Source of the DNA: Chloroflexus aggregans DSM 9485
GTDB lineage: Bacteria > Chloroflexota > Chloroflexia > Chloroflexales > Chloroflexaceae
NCBI RefSeq assembly: GCF_000021945.1
Contig: NC_011831.1
Coordinates: forward strand, 2,059,353-2,123,352
Reading direction: 5' to 3'
Length of the DNA: 64,000 nt
The notes below the pieces were generated by a model. The model saw only the letters and a program-made list of their open reading frames with translations. It was not told where the DNA came from and did no database searches. A program made the translations under genes and the position numbers. Numbering within the stretch: the stretch's first letter is position 1; every line of letters starts with the position of its first letter. Shown here piece by piece: positions 1-64,000 of the stretch.

Positions 1-1
1 C

Positions 2-883
2 TTCATCAGCCCATGGATGATCGGGTTCTTACTCTTTTACTTCTTGCCCATGATAGCTTCGTTCGGCTTCTCACTCTACGATTTCAACCCAGCCGTGCCT
101 GATCAAGCTCGCTTTGTTGGCTTTGCCAACTGGCAACGGGCCTTATTTCAGGATGAGGAGGTCTGGTTATCGTTAGGGCGGACCCTGCACTTCGCTGCTA
201 TTTCCCTACCGATCTCGCTACTTTTTGCGCTGTTTCTCGCTATCTTGTTGAATTCAGAACACGTACTCGGCAAGAGTGTCTACCGCACCCTATTTTACAT
301 GCCGACCATGATCCCGCTGGTCGCGACGGTGTTGATCTGGAACGGCGTTCTCAACGAGCAGGCCGGTTGGATCAACGTGATCATTGAACGATTGACCGGT
401 ATCACAGCGACCGGCACGCAAGGCTTGCGCTGGCTGGCCGACCCCAAGCTGGTCTATTACGCTTATACAATGTTTGGTCTGTGGGGTGTTGGCAATGCCA
501 TGATCATCTTTCTGGCCGGTCTACAGGGTGTACCGACTGAACTCTACGAAGCAGCTCAGATCGACGGCGCCAACTGGTTTCACCGTCTGATCTTCATTAC
601 CATTCCGCTCATCACCCCGGTAATCTTCTACCAACTCGTGCTGGGAGTGATCGGCTCGCTGCAATACTTCCTCGCCCCCTTTGTCCTCAACGGCGGCACC
701 GGCTTCCCCGAAGGAATGACCCGTTTCTTCATGGTCTACTTCTACAAGCAGTCATTTAGCTTCTTTAGTATGGGCTACGGCGCAACCCTGGCATGGCTGA
801 TGCTCATCATCGCCATGATTATTACGGTTGTTCTTTTTGGCACCTCTCGATTCTGGGTCTTCTATGCAGGGGAGGAACGCTAA
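2..883 (+). CDS. Sugar ABC transporter permease, MalF/UgpA type (5' end outside window)
   Basis: Inner-membrane permease subunit of a carbohydrate-uptake ABC transporter. The reading frame is open to the window edge and begins FISPWMIG, the usual first membrane helix of this family, so the true start lies upstream; the ATG at 17 is internal. About six hydrophobic segments are visible. The cytoplasmic EAA loop that contacts the ATPase is clear (YEAAQIDGANWFHRLIFITI, near residue 180 from the ATG). The stop codon overlaps the start of the second permease (TAATG), so the two are translationally coupled. Downstream GH3 and GH16 genes suggest oligosaccharides from beta-glucan as substrate; that is inferred from context, not from the permease itself. 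Confidence 0.93.
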   Translation, partial: FISPWMIGFLLFYFLPMIASFGFSLYDFNPAVPDQARFVGFANWQRALFQDEEVWLSLGRTLHFAAISLPISLLFALFLAILLNSEHVLGKSVYRTLFYMPTMIPLVATVLIWNGVLNEQAGWINVIIERLTGITATGTQGLRWLADPKLVYYAYTMFGLWGVGNAMIIFLAGLQGVPTELYEAAQIDGANWFHRLIFITIPLITPVIFYQLVLGVIGSLQYFLAPFVLNGGTGFPEGMTRFFMVYFYKQSFSFFSMGYGATLAWLMLIIAMIITVVLFGTSRFWVFYAGEER

Positions 884-1947
884 TGATACTCTCACAACGT
901 GCTCACGGTAATCCGCTGTCTAAATCAACCCGTGAGGCTATTGCGCGGATCACGCTCACCAGCCTTACCCTCGCTGTGCTCGCGCTGTTCTTGATCCCGA
1001 TGGTTTACGGCATTACGACCGCGGTCAAGACCGACAGCCAAATCGCCAAGACCGGCGCCCCATGGTGGCCGGCTAGCGAGCGCACGTTTGAATATGAGGG
1101 AAAATTGTACGATGTCTATCTGGTGCCAATTGATGGTGAAATCCGTGAACTGGCCCTGTACCGCCCCGGACGCCAAAGCAGTTTGTTCGTAGACCCGGAA
1201 AATCCGGCAGCGGGGCCGTTTGAGTGGCAGGGTCAGTGGCGGCAACTCGAACGGGTGTGGCAGCTCGATATCCAGTGGGGCAATTTCACCCGTGCCTGGA
1301 ATACGATCAACTTTCCCAATCTGCTGCGCAATACGCTGATGTATGCCGGCATCACCACATTCGGCGCAGTATTATCGGCAGCGCTGGTGGCTTACGGTTT
1401 CGCCCGCTTCCGCATTCCCGGAAAGAACATGCTCTTTATGATTATGCTCTCGACTGTGATCTTACCCGGTGCGGTAACGCTTATTCCAACCTACTTCGTC
1501 TTCTTGCAGATCGGATGGGTGGGGACGTGGCTGCCGCTGATCGTGCCGGCGTTCTTCTCGTGGGGCACTAACGTTTTCTTGTTGCGTCAGTTCTTCCTCG
1601 GCATTCCGCGAGATCTCGAAGAGGCGGCCCAGATCGACGGTGCTAGCCCGTTGCGCATCTTCTTCTCGATCATTTTGCCGATGTCGCGCCCGGCCCTGAC
1701 CGCCGTCGCCCTCTTTCACTTTTTCTGGGCGTGGAATGACTTCTTCGGCCCGTTGATCTATCTGGCCGGCCATCCCGATAAGTTCCCGATTACGGTGGGT
1801 CTAACCGCGTTCAACAATCTCTACTCGCAATCGACGAATCTGATCCAGGCAGCATCACTGATCTCGGCCATTATTCCGATTGTAGTCTTTTTCTTCGCCC
1901 AACGTATCTTTCTTGAAGGCGTGGTGATCACTAACATCGAGAAATAG
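883..1947 (+). CDS. Sugar ABC transporter permease, MalG type, with extra extracytoplasmic domain
   Basis: Second permease subunit of the same transporter, 354 aa. The ATG at 883 is chosen because it overlaps the preceding stop and has GGGGAGG just upstream. The EAA loop reads EEAAQIDGASPLRIFFSIIL. The first helix (about residues 22-46) is followed by an unusual soluble stretch (about 60-130) rich in aromatic and charged residues before helix 2 near 150; ordinary MalG proteins of about 280 aa have only a short loop there. The insert faces outside and may contact the binding protein, which is inference. Only 9 bases separate it from the GH3 gene, so they are probably cotranscribed. Confidence 0.93.
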   Translation: MILSQRAHGNPLSKSTREAIARITLTSLTLAVLALFLIPMVYGITTAVKTDSQIAKTGAPWWPASERTFEYEGKLYDVYLVPIDGEIRELALYRPGRQSSLFVDPENPAAGPFEWQGQWRQLERVWQLDIQWGNFTRAWNTINFPNLLRNTLMYAGITTFGAVLSAALVAYGFARFRIPGKNMLFMIMLSTVILPGAVTLIPTYFVFLQIGWVGTWLPLIVPAFFSWGTNVFLLRQFFLGIPRDLEEAAQIDGASPLRIFFSIILPMSRPALTAVALFHFFWAWNDFFGPLIYLAGHPDKFPITVGLTAFNNLYSQSTNLIQAASLISAIIPIVVFFFAQRIFLEGVVITNIEK

Positions 1948-1956
1948 AGTGCGCGC

Positions 1957-3816
1957 ATGCGTCTGCAATATCTGCTTTGTCTTGTGATGTTGGTCGGCGT
2001 ATTTGGCGCTTGTGGGACGCTGAATGCACCCCCCGCTACACCGACACCGGTCATACCGCTCTACCGTAATCCGGCAGCACCTATCGCCGAGCGGGTCGAG
2101 GATCTGCTACAGCGGATGACATTGGCCGAGAAGATCGGCCAGATGACGCTGATCGAAAAAAATAGCATCACCGCCGATCAGGTACGTGAATTGGCCATCG
2201 GTGGTGTGCTCAGCGGTGGCGGTGGCTATCCAGACGACGAGAACTCGCCGATGGCGTGGGTGGAGATGGTTAATGCCTTGCAACAGGCGGCATTGAATAG
2301 CCGGCTCGGCATTCCGATCATCTATGGGGCTGATGGTGTTCACGGACACAACAACCTCTACGGTGCCGTCATCTTTCCGCATAACATCGGGTTGGGGGCA
2401 GCGAATGACCCCGCACTGGTCGAGCAGATCGGGCGGGTGACGGCCCGCGAGATGGCGGCTACCGGTGTCTTTTGGAACTACGCGCCGGGGGTGATGGTAG
2501 TGCAAGATGTGCGTTGGGGGCGTACCTACGAAAGCTATGCCGAACGTCCTGAACACGTTGCATCGTTGGCAGTCGCTTTTTTGCGTGGCTTGCAAGCTCC
2601 CGATATTGCAGCACCAAACCGGATCATCGGCACTCCCAAACACTATGTCGGTGATGGCGGTACGACATGGGGCACGTCAACCACGGCAAACTATCAACTC
2701 GATCAGGGGGAGACGTTTGGTGATGAAACCACGATCCGAACCGTGCATCTCCCACCGTACCGCGCGACCATCGCTGCCGGTGCGCATGTGATTATGGCGT
2801 CGTATTCGAGCTGGAACGGACAGAAGATGCACGCCAGTTCGTATTGGCTCACCAATGTGCTGAAAGAAGAACTCGGCTTTACCGGTTTTATTGTCTCAGA
2901 TTGGGAAGCCATCGATCAGATTGATCCCGACTATGAACGGGCGGTGGTGACGGCCATAAATGCCGGGATCGATATGAATATGGTGCCTTACGATGCGGTG
3001 CGCTTCATCGAGACCCTGACTCGCGCCGTCAATACCGGTATGGTGAGCGAAACGCGGATTGACGATGCGGTGCGACGAATCTTGACGACCAAGTTTGCGA
3101 TGGGGTTATTTGATCAACCTTTCGCCCACACCGAACTACTGGGCGACATCGGTAGTCCGGCCCACCGCGCATTAGCCCGTACCGCCGTTGCCCAATCGTT
3201 GGTCTTGCTCAAAAATGACGGTAACCTCCTCCCCTTACCGAAAGATGTTGCCCATCTCTACATCGGTGGGCAGGCTGCTCACGATCTCGGTATCCAAGCC
3301 GGCGGCTGGACAATTGAGTGGCAAGGGAAGCCGGGTGCGATTATCCCGGGAACGACGATTCTCGAAGGGATTCAAGCGGCTGTTACAGCACAAACGGTCA
3401 TTGAGTACGATCCACACGGACGGTTTCGCGGTGATCCGATGGCGACCGATGCCGTCTGCATTGCGGTCGTCGGCGAATTGCCTTACGCCGAAGGACGCGG
3501 CGACAGCGCAACCTTACGCTTACCACCGAACGAACAGCGCACACTGCGTCGGATGGAGGAAAGCTGTGCCCGTCTCATTGTCGTACTCGTCAGTGGCCGT
3601 CCGCTGATCATCACCGACGATCTGCCTCGTTGGGATGCGCTTGTCGCCGCGTGGCTACCCGGTAGCGAAGGGGCCGGTGTCGCCGATGTTCTGTTTGGCG
3701 ATCAACCATTTCGCGGGCGATTACCGGTGACGTGGCCGCGCAGCCTCGATCAATTACCGCTCGGATCAGGAAGCGGCGAGCCACTCTTTCCCTATGGATT
3801 TGGACTAACCCCATAA
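1957..3816 (+). CDS. Glycoside hydrolase family 3 lipoprotein (beta-glucosidase type)
   Basis: Secreted, lipid-anchored exo-acting beta-glycosidase of 619 aa. The N-terminus is a lipoprotein signal with lipobox GVFGAC (Cys19), followed by a Thr/Pro linker. The GH3 (alpha/beta)8 domain carries the nucleophile motif TGFIVSDWEAID (Asp315); the KHYVGDGGTTWG stretch is the conserved KH region of the family. A C-terminal alpha/beta sandwich domain follows (LVLLKNDGNLLPLP), but there is no fibronectin-like third domain, unlike the GH3 gene at 4760. It would release glucose or short sugars from beta-glucan at the cell surface, feeding the adjacent permeases. The ribosome site before the ATG is weak. 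Confidence 0.93.
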   Translation: MRLQYLLCLVMLVGVFGACGTLNAPPATPTPVIPLYRNPAAPIAERVEDLLQRMTLAEKIGQMTLIEKNSITADQVRELAIGGVLSGGGGYPDDENSPMAWVEMVNALQQAALNSRLGIPIIYGADGVHGHNNLYGAVIFPHNIGLGAANDPALVEQIGRVTAREMAATGVFWNYAPGVMVVQDVRWGRTYESYAERPEHVASLAVAFLRGLQAPDIAAPNRIIGTPKHYVGDGGTTWGTSTTANYQLDQGETFGDETTIRTVHLPPYRATIAAGAHVIMASYSSWNGQKMHASSYWLTNVLKEELGFTGFIVSDWEAIDQIDPDYERAVVTAINAGIDMNMVPYDAVRFIETLTRAVNTGMVSETRIDDAVRRILTTKFAMGLFDQPFAHTELLGDIGSPAHRALARTAVAQSLVLLKNDGNLLPLPKDVAHLYIGGQAAHDLGIQAGGWTIEWQGKPGAIIPGTTILEGIQAAVTAQTVIEYDPHGRFRGDPMATDAVCIAVVGELPYAEGRGDSATLRLPPNEQRTLRRMEESCARLIVVLVSGRPLIITDDLPRWDALVAAWLPGSEGAGVADVLFGDQPFRGRLPVTWPRSLDQLPLGSGSGEPLFPYGFGLTP

Positions 3817-3869
3817 CGGGGCTATGATGACCTGCGGTAGCTACCTTACCACCGAGGAGAGGAATTACT

Positions 3870-4709
3870 GTGTACCAGAGGGTTTCTGTTATTATCGTTC
3901 GTCGGCTCCTTCAGCTTGGAGTGATCCTCTTGATACTGACCGGCTGCACGCCGACATCGGCAACACCGAATCCGACCAGCACACCGGTGCCAACCGTATC
4001 ACCGTGGAGGCTCGTGTGGAGTGATGAATTTGACGGCGAGACACTCAACCCAAGCAATTGGCTGTTCGATAAGGGGGCCGGCGGCTGGGGCAACAACGAA
4101 CTGCAATTCTACACCAACCGCCCAGAAAATGCACGGATTGAAGCAGGTGTGTTGGTGATTGAAGCACGAAAGGAAGAGTATCTGGCGTGGGAATACACCT
4201 CGGCCCGGATCAAGACGCATTATCTGCATACATGGACGTATGGCCGGATCGAGGCACGTATGCAGTTACCGGTAGGAGGTAAAGGGGTTTGGCCTGCCTT
4301 CTGGATGCTGGGTGAGAATATCGCCACAGCACGCTGGCCCAACTGCGGCGAAATTGACATCATGGAAAACATCGGTAATCCGACGATGGTGTACGGTTCG
4401 GTCCATGGTCCCGGTTATTCAGGTGGTAACGCCATTACCAAACCCTTCGTTAGTTCCCAACCACTGAGCGACGATTTTCACATCTACGCTGTGGAATGGG
4501 AACCGGATGCAATTCGCTGGTACGTTGACGATCAGCTCTACCACACGTTACGTCGCGACCAGGTCCCCGGAGAATGGGTATTCAATCATCCCTTTTTTCT
4601 CATTCTCAACCTTGCCATCGGCGGCAACCGGCCTGGGTACCCCGACGAAACAACCGTCTTCCCGCAGCAGTTGCGGGTCGATTATGTGCGCGTGTATCAG
4701 CAGACCTAA
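3870..4709 (+). CDS. Glycoside hydrolase family 16 lipoprotein (endo-beta-1,3-glucanase / laminarinase type)
   Basis: Surface endo-beta-glucanase of 279 aa. The start is GTG, preceded by GAGGAGAGG. Lipobox LTGC (Cys26) and a Thr/Pro linker anchor it outside. The GH16 signature NCGEIDIMENIG gives the nucleophile Glu161, Asp163 and acid/base Glu166; the extra Met in EIDIME is typical of the laminarinase-like branch rather than xyloglucan or agar enzymes. WSDEFDG and WPAFWMLG are other family landmarks. It would cut polymeric beta-1,3 (or mixed) glucan into oligomers for the flanking GH3 enzymes and ABC transporter. Exact linkage specificity cannot be read from the sequence. Confidence 0.93.
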   Translation: MYQRVSVIIVRRLLQLGVILLILTGCTPTSATPNPTSTPVPTVSPWRLVWSDEFDGETLNPSNWLFDKGAGGWGNNELQFYTNRPENARIEAGVLVIEARKEEYLAWEYTSARIKTHYLHTWTYGRIEARMQLPVGGKGVWPAFWMLGENIATARWPNCGEIDIMENIGNPTMVYGSVHGPGYSGGNAITKPFVSSQPLSDDFHIYAVEWEPDAIRWYVDDQLYHTLRRDQVPGEWVFNHPFFLILNLAIGGNRPGYPDETTVFPQQLRVDYVRVYQQT

Positions 4710-4759
4710 CCTATACCGGCTTACTTCGTCGCTTATCCTAACATACGCAGAGGAACCTT

Positions 4760-7204
4760 ATGCCAAATCACATTGAACATCTGGTACGTCAACTAACGCT
4801 TGACGAAAAAATCGCCTTACTTGCCGGCGCCGATGCATGGCATACCGTCGCCATTCCGCGCCTCGGCATCCCCGCCATCAAGGTCACCGACGGCCCCAAC
4901 GGTGCGCGCGGTGTCAGCCGCAACGGCATCCACACCTCTGCCTGTTTTCCGATTGGCGTCGCGATGGGGGCCACGTGGAACCCGGCACTGGTTCGTCAAA
5001 TCGGCGAAGCCTTAGCCGAAGAGACGAAGGATAAAGGGGCGCATATTCTGTTGGCACCGACGGTTAACATCCACCGCTCACCGCTGGCCGGGCGCAACTT
5101 CGAGTGCTTTTCCGAAGACCCCTACCTGACCGGCGTGATGGCAGCGGCCTACATTACCGGCTTGCAAAGCCGTGGCGTCGGTGCATGTATCAAGCACTTC
5201 GTGTGCAACGACTCGGAATTTGAGCGCTTTAGCATCAGTTCCGATGTTGGTGAGCGACCATTGCGCGAAATCTATCTCCGCCCGTTCGAGATGGCGATCA
5301 AGCAGGCAAAACCGTGGTCGCTTATGTCGGCCTACAACCGGATCAATGGAGTATGGGCCAGTGAAAATCGCCGGTTATTGGTCGAAATCCTCAAAGGCGA
5401 ATGGCAGTTCGATGGACTGGTGATGTCAGACTGGTATGGTACCTATAGCGCTCGCGCTACCCACAATGGTCTTGACCTTGAAATGCCGGGGCCAGCACGT
5501 TGGTTGAACCGTGAGCACGTCTTGGCTGCGCTCGAGCGTGGCGATCTGCGTGAATCTGACCTCGACGATAAGGTATACCGATTGTTACGCACTATCGAAC
5601 GGGTCGGCGGCTTTGCGAACCCCACACCGGCAATTGAGCAGGCCAACGACCGGCCTGAGCATCGGACCCTCATTCGGCGCGCCGGTGTCGAATCAATCGT
5701 GCTGCTCAAGAACGAAGGACGAATCCTCCCGTTGAATCCCTCCCAAGGGCAATCCATTGCCGTTATCGGCGCCAACGCGCATTGGGCGGCGATTATGGGC
5801 GGCGGCAGCTCGGAAGTTGCACCGCACTACGTGGTTACTCCGTTACAGGGCATTCGAGCGCGCGCCGGCGAGCAGTGCGTGGTGGACTACGCCATCGGCA
5901 CCCCCATTTTCCGTCGCTTGCCGAACATTGATCCGGCATGGGTGCGCATCCCCGCTAGCGACCGACCGGGAGTGCAGCTTGATTATTACACCGATCTCGA
6001 CTTCGGTGGTGAACCGGTACGCACCGACACCCTGACGACCCTCGAAGCGAGCTGGTTTGGCGACCGGATCGAATATCTCAACCTCACCACCTTCGCCGCC
6101 AAACTCAGTTGCGAACTCTTACCGCCCCACACCGGTCATTACCACATTGGGATGTCATGCGTCGGGCAAGCCCGGGTTTGGCTCGATGGTGAATTAGTGC
6201 TCGACCGGTGGGAAAAAGAACTCATGGACGGCAATGAGCAGCGCCAAACGATAGCCCTCGAAACCGGACGCCGCCACCGGCTCGTGGTTGAGTTCCGCTG
6301 GCCAACGCCCGGCAACTGGCGTGCCGTGCAGGTTGGTCTCTGGCCGGAACGGGAAGATGATCCCATCGCGGAAGCGGTAGAGCTGGCTGCTCGCTCGCAT
6401 GTAGCAATTGTGTTTGCCGGCCTAACCAAAGAGTGGGAGAGCGAAGGCTTCGACCGGATCGATATGGAACTCCCCGGTCGCCAAAATGAACTGATTCGCC
6501 GAGTGGCGGCGGTCAATCCGCGCACAATCGTAGTGCTCAACGCCGGATCGCCCGTACATATGCCGTGGATTGACGAAGTAGCGGCTGTGATCCAGGCGTG
6601 GTACGGCGGCCAAGAGGCGGGTAATGCCATTGCCGATGTGCTTTTCGGCGACGCCGATCCGGGTGGACGATTACCGACGACCTTCCCCAAACGACTGGCC
6701 GACAATCCGGCGTACATCAATTATCCCGGCGAAAACGGGCACGTCCTCTACGGCGAAGGCCTATTTGTCGGCTATCGCTACTACGACCGTAAAGGCATCG
6801 AACCGCTCTTTCCATTTGGGTTTGGGCTGAGTTACACCGAGTTTTCTTACGATCGGCTTCAGCTCTCTGCCCCGATGATGCGACCAGATGAAACCATTAC
6901 CGTCAGTGTCGATGTTACGAACATCGGTGATCGTCCGGGAATGGAGGTTGTCCAGCTCTACATCCACGACCGGGTGGCCCGACTGATGCGACCCGATAAA
7001 GAGCTGAAGGGCTTTGCAAAGGTGACTCTGCAACCGGGTGAAACCACGACGGTGACGTTTACCATTGACCGACAGGCACTGAGTTATTATGATCCGGCGG
7101 TCCCGGGTTGGATTGCCGAACCGGGCACCTTCACCGTGCTCGTTGGCCGATCGGTGGCCGATATTCGGCTGAAGGCCTCATTTGAGCTGGTCGCCGAAGG
7201 ATGA
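4760..7204 (+). CDS. Glycoside hydrolase family 3 beta-glucosidase, cytoplasmic, with PA14 and Fn3-like domains
   Basis: Full-length GH3 enzyme of 814 aa with no signal peptide, so it is expected to act in the cytoplasm on imported oligosaccharides. The nucleophile is in LVMSDWYGTYS (Asp224). The C-terminal sandwich domain is interrupted by a PA14-like insertion (about residues 390-530, HTGHYHIGMSCVGQARVWLD), known in some GH3 enzymes to shape the substrate pocket. A fibronectin III-like domain ends the protein (VTNIGDRPGMEVVQLYI). The start ATG has GAGG eight bases upstream. It is the last gene of the glucan operon; a hairpin follows at 7220. Confidence 0.94.
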   Translation: MPNHIEHLVRQLTLDEKIALLAGADAWHTVAIPRLGIPAIKVTDGPNGARGVSRNGIHTSACFPIGVAMGATWNPALVRQIGEALAEETKDKGAHILLAPTVNIHRSPLAGRNFECFSEDPYLTGVMAAAYITGLQSRGVGACIKHFVCNDSEFERFSISSDVGERPLREIYLRPFEMAIKQAKPWSLMSAYNRINGVWASENRRLLVEILKGEWQFDGLVMSDWYGTYSARATHNGLDLEMPGPARWLNREHVLAALERGDLRESDLDDKVYRLLRTIERVGGFANPTPAIEQANDRPEHRTLIRRAGVESIVLLKNEGRILPLNPSQGQSIAVIGANAHWAAIMGGGSSEVAPHYVVTPLQGIRARAGEQCVVDYAIGTPIFRRLPNIDPAWVRIPASDRPGVQLDYYTDLDFGGEPVRTDTLTTLEASWFGDRIEYLNLTTFAAKLSCELLPPHTGHYHIGMSCVGQARVWLDGELVLDRWEKELMDGNEQRQTIALETGRRHRLVVEFRWPTPGNWRAVQVGLWPEREDDPIAEAVELAARSHVAIVFAGLTKEWESEGFDRIDMELPGRQNELIRRVAAVNPRTIVVLNAGSPVHMPWIDEVAAVIQAWYGGQEAGNAIADVLFGDADPGGRLPTTFPKRLADNPAYINYPGENGHVLYGEGLFVGYRYYDRKGIEPLFPFGFGLSYTEFSYDRLQLSAPMMRPDETITVSVDVTNIGDRPGMEVVQLYIHDRVARLMRPDKELKGFAKVTLQPGETTTVTFTIDRQALSYYDPAVPGWIAEPGTFTVLVGRSVADIRLKASFELVAEG

Positions 7205-7219
7205 GCAAGATCACTCGCC

Positions 7220-7258
7220 TCACAGCAGGAGGGGAGGGAAACCGCCCCTCCCCTGTGA
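7220..7258. terminator. Bidirectional hairpin between convergent genes
   Basis: An interrupted inverted repeat has outer arms TCACA/TGTGA and inner arms GGGGAGGG/CCCTCCCC around a short loop. It fills the gap between the converging GH3 gene (ends 7204) and the SCO1664-family gene (ends 7259). No long T tract follows on either strand, so intrinsic termination strength is uncertain. Confidence 0.6.
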
Positions 7259-8002
7259 TCATACCGGTGGCCACGGCACGTGCGGCCCGGGGCCGGGTGG
7301 TGGATAACGCCCGCTGGCAAGCAGATTATCCAAACGACGGCGCAAAGCACGGACCTCTGACCGGTCGAGCAGGTGATGGAGCGCACCGGTCAATTGCGGA
7401 TTGCGGTCGAGCTGTTGGCGAAAACCGGTAAACGCCGTTATAACCTCATCGGGGAGCGGTTCACCGACAAAATCCCACAACACGGTGCGCAATTTAGGCT
7501 CGACGTGGAAGCAGATACCATGATCGATAGCCCACAACCGGCCATCACGCCCTTGTAGGCAGTGACCGCTCTTGCGGTCGGCATTGTTGACGAGACAGTC
7601 GAAGGCACAGAGCTGCTTAATTTCGCGTTCGTAGCCACCCCGCTTCAACATCGTAAACAAATGCACCTCTTCATCGTTGTCGATAAAGAGCTGCACCATA
7701 CCGATCCCGTAAGGCCCATCTCGTACCACCGTCGGTGGGACAAGGTGAAAGCCTAGCGCTTCGCTGACAAGGTAAGCCGCTGCCTCGCGTCGGTAGAGCG
7801 TACCACGTGGAAAATCCCACAATGGCCGTTCGCCACGCTGCGGTTTGTACACCGCCAACAGATGAAGATCCTCGTGGACGATGCTGGTCAGCAGGGTGTA
7901 ATTACTACTGTACGGCATGGCTGCCTCAACGTTCATCTCTCCCTGTGCCAGCGCCGTGAGGACACGGGTAACACTCAACTCACGCGAGAAGCTGTTCTCC
8001 AT
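7259..8002 (-). CDS. SCO1664-family protein (PI3/4-kinase-like fold), cassette member
   Basis: Conserved protein of 247 aa of unknown function, recognised as the SCO1664 / TIGR03843 family, which resembles the phosphatidylinositol 3/4-kinase catalytic fold. Visible kinase-like features are a lysine in LLAVYKPQRGERPLWDFPRG and a later FDCLVNNADRKSGHCL ... LWAIDHGICF segment, equivalent to the catalytic-loop Asp/Asn and the metal-binding Asp region. The phosphorylated substrate is not known. ATG at 8002 has AAGGGG six bases away. It is third in a cassette with a histidine phosphatase and a DUF3090 protein, an arrangement also conserved in Actinobacteria. The C-terminus ends in a Pro-rich tail. 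Confidence 0.85.
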   Translation of the reverse strand: MENSFSRELSVTRVLTALAQGEMNVEAAMPYSSNYTLLTSIVHEDLHLLAVYKPQRGERPLWDFPRGTLYRREAAAYLVSEALGFHLVPPTVVRDGPYGIGMVQLFIDNDEEVHLFTMLKRGGYEREIKQLCAFDCLVNNADRKSGHCLQGRDGRLWAIDHGICFHVEPKLRTVLWDFVGEPLPDEVITAFTGFRQQLDRNPQLTGALHHLLDRSEVRALRRRLDNLLASGRYPPPGPGPHVPWPPV

Positions 8003-8073
8003 ACCGACCCCTTATGGCTGATGGGTTATGATCTAGCGATGATCAACTCACATCCTCCCCACCATCTACCGAA

Positions 8074-8601
8074 TCAACTGTACACCGGACCGTGACCATT
8101 GCGGTGAGGACAGAAATGGCCACTCGGATCAATTGGACGACCACAATTACCACAGATCGGGCGACCGGCGGCCACGACTTGCTCAGCGTGGATGCTCAAC
8201 GCCTTCATTTGCTCACGGGTAGCGGAAAAGCGAGCTAAGAGAGGCGCATCATCACCACCCTCCGGCATCCCCTGGGCCAGTAACACGACCCGATCACGCT
8301 CGCTATCGTAGCCCAAGCCCAACTGGTAAATGCGGAACTCCGGTTCGAGTGGCTCTTCCAGACTCATATCGGTCACGAGCAGATCGTCGGAGGTTGCTAA
8401 GCGCGGATTACGTTCACCAATCGCTTCGAGTAAACGATTGATAGCGTTCGCCAACTCACGGATCTGCTCTTTTTCGGCCAGCAACGTCACCAGCCGGTTA
8501 CCACGTCGCGCTTGGAGATAAAAGACGCGCCGGCCACGTGGCCCCACTGCTCCGGCAGTAATCCGATGCACCGATTCGAGATCAAAGGTAAACTCTGCCA
8601 T
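8074..8601 (-). CDS. DUF3090 family protein
   Basis: Conserved protein of 175 aa of unknown function, recognised as DUF3090 (TIGR03847). The start MAEFTFDLESVHRITAGAVG is the family N-terminus, with a FYLQARRG strand. The C-terminus carries the family's zinc-ribbon-like ending CGNCGRPIDPSGHFCPHRNG. It begins four bases after the stop of the histidine phosphatase and is followed by the SCO1664-family gene 71 bases on. Co-occurrence of the three genes implies a shared pathway, which remains unknown. Confidence 0.88.
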   Translation of the reverse strand: MAEFTFDLESVHRITAGAVGPRGRRVFYLQARRGNRLVTLLAEKEQIRELANAINRLLEAIGERNPRLATSDDLLVTDMSLEEPLEPEFRIYQLGLGYDSERDRVVLLAQGMPEGGDDAPLLARFSATREQMKALSIHAEQVVAAGRPICGNCGRPIDPSGHFCPHRNGHGPVYS

Positions 8602-8605
8602 GGTA

Positions 8606-9298
8606 CTAGTGTGCCTCCGTTGACGATGGGGACGCCGCTGCCTGTTCAGCCTGAGGTGTCGGCGGTTTCGGACGAAGGTGTTCTAACGACCCAGTCTCAT
8701 TGTAGGCTAACAAACGCGGACCCATCGGCTCGAATGCAACGGCGCTCAGTGAGCACGGATTGATAACTAGCCGCTGAAACAGATCGATGTGCATACCAAT
8801 ATAATACGCCAACGCCAATCGGATCAAATCGGCGTGGGAAACGACTGCAATCATCTCCCCGTGGTGACGCGCACGCAATTGGTCGAGTGCGCTTACCATA
8901 CGCATTTGTGCTTCCCCTAGCGTCTCCCCCTTGGGAAAGCGCGTCCCACTGGGATAATGCTGTACCCCCGGCCACAGCTCGTGTTTATAGAGTTCTTTCA
9001 GCTCGGCACCTTCCCATTCGCCGTACCGCACTTCGCCGAGCTGTTCGACGATCCGCAATGGTAAGCCACGCGGTTCGGCAATCGCCCGCGCCGTTTCGAT
9101 ACAGCGATCAAGTGGGCTGGTATACAGCGCCGTAATCGGGAGATCACCGAGCCGCTCGCTTAGCGCTACGGCTTGCCGGCGACCCTCTTCGCTCAGATGG
9201 ACTCCCGGCAACCAGCCGGCTAAGCGGCCATGAACCCAATCGTTCATACCATGGCGGATCAAAAGGAGTGTGGTCACGCGGTGTGCTTTCTCTGACAC
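8606..9298 (-). CDS. Histidine phosphatase family protein (phosphoglycerate-mutase fold, TIGR03848 type)
   Basis: Phosphohydrolase of 230 aa from the branch-2-like histidine phosphatase superfamily. The catalytic motif is TLLLIRHGMNDW; the second histidine lies in VVSHADLIRLALAYYIG, the hallmark of the actinobacterial-type member found with DUF3090. It would remove a phosphate from an unidentified small molecule or protein; in this cassette it may oppose the kinase-like SCO1664 protein, which is inference. The start is GTG at 9298 with AGGTG just upstream; a second GTG at 9277 (VTTLLL) is possible. First gene of the three-gene unit. Confidence 0.88.
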   Translation of the reverse strand: MSEKAHRVTTLLLIRHGMNDWVHGRLAGWLPGVHLSEEGRRQAVALSERLGDLPITALYTSPLDRCIETARAIAEPRGLPLRIVEQLGEVRYGEWEGAELKELYKHELWPGVQHYPSGTRFPKGETLGEAQMRMVSALDQLRARHHGEMIAVVSHADLIRLALAYYIGMHIDLFQRLVINPCSLSAVAFEPMGPRLLAYNETGSLEHLRPKPPTPQAEQAAASPSSTEAH

Positions 9299-9385
9299 AA
9301 GACACCTGTGTTTGTCAATAATGCGGCGAATACGCCCGTAACACGATACATACCCATATTCAACACGCTACAGTGCATGATACCA

Positions 9386-9403
9386 CGGATAGCATGCTAT
9401 CCG
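9386..9403. promoter_or_regulatory. Perfect 18-bp palindrome upstream of the histidine phosphatase cassette
   Basis: The sequence CGGATAGCATGCTATCCG is its own reverse complement. It lies 88 bases before the GTG of the cassette and just after the end of the flavin-fold gene. Possible roles are an operator for a dimeric repressor or part of a terminator; it lacks a following T run. Confidence 0.4.
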
Positions 9404-9410
9404 ATGACAA

Positions 9411-9914
9411 TCAGGCCGGTCCTGCGATATTCATAGTTAATACGGCGGCGAGTTTGGCGGTGTCGAGGGTAAACGCGCGGCCAAACCCGCCAATGTAGCG
9501 GGCTTCGTACAACTGCACGCGAAACAACGTGAAATCGGGCAGCGCAAAGAGATGCTCTTGTCCGGGAAGTTGGTGCAAATAACACGCCTTCGCCGCTGGG
9601 TATTCGGGTGCCTCGCGCGCAATCGGCACCGCCTCACCCTGGATCGTCACCCGCGCCAGGGCCTGCGGATCGGCAACACTCGTTGGTACGGCGGTAATGA
9701 GCAACGAAAGGCGTGGATCGGCCAACAGATGACCGGTATGCGCCGACAATCGGCTGAGGAGGAGTAAGAACGTCGGGTCATACCCTGCCCGCCGCTCGAC
9801 CGCGTATAAGACATACGACACAAACGGCGCCCCATCGGCAGTGACCGTACCCAGCGCCGCAGTGTGATTATGGTCGATCAATGTTCGCAAGGCTCGTTGA
9901 TCTTCGTATCGCAT
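9411..9914 (-). CDS. Pyridoxamine 5'-phosphate oxidase-fold protein (HugZ-like)
   Basis: Protein of about 167 aa with the split-barrel flavin-binding fold. LGTVTADGAPFVSYVLYAV and LLLSRLSAHTGHLLADPRLSLLI are the typical FMN-barrel strands and the SxLxxHTxNL-like motif; ALARVTIQGEAVP follows as usual. This architecture is shared by haem-utilisation HugZ proteins and general F420/FMN oxidoreductases, so the substrate is not assigned; the C-terminal DUF2470 domain of full HugZ is absent. The ATG at 9914 is chosen because AGAGG lies eight bases upstream; the open frame extends further 5' but without family similarity. Confidence 0.85.
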   Translation of the reverse strand: MRYEDQRALRTLIDHNHTAALGTVTADGAPFVSYVLYAVERRAGYDPTFLLLLSRLSAHTGHLLADPRLSLLITAVPTSVADPQALARVTIQGEAVPIAREAPEYPAAKACYLHQLPGQEHLFALPDFTLFRVQLYEARYIGGFGRAFTLDTAKLAAVLTMNIAGPA

Positions 9915-9982
9915 CGTCTGCCTCTTTTCGCATTGTACCAAGACACAAAGCCGCAGCAGCCGTGCTCCCGGCCAACACCGAA

Positions 9983-11083
9983 TTAAGACACAGGAGCGGC
10001 AAGATCGGCCAGTACCGCATCGTAACGCGGGGCAAGGTTGTGCCAGCGGTACGGTTCGGCCAGCGCGGCCCAATCACGTTGGGCCAACTCCGGCAAACGT
10101 GCCACCGTGCGCGCCAATGTCGTCGGTAGATCGGCATCGTCGGCATACAGACAGTCGGCGTACCATTCCGGTGGAATCAGATCAGGATAGTTGAGCCGCG
10201 CCGGCAATACCGGCACACACCCACACGCCAGCGCCTCGAGAATGGCCAGCCCAAAAAACTCTTGGATAGCCGCCGAAACCACAATATCGGCTTGCTGCAA
10301 TAAATGGAGATACGCCGCACGATTTGCAGCGAACCCCCAATGGATCGTCTGTGCCGCCCACCGTTGCCGCGCCGCCACCAAATCATCGGCTACGGGATCG
10401 ATATGCTCACCGGTGACGATGAGGCGAAAGTCGATCCCCTGCGCTGCCAGATACTCCAGCGCTGCCATCACAACCTGCGGTTGTTTGTCATATTCCCAAC
10501 GGGCATTCCAAACAATGACCGGCGGAGCCGTCGGATCACGTGGCGGCCGTGGTGGTAACGGCGGCAGATCGAGGCCTGGCGGTAAGACCAGCGCTTTTGC
10601 TGCAATCTGACCAACCGCCTGGAGTTCATGATAATCGTGATAGCGCCGTAACAGGCTCGGCAGCGCCGTCAAAAAATCACGCCGATGAAACTCTGAATTG
10701 AAGATCACCGCATCGGCGACCAACGCACCGGTCAGATTGATCCATGCAAACGCATCATCACGCTTACGGCCCGGCGGTAATGGGTAGGTCAGTTGGTTTT
10801 CGTGAAAATAGATCACCATCGGCACGTGCCCCAACCGGTGCCGGGTCAAGGCCCGAAACGTCGCCAGATCGAGCATATCGGTCGTGACGATCAGGTCGGG
10901 CACATCGTGCCGTTCGCTCACCATCCTCGCCAAGGTCAACGCAGCACCGCGCATACGCCACCGCCACCCCCCGGCTTGACTCAACGTAATGAGGGTAAGA
11001 CGATGTTGGCTGTGCGCGGCATAACCGGTTGTTACTGCCGCGTGTGATCCACCATGAAACGGATCGATCCACCAGATGTGCAT
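9983..11083 (-). CDS. Glycosyltransferase similar to tRNA-queuosine alpha-mannosyltransferase (DUF3524 + GT4)
   Basis: GT-B glycosyltransferase of about 366 aa. Its N-terminus IDPFHGGSHAA matches the DUF3524 signature (YGGSH in animal GTDC1/QTMAN), and MVIYFHENQLTYP and ADAVIFNSEFHRRDFL are also family landmarks. The C-terminal half is a GT4 nucleotide-sugar domain with EFFGLAILEALACGCVP. Animal QTMAN mannosylates queuosine in tRNA-Asp; that this protein does the same is inference. ATG 11083 is taken because it aligns with the family start; GTG 11098, which has AAGGGAAGGA at ideal spacing, is a real alternative and would add five residues. It sits between a DA1-like peptidase and a flavin-fold protein. 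Confidence 0.85.
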   Translation of the reverse strand: MHIWWIDPFHGGSHAAVTTGYAAHSQHRLTLITLSQAGGWRWRMRGAALTLARMVSERHDVPDLIVTTDMLDLATFRALTRHRLGHVPMVIYFHENQLTYPLPPGRKRDDAFAWINLTGALVADAVIFNSEFHRRDFLTALPSLLRRYHDYHELQAVGQIAAKALVLPPGLDLPPLPPRPPRDPTAPPVIVWNARWEYDKQPQVVMAALEYLAAQGIDFRLIVTGEHIDPVADDLVAARQRWAAQTIHWGFAANRAAYLHLLQQADIVVSAAIQEFFGLAILEALACGCVPVLPARLNYPDLIPPEWYADCLYADDADLPTTLARTVARLPELAQRDWAALAEPYRWHNLAPRYDAVLADLAAPVS

Positions 11084-11115
11084 AGCATTATCTCGCACCG
11101 GCAAGGTCCTTCCCT

Positions 11116-11808
11116 TTACGCATCAACCCGCATCAGATATGTATTGACGCCCGCCACACCCATCTGCGCCTCTAGTTGCAAGAAATACTGCAACGGTTGA
11201 TGGTACGGATGATGCTCATCGAGCAACCGCGCCGCCGCCTTGTGGCTTCCCAACTGTTGCAAATGGTGATAGGCAACCCATTCGGCATGACCCTCGCGGA
11301 GAAAGTCATTGCGCAACAGCGGACAATGCTCGGCTTGCCACGCATGGGCATATTCGTGAGCCGCCGTAATGCGAAAGATCAGCATCGGTAAGGCATAGAG
11401 CAGGTAGATCATCCGTAGATGACCGCGGCGCTGATACAAGCCAAGGGTATGTTGAGTATCGGCGGCGGGACCACGCAGCTTAACCATTGTTGGTGCATCA
11501 ACCATACGAAACGTTACGCCCACGTTCAAGCGTAACCCCATATCCTCGGCCACCATCCCTACCGTCTGCCGAAACAGTTGCTTGGCGTGGTCGGGATGGT
11601 ATACCGCCACCGCATGACATGCATCACACTGGCGGCGACCATCGTGCAACTGCCAAAAGCGATTACTCAGCGGCGCACCACACGTATCACAGCGCGGTCG
11701 GGTCGCAATACACTGGGGGCAAAATCGCTCAGGCCGATCAAGCAACACGTAGTAACCGTTGGTTAACGGTTGGCCACAACTAGCACAGCGCGTATGATCG
11801 ACCACCAT
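11116..11808 (-). CDS. DA1-like zinc metallopeptidase with two N-terminal treble-clef/LIM-like zinc fingers
   Basis: Protein of 230 aa. Eight cysteines form two zinc fingers: C8/C11/C30/C33 and C40/C43/C61/C64. The C-terminal half matches the DA1-like peptidase domain known from plant DA1: LLYALPMLIFRITAAHEYAH with active-site HEYAH (151-155), then LREGHAEW, whose Glu172 is the likely third zinc ligand. Plant DA1 is a ubiquitin-activated protease; a bacterium lacks that system, so the substrate here is unknown. It appears cytoplasmic, without a signal peptide. ATG 11808 has AAGGA seven bases upstream. It is first of a likely three-gene unit with the glycosyltransferase and the flavin-fold protein. 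Confidence 0.85.
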   Translation of the reverse strand: MVVDHTRCASCGQPLTNGYYVLLDRPERFCPQCIATRPRCDTCGAPLSNRFWQLHDGRRQCDACHAVAVYHPDHAKQLFRQTVGMVAEDMGLRLNVGVTFRMVDAPTMVKLRGPAADTQHTLGLYQRRGHLRMIYLLYALPMLIFRITAAHEYAHAWQAEHCPLLRNDFLREGHAEWVAYHHLQQLGSHKAAARLLDEHHPYHQPLQYFLQLEAQMGVAGVNTYLMRVDA

Positions 11809-11939
11809 AGCCGTATCCTTGACCGATGGTGTGTACCTCGTCACTCTACTAAGGTGTATCGTCTGCTCGTATTACCTAATAGATAGCATAGCACTTTCAA
11901 TCCAAGATTGCGCAGTCGCTTACACTCACCCAAACGACG

Positions 11940-14900
11940 GTCATCGCGAGCGCAGCGAGACATCTTCTAAACGGAAGATTGCTCAGGCGCTAACGCGCCC
12001 TCGCAATGACAAAAACCACTGTTAGGTCGAGCGCAGCGCTGTCCCCCACGAACCAACCACTGTCATGGCGAGCGCAGCACTGTCATGGCGAGCGTAGCGA
12101 GACATCTTTCCGACATTACGAGTGACGATTGCTCAGGCGCTGGCGCGCCCTCGCAATGACAAAAACCACTGTTAGGTCGAGCGCAGCGCTGTCCCCCACG
12201 AACCAACCACTGTCATGGCGAGCGCAGCACTGTCATGTCGAGCGCAGCACTGTTATGGCGAGCGCAGCACTGTCATGTCGAGCGTAGCGAGACATCTTTC
12301 CGACATTACGAGTGACGATTGCTCAGGCGCTAACGCGCCCTCGCAATGACAAAAACCATTGTTAGGTCGAGCGCAGCACTGTCCCCCACGAACCAACCAC
12401 TGTCATGGCGAGCGCAGCACTGTCATGGCGAGCGTAGCGAGACATCTTTCCGACATTACGAGTGACGATTGCTCAGGCGCTGGCGCGCCCTCGCAATGAC
12501 AAAAACCACTGTTAGGTCGAGCGCAGCGCTGTTATGGCGAGCGTAGTGCTGTCATGGCGAGCGCAGCACTGTCATGGCGAGCGTAGCGCTGTCATGGCGA
12601 GCGCAGCACTGTCATGTCGAGCGTAGCGAGACATCTTTCCGACATTACGAGTGACGATTGCTCAGGCGCTAACGCGCCCTCGCAATGACAAAAACCATTG
12701 TTAGGTCGAGCGCAGCACTGTCCCCCACGAACCAACCACTGTTATGGCGAGCGCAGCACTGTCATGTCGAGCGTAGCGAGACATCTTTCCGACATTACGA
12801 GTGACGATTGCTCAGGCGCTAACGCGCCCTCGCAATGACAAAAACCACTGTCATGGCGAGCGCAGCGCTGTTATGGCGAGCGTAGCGCTGTCATGGCGAG
12901 CGCAGCACTGTCATGGCGAGCGCAGCACTGTTATGGCGAGCGCAGCACTGTCATGTCGAGCGTAGCGAGACATCTTTCCGACATTACGAGTGACGATTGC
13001 TCAGGCGCTAACGCGCCCTCGCAATGACAAAAACCATTGTTAGGTCGAGCGCAGCGCTGTTATGGCGAGCGTAGTGCTGTCATGGCGAGCGCAGCACTGT
13101 CATGGCGAGCGCAGCACTGTCATGTCGAGCGCAGCGAGACATCTTTCCGACATTACGAGTGACGATTGCTCAGGCGCTGGCGCGCCCTCGCAATGACAAA
13201 AAACCACTGTTAGGTCGAGCGCAGCACTGTCATGTCGAGCGTAGCGAGACATCTTTCCGACATTACGAGTGACGATTGCTCAGGCGCTAACGCGCCCTCG
13301 CAATGACAAAAACCACTGTTAGGTCGAGCGCAGCGCTGTTATGGCGAGCGTAGCGCTGTCATGGCGAGCGCAGCACTGTCATGTCGAGCGTAGCGCTGTC
13401 ATGGCGAGCGCAGCACTGTCATGGCGAGCGTAGCGAGACATCTTTCCGACATTACGAGTGACGATTGCTCAGGCGCTAACGCGCCCTCGCAATGACAAAA
13501 ACCATTGTTAGGTCGAGCGCAGCGCTGTCCCCCACGAACCAACCACTGTCATGGCGAGCGCAGCACTGTTATGGCGAGCGCAGCACTGTCATGTCGAGCG
13601 TAGCGCTGTCATGGCGAGCGCAGCACTGTCATGTCGAGCGTAGCGAGACATCTTTCCGACATTACGAGTGACGATTGCTCAGGCGCTAACGCGCCCTCGC
13701 AATGACAAAAACCACTGTTAGGTCGAGCGCAGCGCTGTTATGGCGAGCGTAGCGCTGTCATGGCGAGCGCAGCACTGTTATGGCGAGCGTAGCGCTGTCA
13801 TGGCGAGCGCAGCACTGTCATGTCGAGCGTAGCGAGACATCTTCCCGACATTACGAGTGACGATTGCTCAGGCGCTGGCGCGCCCTCGCAATGACAAAAA
13901 CCACTGTTAGGTCGAGCGCAGCGCTGTTATGGCGAGCGTAGTGCTGTCATGGCGAGCGCAGCACTGTCATGGCGAGCGCAGCACTGTCATGGCGAGCGCA
14001 GCACTGTCATGGCGAGCGTAGCGAGACATCTTTCCGACATTACGAGTGACGATTGCTCAGGCGCTAACGCGCCCTCGCAATGACAAAAACCACTGTTAGG
14101 TCGAGCGCAGCGCTGTCCCCCACGAACCAACCACTGTCATGGCGAGCGCAGCACTGTTATGGCGAGCGCAGCACTGTCATGGCGAGCGTAGCGCTGTCAT
14201 GGCGAGCGCAGCACTGTCATGTCGAGCGCAGCGAGACATCTTTCCGACATTACGAGTGACGATTGCTCAGGCGCTAACGCGCCCTCGCAATGACAAAAAC
14301 CACTGTCATGGCGAGCGCAGCGCTGTCCCCCACGAACCAACCACTGTCATGGCGAGCGCAGCACTGTTATGGCGAGCGCAGCACTGTCATGTCGAGCGCA
14401 GCGAGACATCTTTCCGACATTACGAGTGACGATTGCTCAGGCGCTAACGCGCCCTCGCAATGACAAAAAAACCACTGTCATGGCGAGCGCAGCACTGTTA
14501 TGGCGAGCGTAGCGCTGTCATGGCGAGCGCAGCACTGTCATGGCGAGCGTAGCGCTGTCATGGCGAGCGCAGCACTGTCATGGCGAGCGCAGCGAGACAT
14601 CTTCCAAACGGAAGATTGCTCGGGCGCTAACGCGCCCTCGCAATGACAAAAACCACTGTTAGGTCGAGCGCAGCGCTGTCCCCCACGAACCAACCACTGT
14701 CATGGCGAGCGCAGCACTGTCCCCCACGAACCAACCACTGTCATGGCGAGCGCAGCACTGTCATGTCGAGCGCAGCGAGACATCTTTCCGACATTACGAG
14801 TGACGATTGCTCAGGCGCTAACGCGCCCTCGCAATGACAAAAAAACCACTGTCATGGCGAGCGTAGCGAGACATCTTCCAAACGGACGATTGCTCAGGCG

Positions 14901-15221
14901 CTAACGCGCCCTCGCAATGACAAAAACCACTGTTAGGTCGAGCGCAGCGCTGTCCCCCACGAACCAACCACTGTCATAGCGAGCGCAGCACTGTCATGGT
15001 GAGCGCAGCGAGACATCTTTCCGACATTACGAGTGACGATTGCTCAGGCGCTAACGCGCCCTCGCAATGACAAAAACCACTGTCATGGCGAGCGCAGCAC
15101 TGTTATGGCGAGCGTAGCGCTGTCATGGCGAGCGCAGCACTGTTATGGCGAGCGCAGCGAGACATCTTTCCGACATTACGAGTGACGATTGCTCAGGCGC
15201 TGGCGCGCCCTCGCAATGACA
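11940..15221. repeat. 3.3-kb array of about 20 palindromic elements interleaved with 20-bp tandem subrepeats
   Basis: The whole gap between the DA1-like and esterase genes is repetitive. About twenty copies of an element of roughly 85-90 bp start TGTCATGGCGAG and end CTCGCAATGACA, imperfect inverted ends. The interior contains GAGACATCTTTCCGACATTA and GATTGCTCAGGCGCT. Between them are variable numbers of the 20-mer TGTCATGGCGAGCGCAGCAC (variants at positions 8, 15 and 19), many copies of GGTCGAGCGCAGCGCTG and a spacer GTCCCCCACGAACCAACCAC. Three copies (about 11940, 14590, 14858) carry a different centre, CTTCCAAACGGAAG-like, that completes a hairpin. Short open frames inside are repeat translations, not genes. 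11809-11939 holds nothing recognised. Confidence 0.95.
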
Positions 15222-15264
15222 CCCGCACCACACTATAGAAAGCATACGGCATTGCAACCAACCA

Positions 15265-15933
15265 TCACCCATCGCCATGAGGCGGCGGCCCATCGAGTTG
15301 CTCGGCCAACCAATGCTGCAACAGACTGAGACCATTGGGATGCAGACTATGCCCAACCGGATCTTCGTGATAACGGTGACGCAGCGCATACTGAGCCAGC
15401 ATATCACGTGTCGCACGGGCCTGCTCCACCGGGATCACATCGTCATACGTGCCGTGCAACTGCAAGATAGGCAACTGTGCTAATGCCGGCGCCGGTGGCT
15501 GGCTCGCCAGCGCCGGATCGAGATAGCCGTTGGCGGCGATAACGCCGGCCAAGCGTTCGGGAATCCGCCACGCGAGCGCCAGGCTCAGGATCGCACCCTG
15601 GCTAAAACCAAAGAGATAGGTTCGTCGTGGATCGGTACCGATCCGTTCCGGCAAGGTACTTACGAACTGGATTAACAATTCGACGGCTTGCGCCCGCCCT
15701 ACCGGATCGGGAACGAGACGTCCTGGTACACCACTAAGCTCGTACCACGCGAATCCACCCCATGGCAAAGCGATTGGCGCACGCGCACTGACAATGTGCA
15801 TACGGTCGTCGATCAGGTCCGCTAACTCGAAGAGATCGCGCTCGTTACTGCCAAAGCCATGCAGCATCAGCAGTAATGGGGCAGAACCGGTCTCGATCAA
15901 CGGTCGTCGTTCAATCGTCCGAATGGTTGTCAT
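15265..15933 (-). CDS. Alpha/beta hydrolase, phospholipase/carboxylesterase family
   Basis: Soluble serine esterase of 222 aa. The nucleophile elbow is GFSQG, and the other triad members are seen in LHGTYDDVIPVEQA (Asp) and DPVGHSLHP (His); LMLHGFGSNERDLFELAD forms the oxyanion-hole region typical of the carboxylesterase/thioesterase family. Natural substrate is not predictable. Its ATG overlaps the TGA of the LysM gene (ATGA), so it is translationally coupled and last in the four-gene unit beginning at 18679. Confidence 0.9.
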   Translation of the reverse strand: MTTIRTIERRPLIETGSAPLLLMLHGFGSNERDLFELADLIDDRMHIVSARAPIALPWGGFAWYELSGVPGRLVPDPVGRAQAVELLIQFVSTLPERIGTDPRRTYLFGFSQGAILSLALAWRIPERLAGVIAANGYLDPALASQPPAPALAQLPILQLHGTYDDVIPVEQARATRDMLAQYALRHRYHEDPVGHSLHPNGLSLLQHWLAEQLDGPPPHGDG

Positions 15934-16481
15934 GGAATCACCAATTCCTGTCCGACTTGCAGGTTGTCCCCTTGGGCCGGTGTGAGATTATTGGCCTGTA
16001 AGATCGCTTCGATCGAAACACCAAATCGCTCGGCAATGATCCGTAGTGTATCACCGGATTGTACGGTGTAGCGCCGTGGGCCTCCCGCCGATTCTGGGGT
16101 TGCCGTCGGCGCTGGGGTCGCCGTCGGCGCTGGGGTTGCCGTCGGCGCCGGGGTCGCCGTCGGCTCCGCGGTCGCTGTTGGCCGTGGCGTCAGTGTCGGC
16201 AACGGTGGAGTCGTCGGTAGGACGGGCACGACATCTTCTTCCACCTCGACAACCGGCGACCAGGCCGGCAACAGCGTAAAATCACCGATCCGCAGCGGTG
16301 GCAACGAAGAGCGGGCGATTGTCAGCAATGCTACCGCTGCAATGAGCAACAACAGGCTCGATCCTACCACCATCCCTACGTCACCGATCCGATGCTCAAA
16401 CAACCGCAACAGGATTGCACCGAGCGTAGGCCCAACGAAGATCAACGCCAATAATAACCACAAGAGTGTTTCCGACAACAT
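15930..16481 (-). CDS. Membrane protein with C-terminal LysM domain
   Basis: Protein of 183 aa. Two hydrophobic segments (about residues 5-27 and 37-58) are followed by a Thr/Pro/Ala linker containing four TATPAP-type units, then a single LysM domain (YTVQSGDTLRIIAERFGVS ... LQVGQELVIP) at the C-terminus. LysM binds glycan chains of peptidoglycan, so it probably tethers the envelope to the cell wall or localises its neighbours there. It lies between an LCP protein and an esterase in one unit, with a 4-base overlap with the latter. Confidence 0.88.
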   Translation of the reverse strand: MLSETLLWLLLALIFVGPTLGAILLRLFEHRIGDVGMVVGSSLLLLIAAVALLTIARSSLPPLRIGDFTLLPAWSPVVEVEEDVVPVLPTTPPLPTLTPRPTATAEPTATPAPTATPAPTATPAPTATPESAGGPRRYTVQSGDTLRIIAERFGVSIEAILQANNLTPAQGDNLQVGQELVIP

Positions 16482-16504
16482 ATCTATCTACCGACATCAT
16501 CTCA

Positions 16505-17896
16505 TCACGGCGACAAGGCCCACGCCGGATTGTAATCACGCCCCAGCACCAACACAATATCGGCGCCCAACGGTTGCGGTGGCGCATCAGCGGGTGGCGT
16601 AGCAAACACGTATTGTTCCGGCAAGCCCAAATGCGCAGCAAGACGGGCTAGCGCTGCCGGATTGCCGGTGTAGTCGATCAACATCGTTGTCTCCCGCCGG
16701 TCGGTATTACTCGGTGGCAACGTCCGAAAACCGACCTGCTCAAGCGAACGGCTTACCCGTGCGGCCAAACCATTGACCGGTGTACCGTTAAGGACCTGGA
16801 CATAAGCCTGCTCGACGATCGACTGCGGCCCGGCCTTGACACGCGCTACCAACGCCGCAAGATCACGTCGGTTCCAATAGATATCTGAGCCGATTTCGGC
16901 CACCACCGCCACCTCACGCGGATGAATGCTAAACGAAGCCACCCGACTCGGATCGATAGTCTGGGCCAACGTCAGCAATTCGCGTAGCGCCGTCGGATCA
17001 TCGATCGGCAGTGTCGTCTTCACACTCCGCCGTACTTCTTCGAGCAATGCCGTCCACACTGCGGTCTGCTCAAGTAACCTACGCGAACGAACCGTTTCAA
17101 ACACTGCACGCACAATCAACTGCTGACGACGAGTACGGTCAAAATCACTCGAACCGTGGCGCGAACGAGCATAGCGTAGCGCCGTCGCCCCATCGAACAC
17201 CTGCAGACCGGCAGGGATGAAGATACGCTCGTATCCGTAATCAGCAGTCGGAAAACTACTATCGAGAAGCGGAGCGGGCACATCTATCACCACACCACCG
17301 ATTGCGTTGATGAGCCGTTCAAAGCCGGCAAAATCAACCTGGGCCACGTAATCAACCGGCAGATCGAGCAACGTCGTGACCGCCTCGGCAACCAGCGCCG
17401 CACCGGCAGCATCCGCATCGGTACCAACACCATACAAATCGGCGGCATGCTGATAGCCATAACTGTAGGCAGCGTTAATCTTTTGCTCACCCAACCCTCG
17501 GATCATTACCACCGTATCGCGCGGGATCGAGAGCAAGCTCACCCATCGCTCGTTGGGGTTGACGTAGGCCAGCATCAGTGTATCGCTGCGCACACCCTCG
17601 ACGCCATCGGCACGCCGATCGACCCCCAACAGCAACACGGTAAACGGTTGGCGAAAAACCGTATGAGCCGGTACGGCAGCATTTGCCGTCGGGCGAGGAT
17701 CGCGCAAGCGCATCCCGGCCATAACCGTGTTCCAGATCAACGATCCGCCCCAGATCACCAACAACGCCGCCAGCACCAGACCACTCACGATCAAGATGCG
17801 CTGGCGGCGACGCCGGCGTTGCGCTCGCAGATAAGCTACTCGCTCACGAGCACTCAGGCGTGCCGATCGTTGTCGCTCATCATGACGCCGATCCAT
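16505..17896 (-). CDS. LytR-CpsA-Psr (LCP) family cell-wall ligase with LytR_C domain
   Basis: Membrane-anchored enzyme of 463 aa. A basic N-terminus (RRRRQR) precedes one transmembrane helix (about 33-56). The LCP catalytic domain follows: VLLLGVDRRADGVEGVRSDT and LLSIPRDTVVMIRG carry the Asp/Arg residues that bind polyprenyl pyrophosphate and metal, and QLIVRAVFE lies further on. The last about 100 aa form a LytR_C domain (YVQVLNGTPVNGLAARVSR). LCP proteins transfer lipid-linked glycans to peptidoglycan or protein; the acceptor here is unknown. It lies 21 bases after the phosphatase gene and 23 before the LysM gene. Confidence 0.93.
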   Translation of the reverse strand: MDRRHDERQRSARLSARERVAYLRAQRRRRRQRILIVSGLVLAALLVIWGGSLIWNTVMAGMRLRDPRPTANAAVPAHTVFRQPFTVLLLGVDRRADGVEGVRSDTLMLAYVNPNERWVSLLSIPRDTVVMIRGLGEQKINAAYSYGYQHAADLYGVGTDADAAGAALVAEAVTTLLDLPVDYVAQVDFAGFERLINAIGGVVIDVPAPLLDSSFPTADYGYERIFIPAGLQVFDGATALRYARSRHGSSDFDRTRRQQLIVRAVFETVRSRRLLEQTAVWTALLEEVRRSVKTTLPIDDPTALRELLTLAQTIDPSRVASFSIHPREVAVVAEIGSDIYWNRRDLAALVARVKAGPQSIVEQAYVQVLNGTPVNGLAARVSRSLEQVGFRTLPPSNTDRRETTMLIDYTGNPAALARLAAHLGLPEQYVFATPPADAPPQPLGADIVLVLGRDYNPAWALSP

Positions 17897-17917
17897 AGCC
17901 CTTACTACCCCAGCCGG

Positions 17918-18679
17918 CTACTTCACCACATCTGGTTCCTCAGGCGGCTCGGCAGGACCGGTCGCAATAATCGGCGCACTCACTATCAACCGACGCAAAC
18001 CGGGCACATCATCTGCCGGCAAAATACCGAGCACAACCACACTCATATCATCACTCGGTTCATCCTCATCAAGCATTAGTGCCCGCTGCATAATACTCTC
18101 GACGAGCGTTTGTGGATTGCGCCCCTCATGGGCCGGCCACGCTGCCAGATAGTTCGGTAATCCCAGATCTTCCCCCCGCCGCTCGCCGGCCCGTAACAAG
18201 CCATCGGTAAACATCACCACATACGTGTAGGCCGTAATCGGCAACTCACACATCTGCGGCTTGATCAGTGGCTGTAACCCAATCGGCTCTGACGGAGCGC
18301 TAAAACTGCGCATCCCTTGTGGCGTTAGCACAAAAAACGGCGCCGGGTTATTACGTGTCACAATTATTTTGTGAGCGGCAAAATCAACCGAGAGGATGTT
18401 AAGCGTTGCTGCAGCCTGACCCATCCGGTAGGTATAGAGATAGTCATGGACAGCACGTGCCACCGCTCCGTCATAAGCACCATCCTTCAATAAGGTGATC
18501 GCACGAGTCGCCACCAGATGCGATAGGGTTTTCGCTGCACGCCCACTCCCTTGCCCATCAACCAAGACAAACGAAAAACCGCCTCCCGGACGCTCAATCA
18601 TTTCAATCGTATCGCCGCTCTCTAGCTCGCCAGAGCGGGGAACTTTGGCAACTGCTACATACATCTCTAAATCGGCCAT
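17918..18679 (-). CDS. SpoIIE/PP2C-family serine phosphatase
   Basis: Soluble protein phosphatase of 253 aa of the PPM/SpoIIE type. Metal-binding motifs are FVLVDGQGSGRAAK (DGxGxG), VMFTDGLLRAGER (TDGL) and PSDDMSVVVLG (DDMS). No sensor domain is attached, so it resembles RsbX or stand-alone SpoIIE catalytic domains that dephosphorylate anti-sigma antagonists or stressosome proteins. It is the first gene of a cell-envelope unit, which suggests its target may be linked to envelope assembly; a STAS-domain protein is encoded at 28627 but is not adjacent. ATG is preceded by AGGGGAAGAG. Confidence 0.9.
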   Translation of the reverse strand: MADLEMYVAVAKVPRSGELESGDTIEMIERPGGGFSFVLVDGQGSGRAAKTLSHLVATRAITLLKDGAYDGAVARAVHDYLYTYRMGQAAATLNILSVDFAAHKIIVTRNNPAPFFVLTPQGMRSFSAPSEPIGLQPLIKPQMCELPITAYTYVVMFTDGLLRAGERRGEDLGLPNYLAAWPAHEGRNPQTLVESIMQRALMLDEDEPSDDMSVVVLGILPADDVPGLRRLIVSAPIIATGPAEPPEEPDVVK

Positions 18680-18716
18680 TGCACTCTTCCCCTCTCACTT
18701 GCCCTGTATCCGTTAC

Positions 18717-18725
18717 AGCATACCA
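18717..18725 (-). promoter_or_regulatory. Extended -10 box for the phosphatase-LCP unit
   Basis: On the minus strand the sequence TGGTATGCT (TG-N-TATNNT) lies 38 bases before the ATG of the SpoIIE-type gene. It is back to back with the promoter of the aldehyde dehydrogenase. No clear -35 box is seen. Confidence 0.45.
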
Positions 18726-18737
18726 CAATTTACCTCG

Positions 18738-18746
18738 TGCTATAAT
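18738..18746 (+). promoter_or_regulatory. Extended -10 promoter of the aldehyde dehydrogenase gene
   Basis: TGCTATAAT is a perfect extended -10 box, 53 bases before the start codon; the 17-bp-spaced -35 position is GCATAC, poorly conserved. It is one of several boxes of the same form in this window. Confidence 0.6.
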
Positions 18747-18799
18747 CAAAACGTTACCGGTTCAACGTCACAAGTACGTTTATGTCAAGGAGGACAACA

Positions 18800-20296
18800 A
18801 TGACCGCAACGCGGATCTTTCACAATCTGATCGGCGGCGAGTTTGTACCGGCCCAAAGTGGCAAAACCTTCGAGCGACGCAATCCCGCCGACACCCGCGA
18901 TCTGGTCGGTGTATTCGCCGATAGTGATGAACGCGATGTCCATGCCGCGGTTGAAGCGGCTAAAGCAGCCTTTGCCACATGGAGCAAAGTGCCTGCCCCC
19001 AAGCGTGGTGAGATTCTGCTCCGCGCTGCCGAGTTACTTCAAGCCCGCAAAGAGCAGTATAGTCGTGATCTCACCCGCGAGATGGGCAAACCCCTGTTTG
19101 AAGCCGGTGGCGACATCGTTGAGGCTATCGGGATGGCTCAATATGCCGGTAGCGAAGGACGCCGCATGCACGGTGTGACCACCCCGTCGGAATTGCCCGA
19201 CAAATTCCAGATGAGCATTCGCCAGCCCATCGGCGTAGTCGGGCTTATCACCCCCTGGAACTTCCCGATGGCCATTGCCTCGTGGAAGATGCTACCGGCG
19301 ATCGTCTGCGGCAACACGGTTGTCATCAAACCCGGCGAAGACGCTTCGGTGAGTACCTACAACCTGGTACAGTGTCTGATGGAAGCCGGCCTACCGCCCG
19401 GCGTCGTCAATATCGTCACCGGCTATGGGCCAAAAGCCGGCCAACCTCTCGTCGAACATCCTGACGTACCGGTCATCTCTTTCACCGGTAGCACCGAAAC
19501 CGGCCGGCTCGTGTATGAGCTAGGCGCACGCCGGATCAAGCGTGTCAGCCTTGAGATGGGTGGTAAAAACCCGTTGATTGTCATGCCTGACGCCGATCTC
19601 GATCTTGCGCTCGACGGCGTCTTGTGGGCTGCGTTTGGCACGACCGGCCAACGTTGCACTGCCACCAGCCGCCTGATCGTTCACCGTGCCGTCGCGAAGG
19701 AGCTGGTTGACCGAATTGTTGCTCGCGCCCAATCGCTCCGCATTGGGAATGGTCTCGATCCGAATACCGATATGGGTCCGCTGGTGAACGAGAAACAGAT
19801 GCAACGAGTGCTTAATTATATCGAGATTGGTAAGCAAGAAGGAGCAACCTTGCTCTGTGGCGGTTACCGCCTCACCGGCGGCGATTACGACTACGGCTAT
19901 TTTATTGCGCCGACCGTCTTCACCAACGTCACACCCCAGATGCGCATCGCTCGCGAAGAAATCTTTGGGCCGGTGCTGAGTGTGATTGAGGTTGATAGTC
20001 TCGATGAAGCGGTGGCAATTGCCAATGATGTGGCCTATGGCCTTAGTTCGGCAATTTATACTCGTGATATTAACGCTGCTTTCCGCGCTATGCAGGCGCT
20101 GCAAGCCGGGATTGTTTACATCAACGCTCCTACCATCGGCGCTGAAATTCACTTGCCGTTCGGTGGTGTGAAGGCGACCGGTAACGGTCATCGCGAAGCC
20201 GGCCCGACGATGCTCGATGTCTTCTCGGAGTGGAAGAGCGTCTACATTGATTACAGCGGCAGATTGCAGCGCGCACAGATTGATAACGCCGATTAG
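18800..20296 (+). CDS. NAD(P)-dependent aldehyde dehydrogenase
   Basis: Soluble oxidoreductase of 498 aa that oxidises an aldehyde to the acid. The catalytic cysteine lies in [12 protein letters not shown] and the general-base Glu in [13 protein letters not shown]; the cofactor loop is [17 protein letters not shown]. Overall it resembles the alpha-ketoglutarate-semialdehyde / succinate-semialdehyde group, but substrate cannot be fixed from sequence. The ATG at 18800 is preferred over 18782 because AAGGAGG sits six bases before it. It is monocistronic: own promoter upstream and hairpin terminator downstream. Confidence 0.93.
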
Positions 20297-20320
20297 TCTA
20301 TCTCCTCGCATATACACCGA

Positions 20321-20357
20321 CTCCCCTTCACTATCGTCGGGTGTGAAGGGGAGTTTT
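20321..20357 (+). terminator. Intrinsic terminator after the aldehyde dehydrogenase
   Basis: An 11-bp perfect stem, CTCCCCTTCAC with GTGAAGGGGAG, encloses a loop of about 11 bases and is followed directly by TTTT. It starts 25 bases after the stop codon. The stem also works on the opposite strand, but no gene ends there. Confidence 0.85.
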
Positions 20358-20465
20358 GCTAACTACCACCCGCCTGTGTGGATGATGATGCCAACTGCCG
20401 AAGAACATCTTTGCAAGGCCACCATACTTCTTCCAGCTTCCAAGGTTGCCTACGGAAATATCCTG

Positions 20466-20496
20466 GTACCATGGATATGGTACGCTTTGTTATGTC
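20466..20496 (+). promoter_or_regulatory. Inverted repeat abutting a putative promoter of the PotD-like/sensor operon
   Basis: GTACCAT-GGAT-ATGGTAC (20466-20483) is a 7-bp inverted repeat. Four bases downstream begins a possible extended -10 box, TGTTATGTC (20488-20496), whose -35 position would be covered by the repeat. The start codon of the first lipoprotein gene is at 20526. A repressor site is plausible; no regulator gene is adjacent. Confidence 0.35.
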
Positions 20497-20525
20497 TAAA
20501 TAACGGTGGTAAAAACAAGGTAAAA

Positions 20526-21584
20526 ATGCTCAGCCAACTCTTTGTAACCATCTGTCTCATCTGCCTAACAGCGTGTACTTTCATACCGGCGAGTAATCCT
20601 TCGCCTCAGCCACCGACACTCACCATCACCGGCTGGGCCGGTTATATGCCGCCCGCACTACTCGACGCTTTTAAAAACGAAACCGGTATTGAAGTTACAT
20701 ACATTGGCTATGACAATACTGAAGAAGCAATTTCTCAGTTGCAACAAGGGGCACAGTACGATTTATTGATAGTAAGCTATCAGTTCATCCCCGAATTGAT
20801 ACACAACGGCACTCTTGCGCCGATTAATCGAGCAAATATTCCCAATATTCGCAACCTCAGTGCAACCTTTCGCGATTTGGCGTTCGATCCCGGTGAACGG
20901 TATTCGGTGATTTACCAGTGGGGCATTACCGGCTTGCTCGTGCGCACCGATCTGCTCGCCCGCCCAATCAAGCGTTGGTCTGATCTCTGGAATCCGACAC
21001 TTGACGGTAAAATCTTACTGTGGCCGATCCCACGTGATACGATCAACGTGCTGCTCAAATCGCTCGGCTACTCGATTAACACCACAGACACTGATCAGCT
21101 CGCTACCGCCCTGGCCCGCGCACCCGCACTGGCGCAACGAGTTGGTTGGGTAGACAGCGGGGTAGCGACGGCCACCCAGTACCTTGTATCCGGTGAATAC
21201 GCCGTCGCCCTCGCTTGGGCGTATGATGCACGCGACGCTCAACAACAGGATGAACGTATCACGTTTATCATTCCTGAAGATGGTACCGTCATTTGGCTGG
21301 ACAGTTTCGTCATTCCTACGACTAGTACCCACCCAGAACTCGCCGAACAGTTTATCAATTTTTTCTTACGACCAGACATGAGCGCACTCGTGACGAATGA
21401 GTTGGTCATAGCTACGGCAAATGAAGCGTCATGGCCGTTGGTCAAGCCGGAGCTACTGGCTAATACCAGCATCTTCCCAAGCAATGACATCCTCGAGCGC
21501 GCAGAATTGGAGGTACCACTTGACCCGGCAACCCAAAAACTTCATCATGAAATTTGGCGTGTATTCACCTTGACGAGATCGTAA
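20526..21584 (+). CDS. PotD-like periplasmic solute-binding lipoprotein (first of a tandem pair)
   Basis: Extracytoplasmic polyamine-type binding protein of 352 aa. Signal peptide with lipobox LTAC (about Cys18). The mature N-terminus LTITGWAGYMPPALLDAFKNE and the segments YDLLIVSYQFIPELI and YSVIYQWGITGLLVR are those of PotD/PotF spermidine-putrescine binding proteins. ATG 20526 has AAGG five bases upstream; the open frame continues 5' but without a signal. No PotABC permease or ATPase follows. Instead come a paralogue (3 bases after the stop) and a sensor kinase, suggesting a sensing role, which is inference. Confidence 0.9.
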   Translation: MLSQLFVTICLICLTACTFIPASNPSPQPPTLTITGWAGYMPPALLDAFKNETGIEVTYIGYDNTEEAISQLQQGAQYDLLIVSYQFIPELIHNGTLAPINRANIPNIRNLSATFRDLAFDPGERYSVIYQWGITGLLVRTDLLARPIKRWSDLWNPTLDGKILLWPIPRDTINVLLKSLGYSINTTDTDQLATALARAPALAQRVGWVDSGVATATQYLVSGEYAVALAWAYDARDAQQQDERITFIIPEDGTVIWLDSFVIPTTSTHPELAEQFINFFLRPDMSALVTNELVIATANEASWPLVKPELLANTSIFPSNDILERAELEVPLDPATQKLHHEIWRVFTLTRS

Positions 21585-21587
21585 CGT

Positions 21588-22652
21588 ATGTATCGTGCTA
21601 CCTTCATTATCTTACCCATCATACTCGCCGCATGTAGTGGTGGATCATTCGTCTCGCCACCGGTTACCCCAACTGCCACCAAGCTGGTGATCGCCGGCTG
21701 GGCCGGATATGTGCCGCAAACGATCCTCGATGCGTTTAGCGCCGAAACAGGTATTGCTGTTGAGTATGTGATCTACGAAGAACAATCCGCAGCTATTGCC
21801 CAACTTCGCGCCGGGGCCGATTACGATCTCGTCGTTATGGGAAGCTCTTTCGTACCGCGGTTGATCGGCGATGGCTTGCTCGCACCGCTCGATTACGGCC
21901 AAATTCCAAACCATCGCAATATTAGCATCAATTTTCACGATCTGAGTTATGATCCGGGTAACCGCTATTCCGTCGTGTACCAGTGGGGTGTCGGTGGGTT
22001 GATCGTTCGCCCTGACCTGCTCGACCGGCCGATCACACGTTGGGCCGATCTGTGGGATCCAGCGCTAGCCGGTAAAATTGCGATGTGGGTGACGGAAGAA
22101 GACCTGTTTGCTATTACCCTGAAAGCGATGGGTCAGCCAGTGAACACAACCGATCGCAGTGTTCTTGCGGAGGCAGCCGAGCGCATCAGCACGCTTTTAC
22201 CTAACATCGTTGCGCTCGATCCGATAATGCCGAACGCTGCCGATCTCCTTGCCAACGGCACCTATCCAATCGTATATGGATGGTCGTTTGACGCGATAGC
22301 CGGTCATGCTTTGAATCCGGCGGTAGCGTTCGTTTTTCCTGAAGAAGGGCCGATTTTCTGGATCGACACCTTGATCGTGCCTAAGGCTAGTACACGCCAA
22401 GCAGCCGCCTTTCAGTTTATCAATTTTGTCTTGCGTCCAGAGATAAGTGCGCAAATTACCAATGAAATCTACGTCGCAACAGCCAATGAACGAGCAATGT
22501 CGTTGATCGATCCAGCCTTGCGAGACCATCCGTGGATCTTTCCTGGGCGTATAATGTTGAAAGCGGAGTATTTGAGTGAACCGCCGGTGGACATCAAGGC
22601 ATACCGCCACCAGCTTTGGGAACAAATCGCAACCACACAACGTGTGAGGTGA
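21588..22652 (+). CDS. PotD-like periplasmic solute-binding lipoprotein (second of a tandem pair)
   Basis: Paralogue of the preceding gene, 354 aa, lipobox ILAAC. Conserved stretches line up along the whole length: VIAGWAGYVPQTILDAFSAE, YDLVVMGSSFVPRLI, YSVVYQWGVGGLIVR and FINFVLRPEISAQITNE. Divergence elsewhere shows an old duplication. It binds a polyamine or similar cation in the cell envelope. Its stop is separated by only three bases from the GTG start of the hybrid histidine kinase, so kinase and binding proteins are made from one message. Confidence 0.9.
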   Translation: MYRATFIILPIILAACSGGSFVSPPVTPTATKLVIAGWAGYVPQTILDAFSAETGIAVEYVIYEEQSAAIAQLRAGADYDLVVMGSSFVPRLIGDGLLAPLDYGQIPNHRNISINFHDLSYDPGNRYSVVYQWGVGGLIVRPDLLDRPITRWADLWDPALAGKIAMWVTEEDLFAITLKAMGQPVNTTDRSVLAEAAERISTLLPNIVALDPIMPNAADLLANGTYPIVYGWSFDAIAGHALNPAVAFVFPEEGPIFWIDTLIVPKASTRQAAAFQFINFVLRPEISAQITNEIYVATANERAMSLIDPALRDHPWIFPGRIMLKAEYLSEPPVDIKAYRHQLWEQIATTQRVR

Positions 22653-22655
22653 TGT

Positions 22656-25388
22656 GTGCAATCCATGCACGAATGGCAACAACGTCTCCATCAATATCTT
22701 AGTACTAGCCTCCGTGCTAAGCTGTCGTTTTTCCTGAGTCTCATGTTGACTCTCATCATGCTTGTGGCGGCCGTTGGTGTCTTCAGGTTCATCGAGTCGA
22801 TCGAACAAGAGGGTTGGGCCGGTCGGCAACGTGAAGCAGCCCAGAATGCGGTCCGCACCATTGACGATTTTTTGCGGCGGATCGAAGACACATTGGCGCT
22901 GGTTGGCGCACTCTCGGCTGAACAGGTCGCTACTTCACCGGAATTGTTGCCAGCGGTGCTCGATCGTGCGCCGGCATGGATTGAGATTGTGCGCGTCACA
23001 CGAGATGGACGAGTGATTGCCAAAGCCACCCGTGATCGTTCGTTGTTGGGCGATTTGGTGACGATACCGATGGCTAACTGGTTTCAGCAAGCGCGTGCCG
23101 GTCAGCGGTACCTCGGCCCATTATCGGTGACGTTTAATAGCGAACCGTATATCATCGTAGCTGTCCCGGCCAACGATGGCGGAGTTGTCGCCGGTCGCCT
23201 ACGGATGAACTTGCTATGGGAGACGGTGGCCACCATTCGTTTCGGACGCACCGGTCATGCTTATATCGTTGATGATCAAGGCGTTATCATTGCGCATACA
23301 GATCCACAGCTTGCACTCAACTATACCTCCATCGGCAATCGGCCAGAGTTTCGGGAATTTCCACCTGACGGTTTCCAGCGTTTTTATATCAACCTGCTTG
23401 GCGAAGAGACCCTCGGCGTAGCTCTCAACATCCCGACTACTCCATGGCGTTTGATCACAGAGATACCGGAATCTGAAGCGACTGAACTCTCGACCCGATC
23501 TGGCATTATCTTCACCATTAGTTTGATCATTTCCGGCCTCGTCATTTTACTTGCCACTAACTACCTGCTTGATCGATTTATATTCCGCATTCTCGCAGAG
23601 CTACGTCGAGGAGCTGAACGAGTTGGCAGCGGTGATTTGTCGCAACCTTTGCCGGTACCACAAGAACGCGAAGTGGCTCAAGTGGCGAGCGCATTCAACA
23701 CGATGATGAGCCAATTACGCGCACGTAACGCCGAAATTGCCCGCCAGACCGAAAGCCTGAAGGCTGAAGTCCAAGAACGTCGCCGAATTGAACAAGAGTT
23801 GATCCGCGCCCGTGATGCCGCAGAGGCCGCCTCACGCGCCAAAAGTACCTTCCTCGCGACAATGAGCCATGAGTTACGCACACCACTGACGGCGATCATC
23901 GGGTATAGCCAACTCTTAGAACAACTGGTTGATAAAGGGATTTATGAGACGGTGGCTCACGATGTGCGTCGTATCCGGGCTGCCGGTAACCATCTGCTGA
24001 CCCTGATTAACGATATTCTCGACATCTCGAAGATCGAAGCCGGACGAATGACGATCAGCGTTGAGTATGCCGATGTCGCCGATTTGGTTCGTGATGCGGT
24101 GAATACGGTGTTACCGCAAATGGAGAAAAACCACAATCGGCTCCAACTCCATTGCCCACCTGACATCGGTATGCTCAACAGTGATGCGACCAAAGTACGG
24201 CAAGCGCTCATCAATTTGCTGAGTAATGCGGCCAAATTTACCGAAAATGGGACGGTTACGCTGACCGTCACTCGCTATGAGGATGAGGGTCGGTTGTGGT
24301 TTCGTTTCACCGTGGCCGATACCGGTATCGGTATCCCGCCGGATAAGCTCGACAAGCTCTTCAAGGCCTTTTCGCAGATCGATGATTCGCCGACCCGCAA
24401 ATACGGTGGCACCGGCTTGGGTCTCGCCCTTAGCCAGCGGCTCTGTGAGCTGGTAGGTGGGCGGATCACGGTACAGAGTACGGTTGGCGTCGGATCGGTC
24501 TTTACCATCGAAGTGCCTGCCTCCCTCAGCCTGCCTACACCGGTACCCGCCGATCACTCGCCGGATCGCTCTGTCGCCGATGAGCATACCGTATCTGAGA
24601 CGGCCGATAATTTACCAGTACCGACCGGTCAGGCAATTGTTCTGGTCATTGATGATGATCCGACGATCGGTGAACTGTTCAATCGCCTCATCCCGAAAAC
24701 CGAAGCGTATGTTGTCGTGGCCCATACCGGAGCCGAGGGATTACGGCTGGCAGCCGACTTGATACCCGAATTGATCGTGCTCGATATGAACCTACCCGAT
24801 CTCAATGGGATTGAGGTACTCGCACGCTTGCGCGAAGACCCGACACTGGCCACAATTCCGATTGTGGTCTTGACCATTGACGATCAAGCCCAACGTGGGT
24901 TAACATTCACCGTATCTGAATATCTGGTCAAACCGGTGGCACCGGATAAACTCATCCAGGTGGTGCAGCAGCATTGCCGCCGCACGCCCAACGAAGCCAC
25001 CGATTACATCTTGATCGTCGAAGATAATCAGGCACTGGCCGAGATGGTCGCTCGCACACTCCGCACAGCCGGTTGGCACACGGAGATGGTCGCGGACGGT
25101 GAGGCCGGACTGATCACTGTGCGGAGCAAGCCACCCAGTCTCATTTTGCTTGATTATCTGCTGCCCAAACTCGACGGTCTTCAGTTTTTAGAAGCATTAC
25201 GCGCCGATCCGGTCGGACGGAACATCCCGGTCATTTTGATGACGGCCCGCGATCTTTCGGCTGACGAACGACAACGACTGGCAAGTAGCGTCAACGCTAT
25301 TCTTAGCAAGGCGCACTTTGATATTGAACAGATTGTCGTCTCTATTCGAGATATTCTACAGACCAAATCAACGATTATCTCGAAGTAG
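22656..25388 (+). CDS. Hybrid sensor histidine kinase: dCache sensor, HAMP, HisKA/HATPase, two receiver domains
   Basis: Membrane sensor of 910 aa. Helix 1 (about 20-42), an extracytoplasmic dCache-like sensor (TGHAYIVDDQGVIIAHTDP), helix 2 (about 288-308), HAMP, coiled coil, then HisKA with phosphorylated His405 (MSHELRTPLTAIIGY) and HATPase (N, G1, G2 boxes; GTGLGLALS). Two receiver domains follow with acceptor Asp710 (LIVLDMNLPDLNG) and Asp833 (ILLDYLLPKLDG). The first receiver has VVLTIDDQ and the second VILMTARD at the conserved Thr/Ser position. GTG 22656 has GAGGTGA upstream. Coupling to two binding lipoproteins suggests ligand-loaded protein may be detected by the sensor domain. Confidence 0.94.
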   Translation: MQSMHEWQQRLHQYLSTSLRAKLSFFLSLMLTLIMLVAAVGVFRFIESIEQEGWAGRQREAAQNAVRTIDDFLRRIEDTLALVGALSAEQVATSPELLPAVLDRAPAWIEIVRVTRDGRVIAKATRDRSLLGDLVTIPMANWFQQARAGQRYLGPLSVTFNSEPYIIVAVPANDGGVVAGRLRMNLLWETVATIRFGRTGHAYIVDDQGVIIAHTDPQLALNYTSIGNRPEFREFPPDGFQRFYINLLGEETLGVALNIPTTPWRLITEIPESEATELSTRSGIIFTISLIISGLVILLATNYLLDRFIFRILAELRRGAERVGSGDLSQPLPVPQEREVAQVASAFNTMMSQLRARNAEIARQTESLKAEVQERRRIEQELIRARDAAEAASRAKSTFLATMSHELRTPLTAIIGYSQLLEQLVDKGIYETVAHDVRRIRAAGNHLLTLINDILDISKIEAGRMTISVEYADVADLVRDAVNTVLPQMEKNHNRLQLHCPPDIGMLNSDATKVRQALINLLSNAAKFTENGTVTLTVTRYEDEGRLWFRFTVADTGIGIPPDKLDKLFKAFSQIDDSPTRKYGGTGLGLALSQRLCELVGGRITVQSTVGVGSVFTIEVPASLSLPTPVPADHSPDRSVADEHTVSETADNLPVPTGQAIVLVIDDDPTIGELFNRLIPKTEAYVVVAHTGAEGLRLAADLIPELIVLDMNLPDLNGIEVLARLREDPTLATIPIVVLTIDDQAQRGLTFTVSEYLVKPVAPDKLIQVVQQHCRRTPNEATDYILIVEDNQALAEMVARTLRTAGWHTEMVADGEAGLITVRSKPPSLILLDYLLPKLDGLQFLEALRADPVGRNIPVILMTARDLSADERQRLASSVNAILSKAHFDIEQIVVSIRDILQTKSTIISK

Positions 25389-25421
25389 TGTTCTCGTACC
25401 TGAAGGTAAGGTTTTTTCACT

Positions 25422-25817
25422 ATGGCTAAGATTTTGATTGTAGAAGATGATCAGAATAATCGCGACTTGATTGCTCGGCTGATTCAACTCATGGGCCATG
25501 AGCCAATCTTAGCCAACGATGGTGCGCAGGGAGTTGCATTAGCCCGTAGTATGCAACCTGACCTGATCATTATGGACATGGGCTTGCCGGTGTTGAACGG
25601 TTGGCAAGCCACCCACCGCATCAAATCGCAACCGGCCACCAGCCACATCCCGGTGCTCGCTCTGACGGCCTACGCGCTGAACGAAGACCGACTACGTGCG
25701 TTGTCGTCGGGCTGCGACGATTTCGAGACGAAGCCGATCGATATTACACGGTTTCGCGAGAAGGTGTCGGCCATGCTCGCACGCTCAAACCATCGAGTGG
25801 ATGGTGATACTATTTAG
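25422..25817 (+). CDS. Single-domain response regulator (CheY/DivK type)
   Basis: Receiver-only protein of 131 aa. Acidic pocket VEDD, phosphoacceptor Asp52 (DLIIMDMGLPVLNG), switch Thr in LALTAYAL and Lys in FETKPID are all present. There is no output domain, so it must act by protein contact, for example as a phosphorelay shuttle. It begins 33 bases after the hybrid kinase and is its likely partner. AAGGTAAGG precedes the ATG. Confidence 0.93.
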   Translation: MAKILIVEDDQNNRDLIARLIQLMGHEPILANDGAQGVALARSMQPDLIIMDMGLPVLNGWQATHRIKSQPATSHIPVLALTAYALNEDRLRALSSGCDDFETKPIDITRFREKVSAMLARSNHRVDGDTI

Positions 25818-25861
25818 AAGTTCTAAACAACGTATCACACCTGTTCTACCCCTATCACCCA

Positions 25862-25870
25862 TGCTATACT
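25862..25870 (+). promoter_or_regulatory. Extended -10 box for the lytic transglycosylase gene
   Basis: TGCTATACT lies 24 bases before the ATG of the transglycosylase gene and 44 bases after the response regulator stop. It suggests the transglycosylase is transcribed separately. Confidence 0.5.
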
Positions 25871-25894
25871 GCTCCCGTAGTGAAAGGAGCATGT

Positions 25895-28243
25895 ATGGCC
25901 TTGCAGCGGTTGGTCCGGCAACGAGCAGTAACATGGATCTGCGGTATCATGTGTTGCTGGCTTGTTGCCTGTACGACCCCGTCCTTCCAACCTTCACCAG
26001 ACCCTACAGCTACTCCGACTGAGCTACCGGCGACCCCCACGCCACTGCCGATTACGTCAACCGATCTCTGGCAACGAGCCATTGCCGCCAGCGTAATCGG
26101 CGACGAGGATACCGCCGCTCAATTCTTGAGCGAGTTATTGCAACTCTTTCCCGCAGCACCGGAAGCACCACAGGCACGTTTGCTACTGGCCCGTTCGTAT
26201 GCGAAGCGTGGCGCGTGGACATCGGCGGCAGCGGTGTTGCGTCCGTTGTTATCCGATCCGACGCAGCCAATATACGTACCGGCGCTCTTCCTCAATGCAC
26301 GCGCCAACGAAGCCGCCGGCCTCCACGAGGCGGCGGTGGCTGCCTACAGCGAGTACGAATCGTTGCAAACCCCACTGGCGCCGTATGCGGCACTCCGGGC
26401 TGCCGCCCAATTACGAGTATTGGGGCGGTTGGCCGAAGCAGAAGCAGCTTACTTACGCGCAGCGACCAGCACGATTGCTGCCGGTCAACGCGCGGCGGCT
26501 TACGAACAAGCGATGGAGCTTGCCGTTCTCGCTAATCGTCCGGCTGATGGCGTTGCGTATGCTCGAGCTATCTTAAGTTTCGCGACCCAACCCGACTACC
26601 GAGCACGCATCTTGGTACGGGCAGCAGCGCTTGCCGATGCGGCAGGCGATGAGGAATCTGCTCGTGCCTTGCGGCGTGAGGCCATCACTACCTATGCCGG
26701 TGCTGCTGCTGTACAGGCAATTGATGACTTACGTGCTGTTGGTGACACAGCGTTCGATCCGTGGGCTGCCGCTCAAGCCTACCGCGCTGTCGAACGGTGG
26801 ACTGACGTGATCGCAATGCTTGATATGGCCATCGCCTCCGGTCAAGACCCTGCCGAGGCATTGCGTCAACGCGGATTAGCCCGGCGCGTACTCGGTGATT
26901 TCAGTGGGGCACTGGCCGATCTGGCGACAGCCCGCGAACGCGCTACGAACCCGGAAACCTTCCGCCAGGCAGCACTTGATTGGATTCAGACCTACGGCCA
27001 GAGCGGAATGACGGCAGAAGCAGCGATGCTGTATCGCCAGTACGCCGATGAGTGGCCCGATGATCCGCGAGCACCGGTCGCCCTTGATCGGGCGGCCCAG
27101 TTGTACGACCGGCTCGACGATAGGGCAACGGCGACTGCCGTGCGGATCGAATTGGGCCAACGTTACCCAACCACAACCCTCGGCATTACTGCGCTCCACC
27201 GCGTCGCACTGGCACGCTTCGATGCAGGTGATCTGACCGGCGCCGGTGAACTGTGGCAAACGCTTGCCCGTCACGGGCAGGGGATCGGTCAGGCGTTAGG
27301 TGCGTTTTGGGCCGGTAAGACGGCCCAAGCGTTGGGCGATCCGGCGGCGACAGCATTGTTTCAGCAGGCACAGGCGAGTGCGCCAGACAGTTTTTACGCT
27401 GTGCGCGCAGCCGAGGAGTTGGGGGCTGTTCCTACCGGTCACATCCCGTTCACTGCACCAATGACCTCCGACGACTGGCTTGCACTAACAGAATGGATCC
27501 GGAGCTGGGCGTCCACCGAATCTCCCAACCAAACCCTCGCGGTAGTGGCGGAACGCGCCCGACTTCTTGCGGAAGTCGGCTTAGAAGATGAAGCGCGTGG
27601 CGAATGGCTCGACGGTTTGCGGCAAATTGGTGAATCACCCGTCTTGGCTCTCGATCTGGCCCAGCGCGCGTATCATGCCGGTGCGACGTACTACGCGCTG
27701 CTGGCTGCCGAACGGCTCACCCAACTCGCCCCGACAACTGCCGGCCCACCCCCAACGAGCCTGCTGCGGTTGCGTTTTCCCACCCCATACGCTGATATTG
27801 TGCAACAGGAAGCCACTGCATTTGGGGTTGATCCGCTCTTGTTGTATGCCCTCATCCGTCAAGAGAGCCTGTTCAATCCGGCTGCAACTTCGTGGGTGGG
27901 TGCCCGTGGCTTAACCCAAGTCATGCCGGAAACCGGGCGCGGGATTGCGCAAAACCTCGGTATGAGCAACTTTCAGCTCGATGATCTCTACCGCCCATAC
28001 ATCAGTATCCGCTTCGGTGCGTTCTATCTCGGTCGTCGCATCAGTGATATGAACGGCAGTCTGCATGGGGCACTGGCCGCCTACAATGGTGGCTTGGGGA
28101 ATGCCCGGCGGTGGGCCGGCGGTAATACGGTTACCGATCCCGACCGCTTCATCGAGATGATCGACTTTAATGAGACGCGCAACTACGTATGGAGTGTATA
28201 TGCGTTTTACGGCGTGTATCGTAGCCTGTATCGTTGGCCCTGA
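25895..28243 (+). CDS. Slt70-type lytic transglycosylase lipoprotein with TPR-like repeats
   Basis: Envelope enzyme of 782 aa that cleaves peptidoglycan glycan strands with 1,6-anhydro ring formation. Lipobox WLVAC and a Thr/Pro linker give outer-face anchoring. Residues about 60-600 are Ala-rich helical hairpins (TPR/superhelix) as in Slt70. The C-terminal SLT domain contains the catalytic Glu in LLLYALIRQESLFNP, then GARGLTQVMPETG and LAAYNGGLGNARRW. The ATG at 25895 is chosen because AAAGGAG precedes it; the GTG at 25880 would lie before a proper signal peptide. This is not from a phage: no phage genes are nearby. Confidence 0.93.
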   Translation: MALQRLVRQRAVTWICGIMCCWLVACTTPSFQPSPDPTATPTELPATPTPLPITSTDLWQRAIAASVIGDEDTAAQFLSELLQLFPAAPEAPQARLLLARSYAKRGAWTSAAAVLRPLLSDPTQPIYVPALFLNARANEAAGLHEAAVAAYSEYESLQTPLAPYAALRAAAQLRVLGRLAEAEAAYLRAATSTIAAGQRAAAYEQAMELAVLANRPADGVAYARAILSFATQPDYRARILVRAAALADAAGDEESARALRREAITTYAGAAAVQAIDDLRAVGDTAFDPWAAAQAYRAVERWTDVIAMLDMAIASGQDPAEALRQRGLARRVLGDFSGALADLATARERATNPETFRQAALDWIQTYGQSGMTAEAAMLYRQYADEWPDDPRAPVALDRAAQLYDRLDDRATATAVRIELGQRYPTTTLGITALHRVALARFDAGDLTGAGELWQTLARHGQGIGQALGAFWAGKTAQALGDPAATALFQQAQASAPDSFYAVRAAEELGAVPTGHIPFTAPMTSDDWLALTEWIRSWASTESPNQTLAVVAERARLLAEVGLEDEARGEWLDGLRQIGESPVLALDLAQRAYHAGATYYALLAAERLTQLAPTTAGPPPTSLLRLRFPTPYADIVQQEATAFGVDPLLLYALIRQESLFNPAATSWVGARGLTQVMPETGRGIAQNLGMSNFQLDDLYRPYISIRFGAFYLGRRISDMNGSLHGALAAYNGGLGNARRWAGGNTVTDPDRFIEMIDFNETRNYVWSVYAFYGVYRSLYRWP

Positions 28244-28506
28244 TAAGTGATGAGGGCTAAGGTCTAAGGTTGACAACGTTGTCCACCACAAGCATACAGA
28301 CTCACAAGGTGAAGGCATCCACAGAACTTGCCTCAGCGGATGACGCGATGTACCAGTCACCCATCTGTTGCGTTCCTTTCGTCCACTGCCTCTTTGTGTT
28401 ATCCTCGACATTCAAAAACATACCATCTTACTTATCGGATTAATCGTACCTCGCCTGTCGGTCGCCATCACGTTACATAAAAGGTTACCTCCGAGGAAGG
28501 TATCGA

Positions 28507-29961
28507 ATGGAATTACTTCTCGTTTTATTCACTCTCGTCATTCTTTCCGCCAGCATCGTTTACGTCCTACTGCAAGACTGGCACAGTACGGCCAATCGCC
28601 TGTTTAGCCTGTTTACCGGCAGTTAGATGCTCTTGACGTGTGCCGGTGCGGTGCGGTTTAGCAGTCGTAATCTAGACGAAATCTGGTTGCTTTCAGGGTT
28701 ATTGACCTCGCTGCAAGCAGTTATTTTTGGTTTTTTGATTTGGCTGATTATGCTCTTGTTCATGCCCCACCGCTACCAACAACCATGGTTGCGTTGGGCA
28801 GTATTCACACCATACCTCCTTATGGCCGTAGGGCTGGTCATCGATTGGTATGGTCGCTTTGGCTTTGTCGGTCGTGATGTGGTGCGTGAAACGAGCGGTC
28901 TGTTGGGCTTTGTGCGCGGCCCGGCATTCGTACCAGCCTTTACGCTGTACATCATCGGCTGCATTGTCATCCCGCTCATTATGCTCATCACCATCGCAAT
29001 CCGACAACCTGCTATGCGCGGGCCGGCGGTCTGGCTCATTATCGGTACTATCCTGACGTTCCTTATGGGATATATCTTTCGGGAAATTGGCCTGGTGTCG
29101 GTGACGTATGTTAGTCTCTTACCATTACATTTGTCTTTTGGGTGGGTCACGCTACGCTACGGTGTCTTTCGCCCTTCGCAAGTTGCGTTGCAAGCGGCGG
29201 TCGAACATCTACCTGACGGAATGCTCGTGCTCGACACGCAACGACAGATACGCTACGCCAATCGTGCGGCGCAACGCATTATCGCAGGAAACGATAGAAA
29301 TGAGCAGAGCTTCGAGCAAGCCCTTGCCCAAGCGGGGTTCATCGAGCAGACGTCAACCGAAGATCGTGAGCGGCAGCGACGGCGATTTTTCCGACCTACC
29401 GATCAAACCATCTTGCTTGCCACTGAAGTGCCGATCAACGATGCACAGGGTGGCGCGAGTGTCGTGCTCATCCGTAACGTGACCCGTGCGGAGCAACAGC
29501 AAGCCGAGCTGATCGCCTCGCGCGCAGCCCTCGCTGAACGCACCGCCGAACTCGAACGTTCGTTGGCCGAATTACAACAGCGTGACGAGTTACTCCGCCG
29601 GTTGAGCCTACCGATCATCCCGCTGAGCGCCACCATGGTGGTCGTACCGTTGATCGGTATATTCGACGCGGCACGCTGTCAAAGCCTACTTCAACTCATA
29701 CTACCGGAAATTGCCGAACGAAACGCAAAAATGGTATTGGTCGATCTCACCGGATTAACGGCGTTTGACCAAACCCTCGCCCACACGTTGTACCAACTGC
29801 GCGATGGGGCGCATCTGATGGGGACGCAGATTTTCTTGTGTGGTATCCGACCAGATTTAGCCGAGGTGATGATCCACGCCGGTGGGATATGGAGCGGCCT
29901 GCGTTCGTTTGCTACGTTGCAAGACGGGGTGAAAGCGTTGCTAACAAACACGATACTGTAA
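28507..29961 (+). pseudogene. 7TM-PAS-STAS regulator gene split by an in-frame TAG
   Basis: One continuous reading frame interrupted only by TAG at 28624-28626. The first part (ATG 28507, AGGAAGG upstream) encodes 39 aa with helix 1 and the NRLFSLF motif common in bacterial N-terminal 7TM sensors. After TAG an ATG follows at once and 444 aa continue: further membrane helices, a PAS domain (LQAAVEHLPDGMLVLDTQRQ), a coiled coil, and a STAS domain like RsbR/RsbS (KMVLVDLTGLTAFDQTLAHT). The TAG falls inside what would be helix 2 (LFTGS-stop-MLLTCAG), where Trp would fit. It may be a nonsense mutation, readthrough, or a coupled two-protein arrangement (TAGATG). The main ORF is intact and may be expressed as a truncated STAS protein. 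Confidence 0.75.
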
Positions 29962-30056
29962 GAGGTGGCGCTTGCGCTTTGTAGTAGCGGCTACTGCTAT
30001 TGGCTAGAAAAGGAACGCCGCTTCCACCATCGAGCCAATTACCTGAGGAATCTGCG

Positions 30057-30446
30057 ATGAGCGGCCAACGTAATCTGCCGAAGTATCTGTGGTTCTACAG
30101 TATCTGTCTGATGATCATTGCAGTCGTTGGCGGCTGTAATCAAACCGAACCACCCGATCCAATAACCGAGGGTCAACGCATCTACACCATCTACTGTCTA
30201 GGCTGCCACAGCCTCGATCCGGCAGGTCCTGCTGCACTTGGCCCACCATTGGCCGGCATTGGCACCCGTGCCGCCAACAACAGCGAAGGGCTAAGCGCAA
30301 CAGAATGGCTCCGGCGTGAGATCATCAATCCTGATGTCGTTGTGGCACCGGGATACACGGCGGGGTTGATGCCGCGCACCTACGGCACCGACTTTCGCCC
30401 GGTGCAACTAGAGGCACTCATTGCGTACTTAGCGAGTCTCGAATAA
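30057..30446 (+). CDS. Lipoprotein monohaem cytochrome c
   Basis: Electron carrier of 129 aa on the outer face of the membrane. Lipobox VVGGC (Cys27). Haem is attached at CLGCH (Cys47, Cys50, His51), with Met105 in TAGLMPRTYG as probable sixth ligand, a class I cytochrome c pattern (GPPLAGIG is also typical). ATG 30057 has TGAGGA eight bases upstream. It is transcribed toward the convergent mutS2 gene, 21 bases away. Partner enzymes are not in the window. Confidence 0.9.
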   Translation: MSGQRNLPKYLWFYSICLMIIAVVGGCNQTEPPDPITEGQRIYTIYCLGCHSLDPAGPAALGPPLAGIGTRAANNSEGLSATEWLRREIINPDVVVAPGYTAGLMPRTYGTDFRPVQLEALIAYLASLE

Positions 30447-30467
30447 CTCATAGGCGCACAAGCCACA

Positions 30468-32930
30468 TCACCGATCCACGAGTGTAGCGATGGTCACCCC
30501 ATCACCGCCATCACGACCACCGCCGGTAAACGATGCCACTAGCGGATGGGAAGCTAACACATCACGCACCACCTGGCGCAAGGCACCGGTTCCTTTACCG
30601 TGAATGAGGCGAACCTGGTGCAAACCCGCCAGATAGGCATCGTTGAGGTAACGGTCGAGCCGATCACTCACTTCGGAGACACGCCAGCCTCGCATATCGA
30701 AGGTCATCGAGACATCGGGCATTGACGGCAGATTCACCGGTCGCTCTGGAGGTGCAAAGCGGCGTTCACCATTATCCGCTGCCTTAGCACGCTTCAACTC
30801 GCTGCATTTGACGGTCAAACGAAAACCACCGACTTGCACCGTTGCCGTCTCATCGTCCGTATCGATGGCCATAATTTCGCCGTTGAGACCGACCGATGCC
30901 ACATGAACCGTATCACCAACCTGCAACGGACGCTCGGCAGGTGGTGGCGGAGCGGACGGCACCATTTGTCGCTGCAACCGTTCGGTAGCCTGCTGTGCCT
31001 GCTCGGCGGTAGCGGCCAAGCGCTTTTCAGCCTCTTCCAACCACTGACGCGAAATGCTCACCGAACGATACTCTTCACGTAACCGACGCAACTGCTGGCG
31101 GACCTCGCGTAGCTCAGCCTCGATCTCTTGGCGAGCGGCAGCCAGTGCTACTTCACGTTCGGCGGCAAAGGCTTGCTGCTCGGCGGCCAGCCGGGCACGA
31201 TACTTTTCGGCATCAGCACGCAACTCTTCGGCCCGCTGCAAAGCCTCCGTTGCCGCTGCCCGTTCCCGCTGGATACCGGCCAGTAGGTCTTCGACCTGTG
31301 CCTCATTGCGGTCGATAAACGAACGTGCCTGTTCGATCAACGCCGGATCGAGACCAAGCCGAGCAGCAATCGCCAGGGCGTTTGAGTGACCAGGCACACC
31401 GATACTCAGCCGATAGGTCGGTGCCAGGGTCTCAACATCGAACTCGACCGAAGCATTCTCAACCCCCGGTGTTGCGTAAGCAAAAGCCTTCAACTCAGGG
31501 TAATGGGTCGTTGCAACCGCCAACACACCCAATTCCAGCAAACGCCCGATAATTGCCCGTGCCAACGCCGATCCCTCAACCGGATCGGTACCGGCCCCCA
31601 ACTCATCGAAGAGCACCAACGCCGCAGGTCGCCGATAGTCGAACAATGCCTGATCGGTGGGAGCAGCGGGGAATGACTGCGCCTCGGTCAGCGTCTGTAA
31701 CACCCGAATAATGTTCGCCATATGCGAAGAGAACGTGCTCAGACTCTGCTCGATGCTCTGCTCGTCACCAATATCAGCGAAGATGTATTGAAAGACCGGC
31801 AATCGAGACGGTTGATCGGCTGGAATCTGCATACCGGCCTGGGCCATTAATGCAAGCAGCCCGGTTGTCTTGAGCGCAACCGTCTTTCCACCGGTATTTG
31901 GCCCGGTAATCAACAGGATTGAAAACGTGCCACCCAACCAGAGATCAATCGGTACCACCTTATCAGGCGGCAAGAGCGGATGGCGAGCGCGGATCAGGCG
32001 CAACGGCGGCTCAGTCGACGGTGGGTCATCGGGTCGCCAATCAACGATCTCCGGCGCAGTACTGCGGGTAGCAATGGCGTACCGGGCGAGGGCAAACACA
32101 AGATCAAGCGCGGCCAGCATATTGACGGTACTAACAATCGCACTTACCGCTTCACCAACCTGCTCTGAGAGGGCGCCGAGAATGCGTTGCACTTCTTCCG
32201 CCTCGGCCGATTGCAATTCACGCCAACGGTTATTCAGCTCAACAATCGCCAGCGGCTCGATATAGAGTGTTGCTCCCGAACCCGACTGATCGTGAACCAG
32301 ACCACGCACTTCACGGCGATGGATCGCCTTGACCGGAATCACATATCGTCCGTTGCGTACAGTAATAATCGGTTCTTGCAGAGCAGCAGCCAACGTAGGG
32401 GAATGGATCATGCTTTGCAATCGCTCTTGCAAGCGATTGAACGCCACTCGTACCTCGTGGCGGAGACGGGCCAAGGTCGGGCTAGCACTATCGAGCACTT
32501 GCCCATCATCGCCGATAGCCTGCTCAATAGCATCGATCAGATGTGGTAGCGCAGGCAACGTATATCCGAGATCACGCAGGTTTGGGAAGCGATCATCGAG
32601 TCGGCTGAGACGTTGGCGCAACGTGGCAGCGCTTCGCAGGGTTGCTGCAATATCACGGAGTGTCGTCCCATCGAGCATCCCACCGCGTGCCGCATGATGA
32701 GCAGATCGGCGCACATCACGAGCACCACCAATCGTGAGATCAGGCCATTCTTCGAGCAACAGCCGAGCCTCAGCCGTGAGGGCTTGTCGTCGGCGTACCT
32801 CGTTCAGATCGGTGGATGGCGTCAGACTTAAGGCCAATTCACGCGACGCCGAGAACGCGGTATAGTGTGCAAGACGGTCGCGCACAGCATCAAATTCAAG
32901 TGTATGAAGCGATGTTTCTGGGATCGACAT
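30468..32930 (-). CDS. mutS2: Endonuclease MutS2
   Basis: MutS2 homologue of 820 aa, involved in recombination control or ribosome rescue in studied species rather than classical mismatch repair. It lacks the MutS mismatch-recognition domain. The ATPase has Walker A GPNTGGKTVALKT (near residue 342) and DELGAGTDPVEGSALA (Walker B and signature). A long coiled coil follows, then a KOW-like strand region (LQVGDTVHVASVGLNGEI) and a C-terminal Smr nuclease domain (DMRGWRVSEVSDRLDRYL, LIHGKGTGALR). ATG 32930 gives the family N-terminus (SLHTLEFDAVRDRLA); a TTG seven codons upstream is possible. Confidence 0.95.
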   Translation of the reverse strand: MSIPETSLHTLEFDAVRDRLAHYTAFSASRELALSLTPSTDLNEVRRRQALTAEARLLLEEWPDLTIGGARDVRRSAHHAARGGMLDGTTLRDIAATLRSAATLRQRLSRLDDRFPNLRDLGYTLPALPHLIDAIEQAIGDDGQVLDSASPTLARLRHEVRVAFNRLQERLQSMIHSPTLAAALQEPIITVRNGRYVIPVKAIHRREVRGLVHDQSGSGATLYIEPLAIVELNNRWRELQSAEAEEVQRILGALSEQVGEAVSAIVSTVNMLAALDLVFALARYAIATRSTAPEIVDWRPDDPPSTEPPLRLIRARHPLLPPDKVVPIDLWLGGTFSILLITGPNTGGKTVALKTTGLLALMAQAGMQIPADQPSRLPVFQYIFADIGDEQSIEQSLSTFSSHMANIIRVLQTLTEAQSFPAAPTDQALFDYRRPAALVLFDELGAGTDPVEGSALARAIIGRLLELGVLAVATTHYPELKAFAYATPGVENASVEFDVETLAPTYRLSIGVPGHSNALAIAARLGLDPALIEQARSFIDRNEAQVEDLLAGIQRERAAATEALQRAEELRADAEKYRARLAAEQQAFAAEREVALAAARQEIEAELREVRQQLRRLREEYRSVSISRQWLEEAEKRLAATAEQAQQATERLQRQMVPSAPPPPAERPLQVGDTVHVASVGLNGEIMAIDTDDETATVQVGGFRLTVKCSELKRAKAADNGERRFAPPERPVNLPSMPDVSMTFDMRGWRVSEVSDRLDRYLNDAYLAGLHQVRLIHGKGTGALRQVVRDVLASHPLVASFTGGGRDGGDGVTIATLVDR

Positions 32931-33008
32931 AGCTGTATCGTTGTAGCTCAATGTACCACGTTCAGCCTATCACCGATCAAGGGCGGACACCATCAGCCCG
33001 GAGATTGA

Positions 33009-33560
33009 TTATTGCACCTGAAAGATGATCCGAGCCGCATCGGGCAAGATTGGATCAATGAGATCATACAAACTCGGCAAAACCGCATTGGCAAAAAAAC
33101 GTAACATAAAGGAAGCGCCAATTTGCCCACCCAACCAGCGCGTAATTGGATAATCGATATTGGCCAAACCACGGACAATGAAGAGATTCCAAAGCAAAAC
33201 TGCGGTTAAGCCAATGGCAAGACCACCGACAACAATGCCGAGAACTGACCCAACAATCCGGTCAAGCATTTCGATGGAATGTGGTGTTTGTACATAGCGA
33301 AAACTATAGATACCGACAATCGTGAGCACCACAAAGCAAAGGAGATGGATCAATGCAAACGCCACATATTGACTAACAAAACGTTGTCCACCAAGCTCAC
33401 TAACAAAGATATCGGCCAACATTTGGTAGTATAAACTCGCAATAACGGTACTGAAATAAAATGAAAGAATAACCAATAATAAACGGATAGTACCTTGAAA
33501 GAAACCGGCAGCTAACGCACCAAAGAATAATATTACAAAAAACAGATCAACCACATTCAT
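33009..33560 (-). CDS. cvpA: CvpA family membrane protein
   Basis: Small polytopic membrane protein of 183 aa with four hydrophobic segments. The N-terminus NVVDLFFVILFFGALAAGFFQG is the CvpA signature (NxxDxxxxxxxxxxxxxGxxxG). CvpA proteins are linked to envelope integrity and, in enterobacteria, to colicin V production; the role here is unknown. ATG 33560 is chosen for AAGGAG eight bases upstream. It has its own promoter box at 33618 and precedes mutS2 by 78 bases on the same strand, a common neighbourhood for these two genes. Confidence 0.9.
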   Translation of the reverse strand: MNVVDLFFVILFFGALAAGFFQGTIRLLLVILSFYFSTVIASLYYQMLADIFVSELGGQRFVSQYVAFALIHLLCFVVLTIVGIYSFRYVQTPHSIEMLDRIVGSVLGIVVGGLAIGLTAVLLWNLFIVRGLANIDYPITRWLGGQIGASFMLRFFANAVLPSLYDLIDPILPDAARIIFQVQ

Positions 33561-33617
33561 TTGAAAGACTCCTTGAAATGAAACACCGTTGTTGAGCGCC
33601 AAACAACCTTCCAGGCG

Positions 33618-33626
33618 ATTATAGCA
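33618..33626 (-). promoter_or_regulatory. Extended -10 promoter of cvpA
   Basis: On the minus strand TGCTATAAT, preceded by G, lies 58 bases upstream of the cvpA ATG. Identical in its GTGCTATAAT core to the boxes before the aldehyde dehydrogenase and fabF genes. Confidence 0.6.
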
Positions 33627-33874
33627 CATTATCTTGCGATTCTTCCGGTTGACAGCGCAACAATACTATGGAACAACCACCTTCACAACCTCAACGAGAC
33701 GCCTACAGACACCTCGCAGGCATCAGGCTATTGCTAAACTGCGTGCGATGTCACCTCCACCAATGCTAACGGCTCTGCTAGACCTGAGATCGGGCTTCAG
33801 CCCATCACCCCAGTGCGGTGAGAGAGTATTCACCGATGATCGACCTATGAACGCTTGTTTGCAAGGGTATCGTT
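33627..33874. other. Intergenic region upstream of the MFS transporter gene
   Basis: With the cvpA leader this gap is 314 bases. Apart from the cvpA promoter box at its left edge I see no gene, RNA or strong hairpin. A TTGACA at 33648 has no well-spaced -10 box. Confidence 0.5.
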
Positions 33875-35212
33875 ATGAGCAGCACCACCAACACGGCAAC
33901 CGCAACTACGCAACTATCTGCCACTCCTGCTGCCACGGATCAGATCACCTCATTATCACCATCAGAAGTTCAGCGCGGCATGATCATTTCCATCTGGGAA
34001 GGCGCAATTGCCAACATTCACATCAGTATCACAGGTGCAATCGGCGGCAGCGTATTTCTCAGCGGATTTGCCCTTTTGCTCGGTGCGAACACCTTTCAGA
34101 TCGGCCTCCTCGGCGCTTTGCCGTTCATCGGACAGTTCTTTCAGTTTCTGAGCGCGTACCTCGAAACTCGCTTTGCTAAGCGCCGCCCGATCGTGTTATA
34201 CACGGCGCTGACCGGACGTTTGGTATGGGCCTTCCTCCTTTGGTTACCCTTCACCGGCTGGCCGGCAGCGTGGCAGTTGAATATGTTCTTTATCGCACTC
34301 GGTTGTTCGTATGCACTCAACGGCATGGCCGGTAACGCATGGATGAGTTGGATGAGCGATCTGGTGCCGTCCAACCGGCGCGGCAGCTATTTTGGTTGGC
34401 GTAATACGATTGCCGGTCTGAGTAGCATGGTGAGCGTTTATCTAGCCGGATTAACGCTCGATCACTTTCGCATGAATCACGCGGAGGCCCAAGGGTACGC
34501 CGTGATCTTCGGGGTCGCAGTGGTGGCTGCGTTTGGAGCAGCCCTGCTGATCGCACGCCAGCCTGAACCACCCTTAACACCACGCCCGTGGGAAGGAGTT
34601 GGCACATTTCTCTTGAGTCCGCTACGCGATGATGTATTCCGCCGCTTTACAATACTGGCTACTGCGTGGGCCCTCGTGACCGGTATCGCTGCGCCGTTTT
34701 TCAACATCTACGGCCTCACCACCTTGCAACTTGATTTCTCATTGCTGGCCTTGACCGGTATCGTAACAAATACCGTGGCGCTCGTCTTTTCGCCGTTGGT
34801 CGGCTGGCTGATGGATCGCTACGGCTACCGGCTCGTCGTGGCCGTTTGTGTGATCGGGACGATTCCATTGCCACTCGGTTGGGTTCTCTCAACACCGCAC
34901 AATATCGTACCGTTATGGCTTACCTCGATCTTTTCGGGTGTCTTCTGGCCGGGGGTGAACCAAGGTCTTGGCAATCTGCTGATGGAACGAGCACCGGCAA
35001 CCCAACGGGGAACGGCGATGGCGATCTTTAGCCTCATAACCGGTCTTGGTACGCTCATTGCCTCATTAGCCGGAGGTGCGCTCGGTCAGACGATGAGTCA
35101 AACAACGCTTCACCTTGGGCCACTGACAGTCGGTGGTTTGGCCGGGTTATTTGTCTTGACCATGCTCGGTCGCATGGTAATGGCCGGTGTGTTTTGGCGA
35201 ATCTTACGTTAG
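33875..35212 (+). CDS. Major facilitator superfamily transporter
   Basis: Polytopic inner-membrane protein of 445 aa with a Thr/Ala-rich cytoplasmic N-terminus of about 30 aa and about twelve hydrophobic segments. The loop between helices 2 and 3 reads YLETRFAKRRPIVLYT, and the equivalent loop in the second half GWLMDRYGYRLVV matches the MFS DRxGRR-like signature. WEGAIANIHISITGA opens the first helix, as in a group of bacterial MFS proteins without assigned substrates. It appears to be monocistronic. Confidence 0.88.
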   Translation: MSSTTNTATATTQLSATPAATDQITSLSPSEVQRGMIISIWEGAIANIHISITGAIGGSVFLSGFALLLGANTFQIGLLGALPFIGQFFQFLSAYLETRFAKRRPIVLYTALTGRLVWAFLLWLPFTGWPAAWQLNMFFIALGCSYALNGMAGNAWMSWMSDLVPSNRRGSYFGWRNTIAGLSSMVSVYLAGLTLDHFRMNHAEAQGYAVIFGVAVVAAFGAALLIARQPEPPLTPRPWEGVGTFLLSPLRDDVFRRFTILATAWALVTGIAAPFFNIYGLTTLQLDFSLLALTGIVTNTVALVFSPLVGWLMDRYGYRLVVAVCVIGTIPLPLGWVLSTPHNIVPLWLTSIFSGVFWPGVNQGLGNLLMERAPATQRGTAMAIFSLITGLGTLIASLAGGALGQTMSQTTLHLGPLTVGGLAGLFVLTMLGRMVMAGVFWRILR

Positions 35213-35310
35213 TGATGGGATTGCATAGGCGGACCGCGAGAACGGTAGTCGCTGCTCAACTGCATCAACGATGCGGCCAACTGCAAGCTGCCATCACCGG
35301 TGGCGTGACG

Positions 35311-35319
35311 TGCTATAAT
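35311..35319 (+). promoter_or_regulatory. Extended -10 promoter of the fabF-rnc operon
   Basis: TGCTATAAT lies 51 bases before the fabF ATG, in the gap after the MFS gene. No clear -35 element is present. Confidence 0.6.
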
Positions 35320-35369
35320 GCGCGCCGATATGGTTGTTGGTAGATTGGATATTATCACAAGGAGTCACC

Positions 35370-36611
35370 ATGGATCGACGGGTGGTAGTGACCGGAATGG
35401 GGGCAATCAGCCCACTTGGTCTGAGTGTAGCTGAACTCTGGCAAGGGATCGTCACCGCGCGTAGTGGCGTCGGCCCGATCACCCTGTTCGATCCAACCGG
35501 GTTTGATACGACCTTTGCCGCGGAGGTGAAAGGGTTTGATCCGACCAACTATATGGATCGCAAAGAGGCGCGCCGCACCGATCGTTTCGTCCAGTTTGCC
35601 GTGGCCGCTACCAAAGAGGCGCTGCGCGACGCCGAGTTAGACATTACCCCGGCCAACCGCGATGAGATCGGCGTCTTTATTGCGAGCGGGATCGGTGGGA
35701 TTGCAACCCTCTCTGAGCAATTGGAGGTGCTCCGTAGTCGCGGGCCGGGCCGGATCAGCCCGTTCCTCATTCCGGCGATGATCACCAACCTTGCTGCGGG
35801 GCAGGTCTCAATTGTCACCGGTGCGCGTGGGCCGAGTTATTGCGTAACTTCAGCGTGTGCCAGCTCGGCGCATGCGATTGGCGAAGCTGCCGAGACGATC
35901 CGACGCGGATGGGCAAAGGCGATGATCGTCGGGGGGAGCGAAGCGAGTATTACCCCCATCGGCGTGGCCGGTTTCAACGCGATGCGGGCGCTCTCGACCC
36001 GTAACGAAGACTATACCCACGCTTCACGCCCCTTTGACGCCGAGCGCGACGGTTTTGTGATGGGCGAAGGCGCAGCGGTGCTGATCCTCGAAGACCTTGA
36101 GTTTGCCCTTGCTCGTGGGGCACGGATCTTGGCCGAGATTGTCGGTTACGGGGCAACTTCCGATGCCTACCACATTTCAAACCTCGCCGAAGACGGTGAA
36201 GGAGTAGCGCGAGCGATCCGGTTGGCGTTGAAACGCGGCGGTATTGCACCGAGCGAAGTTGACTATATTAACGCTCACGCAACGTCAACGCCGGCCGGCG
36301 ATCCGGTGGAGACAGCGGCGATCAAGCAGGTGTTCGGCGGACGTGAGCAATCACCGCCGGTCAGCGCCAGCAAATCGCAATTCGGGCATCTCCTCGGTGC
36401 AGCCGGTGCGATTGAGGCGGTGGTAACGGTGTTGGCTATGCAGCATAATCTGTTGCCGGCCACGATCAATCTCCAGAACCCCGATCCGGCCTGCGATCTG
36501 GATTTTGTGCCCAATCAGCCACGTCCGGCCCAGATCGAAGTAGCCCTAAGCAATTCATTTGGCTTTGGGGGGCATAACGTCTGCCTCGCCTTCCGCAAGT
36601 ATCACGCATAA
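35370..36611 (+). CDS. fabF: 3-oxoacyl-[acyl-carrier-protein] synthase II
   Basis: Condensing enzyme of fatty-acid elongation, 413 aa, the usual FabF length. The catalytic cysteine is Cys163 (TSACASSAHA), exactly the FabF position; the two histidines are in NAHATSTPAGDPVE and SQFGHLLGAAGAIE. The C-terminal NSFGFGGHN is also diagnostic. ATG 35370 follows AAGGAG by six bases. The rnc gene starts three bases after the stop, the classic fabF-rnc pair. Confidence 0.96.
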   Translation: MDRRVVVTGMGAISPLGLSVAELWQGIVTARSGVGPITLFDPTGFDTTFAAEVKGFDPTNYMDRKEARRTDRFVQFAVAATKEALRDAELDITPANRDEIGVFIASGIGGIATLSEQLEVLRSRGPGRISPFLIPAMITNLAAGQVSIVTGARGPSYCVTSACASSAHAIGEAAETIRRGWAKAMIVGGSEASITPIGVAGFNAMRALSTRNEDYTHASRPFDAERDGFVMGEGAAVLILEDLEFALARGARILAEIVGYGATSDAYHISNLAEDGEGVARAIRLALKRGGIAPSEVDYINAHATSTPAGDPVETAAIKQVFGGREQSPPVSASKSQFGHLLGAAGAIEAVVTVLAMQHNLLPATINLQNPDPACDLDFVPNQPRPAQIEVALSNSFGFGGHNVCLAFRKYHA

Positions 36612-36614
36612 CGT

Positions 36615-37304
36615 ATGGTCGAACGATTAGCAGAGCTTGAACGGGCACTCGGTATCACGTTTCGTGATCGCAAACTGCTCCAAACGGCGCTAATGCACCG
36701 TTCGCTGTTCAACGAGCAGCCACACTTACTCAGTAACCTTAGCGATAATGAACGGCTGGAGTTTCTCGGCGACTCGGTGTTGCATTTTGTTACAACAACG
36801 TGGCTATTCCAGCAGTTTCCTCATCAGAATGAGAGCACCCTGACCAGTTGGCGCGCGGCACTCGTGAGCACGAAAGGGTTAGCTGAATGTGCCGCTACGC
36901 TGAATCTTGGTCAGTATGCCTTTTTGTCACGCGGTGAAGATACACCAAAGGGGCGACAACGCTCAAAGTTACTCGCCGATTTGTTTGAAGCTGTGATTGG
37001 GGCCATCTACCTCGATCAAGGGTTAGAAGCGGCACGGGCCTTTATTGAGCCGTTTTTGCACGAACGGATCGGTACCCTTCAGACTGCCGTACTCGACCCA
37101 ACGACTCGTTTACAAGAGATTGTGCAAAGTCGACATAAACAATTACCCAAGTACTACCTGATTGACGAACGTGGCCCTGATCATCAGCGCGAGTATGTGA
37201 TGGCGGTAACGGTGGAAGGACATGAATATACCGGCACCGGACCCAGCAAGAAAGCCGCTAAGAAAGCAGCAGCGCAGGCTGCACTTGCCGATATAGACCG
37301 GTAA
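36615..37304 (+). CDS. rnc: Ribonuclease III
   Basis: Double-strand-specific endoribonuclease of 229 aa that processes rRNA and other structured RNAs. The catalytic signature [12 protein letters not shown] and the second acidic motif [16 protein letters not shown] are intact, and a C-terminal dsRNA-binding domain follows ([12 protein letters not shown] ... [16 protein letters not shown]). Start ATG is three bases after fabF, implying coupling. A tandem repeat array begins 54 bases after its stop. Confidence 0.96.
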
Positions 37305-37358
37305 CACGAGACAATTGTGAGGAGTACGAGTAGAATGCTGCCAACGGGCCGCCGCGGG

Positions 37359-37862
37359 CGCCGGGAACCCACCGCCGCCATTGGGCCGCACGGCCGCCGG
37401 GAACCCACCGCCGCCATTGGGCCGCACGGCCGCCGGGAACCCACCGCCGCCATTGGGCCGCACGGCCGCCGGGAACCCACCGCCGCCATTGGGCCGCACG
37501 GCCGCCGGGAACCCACCGCTGCCATTGGGCCGCACGGCCGCCGGGAACCCACCGCTGCCATTGGGCCGCACGGCCGCCGGGAACCCACCGCCGCCATTGG
37601 GCCGCACGGCCGCCGGGAACCCACCGCCGCCATTGGGCCGCACGGCCGCCGGGAACCCACCGCCGCCATTGGGCCGCACGGCCGCCGGGAACCCACCGCC
37701 GCCATTGGGCCGCACGGCCGCCGGGAACCCACCGCCGCCATTGGGCCGCACGGCCGCCGGGAACCCACCGCCGCCATTGGGCCGCACGGCCGCCGGGAAC
37801 CCACCGCTGCCATTGGGCCGCACGGCCGCCGGGAACCCACCGCCGCCATTGGGCCGCACGGC
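37359..37862 (+). repeat. Fourteen exact-length 36-bp tandem repeats upstream of, and in frame with, an RmlD-like gene
   Basis: The unit starts TTGGGCCGCACGGCCGCCGG and ends GAACCCACCGCCGCCA. Copies differ almost only by CCGCCA/CTGCCA. Because 36 is twelve codons, the forward frame shared with the downstream gene reads RREPTAAIGPHG fourteen times; other frames are open too because the DNA has no stop-like triplets. An ATG at 37335 with GAGGAG upstream could start translation through it, but the downstream gene has its own start and ribosome site. A perfect 22-bp palindrome (37851-37872) closes the array. Confidence 0.95.
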
Positions 37863-37872
37863 CGTGCGGCCC
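37851..37872. other. 22-bp perfect palindrome at the end of the 36-bp array
   Basis: The arms GGGCCGCACGG and CCGTGCGGCCC are exact reverse complements with no loop. It joins the last repeat to the leader of the RmlD-like gene, 17 bases before its ATG, so it could form a cruciform or an RNA hairpin close to the ribosome site. Confidence 0.7.
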
Positions 37873-37889
37873 TACAGAGGGGATTCGGT

Positions 37890-38756
37890 ATGGGAAATAC
37901 CTTTTTAATTACCGGTGGTACCGGTTATCTGGGCAACACGTTGATTCGCCATGCCCGCGCGCGTGGCCTACCGATTGTGGCGACTTTTCATCGCCAAACG
38001 CCACCGCCAAGCACTGACATCACGTGGTATCCTCTCGATCTACGCGACCCGACTGCTGTCCGGCGGTTGATTACCGAGGTGCAACCGGCAGTCATTATTC
38101 ATACTGCCTTTCGCCAATACGAACCCGACCTGATGGCGATTACCGGCGAAGGCGCCGGACATGTGGCAGCAGCCGCGGCAGAGATTGGAGCACGCCTTAT
38201 TCATATGTCAAGTGACGTCATTTTTGACGGTGAGAAGGCAGGCGCCTACACCGAGGCCGATCCGCCCAACCCGATTACCGACTATGGCCGGGCCAAAGCG
38301 CGTGCGGAGGAGTTGGTGCAACACCATCATCCGCACGCCGCGATTGTGCGTACCTCGCTCATCTACGGCTTTGATCCGCTCGACCGCCACAGCGCCTTTG
38401 CACTGGCTGTAGCGCGTGGCGAACGGACGGAGAAACTCTTCTACGACGAGCTACGCTGTCCCGTGTTCGTTGATGATCTGGCAGCGGCGCTGCTCGATCT
38501 GGCGCAGAGTGATTATCGCGGGGTGATCAATCTGGCCGGTGCCGAGACACTCAGCCGCTACGAGTGGGGCCGTTTACTGGCTCAGGCCCACGGGCTTGAC
38601 CCCGACCGTATCGTCGGCGCACTCAGCGCCGAAAGCCCCACCCCGCGCCCGCGCAACTGCGCGCTTGACATCAGCCGTGCGCTTGGGTTGGGCTACCGGC
38701 TGCGCGGTGCGCGCGAGGTGTTGCGCACTATGGGCCGGTTGCCGGCGCTTGATTAA
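37890..38756 (+). CDS. RmlD-like sugar-nucleotide reductase (extended SDR)
   Basis: NAD(P)-dependent reductase of 288 aa resembling dTDP-4-dehydrorhamnose reductase. The nucleotide motif is ITGGTGYLGNTL, the SDR catalytic pair is in YGRAKARAE (Tyr, Lys), and MSSDVIFDGEKAGAYTEADPPNP is the RmlD landmark (SSDxVFDG). No rmlA, B or C genes lie nearby, so deoxysugar synthesis is only a suggestion. ATG 37890 is preferred, with AGAGGGG seven bases upstream; an in-frame start at 37335 would add a 185-residue repetitive N-terminus. Its stop shares the TTAA tetranucleotide with the convergent pseudogene's stop. Confidence 0.88.
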   Translation: MGNTFLITGGTGYLGNTLIRHARARGLPIVATFHRQTPPPSTDITWYPLDLRDPTAVRRLITEVQPAVIIHTAFRQYEPDLMAITGEGAGHVAAAAAEIGARLIHMSSDVIFDGEKAGAYTEADPPNPITDYGRAKARAEELVQHHHPHAAIVRTSLIYGFDPLDRHSAFALAVARGERTEKLFYDELRCPVFVDDLAAALLDLAQSDYRGVINLAGAETLSRYEWGRLLAQAHGLDPDRIVGALSAESPTPRPRNCALDISRALGLGYRLRGAREVLRTMGRLPALD

Positions 38757-40334
38757 GGAAAGACGGCGACTTCCGCCGGCGGCGCAAACGTCTGCACATA
38801 CCGAGTCAGGGCCTGTGCAGCCGTCGATGAGGTATTGACGAACAACACACTGATCTCATCGGCGAAGATCTGTTGCCAGTCGGGGTGAAGGGCGAGCAAA
38901 TTGGCCGGCGGTGAATCGCGCTGGATCAGGATGGCATCCGGCGGAGCGTAACGCAGAATCGCTTCCCAATCGTTCAAGCCGGTATGGAAGTCGAGATATT
39001 GTTCGTAAATGTGATGCGGATAGACCGTTTCACGCCGGCCATCCATCCCCACTTGCACTGCTGGGCCAAGGTGCCAGATCAAAAACTGGCCCCAGCCAAA
39101 ATCATTCGTCAACTTCCCGCGAAAATCGCTCTCGCGCAGCAAAATCATAGCGTTGTACGGTATGTTCATGCCAGCAGCAAAGCGCCACGAAAACCCAAAC
39201 ATGCCGCTGGCTATGACCACAATGGCTAAGACCCACGGCACGGCTTGCAGTTGGCGCGGGATCGCGACGTCGCGTTGCTGCCGAATGATCTGATGCCATA
39301 CCACACCCACGTGCTCGCCGATAAAGATTGCGAATGCCAACCCCATCAACGGCAAATGCCGCACTGCCACTAGCGGCATCACCGCCACCAACATGAACAG
39401 ACCGATCAGTATCGGGCGACGCGGTAAAGTTGAAAAATACACGCTCAGCAGGGCGAGACCGACAATTGCGAGGTAGACGAGACCAAGCGAACTCCGTATT
39501 GCAAGCGGCGTCCGGTCAGCAATTTCAGGCCGGTCGCCGGTAGCCGTCTCCAACAGAAAGCGCAAGAGATCCCAGCCGTAGGGATTGACCAGCGTAGCCA
39601 ACGCGCTCAACGCCACTGGCGGTGCTACCTGAAGCCAACGATGGCGATTGAGCGCAAGATGGGCGATTGTCCATACCCCAAGCACGCCGCAACCGGCTAG
39701 AAAGCCGCCGTGCAGATTCACCTACGTTGCTACGACCAATGGCATCAACCACAAGCCGCGGTAATAGCCATACTCGGCCCGGTCAATGATGATAAGCGTG
39801 ATCGCAAACAAGAGAAAGGTAAAGAGTTGCGGGCGCACCACCGTATTAAATGCAATCGTCGCCTGGGTTGCAGCCCTACGATGCTTTGCGTAATCCTAGT
39901 TGCGGGCGCACCACCGTATTAAATGCAATCGTCGCAGCAACCGCGCAGAGCCAAACGATCACAGTGGGAATGAACGGCAGCTTTTTCACACCGGCCAACC
40001 ACCACAGCACGATTGCCAGCGTCGCCATATAGACGATGAGCCGCAGCAAAATCAGACCGCGTTCACCGCCGGCCAGCCATGCCACCCCCATCGTGACTTC
40101 CATCAACCACTCGTGGTTAATCCACGGATGACCTCGCGTCAGGTAGGAATAGGGGTCAACCTTCGTGATTGATCCGCTCGCGATAGCATCGAGACCAAAG
40201 CGTAAGTGCCCCCACAAATCGAGATCGGTGTAAGACTGCAAACTTATCACAAAAATGATCGACCACACCAACGCCATCAGCGCTTTGTGCCAGTTCGACC
40301 ACGATTGCTGCTGCGGCGGTAAACGTTCGTGCAT
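38753..40334 (-). pseudogene. Polytopic membrane protein, broken by a 73-bp duplication/insertion and a nonsense codon
   Basis: Remnant of a protein of about 500 aa with many hydrophobic helices and a C-terminal soluble domain. The N-terminal part carries TDLDLWGHLRFGLDAI, DPYSYLTRG and HEWL, motifs of a widespread, uncharacterised membrane family that looks like GT-C-type transferases. Two lesions are visible. First, a 38-bp segment (39825-39862) is repeated at 39898-39935 with 35 foreign bases between, adding 73 bp and shifting frame. Second, TAG at 39722-39724 stands where VVAT-x-VNLHGGF suggests Trp. Removing 73 bp restores one frame across the locus. ATG 40334 has GGAG five bases upstream. 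Confidence 0.85.
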
Positions 40335-40416
40335 ACCTACTCCACTGGAACGTGCGATTTCACGCTCATCATTGTACCCGGTGCCTATTACCAAAATGCG
40401 CCGCGGTCGCTACCGG

Positions 40417-41457
40417 TTAGAATTCGGTAATCACCGTCACCCCCGCCCCACGAAAGCTATCGAGATCGACCAGCGCCACCGGCGCTTCGTCCAGCCGGAT
40501 CGTGCGCCCGATCAAGCGTTGCGGCTGGACCTTTCCCGATTGGATCAGATCGAGCATGGCATCATACCGATGGGCTTGCATGCCGTGACTACCCATAATC
40601 ACCAGCTCGCGGGCTACCACAATATCCATCGGCAGCGGTGGCATACGTTGCTCGGCCAACAGCAGACCTACCTGCACGTGACGTCCTCGTTTGCGCAGAC
40701 TCGCGATCGCGTTGGCACAGGTAGTGGGGCTACCCAAAGCATCGATTGCGATATGTACCCCACCACGACTTAACTCTCGAACAACCCCGACAACATCAGC
40801 TTCGGTAGCAGCATTAACCACGGCCACAGCACCAAGATCACGGGCGAGTGCGAGACGTTCGGGATTAATATCGATCCCTATCACCTGCCCACCTAACGCA
40901 TGAGCCAGCATGATCGCCGACAAGCCAACTCCACCGCAGCCATAGACTGCCACCCACTCACCGGCGCTCACCTTCGCCAGATCAACAACTGCACGGAAGG
41001 CAGTAGCAAAACGACAACCGAGACTGGCCGCCGTCACGTAGGTCATATCATCCGGCAGGCGGACCAGATTGAGATCGGCACGGTCGATAGCCACATATTC
41101 GGCGAACGATCCCCAATGGGTAAAGCCCGGCTGAAACTGGTGATCGCACACCTGCTGCTGACCGGCCTGACACTGCGGACAAACACCACAGGCGCAGACA
41201 AACGGTACCGTCACCCGATCACCGATCCGCCAGCGAGTTACCCGCGCACCGACGGCCACTACTTCACCGGCCAATTCATGACCCGGCACATGTGGTAACC
41301 GAATATCGGGATCATGCCCCATCCAGGCGTGCCAATCGCTACGGCAGAGGCCGGTCGCGCGCACGGCCAGCACTACTCCATCAGGGGTTGGCGTAGGATC
41401 AGGCAGGTTGGCAAGCCATGGCATTTGACCAAAGGCTTCGTAGTAAACTGCACGCAT
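40417..41457 (-). CDS. Zinc-dependent alcohol dehydrogenase (MDR family)
   Basis: Medium-chain dehydrogenase of 346 aa. Catalytic zinc ligands are Cys38 (GLCRSDWH), His60-Glu61 (PGHELAGEV) and Cys148 (LGCRFATAF). The structural zinc site is complete: Cys90, Cys93, Cys96 and Cys104 ([12 protein letters not shown]). Rossmann motif [11 protein letters not shown] with an acidic residue in GIDINPERL points to NAD. The substrate alcohol is unknown. It is divergent from the helicase gene; no close partner is seen. Confidence 0.92.
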
Positions 41458-41548
41458 AGATATCTTCTTATCAATAAGAGCTACCGGGACGATCCGCCGG
41501 GCCGCCCCGACGACCCTGCGACGCTTAAGTACGGGTCACGCACGTCCC

Positions 41549-41557
41549 TGGTATAAT
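41549..41557 (+). promoter_or_regulatory. Extended -10 promoter of the UvrD-type helicase gene
   Basis: TGGTATAAT places transcription start near 41564, which rules out GTG 41564 as a practical start codon and supports ATG 41591. Confidence 0.55.
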
Positions 41558-41590
41558 AACCGTGTGTCTGAACGGGGATTGCGAACACGT

Positions 41591-43531
41591 ATGGAACACC
41601 TCAACCATCTCAATCCGGCGCAGCGGGCTGCCGTTACTGCACCGATCGGGCCTGTGCTGGTTAAGGCCGGCGCCGGCAGCGGCAAGACGCGCGTGCTGAC
41701 GTTGCGCATTGCCTATTTGATTACCCATTACGGCGTGTCGCCGTCGCAGATATTGGCCGTCACCTTTACCAACAAGGCGGCGCGCGAGATGCGCGAGCGG
41801 TTGCGTGGGTTGCTCGGCTCGCGCATCCGCGGCTTGACGAGCGGCACCTTTCACGCGATCTGCACCCGCATCCTGCGCGAGTCGATTGAAGGCCGCCTGA
41901 AGGGCTATACCGCATCGTTCTCGATCTACGCCGGTGATGAACAGTTGCAATTGGCTGCCGAGGCGTTGGCCGGTGTCTCGGAGACGCCACCGCGAATGAT
42001 CGAAGCAGATGAGGTGCTACGCCTCATTTCACGTGCCAAAAGCCGGATGCTCACCCCTCGTCTGATGGCGCGGTTTGCGACCGATCCGCTCGACCGGTTC
42101 GTCGCCGCGTGCTACCGTCGCTATCAGCGTGCTCTCGAACAGGCCAATGCGCTCGATTTCGATGACCTGATCCTCACCGCCTACCGCCTGCTCAGCGAAG
42201 ACCATGATCTGTTGGCGACCTACCAGCAGCGCTGGCCGCACGTGCTCGTCGATGAGTATCAGGATACCGATCCGAGCCAGCACGCGCTGATCGAGTTACT
42301 CACCCGCCCGACCGCACATCGTCCGCGTTCCCTGTTCGTGGTCGGTGATGCGATGCAGAGCATCTACGGCTTCCGCAACGCCGATCACAACATTATCAAC
42401 CGCTTTACGGTTGACTTCCCCGACGCGCAGGTGATCGAGCTGACGACCAATTACCGTTCACGGCAACCCATTCTCGATGCGGCATATGCGATTATTCGCC
42501 ACAGCCGCAGTGTATCGCCGATGGAGCTACGTGCTGCGGCGACGGTTGCCGCCGAGCGAAGTGTGTTGATCAGCGAGGCAAAGGATAGCCGTGAGGAGGC
42601 AGAGCAGGTAGCACGCTCGATTGCCGAATTGCAACGGCAAGGTCGCCGACTGCGCGAGATGGCCGTCCTTTACCGTACACGCCACATGAGCCGTCCACTC
42701 GAACAGGCTCTACGCCACGCCCGCCTGCCTTACGTCGTGCGGGGCAGCGTCAGTTTCTTTGACCGAGCAGTTGTGCGCGATGCCATAGCCTATCTCCGCT
42801 GTATCGCCAACCCCGCCGATAACCTCAGCCTTACCCGCATTGCCAATGTACCGGCGCGTGGGTTAGGCGGGCAAGCGCTGGCGACCATTGCAGCCTTCGC
42901 TTCCGCCCAATCGATTCCGCTCAGCGAGGCACTCGGTCATGCCCCCGTCATACCTAGGCTAAGCCCACGTGCAGTCGAAGGAGCACGCCGACTGTTTGCC
43001 CTCCTCCAACGGTGGCGGCGATTGGCCACCGGCACCATGCCGCCCGATCATCTGTTAGCCGATGTGCTGGAGCAGAGCGGTTATATGGCCGCTTTAGCCG
43101 AACGGTTCGACGCCGAAGAGCTGGCCGAAGCACGCGCCCATCTGCAAGAATTGCTCCGCGCCGCCGAAGAGCATACCGAGCTGAGTGCATTTTTGCAAGA
43201 AATCGCCCTGATGACCAACGCTGACGATGATGACGATGAACGGGATCGGGTGCAACTGCTGACCATTCACGCCGCCAAAGGATTAGAATGGCCCTTCGTG
43301 TTCGTAGTAGGGTTAGAAGAGGGAACCCTCCCCCACGAACGCAGTCTCGGCGATCCCAGTGCTCTCGAAGAAGAGCGTCGTCTGTGTTATGTTGCGTTCA
43401 CCCGCGCCGCCGAACGGCTCTATCTTTCGTGGACGGCCAGCCGCAACCGCGGCCAGCGCCTCAAACCATCTCGCTTTCTCGAAGAGGTATTGGCCTTTGG
43501 TCGCGAACGAGCACGACAAGCCAAACAGTGA
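41591..43531 (+). CDS. UvrD/PcrA-family 3'-5' DNA helicase
   Basis: Superfamily 1A helicase of 646 aa. Q motif LNPAQRAAV, Walker A AGAGSGKTRVL, motif Ia VTFTNKAAREMRERL, Walker B VDEYQDTDPSQ, motif III GDAMQSIYGFR, motif IV LTTNYRS, motif V LLTIHAAKGLEWPFVFVVG and motif VI EERRLCYVAFTRAAERL are all present. It is shorter than PcrA (about 730 aa) and lacks the C-terminal Tudor-like domain that binds RNA polymerase. Likely roles are repair and removal of roadblocks, not assignable more finely. Confidence 0.94.
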   Translation: MEHLNHLNPAQRAAVTAPIGPVLVKAGAGSGKTRVLTLRIAYLITHYGVSPSQILAVTFTNKAAREMRERLRGLLGSRIRGLTSGTFHAICTRILRESIEGRLKGYTASFSIYAGDEQLQLAAEALAGVSETPPRMIEADEVLRLISRAKSRMLTPRLMARFATDPLDRFVAACYRRYQRALEQANALDFDDLILTAYRLLSEDHDLLATYQQRWPHVLVDEYQDTDPSQHALIELLTRPTAHRPRSLFVVGDAMQSIYGFRNADHNIINRFTVDFPDAQVIELTTNYRSRQPILDAAYAIIRHSRSVSPMELRAAATVAAERSVLISEAKDSREEAEQVARSIAELQRQGRRLREMAVLYRTRHMSRPLEQALRHARLPYVVRGSVSFFDRAVVRDAIAYLRCIANPADNLSLTRIANVPARGLGGQALATIAAFASAQSIPLSEALGHAPVIPRLSPRAVEGARRLFALLQRWRRLATGTMPPDHLLADVLEQSGYMAALAERFDAEELAEARAHLQELLRAAEEHTELSAFLQEIALMTNADDDDDERDRVQLLTIHAAKGLEWPFVFVVGLEEGTLPHERSLGDPSALEEERRLCYVAFTRAAERLYLSWTASRNRGQRLKPSRFLEEVLAFGRERARQAKQ

Positions 43532-43575
43532 GGGCTGTCTTGCATGAGGCTCTTCGCCGGCTGTATCATCGCCGA

Positions 43576-45474
43576 TTACAATAACATGATCGCCGTGATC
43601 GCTACGACGACGAGAAACAGCACAGCTACCACCACAAGCGCGAGCCGTTCTAGATTCAGCAGCGATACGGTGCTGACCAGCTTCTCATTTTCACCTGACC
43701 CGATCACATACAGACGACACTCTTGGTCGTCAAGCATGCCGCTGATCTCGGTCATCATGACACCCCTGATCGTCAACTTCGCCTGTATCGGGCGACCGTG
43801 CTCACCCGCTTTAGCAATCGCCTCCTCGATCAAACGGCTAAGCGGCCCGACACTATGCCAGCGGCTATCGTAGAGATCGATCTCACTTTCATATATCTCA
43901 CGTGCCTGCTGCTTAAGCAATCGCTGTACTTGCTGCGGCAAATCTTCGCTATCATCATCGTTCTCAAGCTCGACAACCCACCGCGACCACGTAAAGAACT
44001 TCTCTTCAACCAGATTGCCATTGCCATCACATGTTTCGCACCGCACCCGTTGATATCCTTTACAACGGTCGCATGGTTGTTCGACCGGGTCAGGTTCTCC
44101 ACGACGCGCTTTCGGTTTGATCACACCTTTCCCCTGGCACTGCGGACACACCACTTGGCCGGAACCTTGACAACCGGTGCAGGTAAAAAAGCGGCGTGAG
44201 CCGGGTAAGATCACCTCACCGCCGGGTTCAGATGTGAAATCGCGGTGAACCGGCAGCGGCGTTGCCCATACATCTAATGCCCGCTCAGCCACCGGACGTT
44301 CATCATTCCGCATCGGACGAGACCGTAATTGCGGTGGCGAACGTTGCTCGTAGAGCACTTTCAGCGTGTAGAAGTAGATGTTATAACTGGCGATTAGCTC
44401 AAACTCGATCAGTTGACCGAGTGATGGGCGACGAAATGGTTTCTGGCGGCTCCAACGGTTGAGCCACTTACGCAGATAGTCACGGCGATGAAAGGTATCC
44501 GCCCGTTTGCGTGCCTCGGTCAGAAAATCGTTAAATTGCTCAGCAAGATTGGCTAACTCAGAACTGAGGGCCAATTCGAGTGGATTCTCAAACCACTCGG
44601 CACAATCCTCCCAACGCGACTCTTCCATATCGATCGTATTCTGATCGAGGAGAGAACGTAGGGCGAGTCGTAACGCATTTGCAGCCGCGCTGGCGGTACT
44701 GAAGCGCAGATTCGGTTGGGGCGAGAGCATGCGTAACAACACCCGTTCGGCGAGCACACAAGCTTGTGGTTTATCGTGCAAGTCAAGATCGACGATCATG
44801 CCGGTGGGTGGTAGCTCACCACTAAGCAAGTGATAAGCGACTGCTCCAAGACTGTAAATATCGAGCGAGGGGTGAGCTTCAGCCTGAGCGAGTTTCAATT
44901 CAGGCGCTGAATATGGTGTGAGATAATCGGCTTCACTTAGCATACTCCAATCGAGTGGAGCATCAGGCACGGCAGCGAGGCTTAGGTTGGTCAGGTACGC
45001 ATTCCCCTCCGGGGTTACCAGAATATTCGCCGGCTGGACATCACGATGAACAACTTGCTGCTCGTGGAGATAATCGAGGACGGCAGCGATTTGGGTGATA
45101 ATGCGTACCGCTAATGTCAGGTCCGGTGGGCCTTCTTGCAATATCTCATTCAGTGAGCGGCCGGCGATGTACGGCGTGACCATATAATCGCCGTAGTGTT
45201 CATCATGACCGGCGTCGATCACCGGTAGTAAGTGGGAATGACTCAAGCTTGCAGCGAGCCGAGCGGCTAATTGAAATCGGCTGTTTGAGATCCAATCGTG
45301 GCGGCGCAATATGAAAACGTAGACCGGGCGGTTGAGGGTCTGATGGGTAGCGCGATAGATCAGGGAAAGCTCGTCTTGCCCAATCTGTTCATGCAAGCGA
45401 TACTCACGAAGTTCAAGCTCCTGATCGGCAGGAGGCCATGGTTCGCCGTGGGCGAAAGAGTGTAGGTTACTCAT
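43576..45474 (-). CDS. Tail-anchored pseudokinase fused to a DnaJ-type zinc-finger domain
   Basis: Protein of 632 aa. Residues about 20-275 have the Hanks-type kinase fold: HRDVQPANILV (143-153), APE (190-192) and the DIYSLG helix are present. Key catalytic parts are missing: the Gly loop is IGQDELSLIY, the beta-3 Lys is replaced (VYVFILRR), and DFG is NLS (163-165). A helical linker follows, then four CxxC pairs (432/435, 443/446, 468/471, 479/482) in CTGCQGSG, CPQCQGKG, CDRCKGYQ and CETCDGNG, the zinc-finger pattern of DnaJ without a J domain. A beta-rich region and one terminal helix (about 611-632) anchor it with everything else in the cytoplasm. Function unknown; probably a scaffold or chaperone adaptor. 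Confidence 0.88.
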   Translation of the reverse strand: MSNLHSFAHGEPWPPADQELELREYRLHEQIGQDELSLIYRATHQTLNRPVYVFILRRHDWISNSRFQLAARLAASLSHSHLLPVIDAGHDEHYGDYMVTPYIAGRSLNEILQEGPPDLTLAVRIITQIAAVLDYLHEQQVVHRDVQPANILVTPEGNAYLTNLSLAAVPDAPLDWSMLSEADYLTPYSAPELKLAQAEAHPSLDIYSLGAVAYHLLSGELPPTGMIVDLDLHDKPQACVLAERVLLRMLSPQPNLRFSTASAAANALRLALRSLLDQNTIDMEESRWEDCAEWFENPLELALSSELANLAEQFNDFLTEARKRADTFHRRDYLRKWLNRWSRQKPFRRPSLGQLIEFELIASYNIYFYTLKVLYEQRSPPQLRSRPMRNDERPVAERALDVWATPLPVHRDFTSEPGGEVILPGSRRFFTCTGCQGSGQVVCPQCQGKGVIKPKARRGEPDPVEQPCDRCKGYQRVRCETCDGNGNLVEEKFFTWSRWVVELENDDDSEDLPQQVQRLLKQQAREIYESEIDLYDSRWHSVGPLSRLIEEAIAKAGEHGRPIQAKLTIRGVMMTEISGMLDDQECRLYVIGSGENEKLVSTVSLLNLERLALVVVAVLFLVVVAITAIMLL

Positions 45475-45810
45475 AGCTGCCTCAGCGTATCGTGTGAATA
45501 GAACGCTTGTTCATAATCTTATTGTAGTTGCCTTGTCAACCGTATGGTTATGTCAACGACTCCACATTTCCGGTGAGTGATTCATCACCACAAGTAGCTA
45601 CTTATCACCATTTTTCTGCACCGCGTCATGGTATACTACGACTGTGCCGGTTGGTGGCGGGCATCCTGTGCGATCGGACACGCGATGACGATCATCCGTG
45701 TCCTCCCTGCCAGTCAGGATCTCTGCCTCCTCTTTCTACCCCGTGCGGCAATCCTCAATGCCGCTTCCTCGCGCTTGCCCCATTGCCCGCCACCCGGTTA
45801 ACGACCCCGC
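45475..45810. other. Intergenic region, 336 bases, with an orphan promoter-like box
   Basis: On the plus strand TGGTATACT at 45629-45637 matches the extended -10 form seen elsewhere, yet no plus-strand gene follows; only antisense of the protease gene lies downstream. A small unannotated RNA is possible. The open frames here have no recognisable protein features. No convincing terminator was found after the protease gene. Confidence 0.4.
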
Positions 45811-47151
45811 TCAAGGGGCCGTAACTGTTTCAACAGGTACCGGCAGTGGTGGCGGCGTCCCATCACGTAACAGTTTGAGCGCCCAGTACAATTGCGCATC
45901 CGCACAACCAGTATCGTTGGGTCGGTCCGGCACACACGGTACCTGATAGATCGGATCGTTCGCGGCCGGTACGACGTGCTCCGGTGTAATCCCAACGCCG
46001 TTAATCGCTTCACCGGACGGCGTCAGCCAACGTGCGATAGTGATGCGCACACTGCTCCCGTCACGCAGGGGATAGATGTTCTGAACCGACCCCTTGCCAA
46101 AGGTCTTCTCACCGAGCAAGACCGTATTCGGACGGACATCACGCAGCGCGCCGGCAACCACCTCAGCGGCACTAGCCGACCCGCCGTTCACCAAGACAAC
46201 CATTGGAATACCGTATAGTCGCCGGTTAGCCGGTGCCGTGATGGTGCGTAACTCTTTGTTGACGCCACTACGCTCTTCTTCATAGAGCGCCACGCCGTCG
46301 TAAAACCGACCGAGCACCTCTTGCGCAGTAGTCAGAAAACCGCCCGAATTATTACGCAGATCGAGCACAATTGCCCGGGGTTGTTGTGGGAGCAACTCGG
46401 CAATCGCCTGGTCGAGCAACTCAGTGGTTGTGGCCTTAAATTCGGTAATCTGAATATAGGCAATGCGGTCGGGTAAGAGCGTGCTATTGACGGTGATGAG
46501 CGGAATGGCCGCGCGCGTGATGGCAACGGTAAAGACACGATCTTCGGCAGGTCGGTGAATGGTTAAGCGAACGACCGTTCCGGCCGGACCACGAATAAGG
46601 CTTACTGCACGAGCGCTTGCTTCTTGGTCGCTCAAGCCGGCTATTAACTCGGCCAGTGGTTGATCATCTACTGCCAGAATGATGTCACCCGCTTGAATAC
46701 CGGCTTGTTCGGCAGGCGAATTCCGGATTGGACGGTCGATGATGATTTGGCCATTTTCAACCCGCAGATAAGCACCAATGCCTTCAAAGCGGCCCTCCAT
46801 CGACTCCCGATTTTGTTGCGCTTCTTCTGGCTCTTGAAAGAAGGTATACGGATCGTTGAGCGTTGCCAGCATACCACGGATCGCACCGTATACCATCTTC
46901 TGCCGATCGATAGCTTGCGGCTGGTAGAAGTTGCCTTCAACCAAATCCCACACGTCCCAGAAGACGGCAAACTGTTGTCGGCGGTCACCGGGGGTGAGCA
47001 ATCGCGTATCGACGTTAGAGACACCGGTGATCAAGACATCGATCGGAGAGACGCCAACAATCCGCCCGGTGATCCAACCACCAAGAAAAGCCACAGCGAT
47101 CACGGCGACCCACCGAACGATGACACCAACAATTGCCCACACCCGTTCCAT
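45811..47151 (-). CDS. S41 family C-terminal processing peptidase (CtpA type)
   Basis: Membrane-anchored serine protease of 446 aa. One N-terminal helix (about 5-27) leads to an extracytoplasmic part with a PDZ domain (IGAYLRVENGQIIIDRPI, AGIQAGDIILAVDDQPL) and the S41 catalytic core: Ser in VLVNGGSASAAEVVAGAL and Lys in GEKTFGKGSVQ, a Ser-Lys dyad. ATG 47151 is chosen because AAAGG lies eight bases upstream, avoiding overlap with rsmE. It is last in the six-gene run from cysE. Possible roles are processing of envelope proteins or, in phototrophs, of photosystem subunits; neither can be fixed here. Confidence 0.92.
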   Translation of the reverse strand: MERVWAIVGVIVRWVAVIAVAFLGGWITGRIVGVSPIDVLITGVSNVDTRLLTPGDRRQQFAVFWDVWDLVEGNFYQPQAIDRQKMVYGAIRGMLATLNDPYTFFQEPEEAQQNRESMEGRFEGIGAYLRVENGQIIIDRPIRNSPAEQAGIQAGDIILAVDDQPLAELIAGLSDQEASARAVSLIRGPAGTVVRLTIHRPAEDRVFTVAITRAAIPLITVNSTLLPDRIAYIQITEFKATTTELLDQAIAELLPQQPRAIVLDLRNNSGGFLTTAQEVLGRFYDGVALYEEERSGVNKELRTITAPANRRLYGIPMVVLVNGGSASAAEVVAGALRDVRPNTVLLGEKTFGKGSVQNIYPLRDGSSVRITIARWLTPSGEAINGVGITPEHVVPAANDPIYQVPCVPDRPNDTGCADAQLYWALKLLRDGTPPPLPVPVETVTAP

Positions 47152-47164
47152 TCCCACACCTTTT

Positions 47165-47920
47165 CTAGATATGTAGCGCATATTGCAACATTGCCAACGC
47201 CGCTAACGGCGCCGTTTCTGCCCGCAAGATGCGTGGCCCCAACGAAACCGCCACAAACCCATGATCGATTGCCGCCCGTCGTTCACGCGGATCAATGCCG
47301 CCTTCCGGGCCTGAGATGATGGCAATCTGACGTAGCGAGGTCGGCGATGTTACAATATCACGCAAATGATGTTCAGCTTGTTCATCGAGCATAAGCGCCA
47401 AATCGGCACGACCACCGGCAACCACCGCAGCCGAAAACGGTTGCGGAGCGCTCACTTCGGGTAAGCGGCCACGCCCAGACTGCTCGGCCGCTTCGGTAGC
47501 AATCCGCTGCCAGCGCATCAGTCGATGGGTGTCAATCCGATCACCCGACAACGAGCGGGCAAAAGCGACCGGTATAATGCGACGTGCCCCCAATTCTACC
47601 GCCTTTTGCAACGCCCATTCAAACCGTTCGGGCCGGATTAGCGCCAGATAGAGATCGATTACAACTGCCAACTCGCCACCGGCGTGACAACGAGTGAGGA
47701 CGTATCCCTGCGCCCGCCGCCGGTCGATGGCGGTGAATTGCACAACTGCCGCCATCCCTTTCCCATCGAGCAGCAACACTCGATCCCCGGCGGTCAGGCG
47801 CAGCACACGAGTCCATTGGTGCAGCAGTGACGGATCATCAATCAAGATTTCGTCACCACGCAACCATACCGGATCAACAAAGAAGCGGTGGGTATTGGGA
47901 ATGGTCGTTGGATCGTCCAC
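47165..47920 (-). CDS. rsmE: 16S rRNA (uracil-1498-N3)-methyltransferase
   Basis: SPOUT-fold methyltransferase of 251 aa. The trefoil-knot SAM site is clear: IISGPEGGIDPRER and VSLGPRILRAETAPLAAL; an N-terminal PUA-like domain binds RNA. GTG start at 47920, eight bases after manA. Pairing with prmA is common in bacteria; here manA is inserted between them. Confidence 0.94.
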   Translation of the reverse strand: MDDPTTIPNTHRFFVDPVWLRGDEILIDDPSLLHQWTRVLRLTAGDRVLLLDGKGMAAVVQFTAIDRRRAQGYVLTRCHAGGELAVVIDLYLALIRPERFEWALQKAVELGARRIIPVAFARSLSGDRIDTHRLMRWQRIATEAAEQSGRGRLPEVSAPQPFSAAVVAGGRADLALMLDEQAEHHLRDIVTSPTSLRQIAIISGPEGGIDPRERRAAIDHGFVAVSLGPRILRAETAPLAALAMLQYALHI

Positions 47921-47928
47921 TGTCGTAA

Positions 47929-48963
47929 CTATTGCACAATGGGAGCAACACCGGTATCATTACCGACCGTGGCAAGGAGTGTGGGCAGATCGGGGATGTA
48001 CGAGCGCAGGAGTATTCCCTGCGAAGCCGCGACCCTGTACTCGCCTAGGGTAGCCGGTAAGAGAACGGCTGCACCGCGTTGTAGTGTTAGTGTTTCACTT
48101 CCCCATTCCAGTTGCATCGTGCCGTCAATGACCGTCAAGATCTCGAGCGAGCCGGGATCGGTAGTAGCACTGAGACAACCTTGCACATGCCATCGTTCAA
48201 GCGCAAACGATGAGCAAGCCACGAGCAATTCACGCTGTTCGTCGAGCGGTAGTGGTTGGAAGAAGGAAGCCGAAGCCGGCTCGAGTCGGCTAACCGCCAA
48301 TGCCTGCTCAATGTGTAACTCACGAAGCTGACCGGTGCGTGCATCCCGTCGATTGTAGTCGTACAAGCGATAAGTCAGATCAGATTTCTGCTGGATTTCA
48401 AATAGCATAATTCCAGCATTAATCGCATGGATAGTCCCTGCCGGTACAAAGACGAGATCACCGGCGCGCACCGGCTGCTGAGCCAACAGATCTTCTATCG
48501 TCCCATCGGCAATTGCCGCCGCCAACGCAGTTCGTGCAACCGGTGCGCGGACACCAAGCGTAACCGTTGCGCCCGGCTCAGTCGCCAGAATGTACCACGC
48601 TTCAGTCTTACCGTGAAAACCGGTATGCGCCTCAAAGGTATGCGCATATTCATCATCAGGATGCACTTGCACCGAAAGCCGGTCGGCAGCATCGATAAAT
48701 TTCGCCAGTAGTGGCAGATCGGCTCCGTAGCGTGCAAACGAGCGGGTGCCTACCATAGCCTCGCCGTAGGTTTGTACCACCTCTGCTATCGTCCGCCCGG
48801 CGAAGGGACCATTCGTCACCCGATTACTGTCGAAGACCAGCCAGATCTCACCGAGCCGTTCAGGATGCGGCGGTGGCAATGCCAGCCACGGGGCCAGCCG
48901 TTGCCCACCCCAGAGTGGTTCAACGAATCGCGGTTCGGATAGAATAGGGTACAGTCGATTCAT
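47929..48963 (-). CDS. manA: Mannose-6-phosphate isomerase, class I
   Basis: Zinc-dependent cupin of 344 aa interconverting fructose-6-P and mannose-6-P. Zinc ligands are in SVQVHPDDEYA (Gln, His), KTEAWYIL (Glu) and PAGTIHAINAG (His); the IQQKSDLTYRLYDYNR signature is also present. It belongs to the shorter firmicute-type lineage (about 315-345 aa). It could supply GDP-mannose for glycan synthesis. It lies within a translation-related operon, 45 bases after prmA. Confidence 0.93.
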   Translation of the reverse strand: MNRLYPILSEPRFVEPLWGGQRLAPWLALPPPHPERLGEIWLVFDSNRVTNGPFAGRTIAEVVQTYGEAMVGTRSFARYGADLPLLAKFIDAADRLSVQVHPDDEYAHTFEAHTGFHGKTEAWYILATEPGATVTLGVRAPVARTALAAAIADGTIEDLLAQQPVRAGDLVFVPAGTIHAINAGIMLFEIQQKSDLTYRLYDYNRRDARTGQLRELHIEQALAVSRLEPASASFFQPLPLDEQRELLVACSSFALERWHVQGCLSATTDPGSLEILTVIDGTMQLEWGSETLTLQRGAAVLLPATLGEYRVAASQGILLRSYIPDLPTLLATVGNDTGVAPIVQ

Positions 48964-49008
48964 AACGGTTTATCGGGGTATATGTTCGCATGGCTATCGT
49001 CTCCACCA

Positions 49009-49992
49009 TTACCGTCGGTGTACTAGTGCAACCCATTCACCTTCACCATGACGTTCGACCATGGTCAGACCAACTTTGGCGAAAGCAGCGATAACCTCAC
49101 GCTCTTTTATGTCAATGATACCACTACTAATGAGATAGCCCCCGGGTTTCAGCGCGGCAGCCAGATCGGGGGCAAGCGTTACCAACACTTTCGCGATCAG
49201 ATTTGCCGCAATCAGATCGAATATTGCCTGTGGCGTTTGTGCCCGTAACGCCGGATCCGGTTCTGCCGGCCCAAAATCACCCGACAGCCAATGCCCCATC
49301 GCCTGCCCTACGCCAAGACTGCCCTCGGCCACCTGCACCACCGCGTTTACCTGATTGCGCTCAACATTTTCTTGCGCCACCCGTACTGCGATTGGGTCAT
49401 TGTCGAGAGCCAGCACGTGTCCCGCACCCAACTTCGCAGCGGCAATTGCGAGAATGCCCGAACCGGTACCGAGGTCCAGTACGTGCTGGTCAGGTTGCAC
49501 CATTCGTTCAAGTAATTGCAAGCAGAGTCTGGTCGTTGGATGCAAACCGGTTCCGAAGGCCATCCCCGGATCGAGCCAGAGCACAATATCGTCGGGCTGC
49601 GGTTGGTATTCCAACCACGACGGAACGATCACCGTGCGCTCACCGATCCGGAGCACCGAATAAAATTGTTTCCAAGCGTTCGCCCAATCCTCTTCGGCCA
49701 GTGTACGAGTTTGAAGTGGTCCCAGCGGTCGGATCTGGCTCACATGCCAGAGCGCATGTTCAATGCGCTGGCGTGTCTCTTCGACCTGATCGTCGAACGG
49801 CAAATAGGTACGGAGCCAGACCGGACGGGTCGGGTCATACTGAAACTCTGGCCCTTCATCGCCGGCGATCCAGCCCTGTTCGACGACGACGCCACCATTG
49901 TACCCGTAGCGGGCCAGGATTTCAGCAACCGTCTCCACCGCCTCCGGTTCGACTTCAATCGAAATCTCTAGCCACGTGCTTGGCGTTTGCAT
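49009..49992 (-). CDS. prmA: Ribosomal protein L11 methyltransferase
   Basis: SAM-dependent methyltransferase of 327 aa that trimethylates L11. It has the N-terminal substrate-recognition domain ([20 protein letters not shown]), the PrmA motif [14 protein letters not shown] and SAM loop [20 protein letters not shown], then [13 protein letters not shown] (N-L/I motif). About 30 aa longer than E. coli PrmA, mainly by a loop near residues 220-245. Starts six bases after cysS. Confidence 0.95.
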
Positions 49993-49998
49993 ACCACT

Positions 49999-51417
<1,419 letters not shown>

Positions 51418-51443
51418 ACCAACTCGCTATCATCACATTGCAG

Positions 51444-52214
51444 CTAAATGCCTGCACCCTGATTATACTCTTCTTCCACCGGTGCCGATTCATCCAACAA
51501 CGTCTGCCAAAGCTGTTCGGGCAGCTCACTGTGTTTGACATGGAAGTTTTTATAATGCACGCGAGAGACGGCTTCGAGTTCGATCAGACGTGCCTCAAGT
51601 TCGAGCACCTTATCGTGCAGACTACGCAACATCTCACCTTCGGGATCGGGTAACTGCTCGACGCGCCGCGACACACCGGTAATCGGATCGCGGCGGGCAA
51701 CGATGCGGGCCGGTACACCGACGGCGGTAGAGTGGGGAGGCACGTCTTTCACAACCACCGCGCCGCCACCGATTCGAGCGCCACGCCCGATAGTAATTGC
51801 ACCGAGAACGATAGCACCAACACCGATGACTACTTCATCTTCGACCGTCGGATGGCGCTTGCCGGTCTGTTTTCCGGTACCACCGAGTGTTACCCCTTGA
51901 TAGAGCATCACCCAATCGCCGATTTCCGCCGTCTCACCGATAACCACACCCATTCCGTGATCGATAAAAAAGCCGCGCCCAATACGAGCACCGGGATGGA
52001 TTTCGATCCCGGTAAGAAAGCGACTGATCTGTGAGATCAGACGTGGGATAAATGGAACCTTCCGTCGATACAGGGCATGGGCAAAACGATGAAGGATAAT
52101 CGCGTGCAAACCGGGGTAGAGCAAGACCTCAGCCAGATTACGGGCTGCAGGGTCATTGCGAAAAATGGCGCGAATATCGTCGCGCAACACACAGAGCGCA
52201 TGTGAAATACGCAT
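51444..52214 (-). CDS. cysE: Serine O-acetyltransferase
   Basis: First enzyme of cysteine synthesis, 256 aa, making O-acetylserine from serine and acetyl-CoA. The left-handed beta-helix of hexapeptide repeats holds the signature [19 protein letters not shown] with catalytic His, and [16 protein letters not shown]; the N-terminal helical domain is the short type. A long charged C-terminal extension follows ([19 protein letters not shown]), probably a coiled coil, not needed for catalysis. It heads the operon cysE-cysS-prmA-manA-rsmE-S41 protease. Confidence 0.96.
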
Positions 52215-52257
52215 CGGATTGCTCCGGCGAATAATAATACACGTTACATATCACAAA

Positions 52258-52372
52258 AGGGCGGAGGAGGAGAACGCCGGAGGCGCGCAACGATGCGCGA
52301 ACCCGGCGGAGCCATGCGCTGGGGCGCCACCGAGTGGGGCAGCGCCCCTAGCGACAGGAGCACCCGGGGAAG
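52258..52372. other. GC-rich structured leader between FmdB and cysE genes
   Basis: The region upstream of cysE (minus) contains strong potential hairpins, such as GGGGCGC with GCGCCCC (about 52321-52350) and stretches of GCGCGAAC. It could be an attenuator or a terminator for the FmdB gene. It does not match a riboswitch class I recognise. Confidence 0.35.
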
Positions 52373-52396
52373 GGAAGAAGCAGGGAGGCCAATCGA

Positions 52397-52654
52397 TTAG
52401 TCTTCGCTGGAGTCGGTCTTGTCACTCGCGTCACCCTTGCTCTTATCACTACCCGTTACCGAGCCACTGCTGGTACCACGGCTATCGGTTATATACCATC
52501 CTGACCCCTTAAAGACGATACCGGCGGGCTGAATCACCCGACGTACTCGACCTTCCTGACCACACAGACAGACGGTCAGTGGCTCGTCTTTGAAGCTCTG
52601 GAACTTTTCAAACTGCTTGCCACAAGCGTCACAGGCATACACGTAGGTTGGCAT
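52397..52654 (-). CDS. FmdB-type zinc-ribbon protein
   Basis: Small protein of 85 aa. The start MPTYVYACDACGKQFEKFQS is the FmdB regulatory-protein signature; a single zinc ribbon is formed by CDAC and VCLCG, with RRVIQPAGIVFKGSGWYITD typical of the family. The C-terminus is a Ser/Asp/Lys low-complexity tail. Function is unsettled; FmdB-like proteins were named from a formamidase regulatory gene and are widespread. GGAGG lies 12 bases upstream, rather far. Confidence 0.9.
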   Translation of the reverse strand: MPTYVYACDACGKQFEKFQSFKDEPLTVCLCGQEGRVRRVIQPAGIVFKGSGWYITDSRGTSSGSVTGSDKSKGDASDKTDSSED

Positions 52655-52813
52655 AGCGCGCTTTCTACCTCCATGGGATGCTTTTAGTTGATGTATCACG
52701 CTATGTATTGTACCCCAGAGCGCCATAATCCGCAATAAGAAGAGTGTTAGAACACATTGCGCGCCACGTCCGCTTGATTCGCTGAGGCAAATGCTCGTCG
52801 CTCCTCCACAATC

Positions 52814-52822
52814 TGGTATCAT
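52814..52822 (+). promoter_or_regulatory. Extended -10 box for the desulfurase-like gene
   Basis: TGGTATCAT lies 34 bases before the ATG at 52857, divergent from the FmdB gene. Confidence 0.45.
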
Positions 52823-52856
52823 TTGACAAAACAGCCATTTGCCTATGGAGATCGTT

Positions 52857-54089
52857 ATGACCTTCGATCCAACGACTATTCGCCCGCTCTTTCCGGCATT
52901 AACCCAAGAGGTTGCCGGCAGACCGGCCGTCTTCTTCGATGGCCCAGGTGGCACACAAGTGCCGCAGATAGTCATTGATGCGATAAGCCACTATCTCGCC
53001 CACGACAATGCCAATTCGCATGGTGCCTTCGCGACGAGCCGACGTACCGACGCAACGATTGCCGCCGCCCATGCCGCCATGGCCGATCTGCTCGGCTGTG
53101 AACCTGATGAGGTTTTTTTCGGCCAAAATATGACTTCTCTGACGTTTGCCCTCAGTCGTGCTATCGGGCGCGAATTACAAGCCGGCGACGAGATTATCGT
53201 GACTCGCCTTGACCACGATGCGAACGTTGCACCATGGCATGCACTGAGCGAGCGTGGTGTCGTCATTCGCGAAGTCGATATCGATCCCACAGACTGTACG
53301 CTCGATATGGACGATATGGCAGCGAAGATCGGGCCGCGTACCAAACTGGTGGCAGTTGGGTATGCCTCGAACGCAGTCGGCACGATCAATGATGTACGAC
53401 AGGTCGTGGATTGGGCACATCAGGTAGGTGCATTGGTATTTGTCGATGCGGTGCATTATGCCCCGCATGGCCGCATTGATGTCAAAGCTCTCGATTGCGA
53501 TTTCCTGGCGTGTAGTGTCTACAAGTTTTTCGGCCCACACGTTGGGGTAATGTACGGTAAACGTGAGCATCTGCAACGGTTAAAGCCTTACAAAGTTCGT
53601 CCGGCCGATGATACAGTACCCGGACGCTGGATGACCGGCACGCAGAACCACGAAGGGTTAGCCGGTGTGACGGCTGCCGTGGAGTATCTGGCGAGCTTAG
53701 GGCAACCCGCTCCTGATCGTCGTACAGCACTGGTAACAGCCATGGAGCGGATCGTCGCCTACGAGCGTTCACTTGCCGTTCAGTTGATTGATGGTTTGCT
53801 GAAGATCCCCGGCCTGACCTTCTATGGCATTCGCGAGCCTGAGCGATTCGTATGGCGCACGCCAACGGTATCATTCCGACTCGCGCATCTGGCACCACGT
53901 GCAGTAGCCGAGCAATTAGCCGAACACGGTATCTTTGTCTGGGATGGGAATTACTATGCGCTCAGCCTTAGTGAACGGCTCGGTGTCGAACCACTTGGCG
54001 GCATGGTGCGAGTCGGTTTGGTCCACTACAATACAGCCGACGAGGTTGATTTCTTCCTCACCACATTGCGCAAGTTAGCGACCCGTTAA
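52857..54089 (+). CDS. Cysteine desulfurase-like PLP enzyme (TIGR01976 type)
   Basis: Class V aminotransferase-fold enzyme of 410 aa. The PLP lysine is Lys223 in LACSVYKFFGPHVG; FFDGPGGTQVPQ and YASNAVGTINDV are typical of the desulfurase-like branch that lacks the classic SufS/IscS active-site cysteine loop, so sulfur transfer is unproven. ATG 52857 with GGAG upstream is preferred over 52839. No suf or isc genes lie nearby. It runs toward a repeat array and then the convergent Tad genes. Confidence 0.9.
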   Translation: MTFDPTTIRPLFPALTQEVAGRPAVFFDGPGGTQVPQIVIDAISHYLAHDNANSHGAFATSRRTDATIAAAHAAMADLLGCEPDEVFFGQNMTSLTFALSRAIGRELQAGDEIIVTRLDHDANVAPWHALSERGVVIREVDIDPTDCTLDMDDMAAKIGPRTKLVAVGYASNAVGTINDVRQVVDWAHQVGALVFVDAVHYAPHGRIDVKALDCDFLACSVYKFFGPHVGVMYGKREHLQRLKPYKVRPADDTVPGRWMTGTQNHEGLAGVTAAVEYLASLGQPAPDRRTALVTAMERIVAYERSLAVQLIDGLLKIPGLTFYGIREPERFVWRTPTVSFRLAHLAPRAVAEQLAEHGIFVWDGNYYALSLSERLGVEPLGGMVRVGLVHYNTADEVDFFLTTLRKLATR

Positions 54090-54229
54090 CCGCAAACAAT
54101 GCGGTCATTGCCTATGCTCGCCTTGTCGGCGTATCTACATCGACAAAGCGAGAAGTTTGTTATGACCATTGAGCACCGGTACCAGCCGAATACACGTACT
54201 GACACCGATCCACCGCATAGCAGTACCGT

Positions 54230-55372
54230 CCGGTCGCACCACCGCCACCGGCGTGGAGCAGCGCCGCACCCGCCGCCCCCACCATCACCGGCACACCGGC
54301 CTACCGCAGTGCTGCGCTGCCCCCGCCGCCCCCACCACCAGCCTACCGCAGCACCGCGCCGCACCCAATCCCCACCGCCACCGGCCTACCGCCGCGCCGC
54401 GCTGCACCGGCGTGGAGCAGCACTACGCTGCACCCCGGCCTCCCCACCGCCACCGGCGTGGAGCAGCACTACGCTGCACCCCGGCCTCCCCACCGTCACC
54501 GGCGTGGAGCAGCACTACGCTGCACCCCGGCCTCCCCACCGTCACCGGCGTGGAGCAGTGCTGCACCCGCCGCCCCCACCATCACCGGCACGCCGGCCTA
54601 CCGCAGCACTGCGCTGCCCTCGCAGCCCCCACCACCGGCCTACCGCAGCACCGCGCCGCACCCAATCCCCACCGCCACCGGCTTACCGCCGCGCCGCGCT
54701 GCACCGGCGTGGAGCAGCACTACGCTGCACCCCAGCCTCCCCACCGCCACCGGCGTGGAGCAGCGCCGCACCCGCCGCCCCGGCCTACCGCAGCACCGCG
54801 CCGTCACCGGCAGGCCCCACCGCCACCGGCGTGGAGCAGCGCCGCACCCGCCGCCCCCCACCATCACCGGCACGCCGGCCTACCGCAGCACTGCGCTGCC
54901 CTCGCAGCCCCCACCACCGGCCTACCGCAGCACCGCGCCGTCACCGGCAGGCCCCACCGCCACCGGCGTGGAGCAGCGCCGCACCCGCCGCCCCCCACCA
55001 TCACCGGCACGCCGGCCTACCGCAGCACTGCGCTGCCCTCGCAGCCCCCACCACCGGCCTACCGCAGCACCGCGCCGTCACCGGCAGGCCCCACCGCCAC
55101 CGGCGTGGAGCAGCGCCGCACCCGCCGCCCCCCACCATCACCGGCACGCCGGCCTACCGCAGCACTGCGCTGCCCTCGCAGCCCCCACCACCGGCCTACC
55201 GCAGCACCGCGCCGCACCCAATCCCCACCGCCACCGACCTACCGCCGCGCCGCGCTGCACCGGCGTGGAGCAGCACTACGCTGCACCCCAGCCTCCCCAC
55301 CGCCACCGGCGTGGAGCAGCACTACGCTGCACCCCGGCCTCCCCACCGTCACCGGCGTGGAGCAGTGCTGCT
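54230..55372. repeat. GC-rich complex repeat array, 1.1 kb
   Basis: A mosaic of short modules such as CACCGGCGTGGAGCAGC, CTACGCTGCACCCCGGCC, CCGGCCTACCGCAGCACCGC and CCCACCATCACCGGCA. A 46-bp unit recurs around 54430-54550 and 55270-55360; a larger 137-bp unit is repeated three times starting near 54831, 54968 and 55105. All three plus frames stay open for hundreds of codons and give His/Pro/Ala-rich strings, the sign of repeat DNA rather than a gene. The flanks (54090-54229 and 55373-55533) show no recognisable gene. Confidence 0.9.
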
Positions 55373-55533
55373 ACAGCCATCCTCACTACTCAGAAAGCAC
55401 TTATCGAGGCGCAGCGTCAGTGAGCATCCGGTATCGCCACCGATAGGGTATGGAGTAAATCGATCTCCATCGTAGCTCATCGTTTTGTTCCACCGACATC
55501 ACCTGCTCAATACCATCCTGGACAATTGATGCG

Positions 55534-56289
55534 CTACGTCCACAATGAGAACACCTCGCTCCCAACCACCATGACGAAGAGGAGGTTGAGCAAGATACCA
55601 AAGACTAAACTCAAAGCGGTCAGTAAGAGTAAATAGACGGTACGCCGACGGATAAGCCGCCGAAACTCGCCTTGCAACAGTGTTTCGAGGGTTTGTTGTT
55701 GGGCAGCCAACACCATCTCAACGGGTGTACCTTCCGCTTCGGCTTGAGCAAGTGCAGCAGTCGCGTCGATCAATTCACGACAATGGGAGCGACGAGCTAC
55801 TTCGGCAAGTGCAGCAAAGGGACGCATACGTTGCTCTTCACTGAGGGCCAACGCCGCGACGACGACCTCACGCATGGGTGCTTGACGTGGTGCAGCCTGC
55901 ATACAGTAGCGGCGCAATAGCATACTTGGGGCTTCAAAGCTGCCCAATGCGACCCGAATGAAGCCGATCAAACCTGGGGTAAGGCGGCGCAGCTCGCGTT
56001 CCATACGTTCGTGGGCACGGCGTGGTTGACGCGGCCAGACCAGACCCAGTCCAAGATAGGCAGCTAATGCCAATCCAAGCCAGAGCGGGCCTCCGCTCAG
56101 CGCTGCTCCGGCGCAAAGTAAGGCGAGCGTTATGCCGCCAGCTTGACCAACTATGAAGCGTTGACGTTCAGCGAGCGACACGGCAAGGAGCGGACGGCGA
56201 CGTAGTACAATTCCAAGTGTGGCCAGCAGGGTGCCCCACAAGGCAGCTAATAACGCGGGGGCAACCGGAGTCGTAAGTAAATGCGACAT
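55534..56289 (-). CDS. tadC: Tad secretion membrane protein, TadC-like (T2SSF domain)
   Basis: Integral membrane protein of 251 aa of the type II secretion F family, platform of the Tad/Flp pilus machine. Hydrophobic helices lie at about 8-28, 45-80 and 215-245. The cytoplasmic T2SSF core includes RRLTPGLIGFIRVALGSFEAPSML and a helix REVVVAALALSEEQRM. ATG 56289 is taken rather than the upstream TTG because AAAGG lies nine bases before it. Starts 30 bases after tadB; last gene of the locus. Confidence 0.85.
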   Translation of the reverse strand: MSHLLTTPVAPALLAALWGTLLATLGIVLRRRPLLAVSLAERQRFIVGQAGGITLALLCAGAALSGGPLWLGLALAAYLGLGLVWPRQPRRAHERMERELRRLTPGLIGFIRVALGSFEAPSMLLRRYCMQAAPRQAPMREVVVAALALSEEQRMRPFAALAEVARRSHCRELIDATAALAQAEAEGTPVEMVLAAQQQTLETLLQGEFRRLIRRRTVYLLLLTALSLVFGILLNLLFVMVVGSEVFSLWT

Positions 56290-56319
56290 ACGTAGCAACC
56301 TTTCACTGGGTCATCACGG

Positions 56320-57246
56320 CTAATACTCGACATCCTCAACCCGTGACAGCCAAATCCCGCCGATAATAGGAGCTGCCAGCGCCAAACTAACGATTACGGC
56401 AAATACCATCCCTAACGGAGTGCTATAGGCAACTCGTACCCGCTCCCACTGCGTCGCCCCCAAATATACAGCCATCAGTACACCGGCACCCCCAACAGCC
56501 AACCCGCTATAGCGCATTTGCGCCAGTTCGGTCAAAGCCTCTTCGCGCCGTCGTTCAGAAGCTTGCAAGGCAGCATAGGCAGCCGCACAACGGCGTGCTT
56601 GCAAGTCTTGCGGTTGATCGGCAGCTACGGCAAGATGGTTTAGCAGAGTGGCATGACGTACTGATAAGGTTTGCCCGGCTAAGGCGGCAATCACTTGACG
56701 CAAGGTGGCAATACTCCCATCGGCCAACAGCGCACCCTGCTGTCTGATCAGCCAACTCCATTCGTCTCGCAACGGACCGGACGGCATATCGGCAAGTAAG
56801 CGGTCAAACGCAGTACGCAAGCCTAACCCACCGCTAAGCAGTGCGCTTAGCCGGCCAATGGCTGGGGTTAGTTCTCGTTCGAGTTGCCGGTTATAACGCT
56901 GGGCTACTAAAGCAAACCCGACTCGAGTTACCAAGGCAGCGGCCACCGGTGCTAATGCCAATGCTAGCCATAGCGAGCCAATGAAACCGAGTACAGCGCT
57001 GACTAAGGTTGCCACACCACCAACCATCAGCAGTGACGTATTGGTTGACAATAAAACAGGACGCCAAATCAATGCCAGATCAAGTGTCGGATCGATGCGA
57101 CGCTGAGACAAACGGGTCATCATTTGGGTCAACGGTTGGCGCAAGATGAAGATCGCCGTTGTCGCGATGAGGGCAGCGAGCAGAGCCGGAGCCATCCGTA
57201 ACAGCCATGCCGTTTCAGGATGGGTCAATGTTTCGACAGGTGGCAT
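56320..57246 (-). CDS. tadB: Tad secretion membrane protein, TadB-like (T2SSF domain)
   Basis: Membrane protein of 308 aa paired with TadC. Helices near 15-35, 72-105, 248-268 and 278-300 flank a cytoplasmic T2SSF domain: LERELTPAIGRLSALLSGG and MPSGPLRDEWSWLIRQ. TadB and TadC together form the inner-membrane platform driven by TadA. ATG has AAAGGA upstream. Confidence 0.88.
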   Translation of the reverse strand: MPPVETLTHPETAWLLRMAPALLAALIATTAIFILRQPLTQMMTRLSQRRIDPTLDLALIWRPVLLSTNTSLLMVGGVATLVSAVLGFIGSLWLALALAPVAAALVTRVGFALVAQRYNRQLERELTPAIGRLSALLSGGLGLRTAFDRLLADMPSGPLRDEWSWLIRQQGALLADGSIATLRQVIAALAGQTLSVRHATLLNHLAVAADQPQDLQARRCAAAYAALQASERRREEALTELAQMRYSGLAVGGAGVLMAVYLGATQWERVRVAYSTPLGMVFAVIVSLALAAPIIGGIWLSRVEDVEY

Positions 57247-57267
57247 GCTACAATCCTTTCTCCACGC

Positions 57268-59250
57268 TTATGCATGAGTTTGGGCCGCTTCCCGCATACG
57301 CAACGCGGCAACCACCGGGATCAAAGCGGCGTCACTGACTTCACCGGTCGCGACGAGGGCATTGAGCGCAGCGTAGCGAGTACGCAACAACGCCAACGCC
57401 GTTTCATCACTGAGACGGGCCGGTTCAAGTTTCGCAATCAGATCAAGTGCATCACGGGGACGGCCCTGTGCCAATGCCTGTTCGGCCCGCTGAATATCAG
57501 TACGGGCTGCTTGATCGGCTTGCTGGCCGGCAGTAATGGCAGCCGCCAGCATTGGCCAGCCACCGGGCGGTGAAAAGGCAGCATAACGGTCAAGATCGGC
57601 GCTCAGTTCGGCATACACTGCTGCAGCAACATGCCAACGTCGGGCAGCTAATGCCGCGCCGATCTGCTCATACGCAGTACGCCCCGCTACAGCCGGAGCC
57701 TGAGCAAGGACCGGTTCTACAGCCAACACATGCCGTGCCGCCTGCACCAAACGCTCATCCTGGCGCTCACTCCATGCCCGGCGTAAGATTGCCAACGCCC
57801 GTTCAGAGGCACCGGTTTGACGGGCTAAGGCGGCTTGCGCCAGCGCATCATCGACCGCAGCACGACTACTCGCTACTGCCCGAGGACGCTCGGTGAGTTT
57901 GAGCAACGCAAAGCGCTGCAACAGCGTTTCCGGCGTCCGATCGGCTCCTTCCCATACCAGTCGATCATCTTGCACCTGAGCACTACAATGCCATCGTATC
58001 CCCTCGGCAACCGGTTCTGCCCAAGCTAACCGAATTAACGTTGGTCGCAACCCACTTGCCGTCTCTTCACAGCCATCGAGCAACGCGACCTCGTTGATAT
58101 ACCGACGACCGGCAGTACGAGCGAGATGGATGACGACCTGAAAGTTATCGCAAATATCTTCCAGTGCATTGGTTCGCCGCCCTTCGTAAAGGTATGCGCC
58201 CGGCATGGCCGCACAATCGGCTAACCGACTGACGGCGCGCACGGTGTTCCGCGCGTGGATCGTTGTCACTACGGCATGACCACTCACTGCCACTGCCAGG
58301 ATCGCTCCAGCCTCGGCAGCACGAGTTTCACCGGGTGCAACTAGCGATGGCGTCTGCCGTAAGACTTCGCGTGCTGCGCGCCCAAAGGCTTGTGGATCAA
58401 GACTGGTCTGAACCAATTCACGGGTCCATGCAGCATGACGGACATTGATCTCTAGGGTGTTATCCTCAATCGTTATCACGTGTGGTTCACCCGGCCACGA
58501 ATTGACAATTGCCTCGAGCAATGCTGTCTTGCCACAACCGGTTTCACCGGCGATGAGAAACGAACAACGTGCGCGCACGAGGAGGTGCAATACTGCGTAG
58601 AGCGTCTCATCGCACGCCCCGCGCCGAAGAATATCGGCAAGTGTCCAAGCAGTGCGGCGACCACGCCGAATACAGATCAGCGCAGTATCATCAGGCGTAC
58701 AAGGCGGGATCGTCACATGCATGCGCGTACCATGGGCCAGTGGCAGGGTATCTTGCGGTCGGCTACGGTCGAGTGGTACTGCCAATCGCGACGCTAAAAC
58801 CAAGGCTCTATCTAACGCTTGCCGCGGTGAACTGAAGCGTTCAGGGGCAAGCGTAAAATCGGCCCCGTCCTCCTGCACCATGATTTGGTCACCGATAATT
58901 TTTACTTCTTGGATCCGCTCGTCATCGAGGTAAGGTTGGGCCGGCCCCCAGCCAATTGTGTCGTGAAAAAGGCGTAACAGACTAGCATCATCTGTAGGAA
59001 AACCGGCTAATGGCCCACCACGTTCAGTATGCGCACCAATTGCCGACCGTAATACGCGCAGTACTTCCGGATCGCGTTCTGCAGAAGGTGCAACCGGATC
59101 GAGGAGTTCGGCGCTTAATTCGGCCAGTAGTAAGTCACGGGCTGCCTGTAATACAGTTGCCGTCGGATCGCTGGTCGCCGATTGTTGTGGGATCAAATCG
59201 GCCAATCCACCCTCTTCGAGCACCGTTAATGGTCGGTAAGCAGGATGCAT
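57268..59250 (-). CDS. tadA: Tad/CpaF-type secretion ATPase with long helical C-terminal extension
   Basis: Hexameric secretion ATPase of the VirB11/CpaF family, 660 aa against about 450 usual. Walker A is GETGCGKT (235-242); the His-box region THAARN-like reads VVTTIHARNTVRA, and the Walker B neighbourhood is LVAPGETRAAEAG, keeping GE-R-EA. An extra about 210 aa at the C-terminus is Ala-rich helical, TPR-like (ALAQAALARQTGASERALAIL, RAEQALAQGRPRDALDLI), probably for protein contacts. ATG preceded by GAGAGGA. A second, more canonical ATPase is encoded at 60583. Confidence 0.9.
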   Translation of the reverse strand: MHPAYRPLTVLEEGGLADLIPQQSATSDPTATVLQAARDLLLAELSAELLDPVAPSAERDPEVLRVLRSAIGAHTERGGPLAGFPTDDASLLRLFHDTIGWGPAQPYLDDERIQEVKIIGDQIMVQEDGADFTLAPERFSSPRQALDRALVLASRLAVPLDRSRPQDTLPLAHGTRMHVTIPPCTPDDTALICIRRGRRTAWTLADILRRGACDETLYAVLHLLVRARCSFLIAGETGCGKTALLEAIVNSWPGEPHVITIEDNTLEINVRHAAWTRELVQTSLDPQAFGRAAREVLRQTPSLVAPGETRAAEAGAILAVAVSGHAVVTTIHARNTVRAVSRLADCAAMPGAYLYEGRRTNALEDICDNFQVVIHLARTAGRRYINEVALLDGCEETASGLRPTLIRLAWAEPVAEGIRWHCSAQVQDDRLVWEGADRTPETLLQRFALLKLTERPRAVASSRAAVDDALAQAALARQTGASERALAILRRAWSERQDERLVQAARHVLAVEPVLAQAPAVAGRTAYEQIGAALAARRWHVAAAVYAELSADLDRYAAFSPPGGWPMLAAAITAGQQADQAARTDIQRAEQALAQGRPRDALDLIAKLEPARLSDETALALLRTRYAALNALVATGEVSDAALIPVVAALRMREAAQTHA

Positions 59251-59265
59251 GATATCCTCTCTTGG

Positions 59266-60525
59266 CTATGACACTGCCGGAGCCGGTGTACGCTGACCAA
59301 ACATCTGCTCGCTCAAGCGCCCCCACCATCCTGTTTTCGGCATCGGCAGCCGCGGTTGCAGACCGGCATGCGCGCAGAGCGTTTCGACCACCCGATGGGT
59401 AGCTTGCGTAAAACGGCTGTACGGTCCGAGATCGAGCATTGAAATGTAGCCATCGTGTTCGTCGGCAAGACTGGCGAGACGCGGTTCGCGCGGCAGTACG
59501 CCAAGATTACTCAGCCGTGGATAACGCCGTGCAAATAGGTCGGCGACCATACTGACGGTCACAGTGACGCCACGCTCAGGTTCCATGAAGAGCAACGCAC
59601 AGCGTTCGAGACGGTCAGGGGCCAATTCGGTAAAGTGGTCGAGCATATGCCCCACTCCCATCCGCTCACGAGCACCGGGCGGAGTGGGTAACACCACATT
59701 GCCACCTGCCTGCAAGACGTGCGTTGCGTAAGGTCGACGTAAGTAATCGGGAGGTGTGTCGATCAATACGACATCGTACCCTTCAAGAGCGATAATCCCC
59801 TGATACAACCCTTGCCAATCGGGCAAACGCAGATCGTTCTCGGCGCGAGCTACGGCATGTGAACCGATCAGCAGATCGATCCGTCCCCAACCCTGGTTAG
59901 TGGCACGAGTATGCTCAGGCTGAAAGATGAAAGGCTGAATACCGCTCGGATGCCAATGCGCCGGCCCACGTTGCACGAGATGGAGATATGACGGAGCACT
60001 GGCCGGAATCCGAAACGCCGGGACTAAGCCGGGATTTGAAATATCACTGTCCCATACCAACACATCCAGGCCACGTCGCCGCAACCCCTCGGCCAACACG
60101 CATGTGGCAAAGGTCTTGCCAATCCCACCTTTGGCCGCACCGATGGCAATCACCGGCAAGCGTTGGACACTGCTCCCACGCCGTCGCCCAAGCTGACCTC
60201 CAATCCAATCGGCCAATGTCACCGGATTACGCTCACTCGTGGCAGCCAAACCTGCGGCCAAGGCATCAGGCAGAGCCGATCGGGCGGGACCGGCCAACCC
60301 CAGCAGCACCTTTGCCCCTACCTGCTGAGCGCGGGCCGTCAGATCCCACAGATCGGCCAATGGCGTACCACGACTATCGTCAAGGTAAATTGCATCAGGC
60401 GGACGCGATCCGGTCAATAGCCGTTGTACCTGATCGATACGCGACGGTGCGAGAACGGCTACATCGCGCAATTGCTCGACTTCACTCTGGAGACCCTCAA
60501 TAGCGCTAAAAATAATGAGTTCCAT
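59266..60525 (-). CDS. tadZ: TadZ/CpaE-like ATPase
   Basis: ParA/MinD-superfamily protein of 419 aa that localises the Tad apparatus. An N-terminal receiver-like domain (about 1-110) without a clear phosphorylation Asp (IYLDDSRG) precedes the deviant Walker A KGGIGKT (132-138) and VWDSDISNPGLVP; VLIDTPPDYL is the Walker B. CpaE proteins target pilus assembly to a cell site. GGAG lies seven bases from the ATG. A 15-base gap separates it from the next ATPase gene. Confidence 0.88.
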   Translation of the reverse strand: MELIIFSAIEGLQSEVEQLRDVAVLAPSRIDQVQRLLTGSRPPDAIYLDDSRGTPLADLWDLTARAQQVGAKVLLGLAGPARSALPDALAAGLAATSERNPVTLADWIGGQLGRRRGSSVQRLPVIAIGAAKGGIGKTFATCVLAEGLRRRGLDVLVWDSDISNPGLVPAFRIPASAPSYLHLVQRGPAHWHPSGIQPFIFQPEHTRATNQGWGRIDLLIGSHAVARAENDLRLPDWQGLYQGIIALEGYDVVLIDTPPDYLRRPYATHVLQAGGNVVLPTPPGARERMGVGHMLDHFTELAPDRLERCALLFMEPERGVTVTVSMVADLFARRYPRLSNLGVLPREPRLASLADEHDGYISMLDLGPYSRFTQATHRVVETLCAHAGLQPRLPMPKTGWWGRLSEQMFGQRTPAPAVS

Positions 60526-60582
60526 AACATCACTCCGTTATCGGCCATAGCACGCGGTAGTTCCACGAACACGAAGCGCACC

Positions 60583-61788
60583 TTACATCCGACCCAATCC
60601 CCACCCTGCATTAACATAGCCGGCCCGTACCAACTGTTCACTCGTCCGTTCATAACGAAAAAGTGGGTTTGTTGGGAAAGGATCACCACTCTGACCTTGT
60701 GAGCCTTGGGGTAACACCTCTTCGATGGCCATCACACCACGCTTCCCATTAGGAGCACGTCCGATCTGGACTACCAACAGGTTCACGACATCAGAGGTGA
60801 TCAAACCGCGCACGATCTGAGCTGCTGCCTGCCCGGCACCGGTTGTCTCATGGGCCAAGCCGATCAGCGCCATCCGCTCAAGGTTTCGTAACGCTCCTTG
60901 TACCGTCGCCGCGTGAATGGTGCCTAAACCGGGATGACCGGTTGCGGCCGCTTGTAACATCGCCATTGCCTCGCCACCACGTACCTCACCAACGATGATG
61001 TAGTTGGGCTTTTGGCGAAGGGCAAAGGTCACAGCACGGCTAAAACCACCGGTTTCAGCCGGTGCTTCAATATGTAAACTATTGGCGCTATGGGGCAGCT
61101 CCCCACCATCTTCAATGACGACCAAGCGCATACGTGTGCCAATCGCCTGGGTCAACGCGGCGGCTAGTGTTGTCTTTCCACTACCGGTCGGACCGGCAAT
61201 CAGCACTGATGCACCACCGTTAAGAGCCGCCAATAAGAGTTCACCGGCTTCCCGACTAATGACGTTGCTCTGCACAAGATCGTCGAGTGTTGCCCACCGT
61301 TCGGGCAGTAAGCGAATCGCCAGACTCGGTCCAGATGGGGAAGCGCGTCGGTTCGTTATGGCATAGCGCAACCTGTCAACAACGCCTTGGACGAATGCCG
61401 GCAGTGGAGCATCGCCGATCACACCGTGACTACGTAGCACCAACTGACGTTGCGTCCAATCGATCCAGGCCGGGTGGACGATTACACCGGTATTGACCAT
61501 CATGCCGCGCTGCACCACAAAAAAGGGCGAATCGGACGGACCGTTAAATAGAATGTCTGACACCGCATGCTCAGGATCACGCCAAATCTCGATAGGACCG
61601 TACCATGCCACATCGCGCCATGGCACCGAGTCATCGAATCCGAGCCGAGCAAACGCCTCATCAGGTGGTAAGTGCCAGCAATCGCGCAGACGACCGCTGC
61701 GCAGCAACATCCGTAATTCTTCCGTGATGGCTGCACCGGTAGCCGGTGATGGCACCGACTGCACTCTAGTGTCCCATAAGGTTTGCAC
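60583..61788 (-). CDS. CpaF/VirB11-type secretion ATPase (second)
   Basis: Secretion ATPase of 401 aa. Walker A AGPTGSGKTT (199-206), Asp box VVIEDGGELPHS, Walker B IIVGEVRGGEAMAML and His box HPGLGTIHAATVQGA are all intact, making this the more canonical ATPase of the locus. The N-terminal domain (about 1-180) is divergent. GTG start at 61788 with AAGGAGA six bases upstream. It may power the pilus while the other acts in retraction or another step, which is inference. Confidence 0.9.
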   Translation of the reverse strand: MQTLWDTRVQSVPSPATGAAITEELRMLLRSGRLRDCWHLPPDEAFARLGFDDSVPWRDVAWYGPIEIWRDPEHAVSDILFNGPSDSPFFVVQRGMMVNTGVIVHPAWIDWTQRQLVLRSHGVIGDAPLPAFVQGVVDRLRYAITNRRASPSGPSLAIRLLPERWATLDDLVQSNVISREAGELLLAALNGGASVLIAGPTGSGKTTLAAALTQAIGTRMRLVVIEDGGELPHSANSLHIEAPAETGGFSRAVTFALRQKPNYIIVGEVRGGEAMAMLQAAATGHPGLGTIHAATVQGALRNLERMALIGLAHETTGAGQAAAQIVRGLITSDVVNLLVVQIGRAPNGKRGVMAIEEVLPQGSQGQSGDPFPTNPLFRYERTSEQLVRAGYVNAGWGLGRM

Positions 61789-61856
61789 GCTGTTCTCCTT
61801 TCGAGAGGTGGTATGCGGCGGAAGCCGGTCGCAACCACTTCCGCCAATTTGTACGA

Positions 61857-62654
61857 TTACTCGATCGGCTTGACCGGTGCGGTCAATTCCTCAACCGTAA
61901 GCTGGCCGATGTCGAGCCGTTCTAGAGCAGGTAAGATCGGTGCATCGCTGCTGTAACGCTCACCCCATATCGGCAAACCGGCAGCCTGCAAAGCCCAGAT
62001 CGCGTGTGATTGGTAAGGTGTGAGTTCGAGATACGCCACCTGCGCTTCACTATCAATGTAGAGAACACGCGCACCGCTCAACAACCGACACGCATAAGGG
62101 CGCGGCTGTAGTGGTGTATCCGGCGGTAGTACGGTCGGTGTCCGCCCCTCGGCAACACTACGTGCCCGATCGCAAACATCTGCGGCGCCACTCGGATCGT
62201 TGAACCCGATGTTCACCCGATCATGGTGGGTCAACGGGCCGATAGTTTCGGTACTGAACGGTACCGGCACCATTCCCGGTGTTAAGGTTTCACCGTTGGG
62301 ATAGACCGGCTGAGCCGGCGATTGCGCCGTCACCATTGATGGCTGAAGCAAATCATTGGCCGAAAGATTACGGGCAGCATACTGGCCGATAACCTGCGCC
62401 GGCGAAGCAATACCGGTCAATTGTATTGGACGATGACGCGGCAGTAATACCACTGTCAGATCATCAGCACTGAGTTGATGACCATACGGAACATCACGGG
62501 CGAGTATCACCACCGGTTCGCTTTGACCGGCCTCAAGAAAGGCGATCACCGTAAATACCGCCGTCACGATTAAGCCTAAACCGATCAGAATAGCCGGTAG
62601 TGGATTACTACGCCGACGGGTGAGGGCCTGATTGAGCGTGCCAAGGGCCGACAT
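61857..62654 (-). CDS. cpaB: Flp pilus assembly protein CpaB/RcpC-like (SAF domain)
   Basis: Protein of 265 aa with one N-terminal helix (about 22-42, ILIGLGLIVTAVFTVIAFL) and an extracytoplasmic SAF domain (VVILARDVPYGHQLSADDLTVV ... ARNLSANDLLQPSMV). RcpC/CpaB proteins link the inner-membrane platform with the secretin channel in diderms. Here no secretin gene is visible. ATG 62654 is chosen because AAGGAGAG lies seven bases upstream; longer frame upstream overlaps the next gene. Confidence 0.88.
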   Translation of the reverse strand: MSALGTLNQALTRRRSNPLPAILIGLGLIVTAVFTVIAFLEAGQSEPVVILARDVPYGHQLSADDLTVVLLPRHRPIQLTGIASPAQVIGQYAARNLSANDLLQPSMVTAQSPAQPVYPNGETLTPGMVPVPFSTETIGPLTHHDRVNIGFNDPSGAADVCDRARSVAEGRTPTVLPPDTPLQPRPYACRLLSGARVLYIDSEAQVAYLELTPYQSHAIWALQAAGLPIWGERYSSDAPILPALERLDIGQLTVEELTAPVKPIE

Positions 62655-62676
62655 ACAAACTCTCCTTTCGCTACAG

Positions 62677-63189
62677 TTATGGTCGTTCCAACCGATCAAC
62701 CGTATCTGCCGCACGAATACGTGGTCGGACTTCGCCTAACCCAAACAATCCGCGCAATACCGGTTGCACTTCTGCGCAAAGCAATGGTGTGGTGGTACTG
62801 ATCGAACCACACACGCCTCCCTGAGGCAGAACCGTCCAGCGCGTATTGGCCGCCAAAACAACCGGATCAACTCCACCGAGATGGGCTTGCTGCAAATTCA
62901 CGAGCAAGAATTGGTGTGCTACTTGCACAAGAGCGGCACATTGGCCGGGCGACTGGATCGTTACCGACTGACATACCCGATTACCACGCAGAGCCTGACC
63001 ATTCCGCGCTAAAACGGCATAATCGATCTGTTGTACTGCCGAACGAGTAGCCTGTTGCAATGCGTCTTCGAGTTTGGCAACGGCGAGCCAGAGATTGGCA
63101 AGCTCGATCACCACTAACACGAAGAGGGTGAGTATCGGCAGCATCAAAGCTACCAGTGGCAAGGCCTGACCATGAACGCGGTACACCAT
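62677..63189 (-). CDS. TadE/TadG-like pseudopilin protein
   Basis: Protein of 170 aa. The N-terminus MVYRVHGQALPLVALMLPIL resembles the TadE/TadG GQxLPLVAL...P helix (about 8-36), a pilin-like N-terminal hydrophobic segment, followed by an extracytoplasmic domain with four cysteines. Such proteins are minor pilins or initiators of Flp pili. AGGAG six bases before ATG. Nine bases after the tadE stop. Confidence 0.82.
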   Translation of the reverse strand: MVYRVHGQALPLVALMLPILTLFVLVVIELANLWLAVAKLEDALQQATRSAVQQIDYAVLARNGQALRGNRVCQSVTIQSPGQCAALVQVAHQFLLVNLQQAHLGGVDPVVLAANTRWTVLPQGGVCGSISTTTPLLCAEVQPVLRGLFGLGEVRPRIRAADTVDRLERP

Positions 63190-63198
63190 CGACAGCTC

Positions 63199-63600
63199 CT
63201 ACTGTTGATCGCGCTCGGCAGCACGAGTAGCATTGGCCCGCACGACAAGCTCATCCCCGAACGGTAAGAGGGCAATTGGTATCCACAATGCTGCGCGATA
63301 CCGTACTTCAACAGTGATCGGGTCATAACGCCGACACGGACGACGAGGGCACGCTATGACTACTTCGCTGTTTGACGGCGTTACCCACGCACTTCCGGCA
63401 AGTGCTTGCCGAGCGGCAGTCTCGGTTGCGGTACGGTCACCACCGGTCAATGCAGCTTGATGTGCTGCCGCTCGCGCCGCTTGATTAACGGCATAGTGTG
63501 TGAGGAGAAGCTGACCGACGCTAAAGAGACCAACCACGAGCGTGAGCAAAATCGGTAACGCAAGTGCCATCTCGATAAGCGTTTGACCTTCTTTTCGCAT
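63199..63600 (-). CDS. tadE: TadE-like pseudopilin
   Basis: Protein of 133 aa with the TadE signature MRKEGQTLIEMALALPILL (G-QxxxEMALxLP), including the Glu at position 5 after the cleavage-like site that is characteristic of type IV-like pilins. Processing by a prepilin peptidase is expected. ATG 63600 has AAGGAG eight bases upstream. Confidence 0.88.
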   Translation of the reverse strand: MRKEGQTLIEMALALPILLTLVVGLFSVGQLLLTHYAVNQAARAAAHQAALTGGDRTATETAARQALAGSAWVTPSNSEVVIACPRRPCRRYDPITVEVRYRAALWIPIALLPFGDELVVRANATRAAERDQQ

Positions 63601-63692
63601 GAAGAAACTCCTTTCCATGTATCAACCGAATAACGCACGAACGACGGCGGTGAACGGCTCTGATGTCTTGGCATAAATCTCACCAGTTGAAG

Positions 63693-64000
63693 TTAATTAC
63701 CGGGTGCCACGAGTGAACGAGGCACAAGGAGCGTAATATCAACCTGCTCGGTGATCAGTTGGCGAGCCGGATCGGGTAATGGCACGACCGGTACCGGTGG
63801 CAGTGGTACCCCACCAATACTGCCCGGCGCCTGATTCACAATCTGCACCTCGATTTCGAGCTGGATCGTGAGCTGCACCTGATCGAGCATGTCAGTCGTG
63901 TAGAGATAGACGTCAGAGCGCATTGCCGGCGTCGGCGGTCGTCCCCAATAAAGATGGGCCTGATCGTTGAGATCACGTTCGCGCAAGACGATAGCACGCA
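63693..64000 (-). CDS. Tad-locus protein, C-terminal part (continues beyond window)
   Basis: Reading frame open to the window edge; the last about 100 aa are visible. AHLYWGRPPTPAMRSDVYLYTTD and a beta-rich tail VQLTIQLEIEVQIVN with a Pro-rich loop are seen; no catalytic motif. By position it is the first gene of the Tad set seen here, possibly a TadG-like protein, but this is not established. It ends 92 bases before the tadE start. Confidence 0.6.
   Translation of the reverse strand, partial: RAIVLRERDLNDQAHLYWGRPPTPAMRSDVYLYTTDMLDQVQLTIQLEIEVQIVNQAPGSIGGVPLPPVPVVPLPDPARQLITEQVDITLLVPRSLVAPGN

Follow-up and report, generated by a model that had tools for sequence, protein, structure and literature searches.

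What does a bacterial protein do that joins a kinase fold without its catalytic residues to a DnaJ-type zinc finger and ends in a membrane helix? The question is raised by a gene of Chloroflexus aggregans DSM 9485, whose genome is a single contig of 4,684,931 bases, within the 64,000-nucleotide stretch of DNA that was analysed, referred to as the window herein. The gene, which we call form A, is an exact open reading frame at window positions 43576-45474, as proposed in the first-pass annotation, and lies on the minus strand; all coordinates given below for parts of A are on that strand. It encodes 632 residues from an ATG at 45474, which is preceded by GAGG (45480-45483), a likely ribosome binding site by its sequence. 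The protein is composed of a kinase-like domain (residues 21-275; 44650-45414), a first scaffold part of helices and long strands (residues 292-425; 44200-44601), a zinc finger with four CxxC pairs (C432-C482; 44029-44181), a second scaffold part that completes the sheet round the finger (residues 487-601; 43672-44016) and a C-terminal membrane helix (residues 608-631; 43582-43653). That this helix is a tail anchor, as had been claimed from the first reading, agrees with its hydropathy (a 19-residue window with a mean of 3.3 that ends one residue short of the C-terminus), with the modelled helix at residues 608-631, and with the orthologues, since in 38 of 39 no more than 6 residues separate the membrane helix from the C-terminus, and the single exception sits on a truncated contig. 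Orthologues of A were found in 40 of the 41 genomes of the order Chloroflexales that were searched, one of them a kinase-less relative. That A is found across the order and evolves under strong purifying selection shows that it is no chance open reading frame.

The same genome also encodes a full-length paralogue, B (G000:C1:165883-167733), which matches residues 24-614 of A at 31% identity and has its parts in the same order (kinase, zinc finger, membrane tail). Judged by its main motifs, the kinase of B is live-looking: VALK, the αC Glu, HRD and VIDFG are all kept, though the catalytic-loop Lys site holds Ser or Ala. A and B occur together in 39 of the 41 order genomes searched, the two genomes without both copies being G027, which has one kinase-less copy, and G040, whose assembly is 80% complete. 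It had initially been suggested that A is a lone membrane-bound capture or assembly factor controlled by a dead kinase. The architecture agrees with this suggestion, but the second, live-looking copy in each genome had been missed, and because of this twin A is more likely to act as one member of a kinase/pseudokinase pair than as a capture factor on its own. A and B are probably a regulator and its enzyme.

To describe the kinase domain, 32 A orthologues from the 41 genomes were aligned with 21 copies of B, and a second, separate A set of 39 full-length sequences was used. The Pfam profile Pkinase (PF00069) matches residues 25-224 of A at 84.4 bits against a cut-off of 31.7, which places the domain in the protein kinase superfamily, and Foldseek gave TMt values of up to 0.78 to solved kinases (0.77 to PknA), with PknA, PknB, PknE and StkP as the nearest solved folds. 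The Gly-rich loop has degenerated to GQDELS (residues 32-37; 45364-45381), where the second Gly is Asp or Glu in all A and Gly in all B (21/21). In the β3 strand, VYVFILRR, the position of the catalytic Lys is Phe54 (45313-45315), a column that holds His, Ala, Phe, Ser, Gln, Tyr or Arg in the orthologues and never Lys (0/32 A, 21/21 B). The αC Glu position, Ala70 (45265-45267), is mostly Ala in A and never Glu (0/32 A, 21/21 B), and DFG is replaced by NLS (residues 163-165; 44980-44988), a site that in A is mostly NLS or has Gly for Asp, with Asp163 present in 0/32 A and 21/21 B. HRD (residues 143-145; 45040-45048), within the catalytic loop HRDVQPAN, is invariant in the alignment, and APE (residues 190-192; 44899-44907) is intact. 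None of the three residues expected of an active Ser/Thr kinase, the β3 Lys, the αC Glu and the DFG Asp, is therefore found in any of the 32 A sequences. A substitute Lys for β3 was sought across the N-lobe columns of the 39 full-length sequences and none was found, Lys reaching at most 15% at any column, so the original call of a pseudokinase stands. Having a kinase fold together with a conserved loss of catalytic motifs, A can be called a pseudokinase on strong sequence grounds.

The first-pass annotation had also offered ATP sensing as a possible function of the dead domain. This is not supported, given the loss of the same three residues and a catalytic-loop Asn that is kept in only 26 of 39 A. 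Similar considerations bear on a reading in which A has a different catalysis or binds nucleotide independently of metal, as with SelO or as suggested for the DLHK/DYD families. The HRD Asp, invariant in A and B (39/39 in the full-length A set), the partly kept Asn and an invariant D175 in the short activation segment of the same 39 sequences would suit such an activity, and related pseudokinase families have been modelled as binding ATP via arginines (PMC12599244). However, the β3 position of A has no conserved cation, the catalytic-loop Lys site is Gln in 31 of 32 A, and the metal-binding Asp is lost, which leaves this reading highly improbable.

The dead domain, which is the slowest-evolving part of A, is by its pattern of constraint evidently in use. 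In twelve orthologue pairs, the dN/dS of the A kinase region was mostly 0.03-0.16 where computable, and was usually the lowest or nearly the lowest among four regions, with the zinc-finger region changing faster than the kinase region in most pairs. Mean identity of the kinase domain was 63% for A versus 52% for B, and was higher for A in 184 of 190 genome pairs. That the dead copy of a domain should be held more tightly than the live-looking one is difficult to account for unless A has a fixed binding partner.

The C-terminal half of A had been read as a DnaJ-type zinc finger without a J domain, and both parts of this reading were borne out. The four CxxC pairs (C432/435, C443/446, C468/471 and C479/482) stand in the DnaJ order, and all eight Cys are invariant across A and B. 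The DnaJ_CXXCXGXG profile (PF00684) matches residues 432-486 over all 65 profile positions at 23-26 bits, below its cut-off of 32.7; genome-wide, A ranks second for this profile, the first being the sole protein with both a J domain and a zinc finger. The BSD2 profile (PF25436) matches A at 24.0 bits, below its cut-off of 27, and passes with the kinase-less relative in G027 at 32.1 bits. A Pfam search of A gave no match to the J domain (PF00226), which places A outside the type A DnaJ/Hsp40 proteins, and six J-domain matches lie elsewhere in the genome. A third, weak DnaJ-type cysteine-rich match was seen at G000:C1:24512-24610, within a 961-aa open frame. An AlphaFold2 model of residues 290-606 (pLDDT 91.5, pTM 0.80) opens with helices and continues in long curved strands, between which the finger is inserted; the full-length model (pTM 0.49) gives no placement of the kinase domain versus the rest. 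In this half of the protein a clear structural match was obtained for the finger alone, to BSD2 (VIA; Z 6.7 over 59 residues at 3.8 Å) and to DnaJA2 (Z 4.4). A structure search with the scaffold minus its finger returned weak cystatin/monellin/NTF2-like arrangements (Z about 3) that may mean nothing. A general role as a Rubisco or photosynthesis factor was rejected because Herpetosiphon, a chemoheterotroph, carries the protein.

These matches bear on a possibility close to the initial suggestion, that A, tethered to the membrane, works by itself as a holding chaperone or assembly factor, with the pseudokinase as a protein-binding arm unrelated to B. The finger is structurally nearest to BSD2, and ZnJ6, a J-less thylakoid protein, shows both a holding and an oxidising activity (PMC7865324). 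Relatives of the zinc module without a kinase are present in other Chloroflexota families and in G027, a genome of 3.1 Mb from the same order in which neither fused form survives and a single kinase-less version of 353 aa, with a membrane tail, remains (L116:6754-7812). As G027 keeps this copy only, the zinc module can be useful alone, which counts against a partnership, and the genome serves as a natural experiment on the function of the isolated module. A chaperone acting alone, however, would leave its co-retention with B unexplained, as well as the finding that the dead kinase is the most constrained region while the zinc-finger region evolves faster, and we consider it somewhat unlikely.

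The origin of the two copies was addressed with trees of both halves. A tree built from the C-terminal part separates A (91/91) from B (98/96), each as an order-wide group, and has the kinase-less relatives found in other families of the phylum as its outgroup. The copy from G027 is placed inside A, with weak support and at the end of a long branch. No match was found in the genomes sampled from the class but outside this order. The simplest history would be that a J-less zinc-finger protein was fused to a kinase, that the fusion was duplicated, and that catalysis was then lost in A. The duplication probably took place before Chloroflexales diversified, after which B would have kept the catalytic residues that A lost. 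The kinase-domain tree gave an unresolved three-way split, with A not joined to B over other kinases and two B rows in the 'other' group, and it neither confirms nor contradicts this history. Kinase-less relatives from other Chloroflexota families (L107-L115, L117, L118) have about twice as many CxxC pairs and share a C-terminal motif, IPYTxVxYRYxxxxYxLYVYD; this motif and the C-terminal strands may resemble eukaryotic SSUH2, a lead on which the literature searched shed no light. Clear Chloroflexales-type A genes were also found in records titled Singulisphaera (L152) and Gracilibacteria (L145), which are probably mislabelled or mixed metagenome bins.

If A has a fixed partner, the back face of the N-lobe is where contact might be expected. 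PknB and PknD are activated via N-lobe dimers (PMC3601408), and the MviN pseudokinase forms a dimer of this kind, whose contacts, L750 and D793, are equivalent to the Leu and Asp of other bacterial kinases (PMC12599244). In a profile alignment to PknB (1o6y), Leu47 (45334-45336) and Asp87 (45214-45216) of A fall on Leu33 and Asp76 of the PknB dimer face. Both residues are present in 32/32 A, while B has Leu or Ile at the first position and Asp at the second in 20/21. The PknB numbering of these residues is assumed here, and is consistent with a catalytic Lys at 40 and an αC Glu at 59. Around Leu47 and Asp87, A hardly varies at T46, R49, P84, V85, G89, H90, D91 and G95, positions most of which are variable in B, and this points to a constrained back face that is A's own.

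Together with the retention of both copies and the tight constraint on the dead domain, the dimer-face residues and this A-specific surface lead us to favour, tentatively, a role at the membrane for A as B's non-catalytic partner, acting through the N-lobe dimer face. In such a mechanism A, a dead Ser/Thr kinase homologue, would be fixed by its C-terminal tail to the cytoplasmic face of the membrane, where A and B would lie side by side and pair by the N-lobe back face as in PknB and MviN. A would keep the kinase of B active (or inactive). Both zinc-finger modules would hold client proteins at the membrane, and client load would thereby be coupled to phosphorylation by B; the holding of clients near the membrane is suggested by analogy with J-less ZnJ6. 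Several findings weigh against A-B pairing: equivalents of Leu47 and Asp87 are common also in homodimer-forming kinases, in this genome A and B are separated by 1.9 Mb, with no conserved neighbours in common, and, as noted, the kinase tree does not join them. A membrane stress sensor, in which client binding by the zinc modules would shift the A-B dimer and with it the phosphorylation output of B, seems to us unlikely. A loose comparison is Ire1, whose kinase dimers signal unfolded protein.

MviN provides the precedent (PMC12599244) for another role, that of a docking platform which is phosphorylated by B or another kinase and recruits an FHA protein to the membrane. FHA domains are available, with 13 matches in the genome, one of them about 3.4 kb from B, and an FHA/winged-helix gene is found near B in 9 loci. 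All of these loci are in the window's family, however, the FHA gene is not near A, and a conserved Thr-rich tail was not found in A, so that a docking role appears quite improbable. The genes around A and B gave no order-wide functional hint. An S41 protease, RsmE and ManA adjoin A only in part of the family and a MoxR ATPase adjoins B only in Chloroflexus; as these neighbours are patchy, they imply no partner, and operon logic was rejected as a guide. Within the window's family (G000:C1:161211-167733, L038-L043, L049), B stands in a block with another Ser/Thr kinase, the FHA/winged-helix gene, aroA and a galE-like gene, with the MoxR ATPase after B in Chloroflexus, and this block is a possible signalling cluster. 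A defence system was likewise rejected, since the matches from PADLOC and NCBIfam (PD-T4-6, mad6) reflect a generic kinase domain, the NCBIfam score being far below cut-off. A plasmid search for signs of plasmid spread gave no match.

The favoured reading, with A as the non-catalytic partner of B, can be set beside several known systems. MviN of M. tuberculosis, of the family ActPs3, is like A a membrane protein with a dead kinase fold that keeps the N-lobe dimer Leu and Asp, but it no longer has HRD and is fused with a lipid flippase (PMC12599244), whereas in A HRD is intact and the fusion is with a J-less zinc finger. Members of ActPs3 have lost HRD as well as the Lys and DFG, and the HRD Asp found in every full-length A sets it apart from them. 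The DLHK bacterial pseudokinases resemble A in keeping HRD without the β3 Lys and DFG Asp; unlike A, with its zinc finger and a tail anchor in 38/39 orthologues, they reportedly have no membrane helices and carry helicase/DNA2 domains (PMC12599244). BSD2, the best structural match, and ZnJ6, which is associated with the thylakoid membrane (PMC7865324), share with A four CxxC motifs and the absence of a J domain, but they have no kinase domain, and the finger of A sits inside a separate alpha/beta scaffold. The receptor Ser/Thr kinases PknB, PknE and StkP have the nearest solved kinase folds and an N-lobe dimer face, but A has lost their catalytic residues and ends at its membrane helix with no outer sensor domain. 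In the literature searched, which covered few subscription journals, we found no paper that brings together kinase signalling and a J-less DnaJ-type zinc finger, and no bacterial pseudokinase in this fusion and paired setting.

Known partners are rare among bacterial pseudokinases. Throughout the order, each genome keeps a dead form of the architecture together with a live-looking one, the dead domain being under the tighter constraint, and the role of a dead bacterial kinase thereby becomes directly testable with two reconstituted proteins. The pair also links kinase signalling with J-less DnaJ-type zinc fingers.

Elsewhere in the window, 14 near-identical 36-base repeats at 37346-37864 run in frame, with a 12-aa unit (GRREPTAAIGPH), and directly precede an open reading frame resembling a dTDP-rhamnose reductase. 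A large complex tandem-repeat array at 11977-15221 consists of nested 20-base units over 3 kb, and a second large complex tandem-repeat array lies at 54294-55365.
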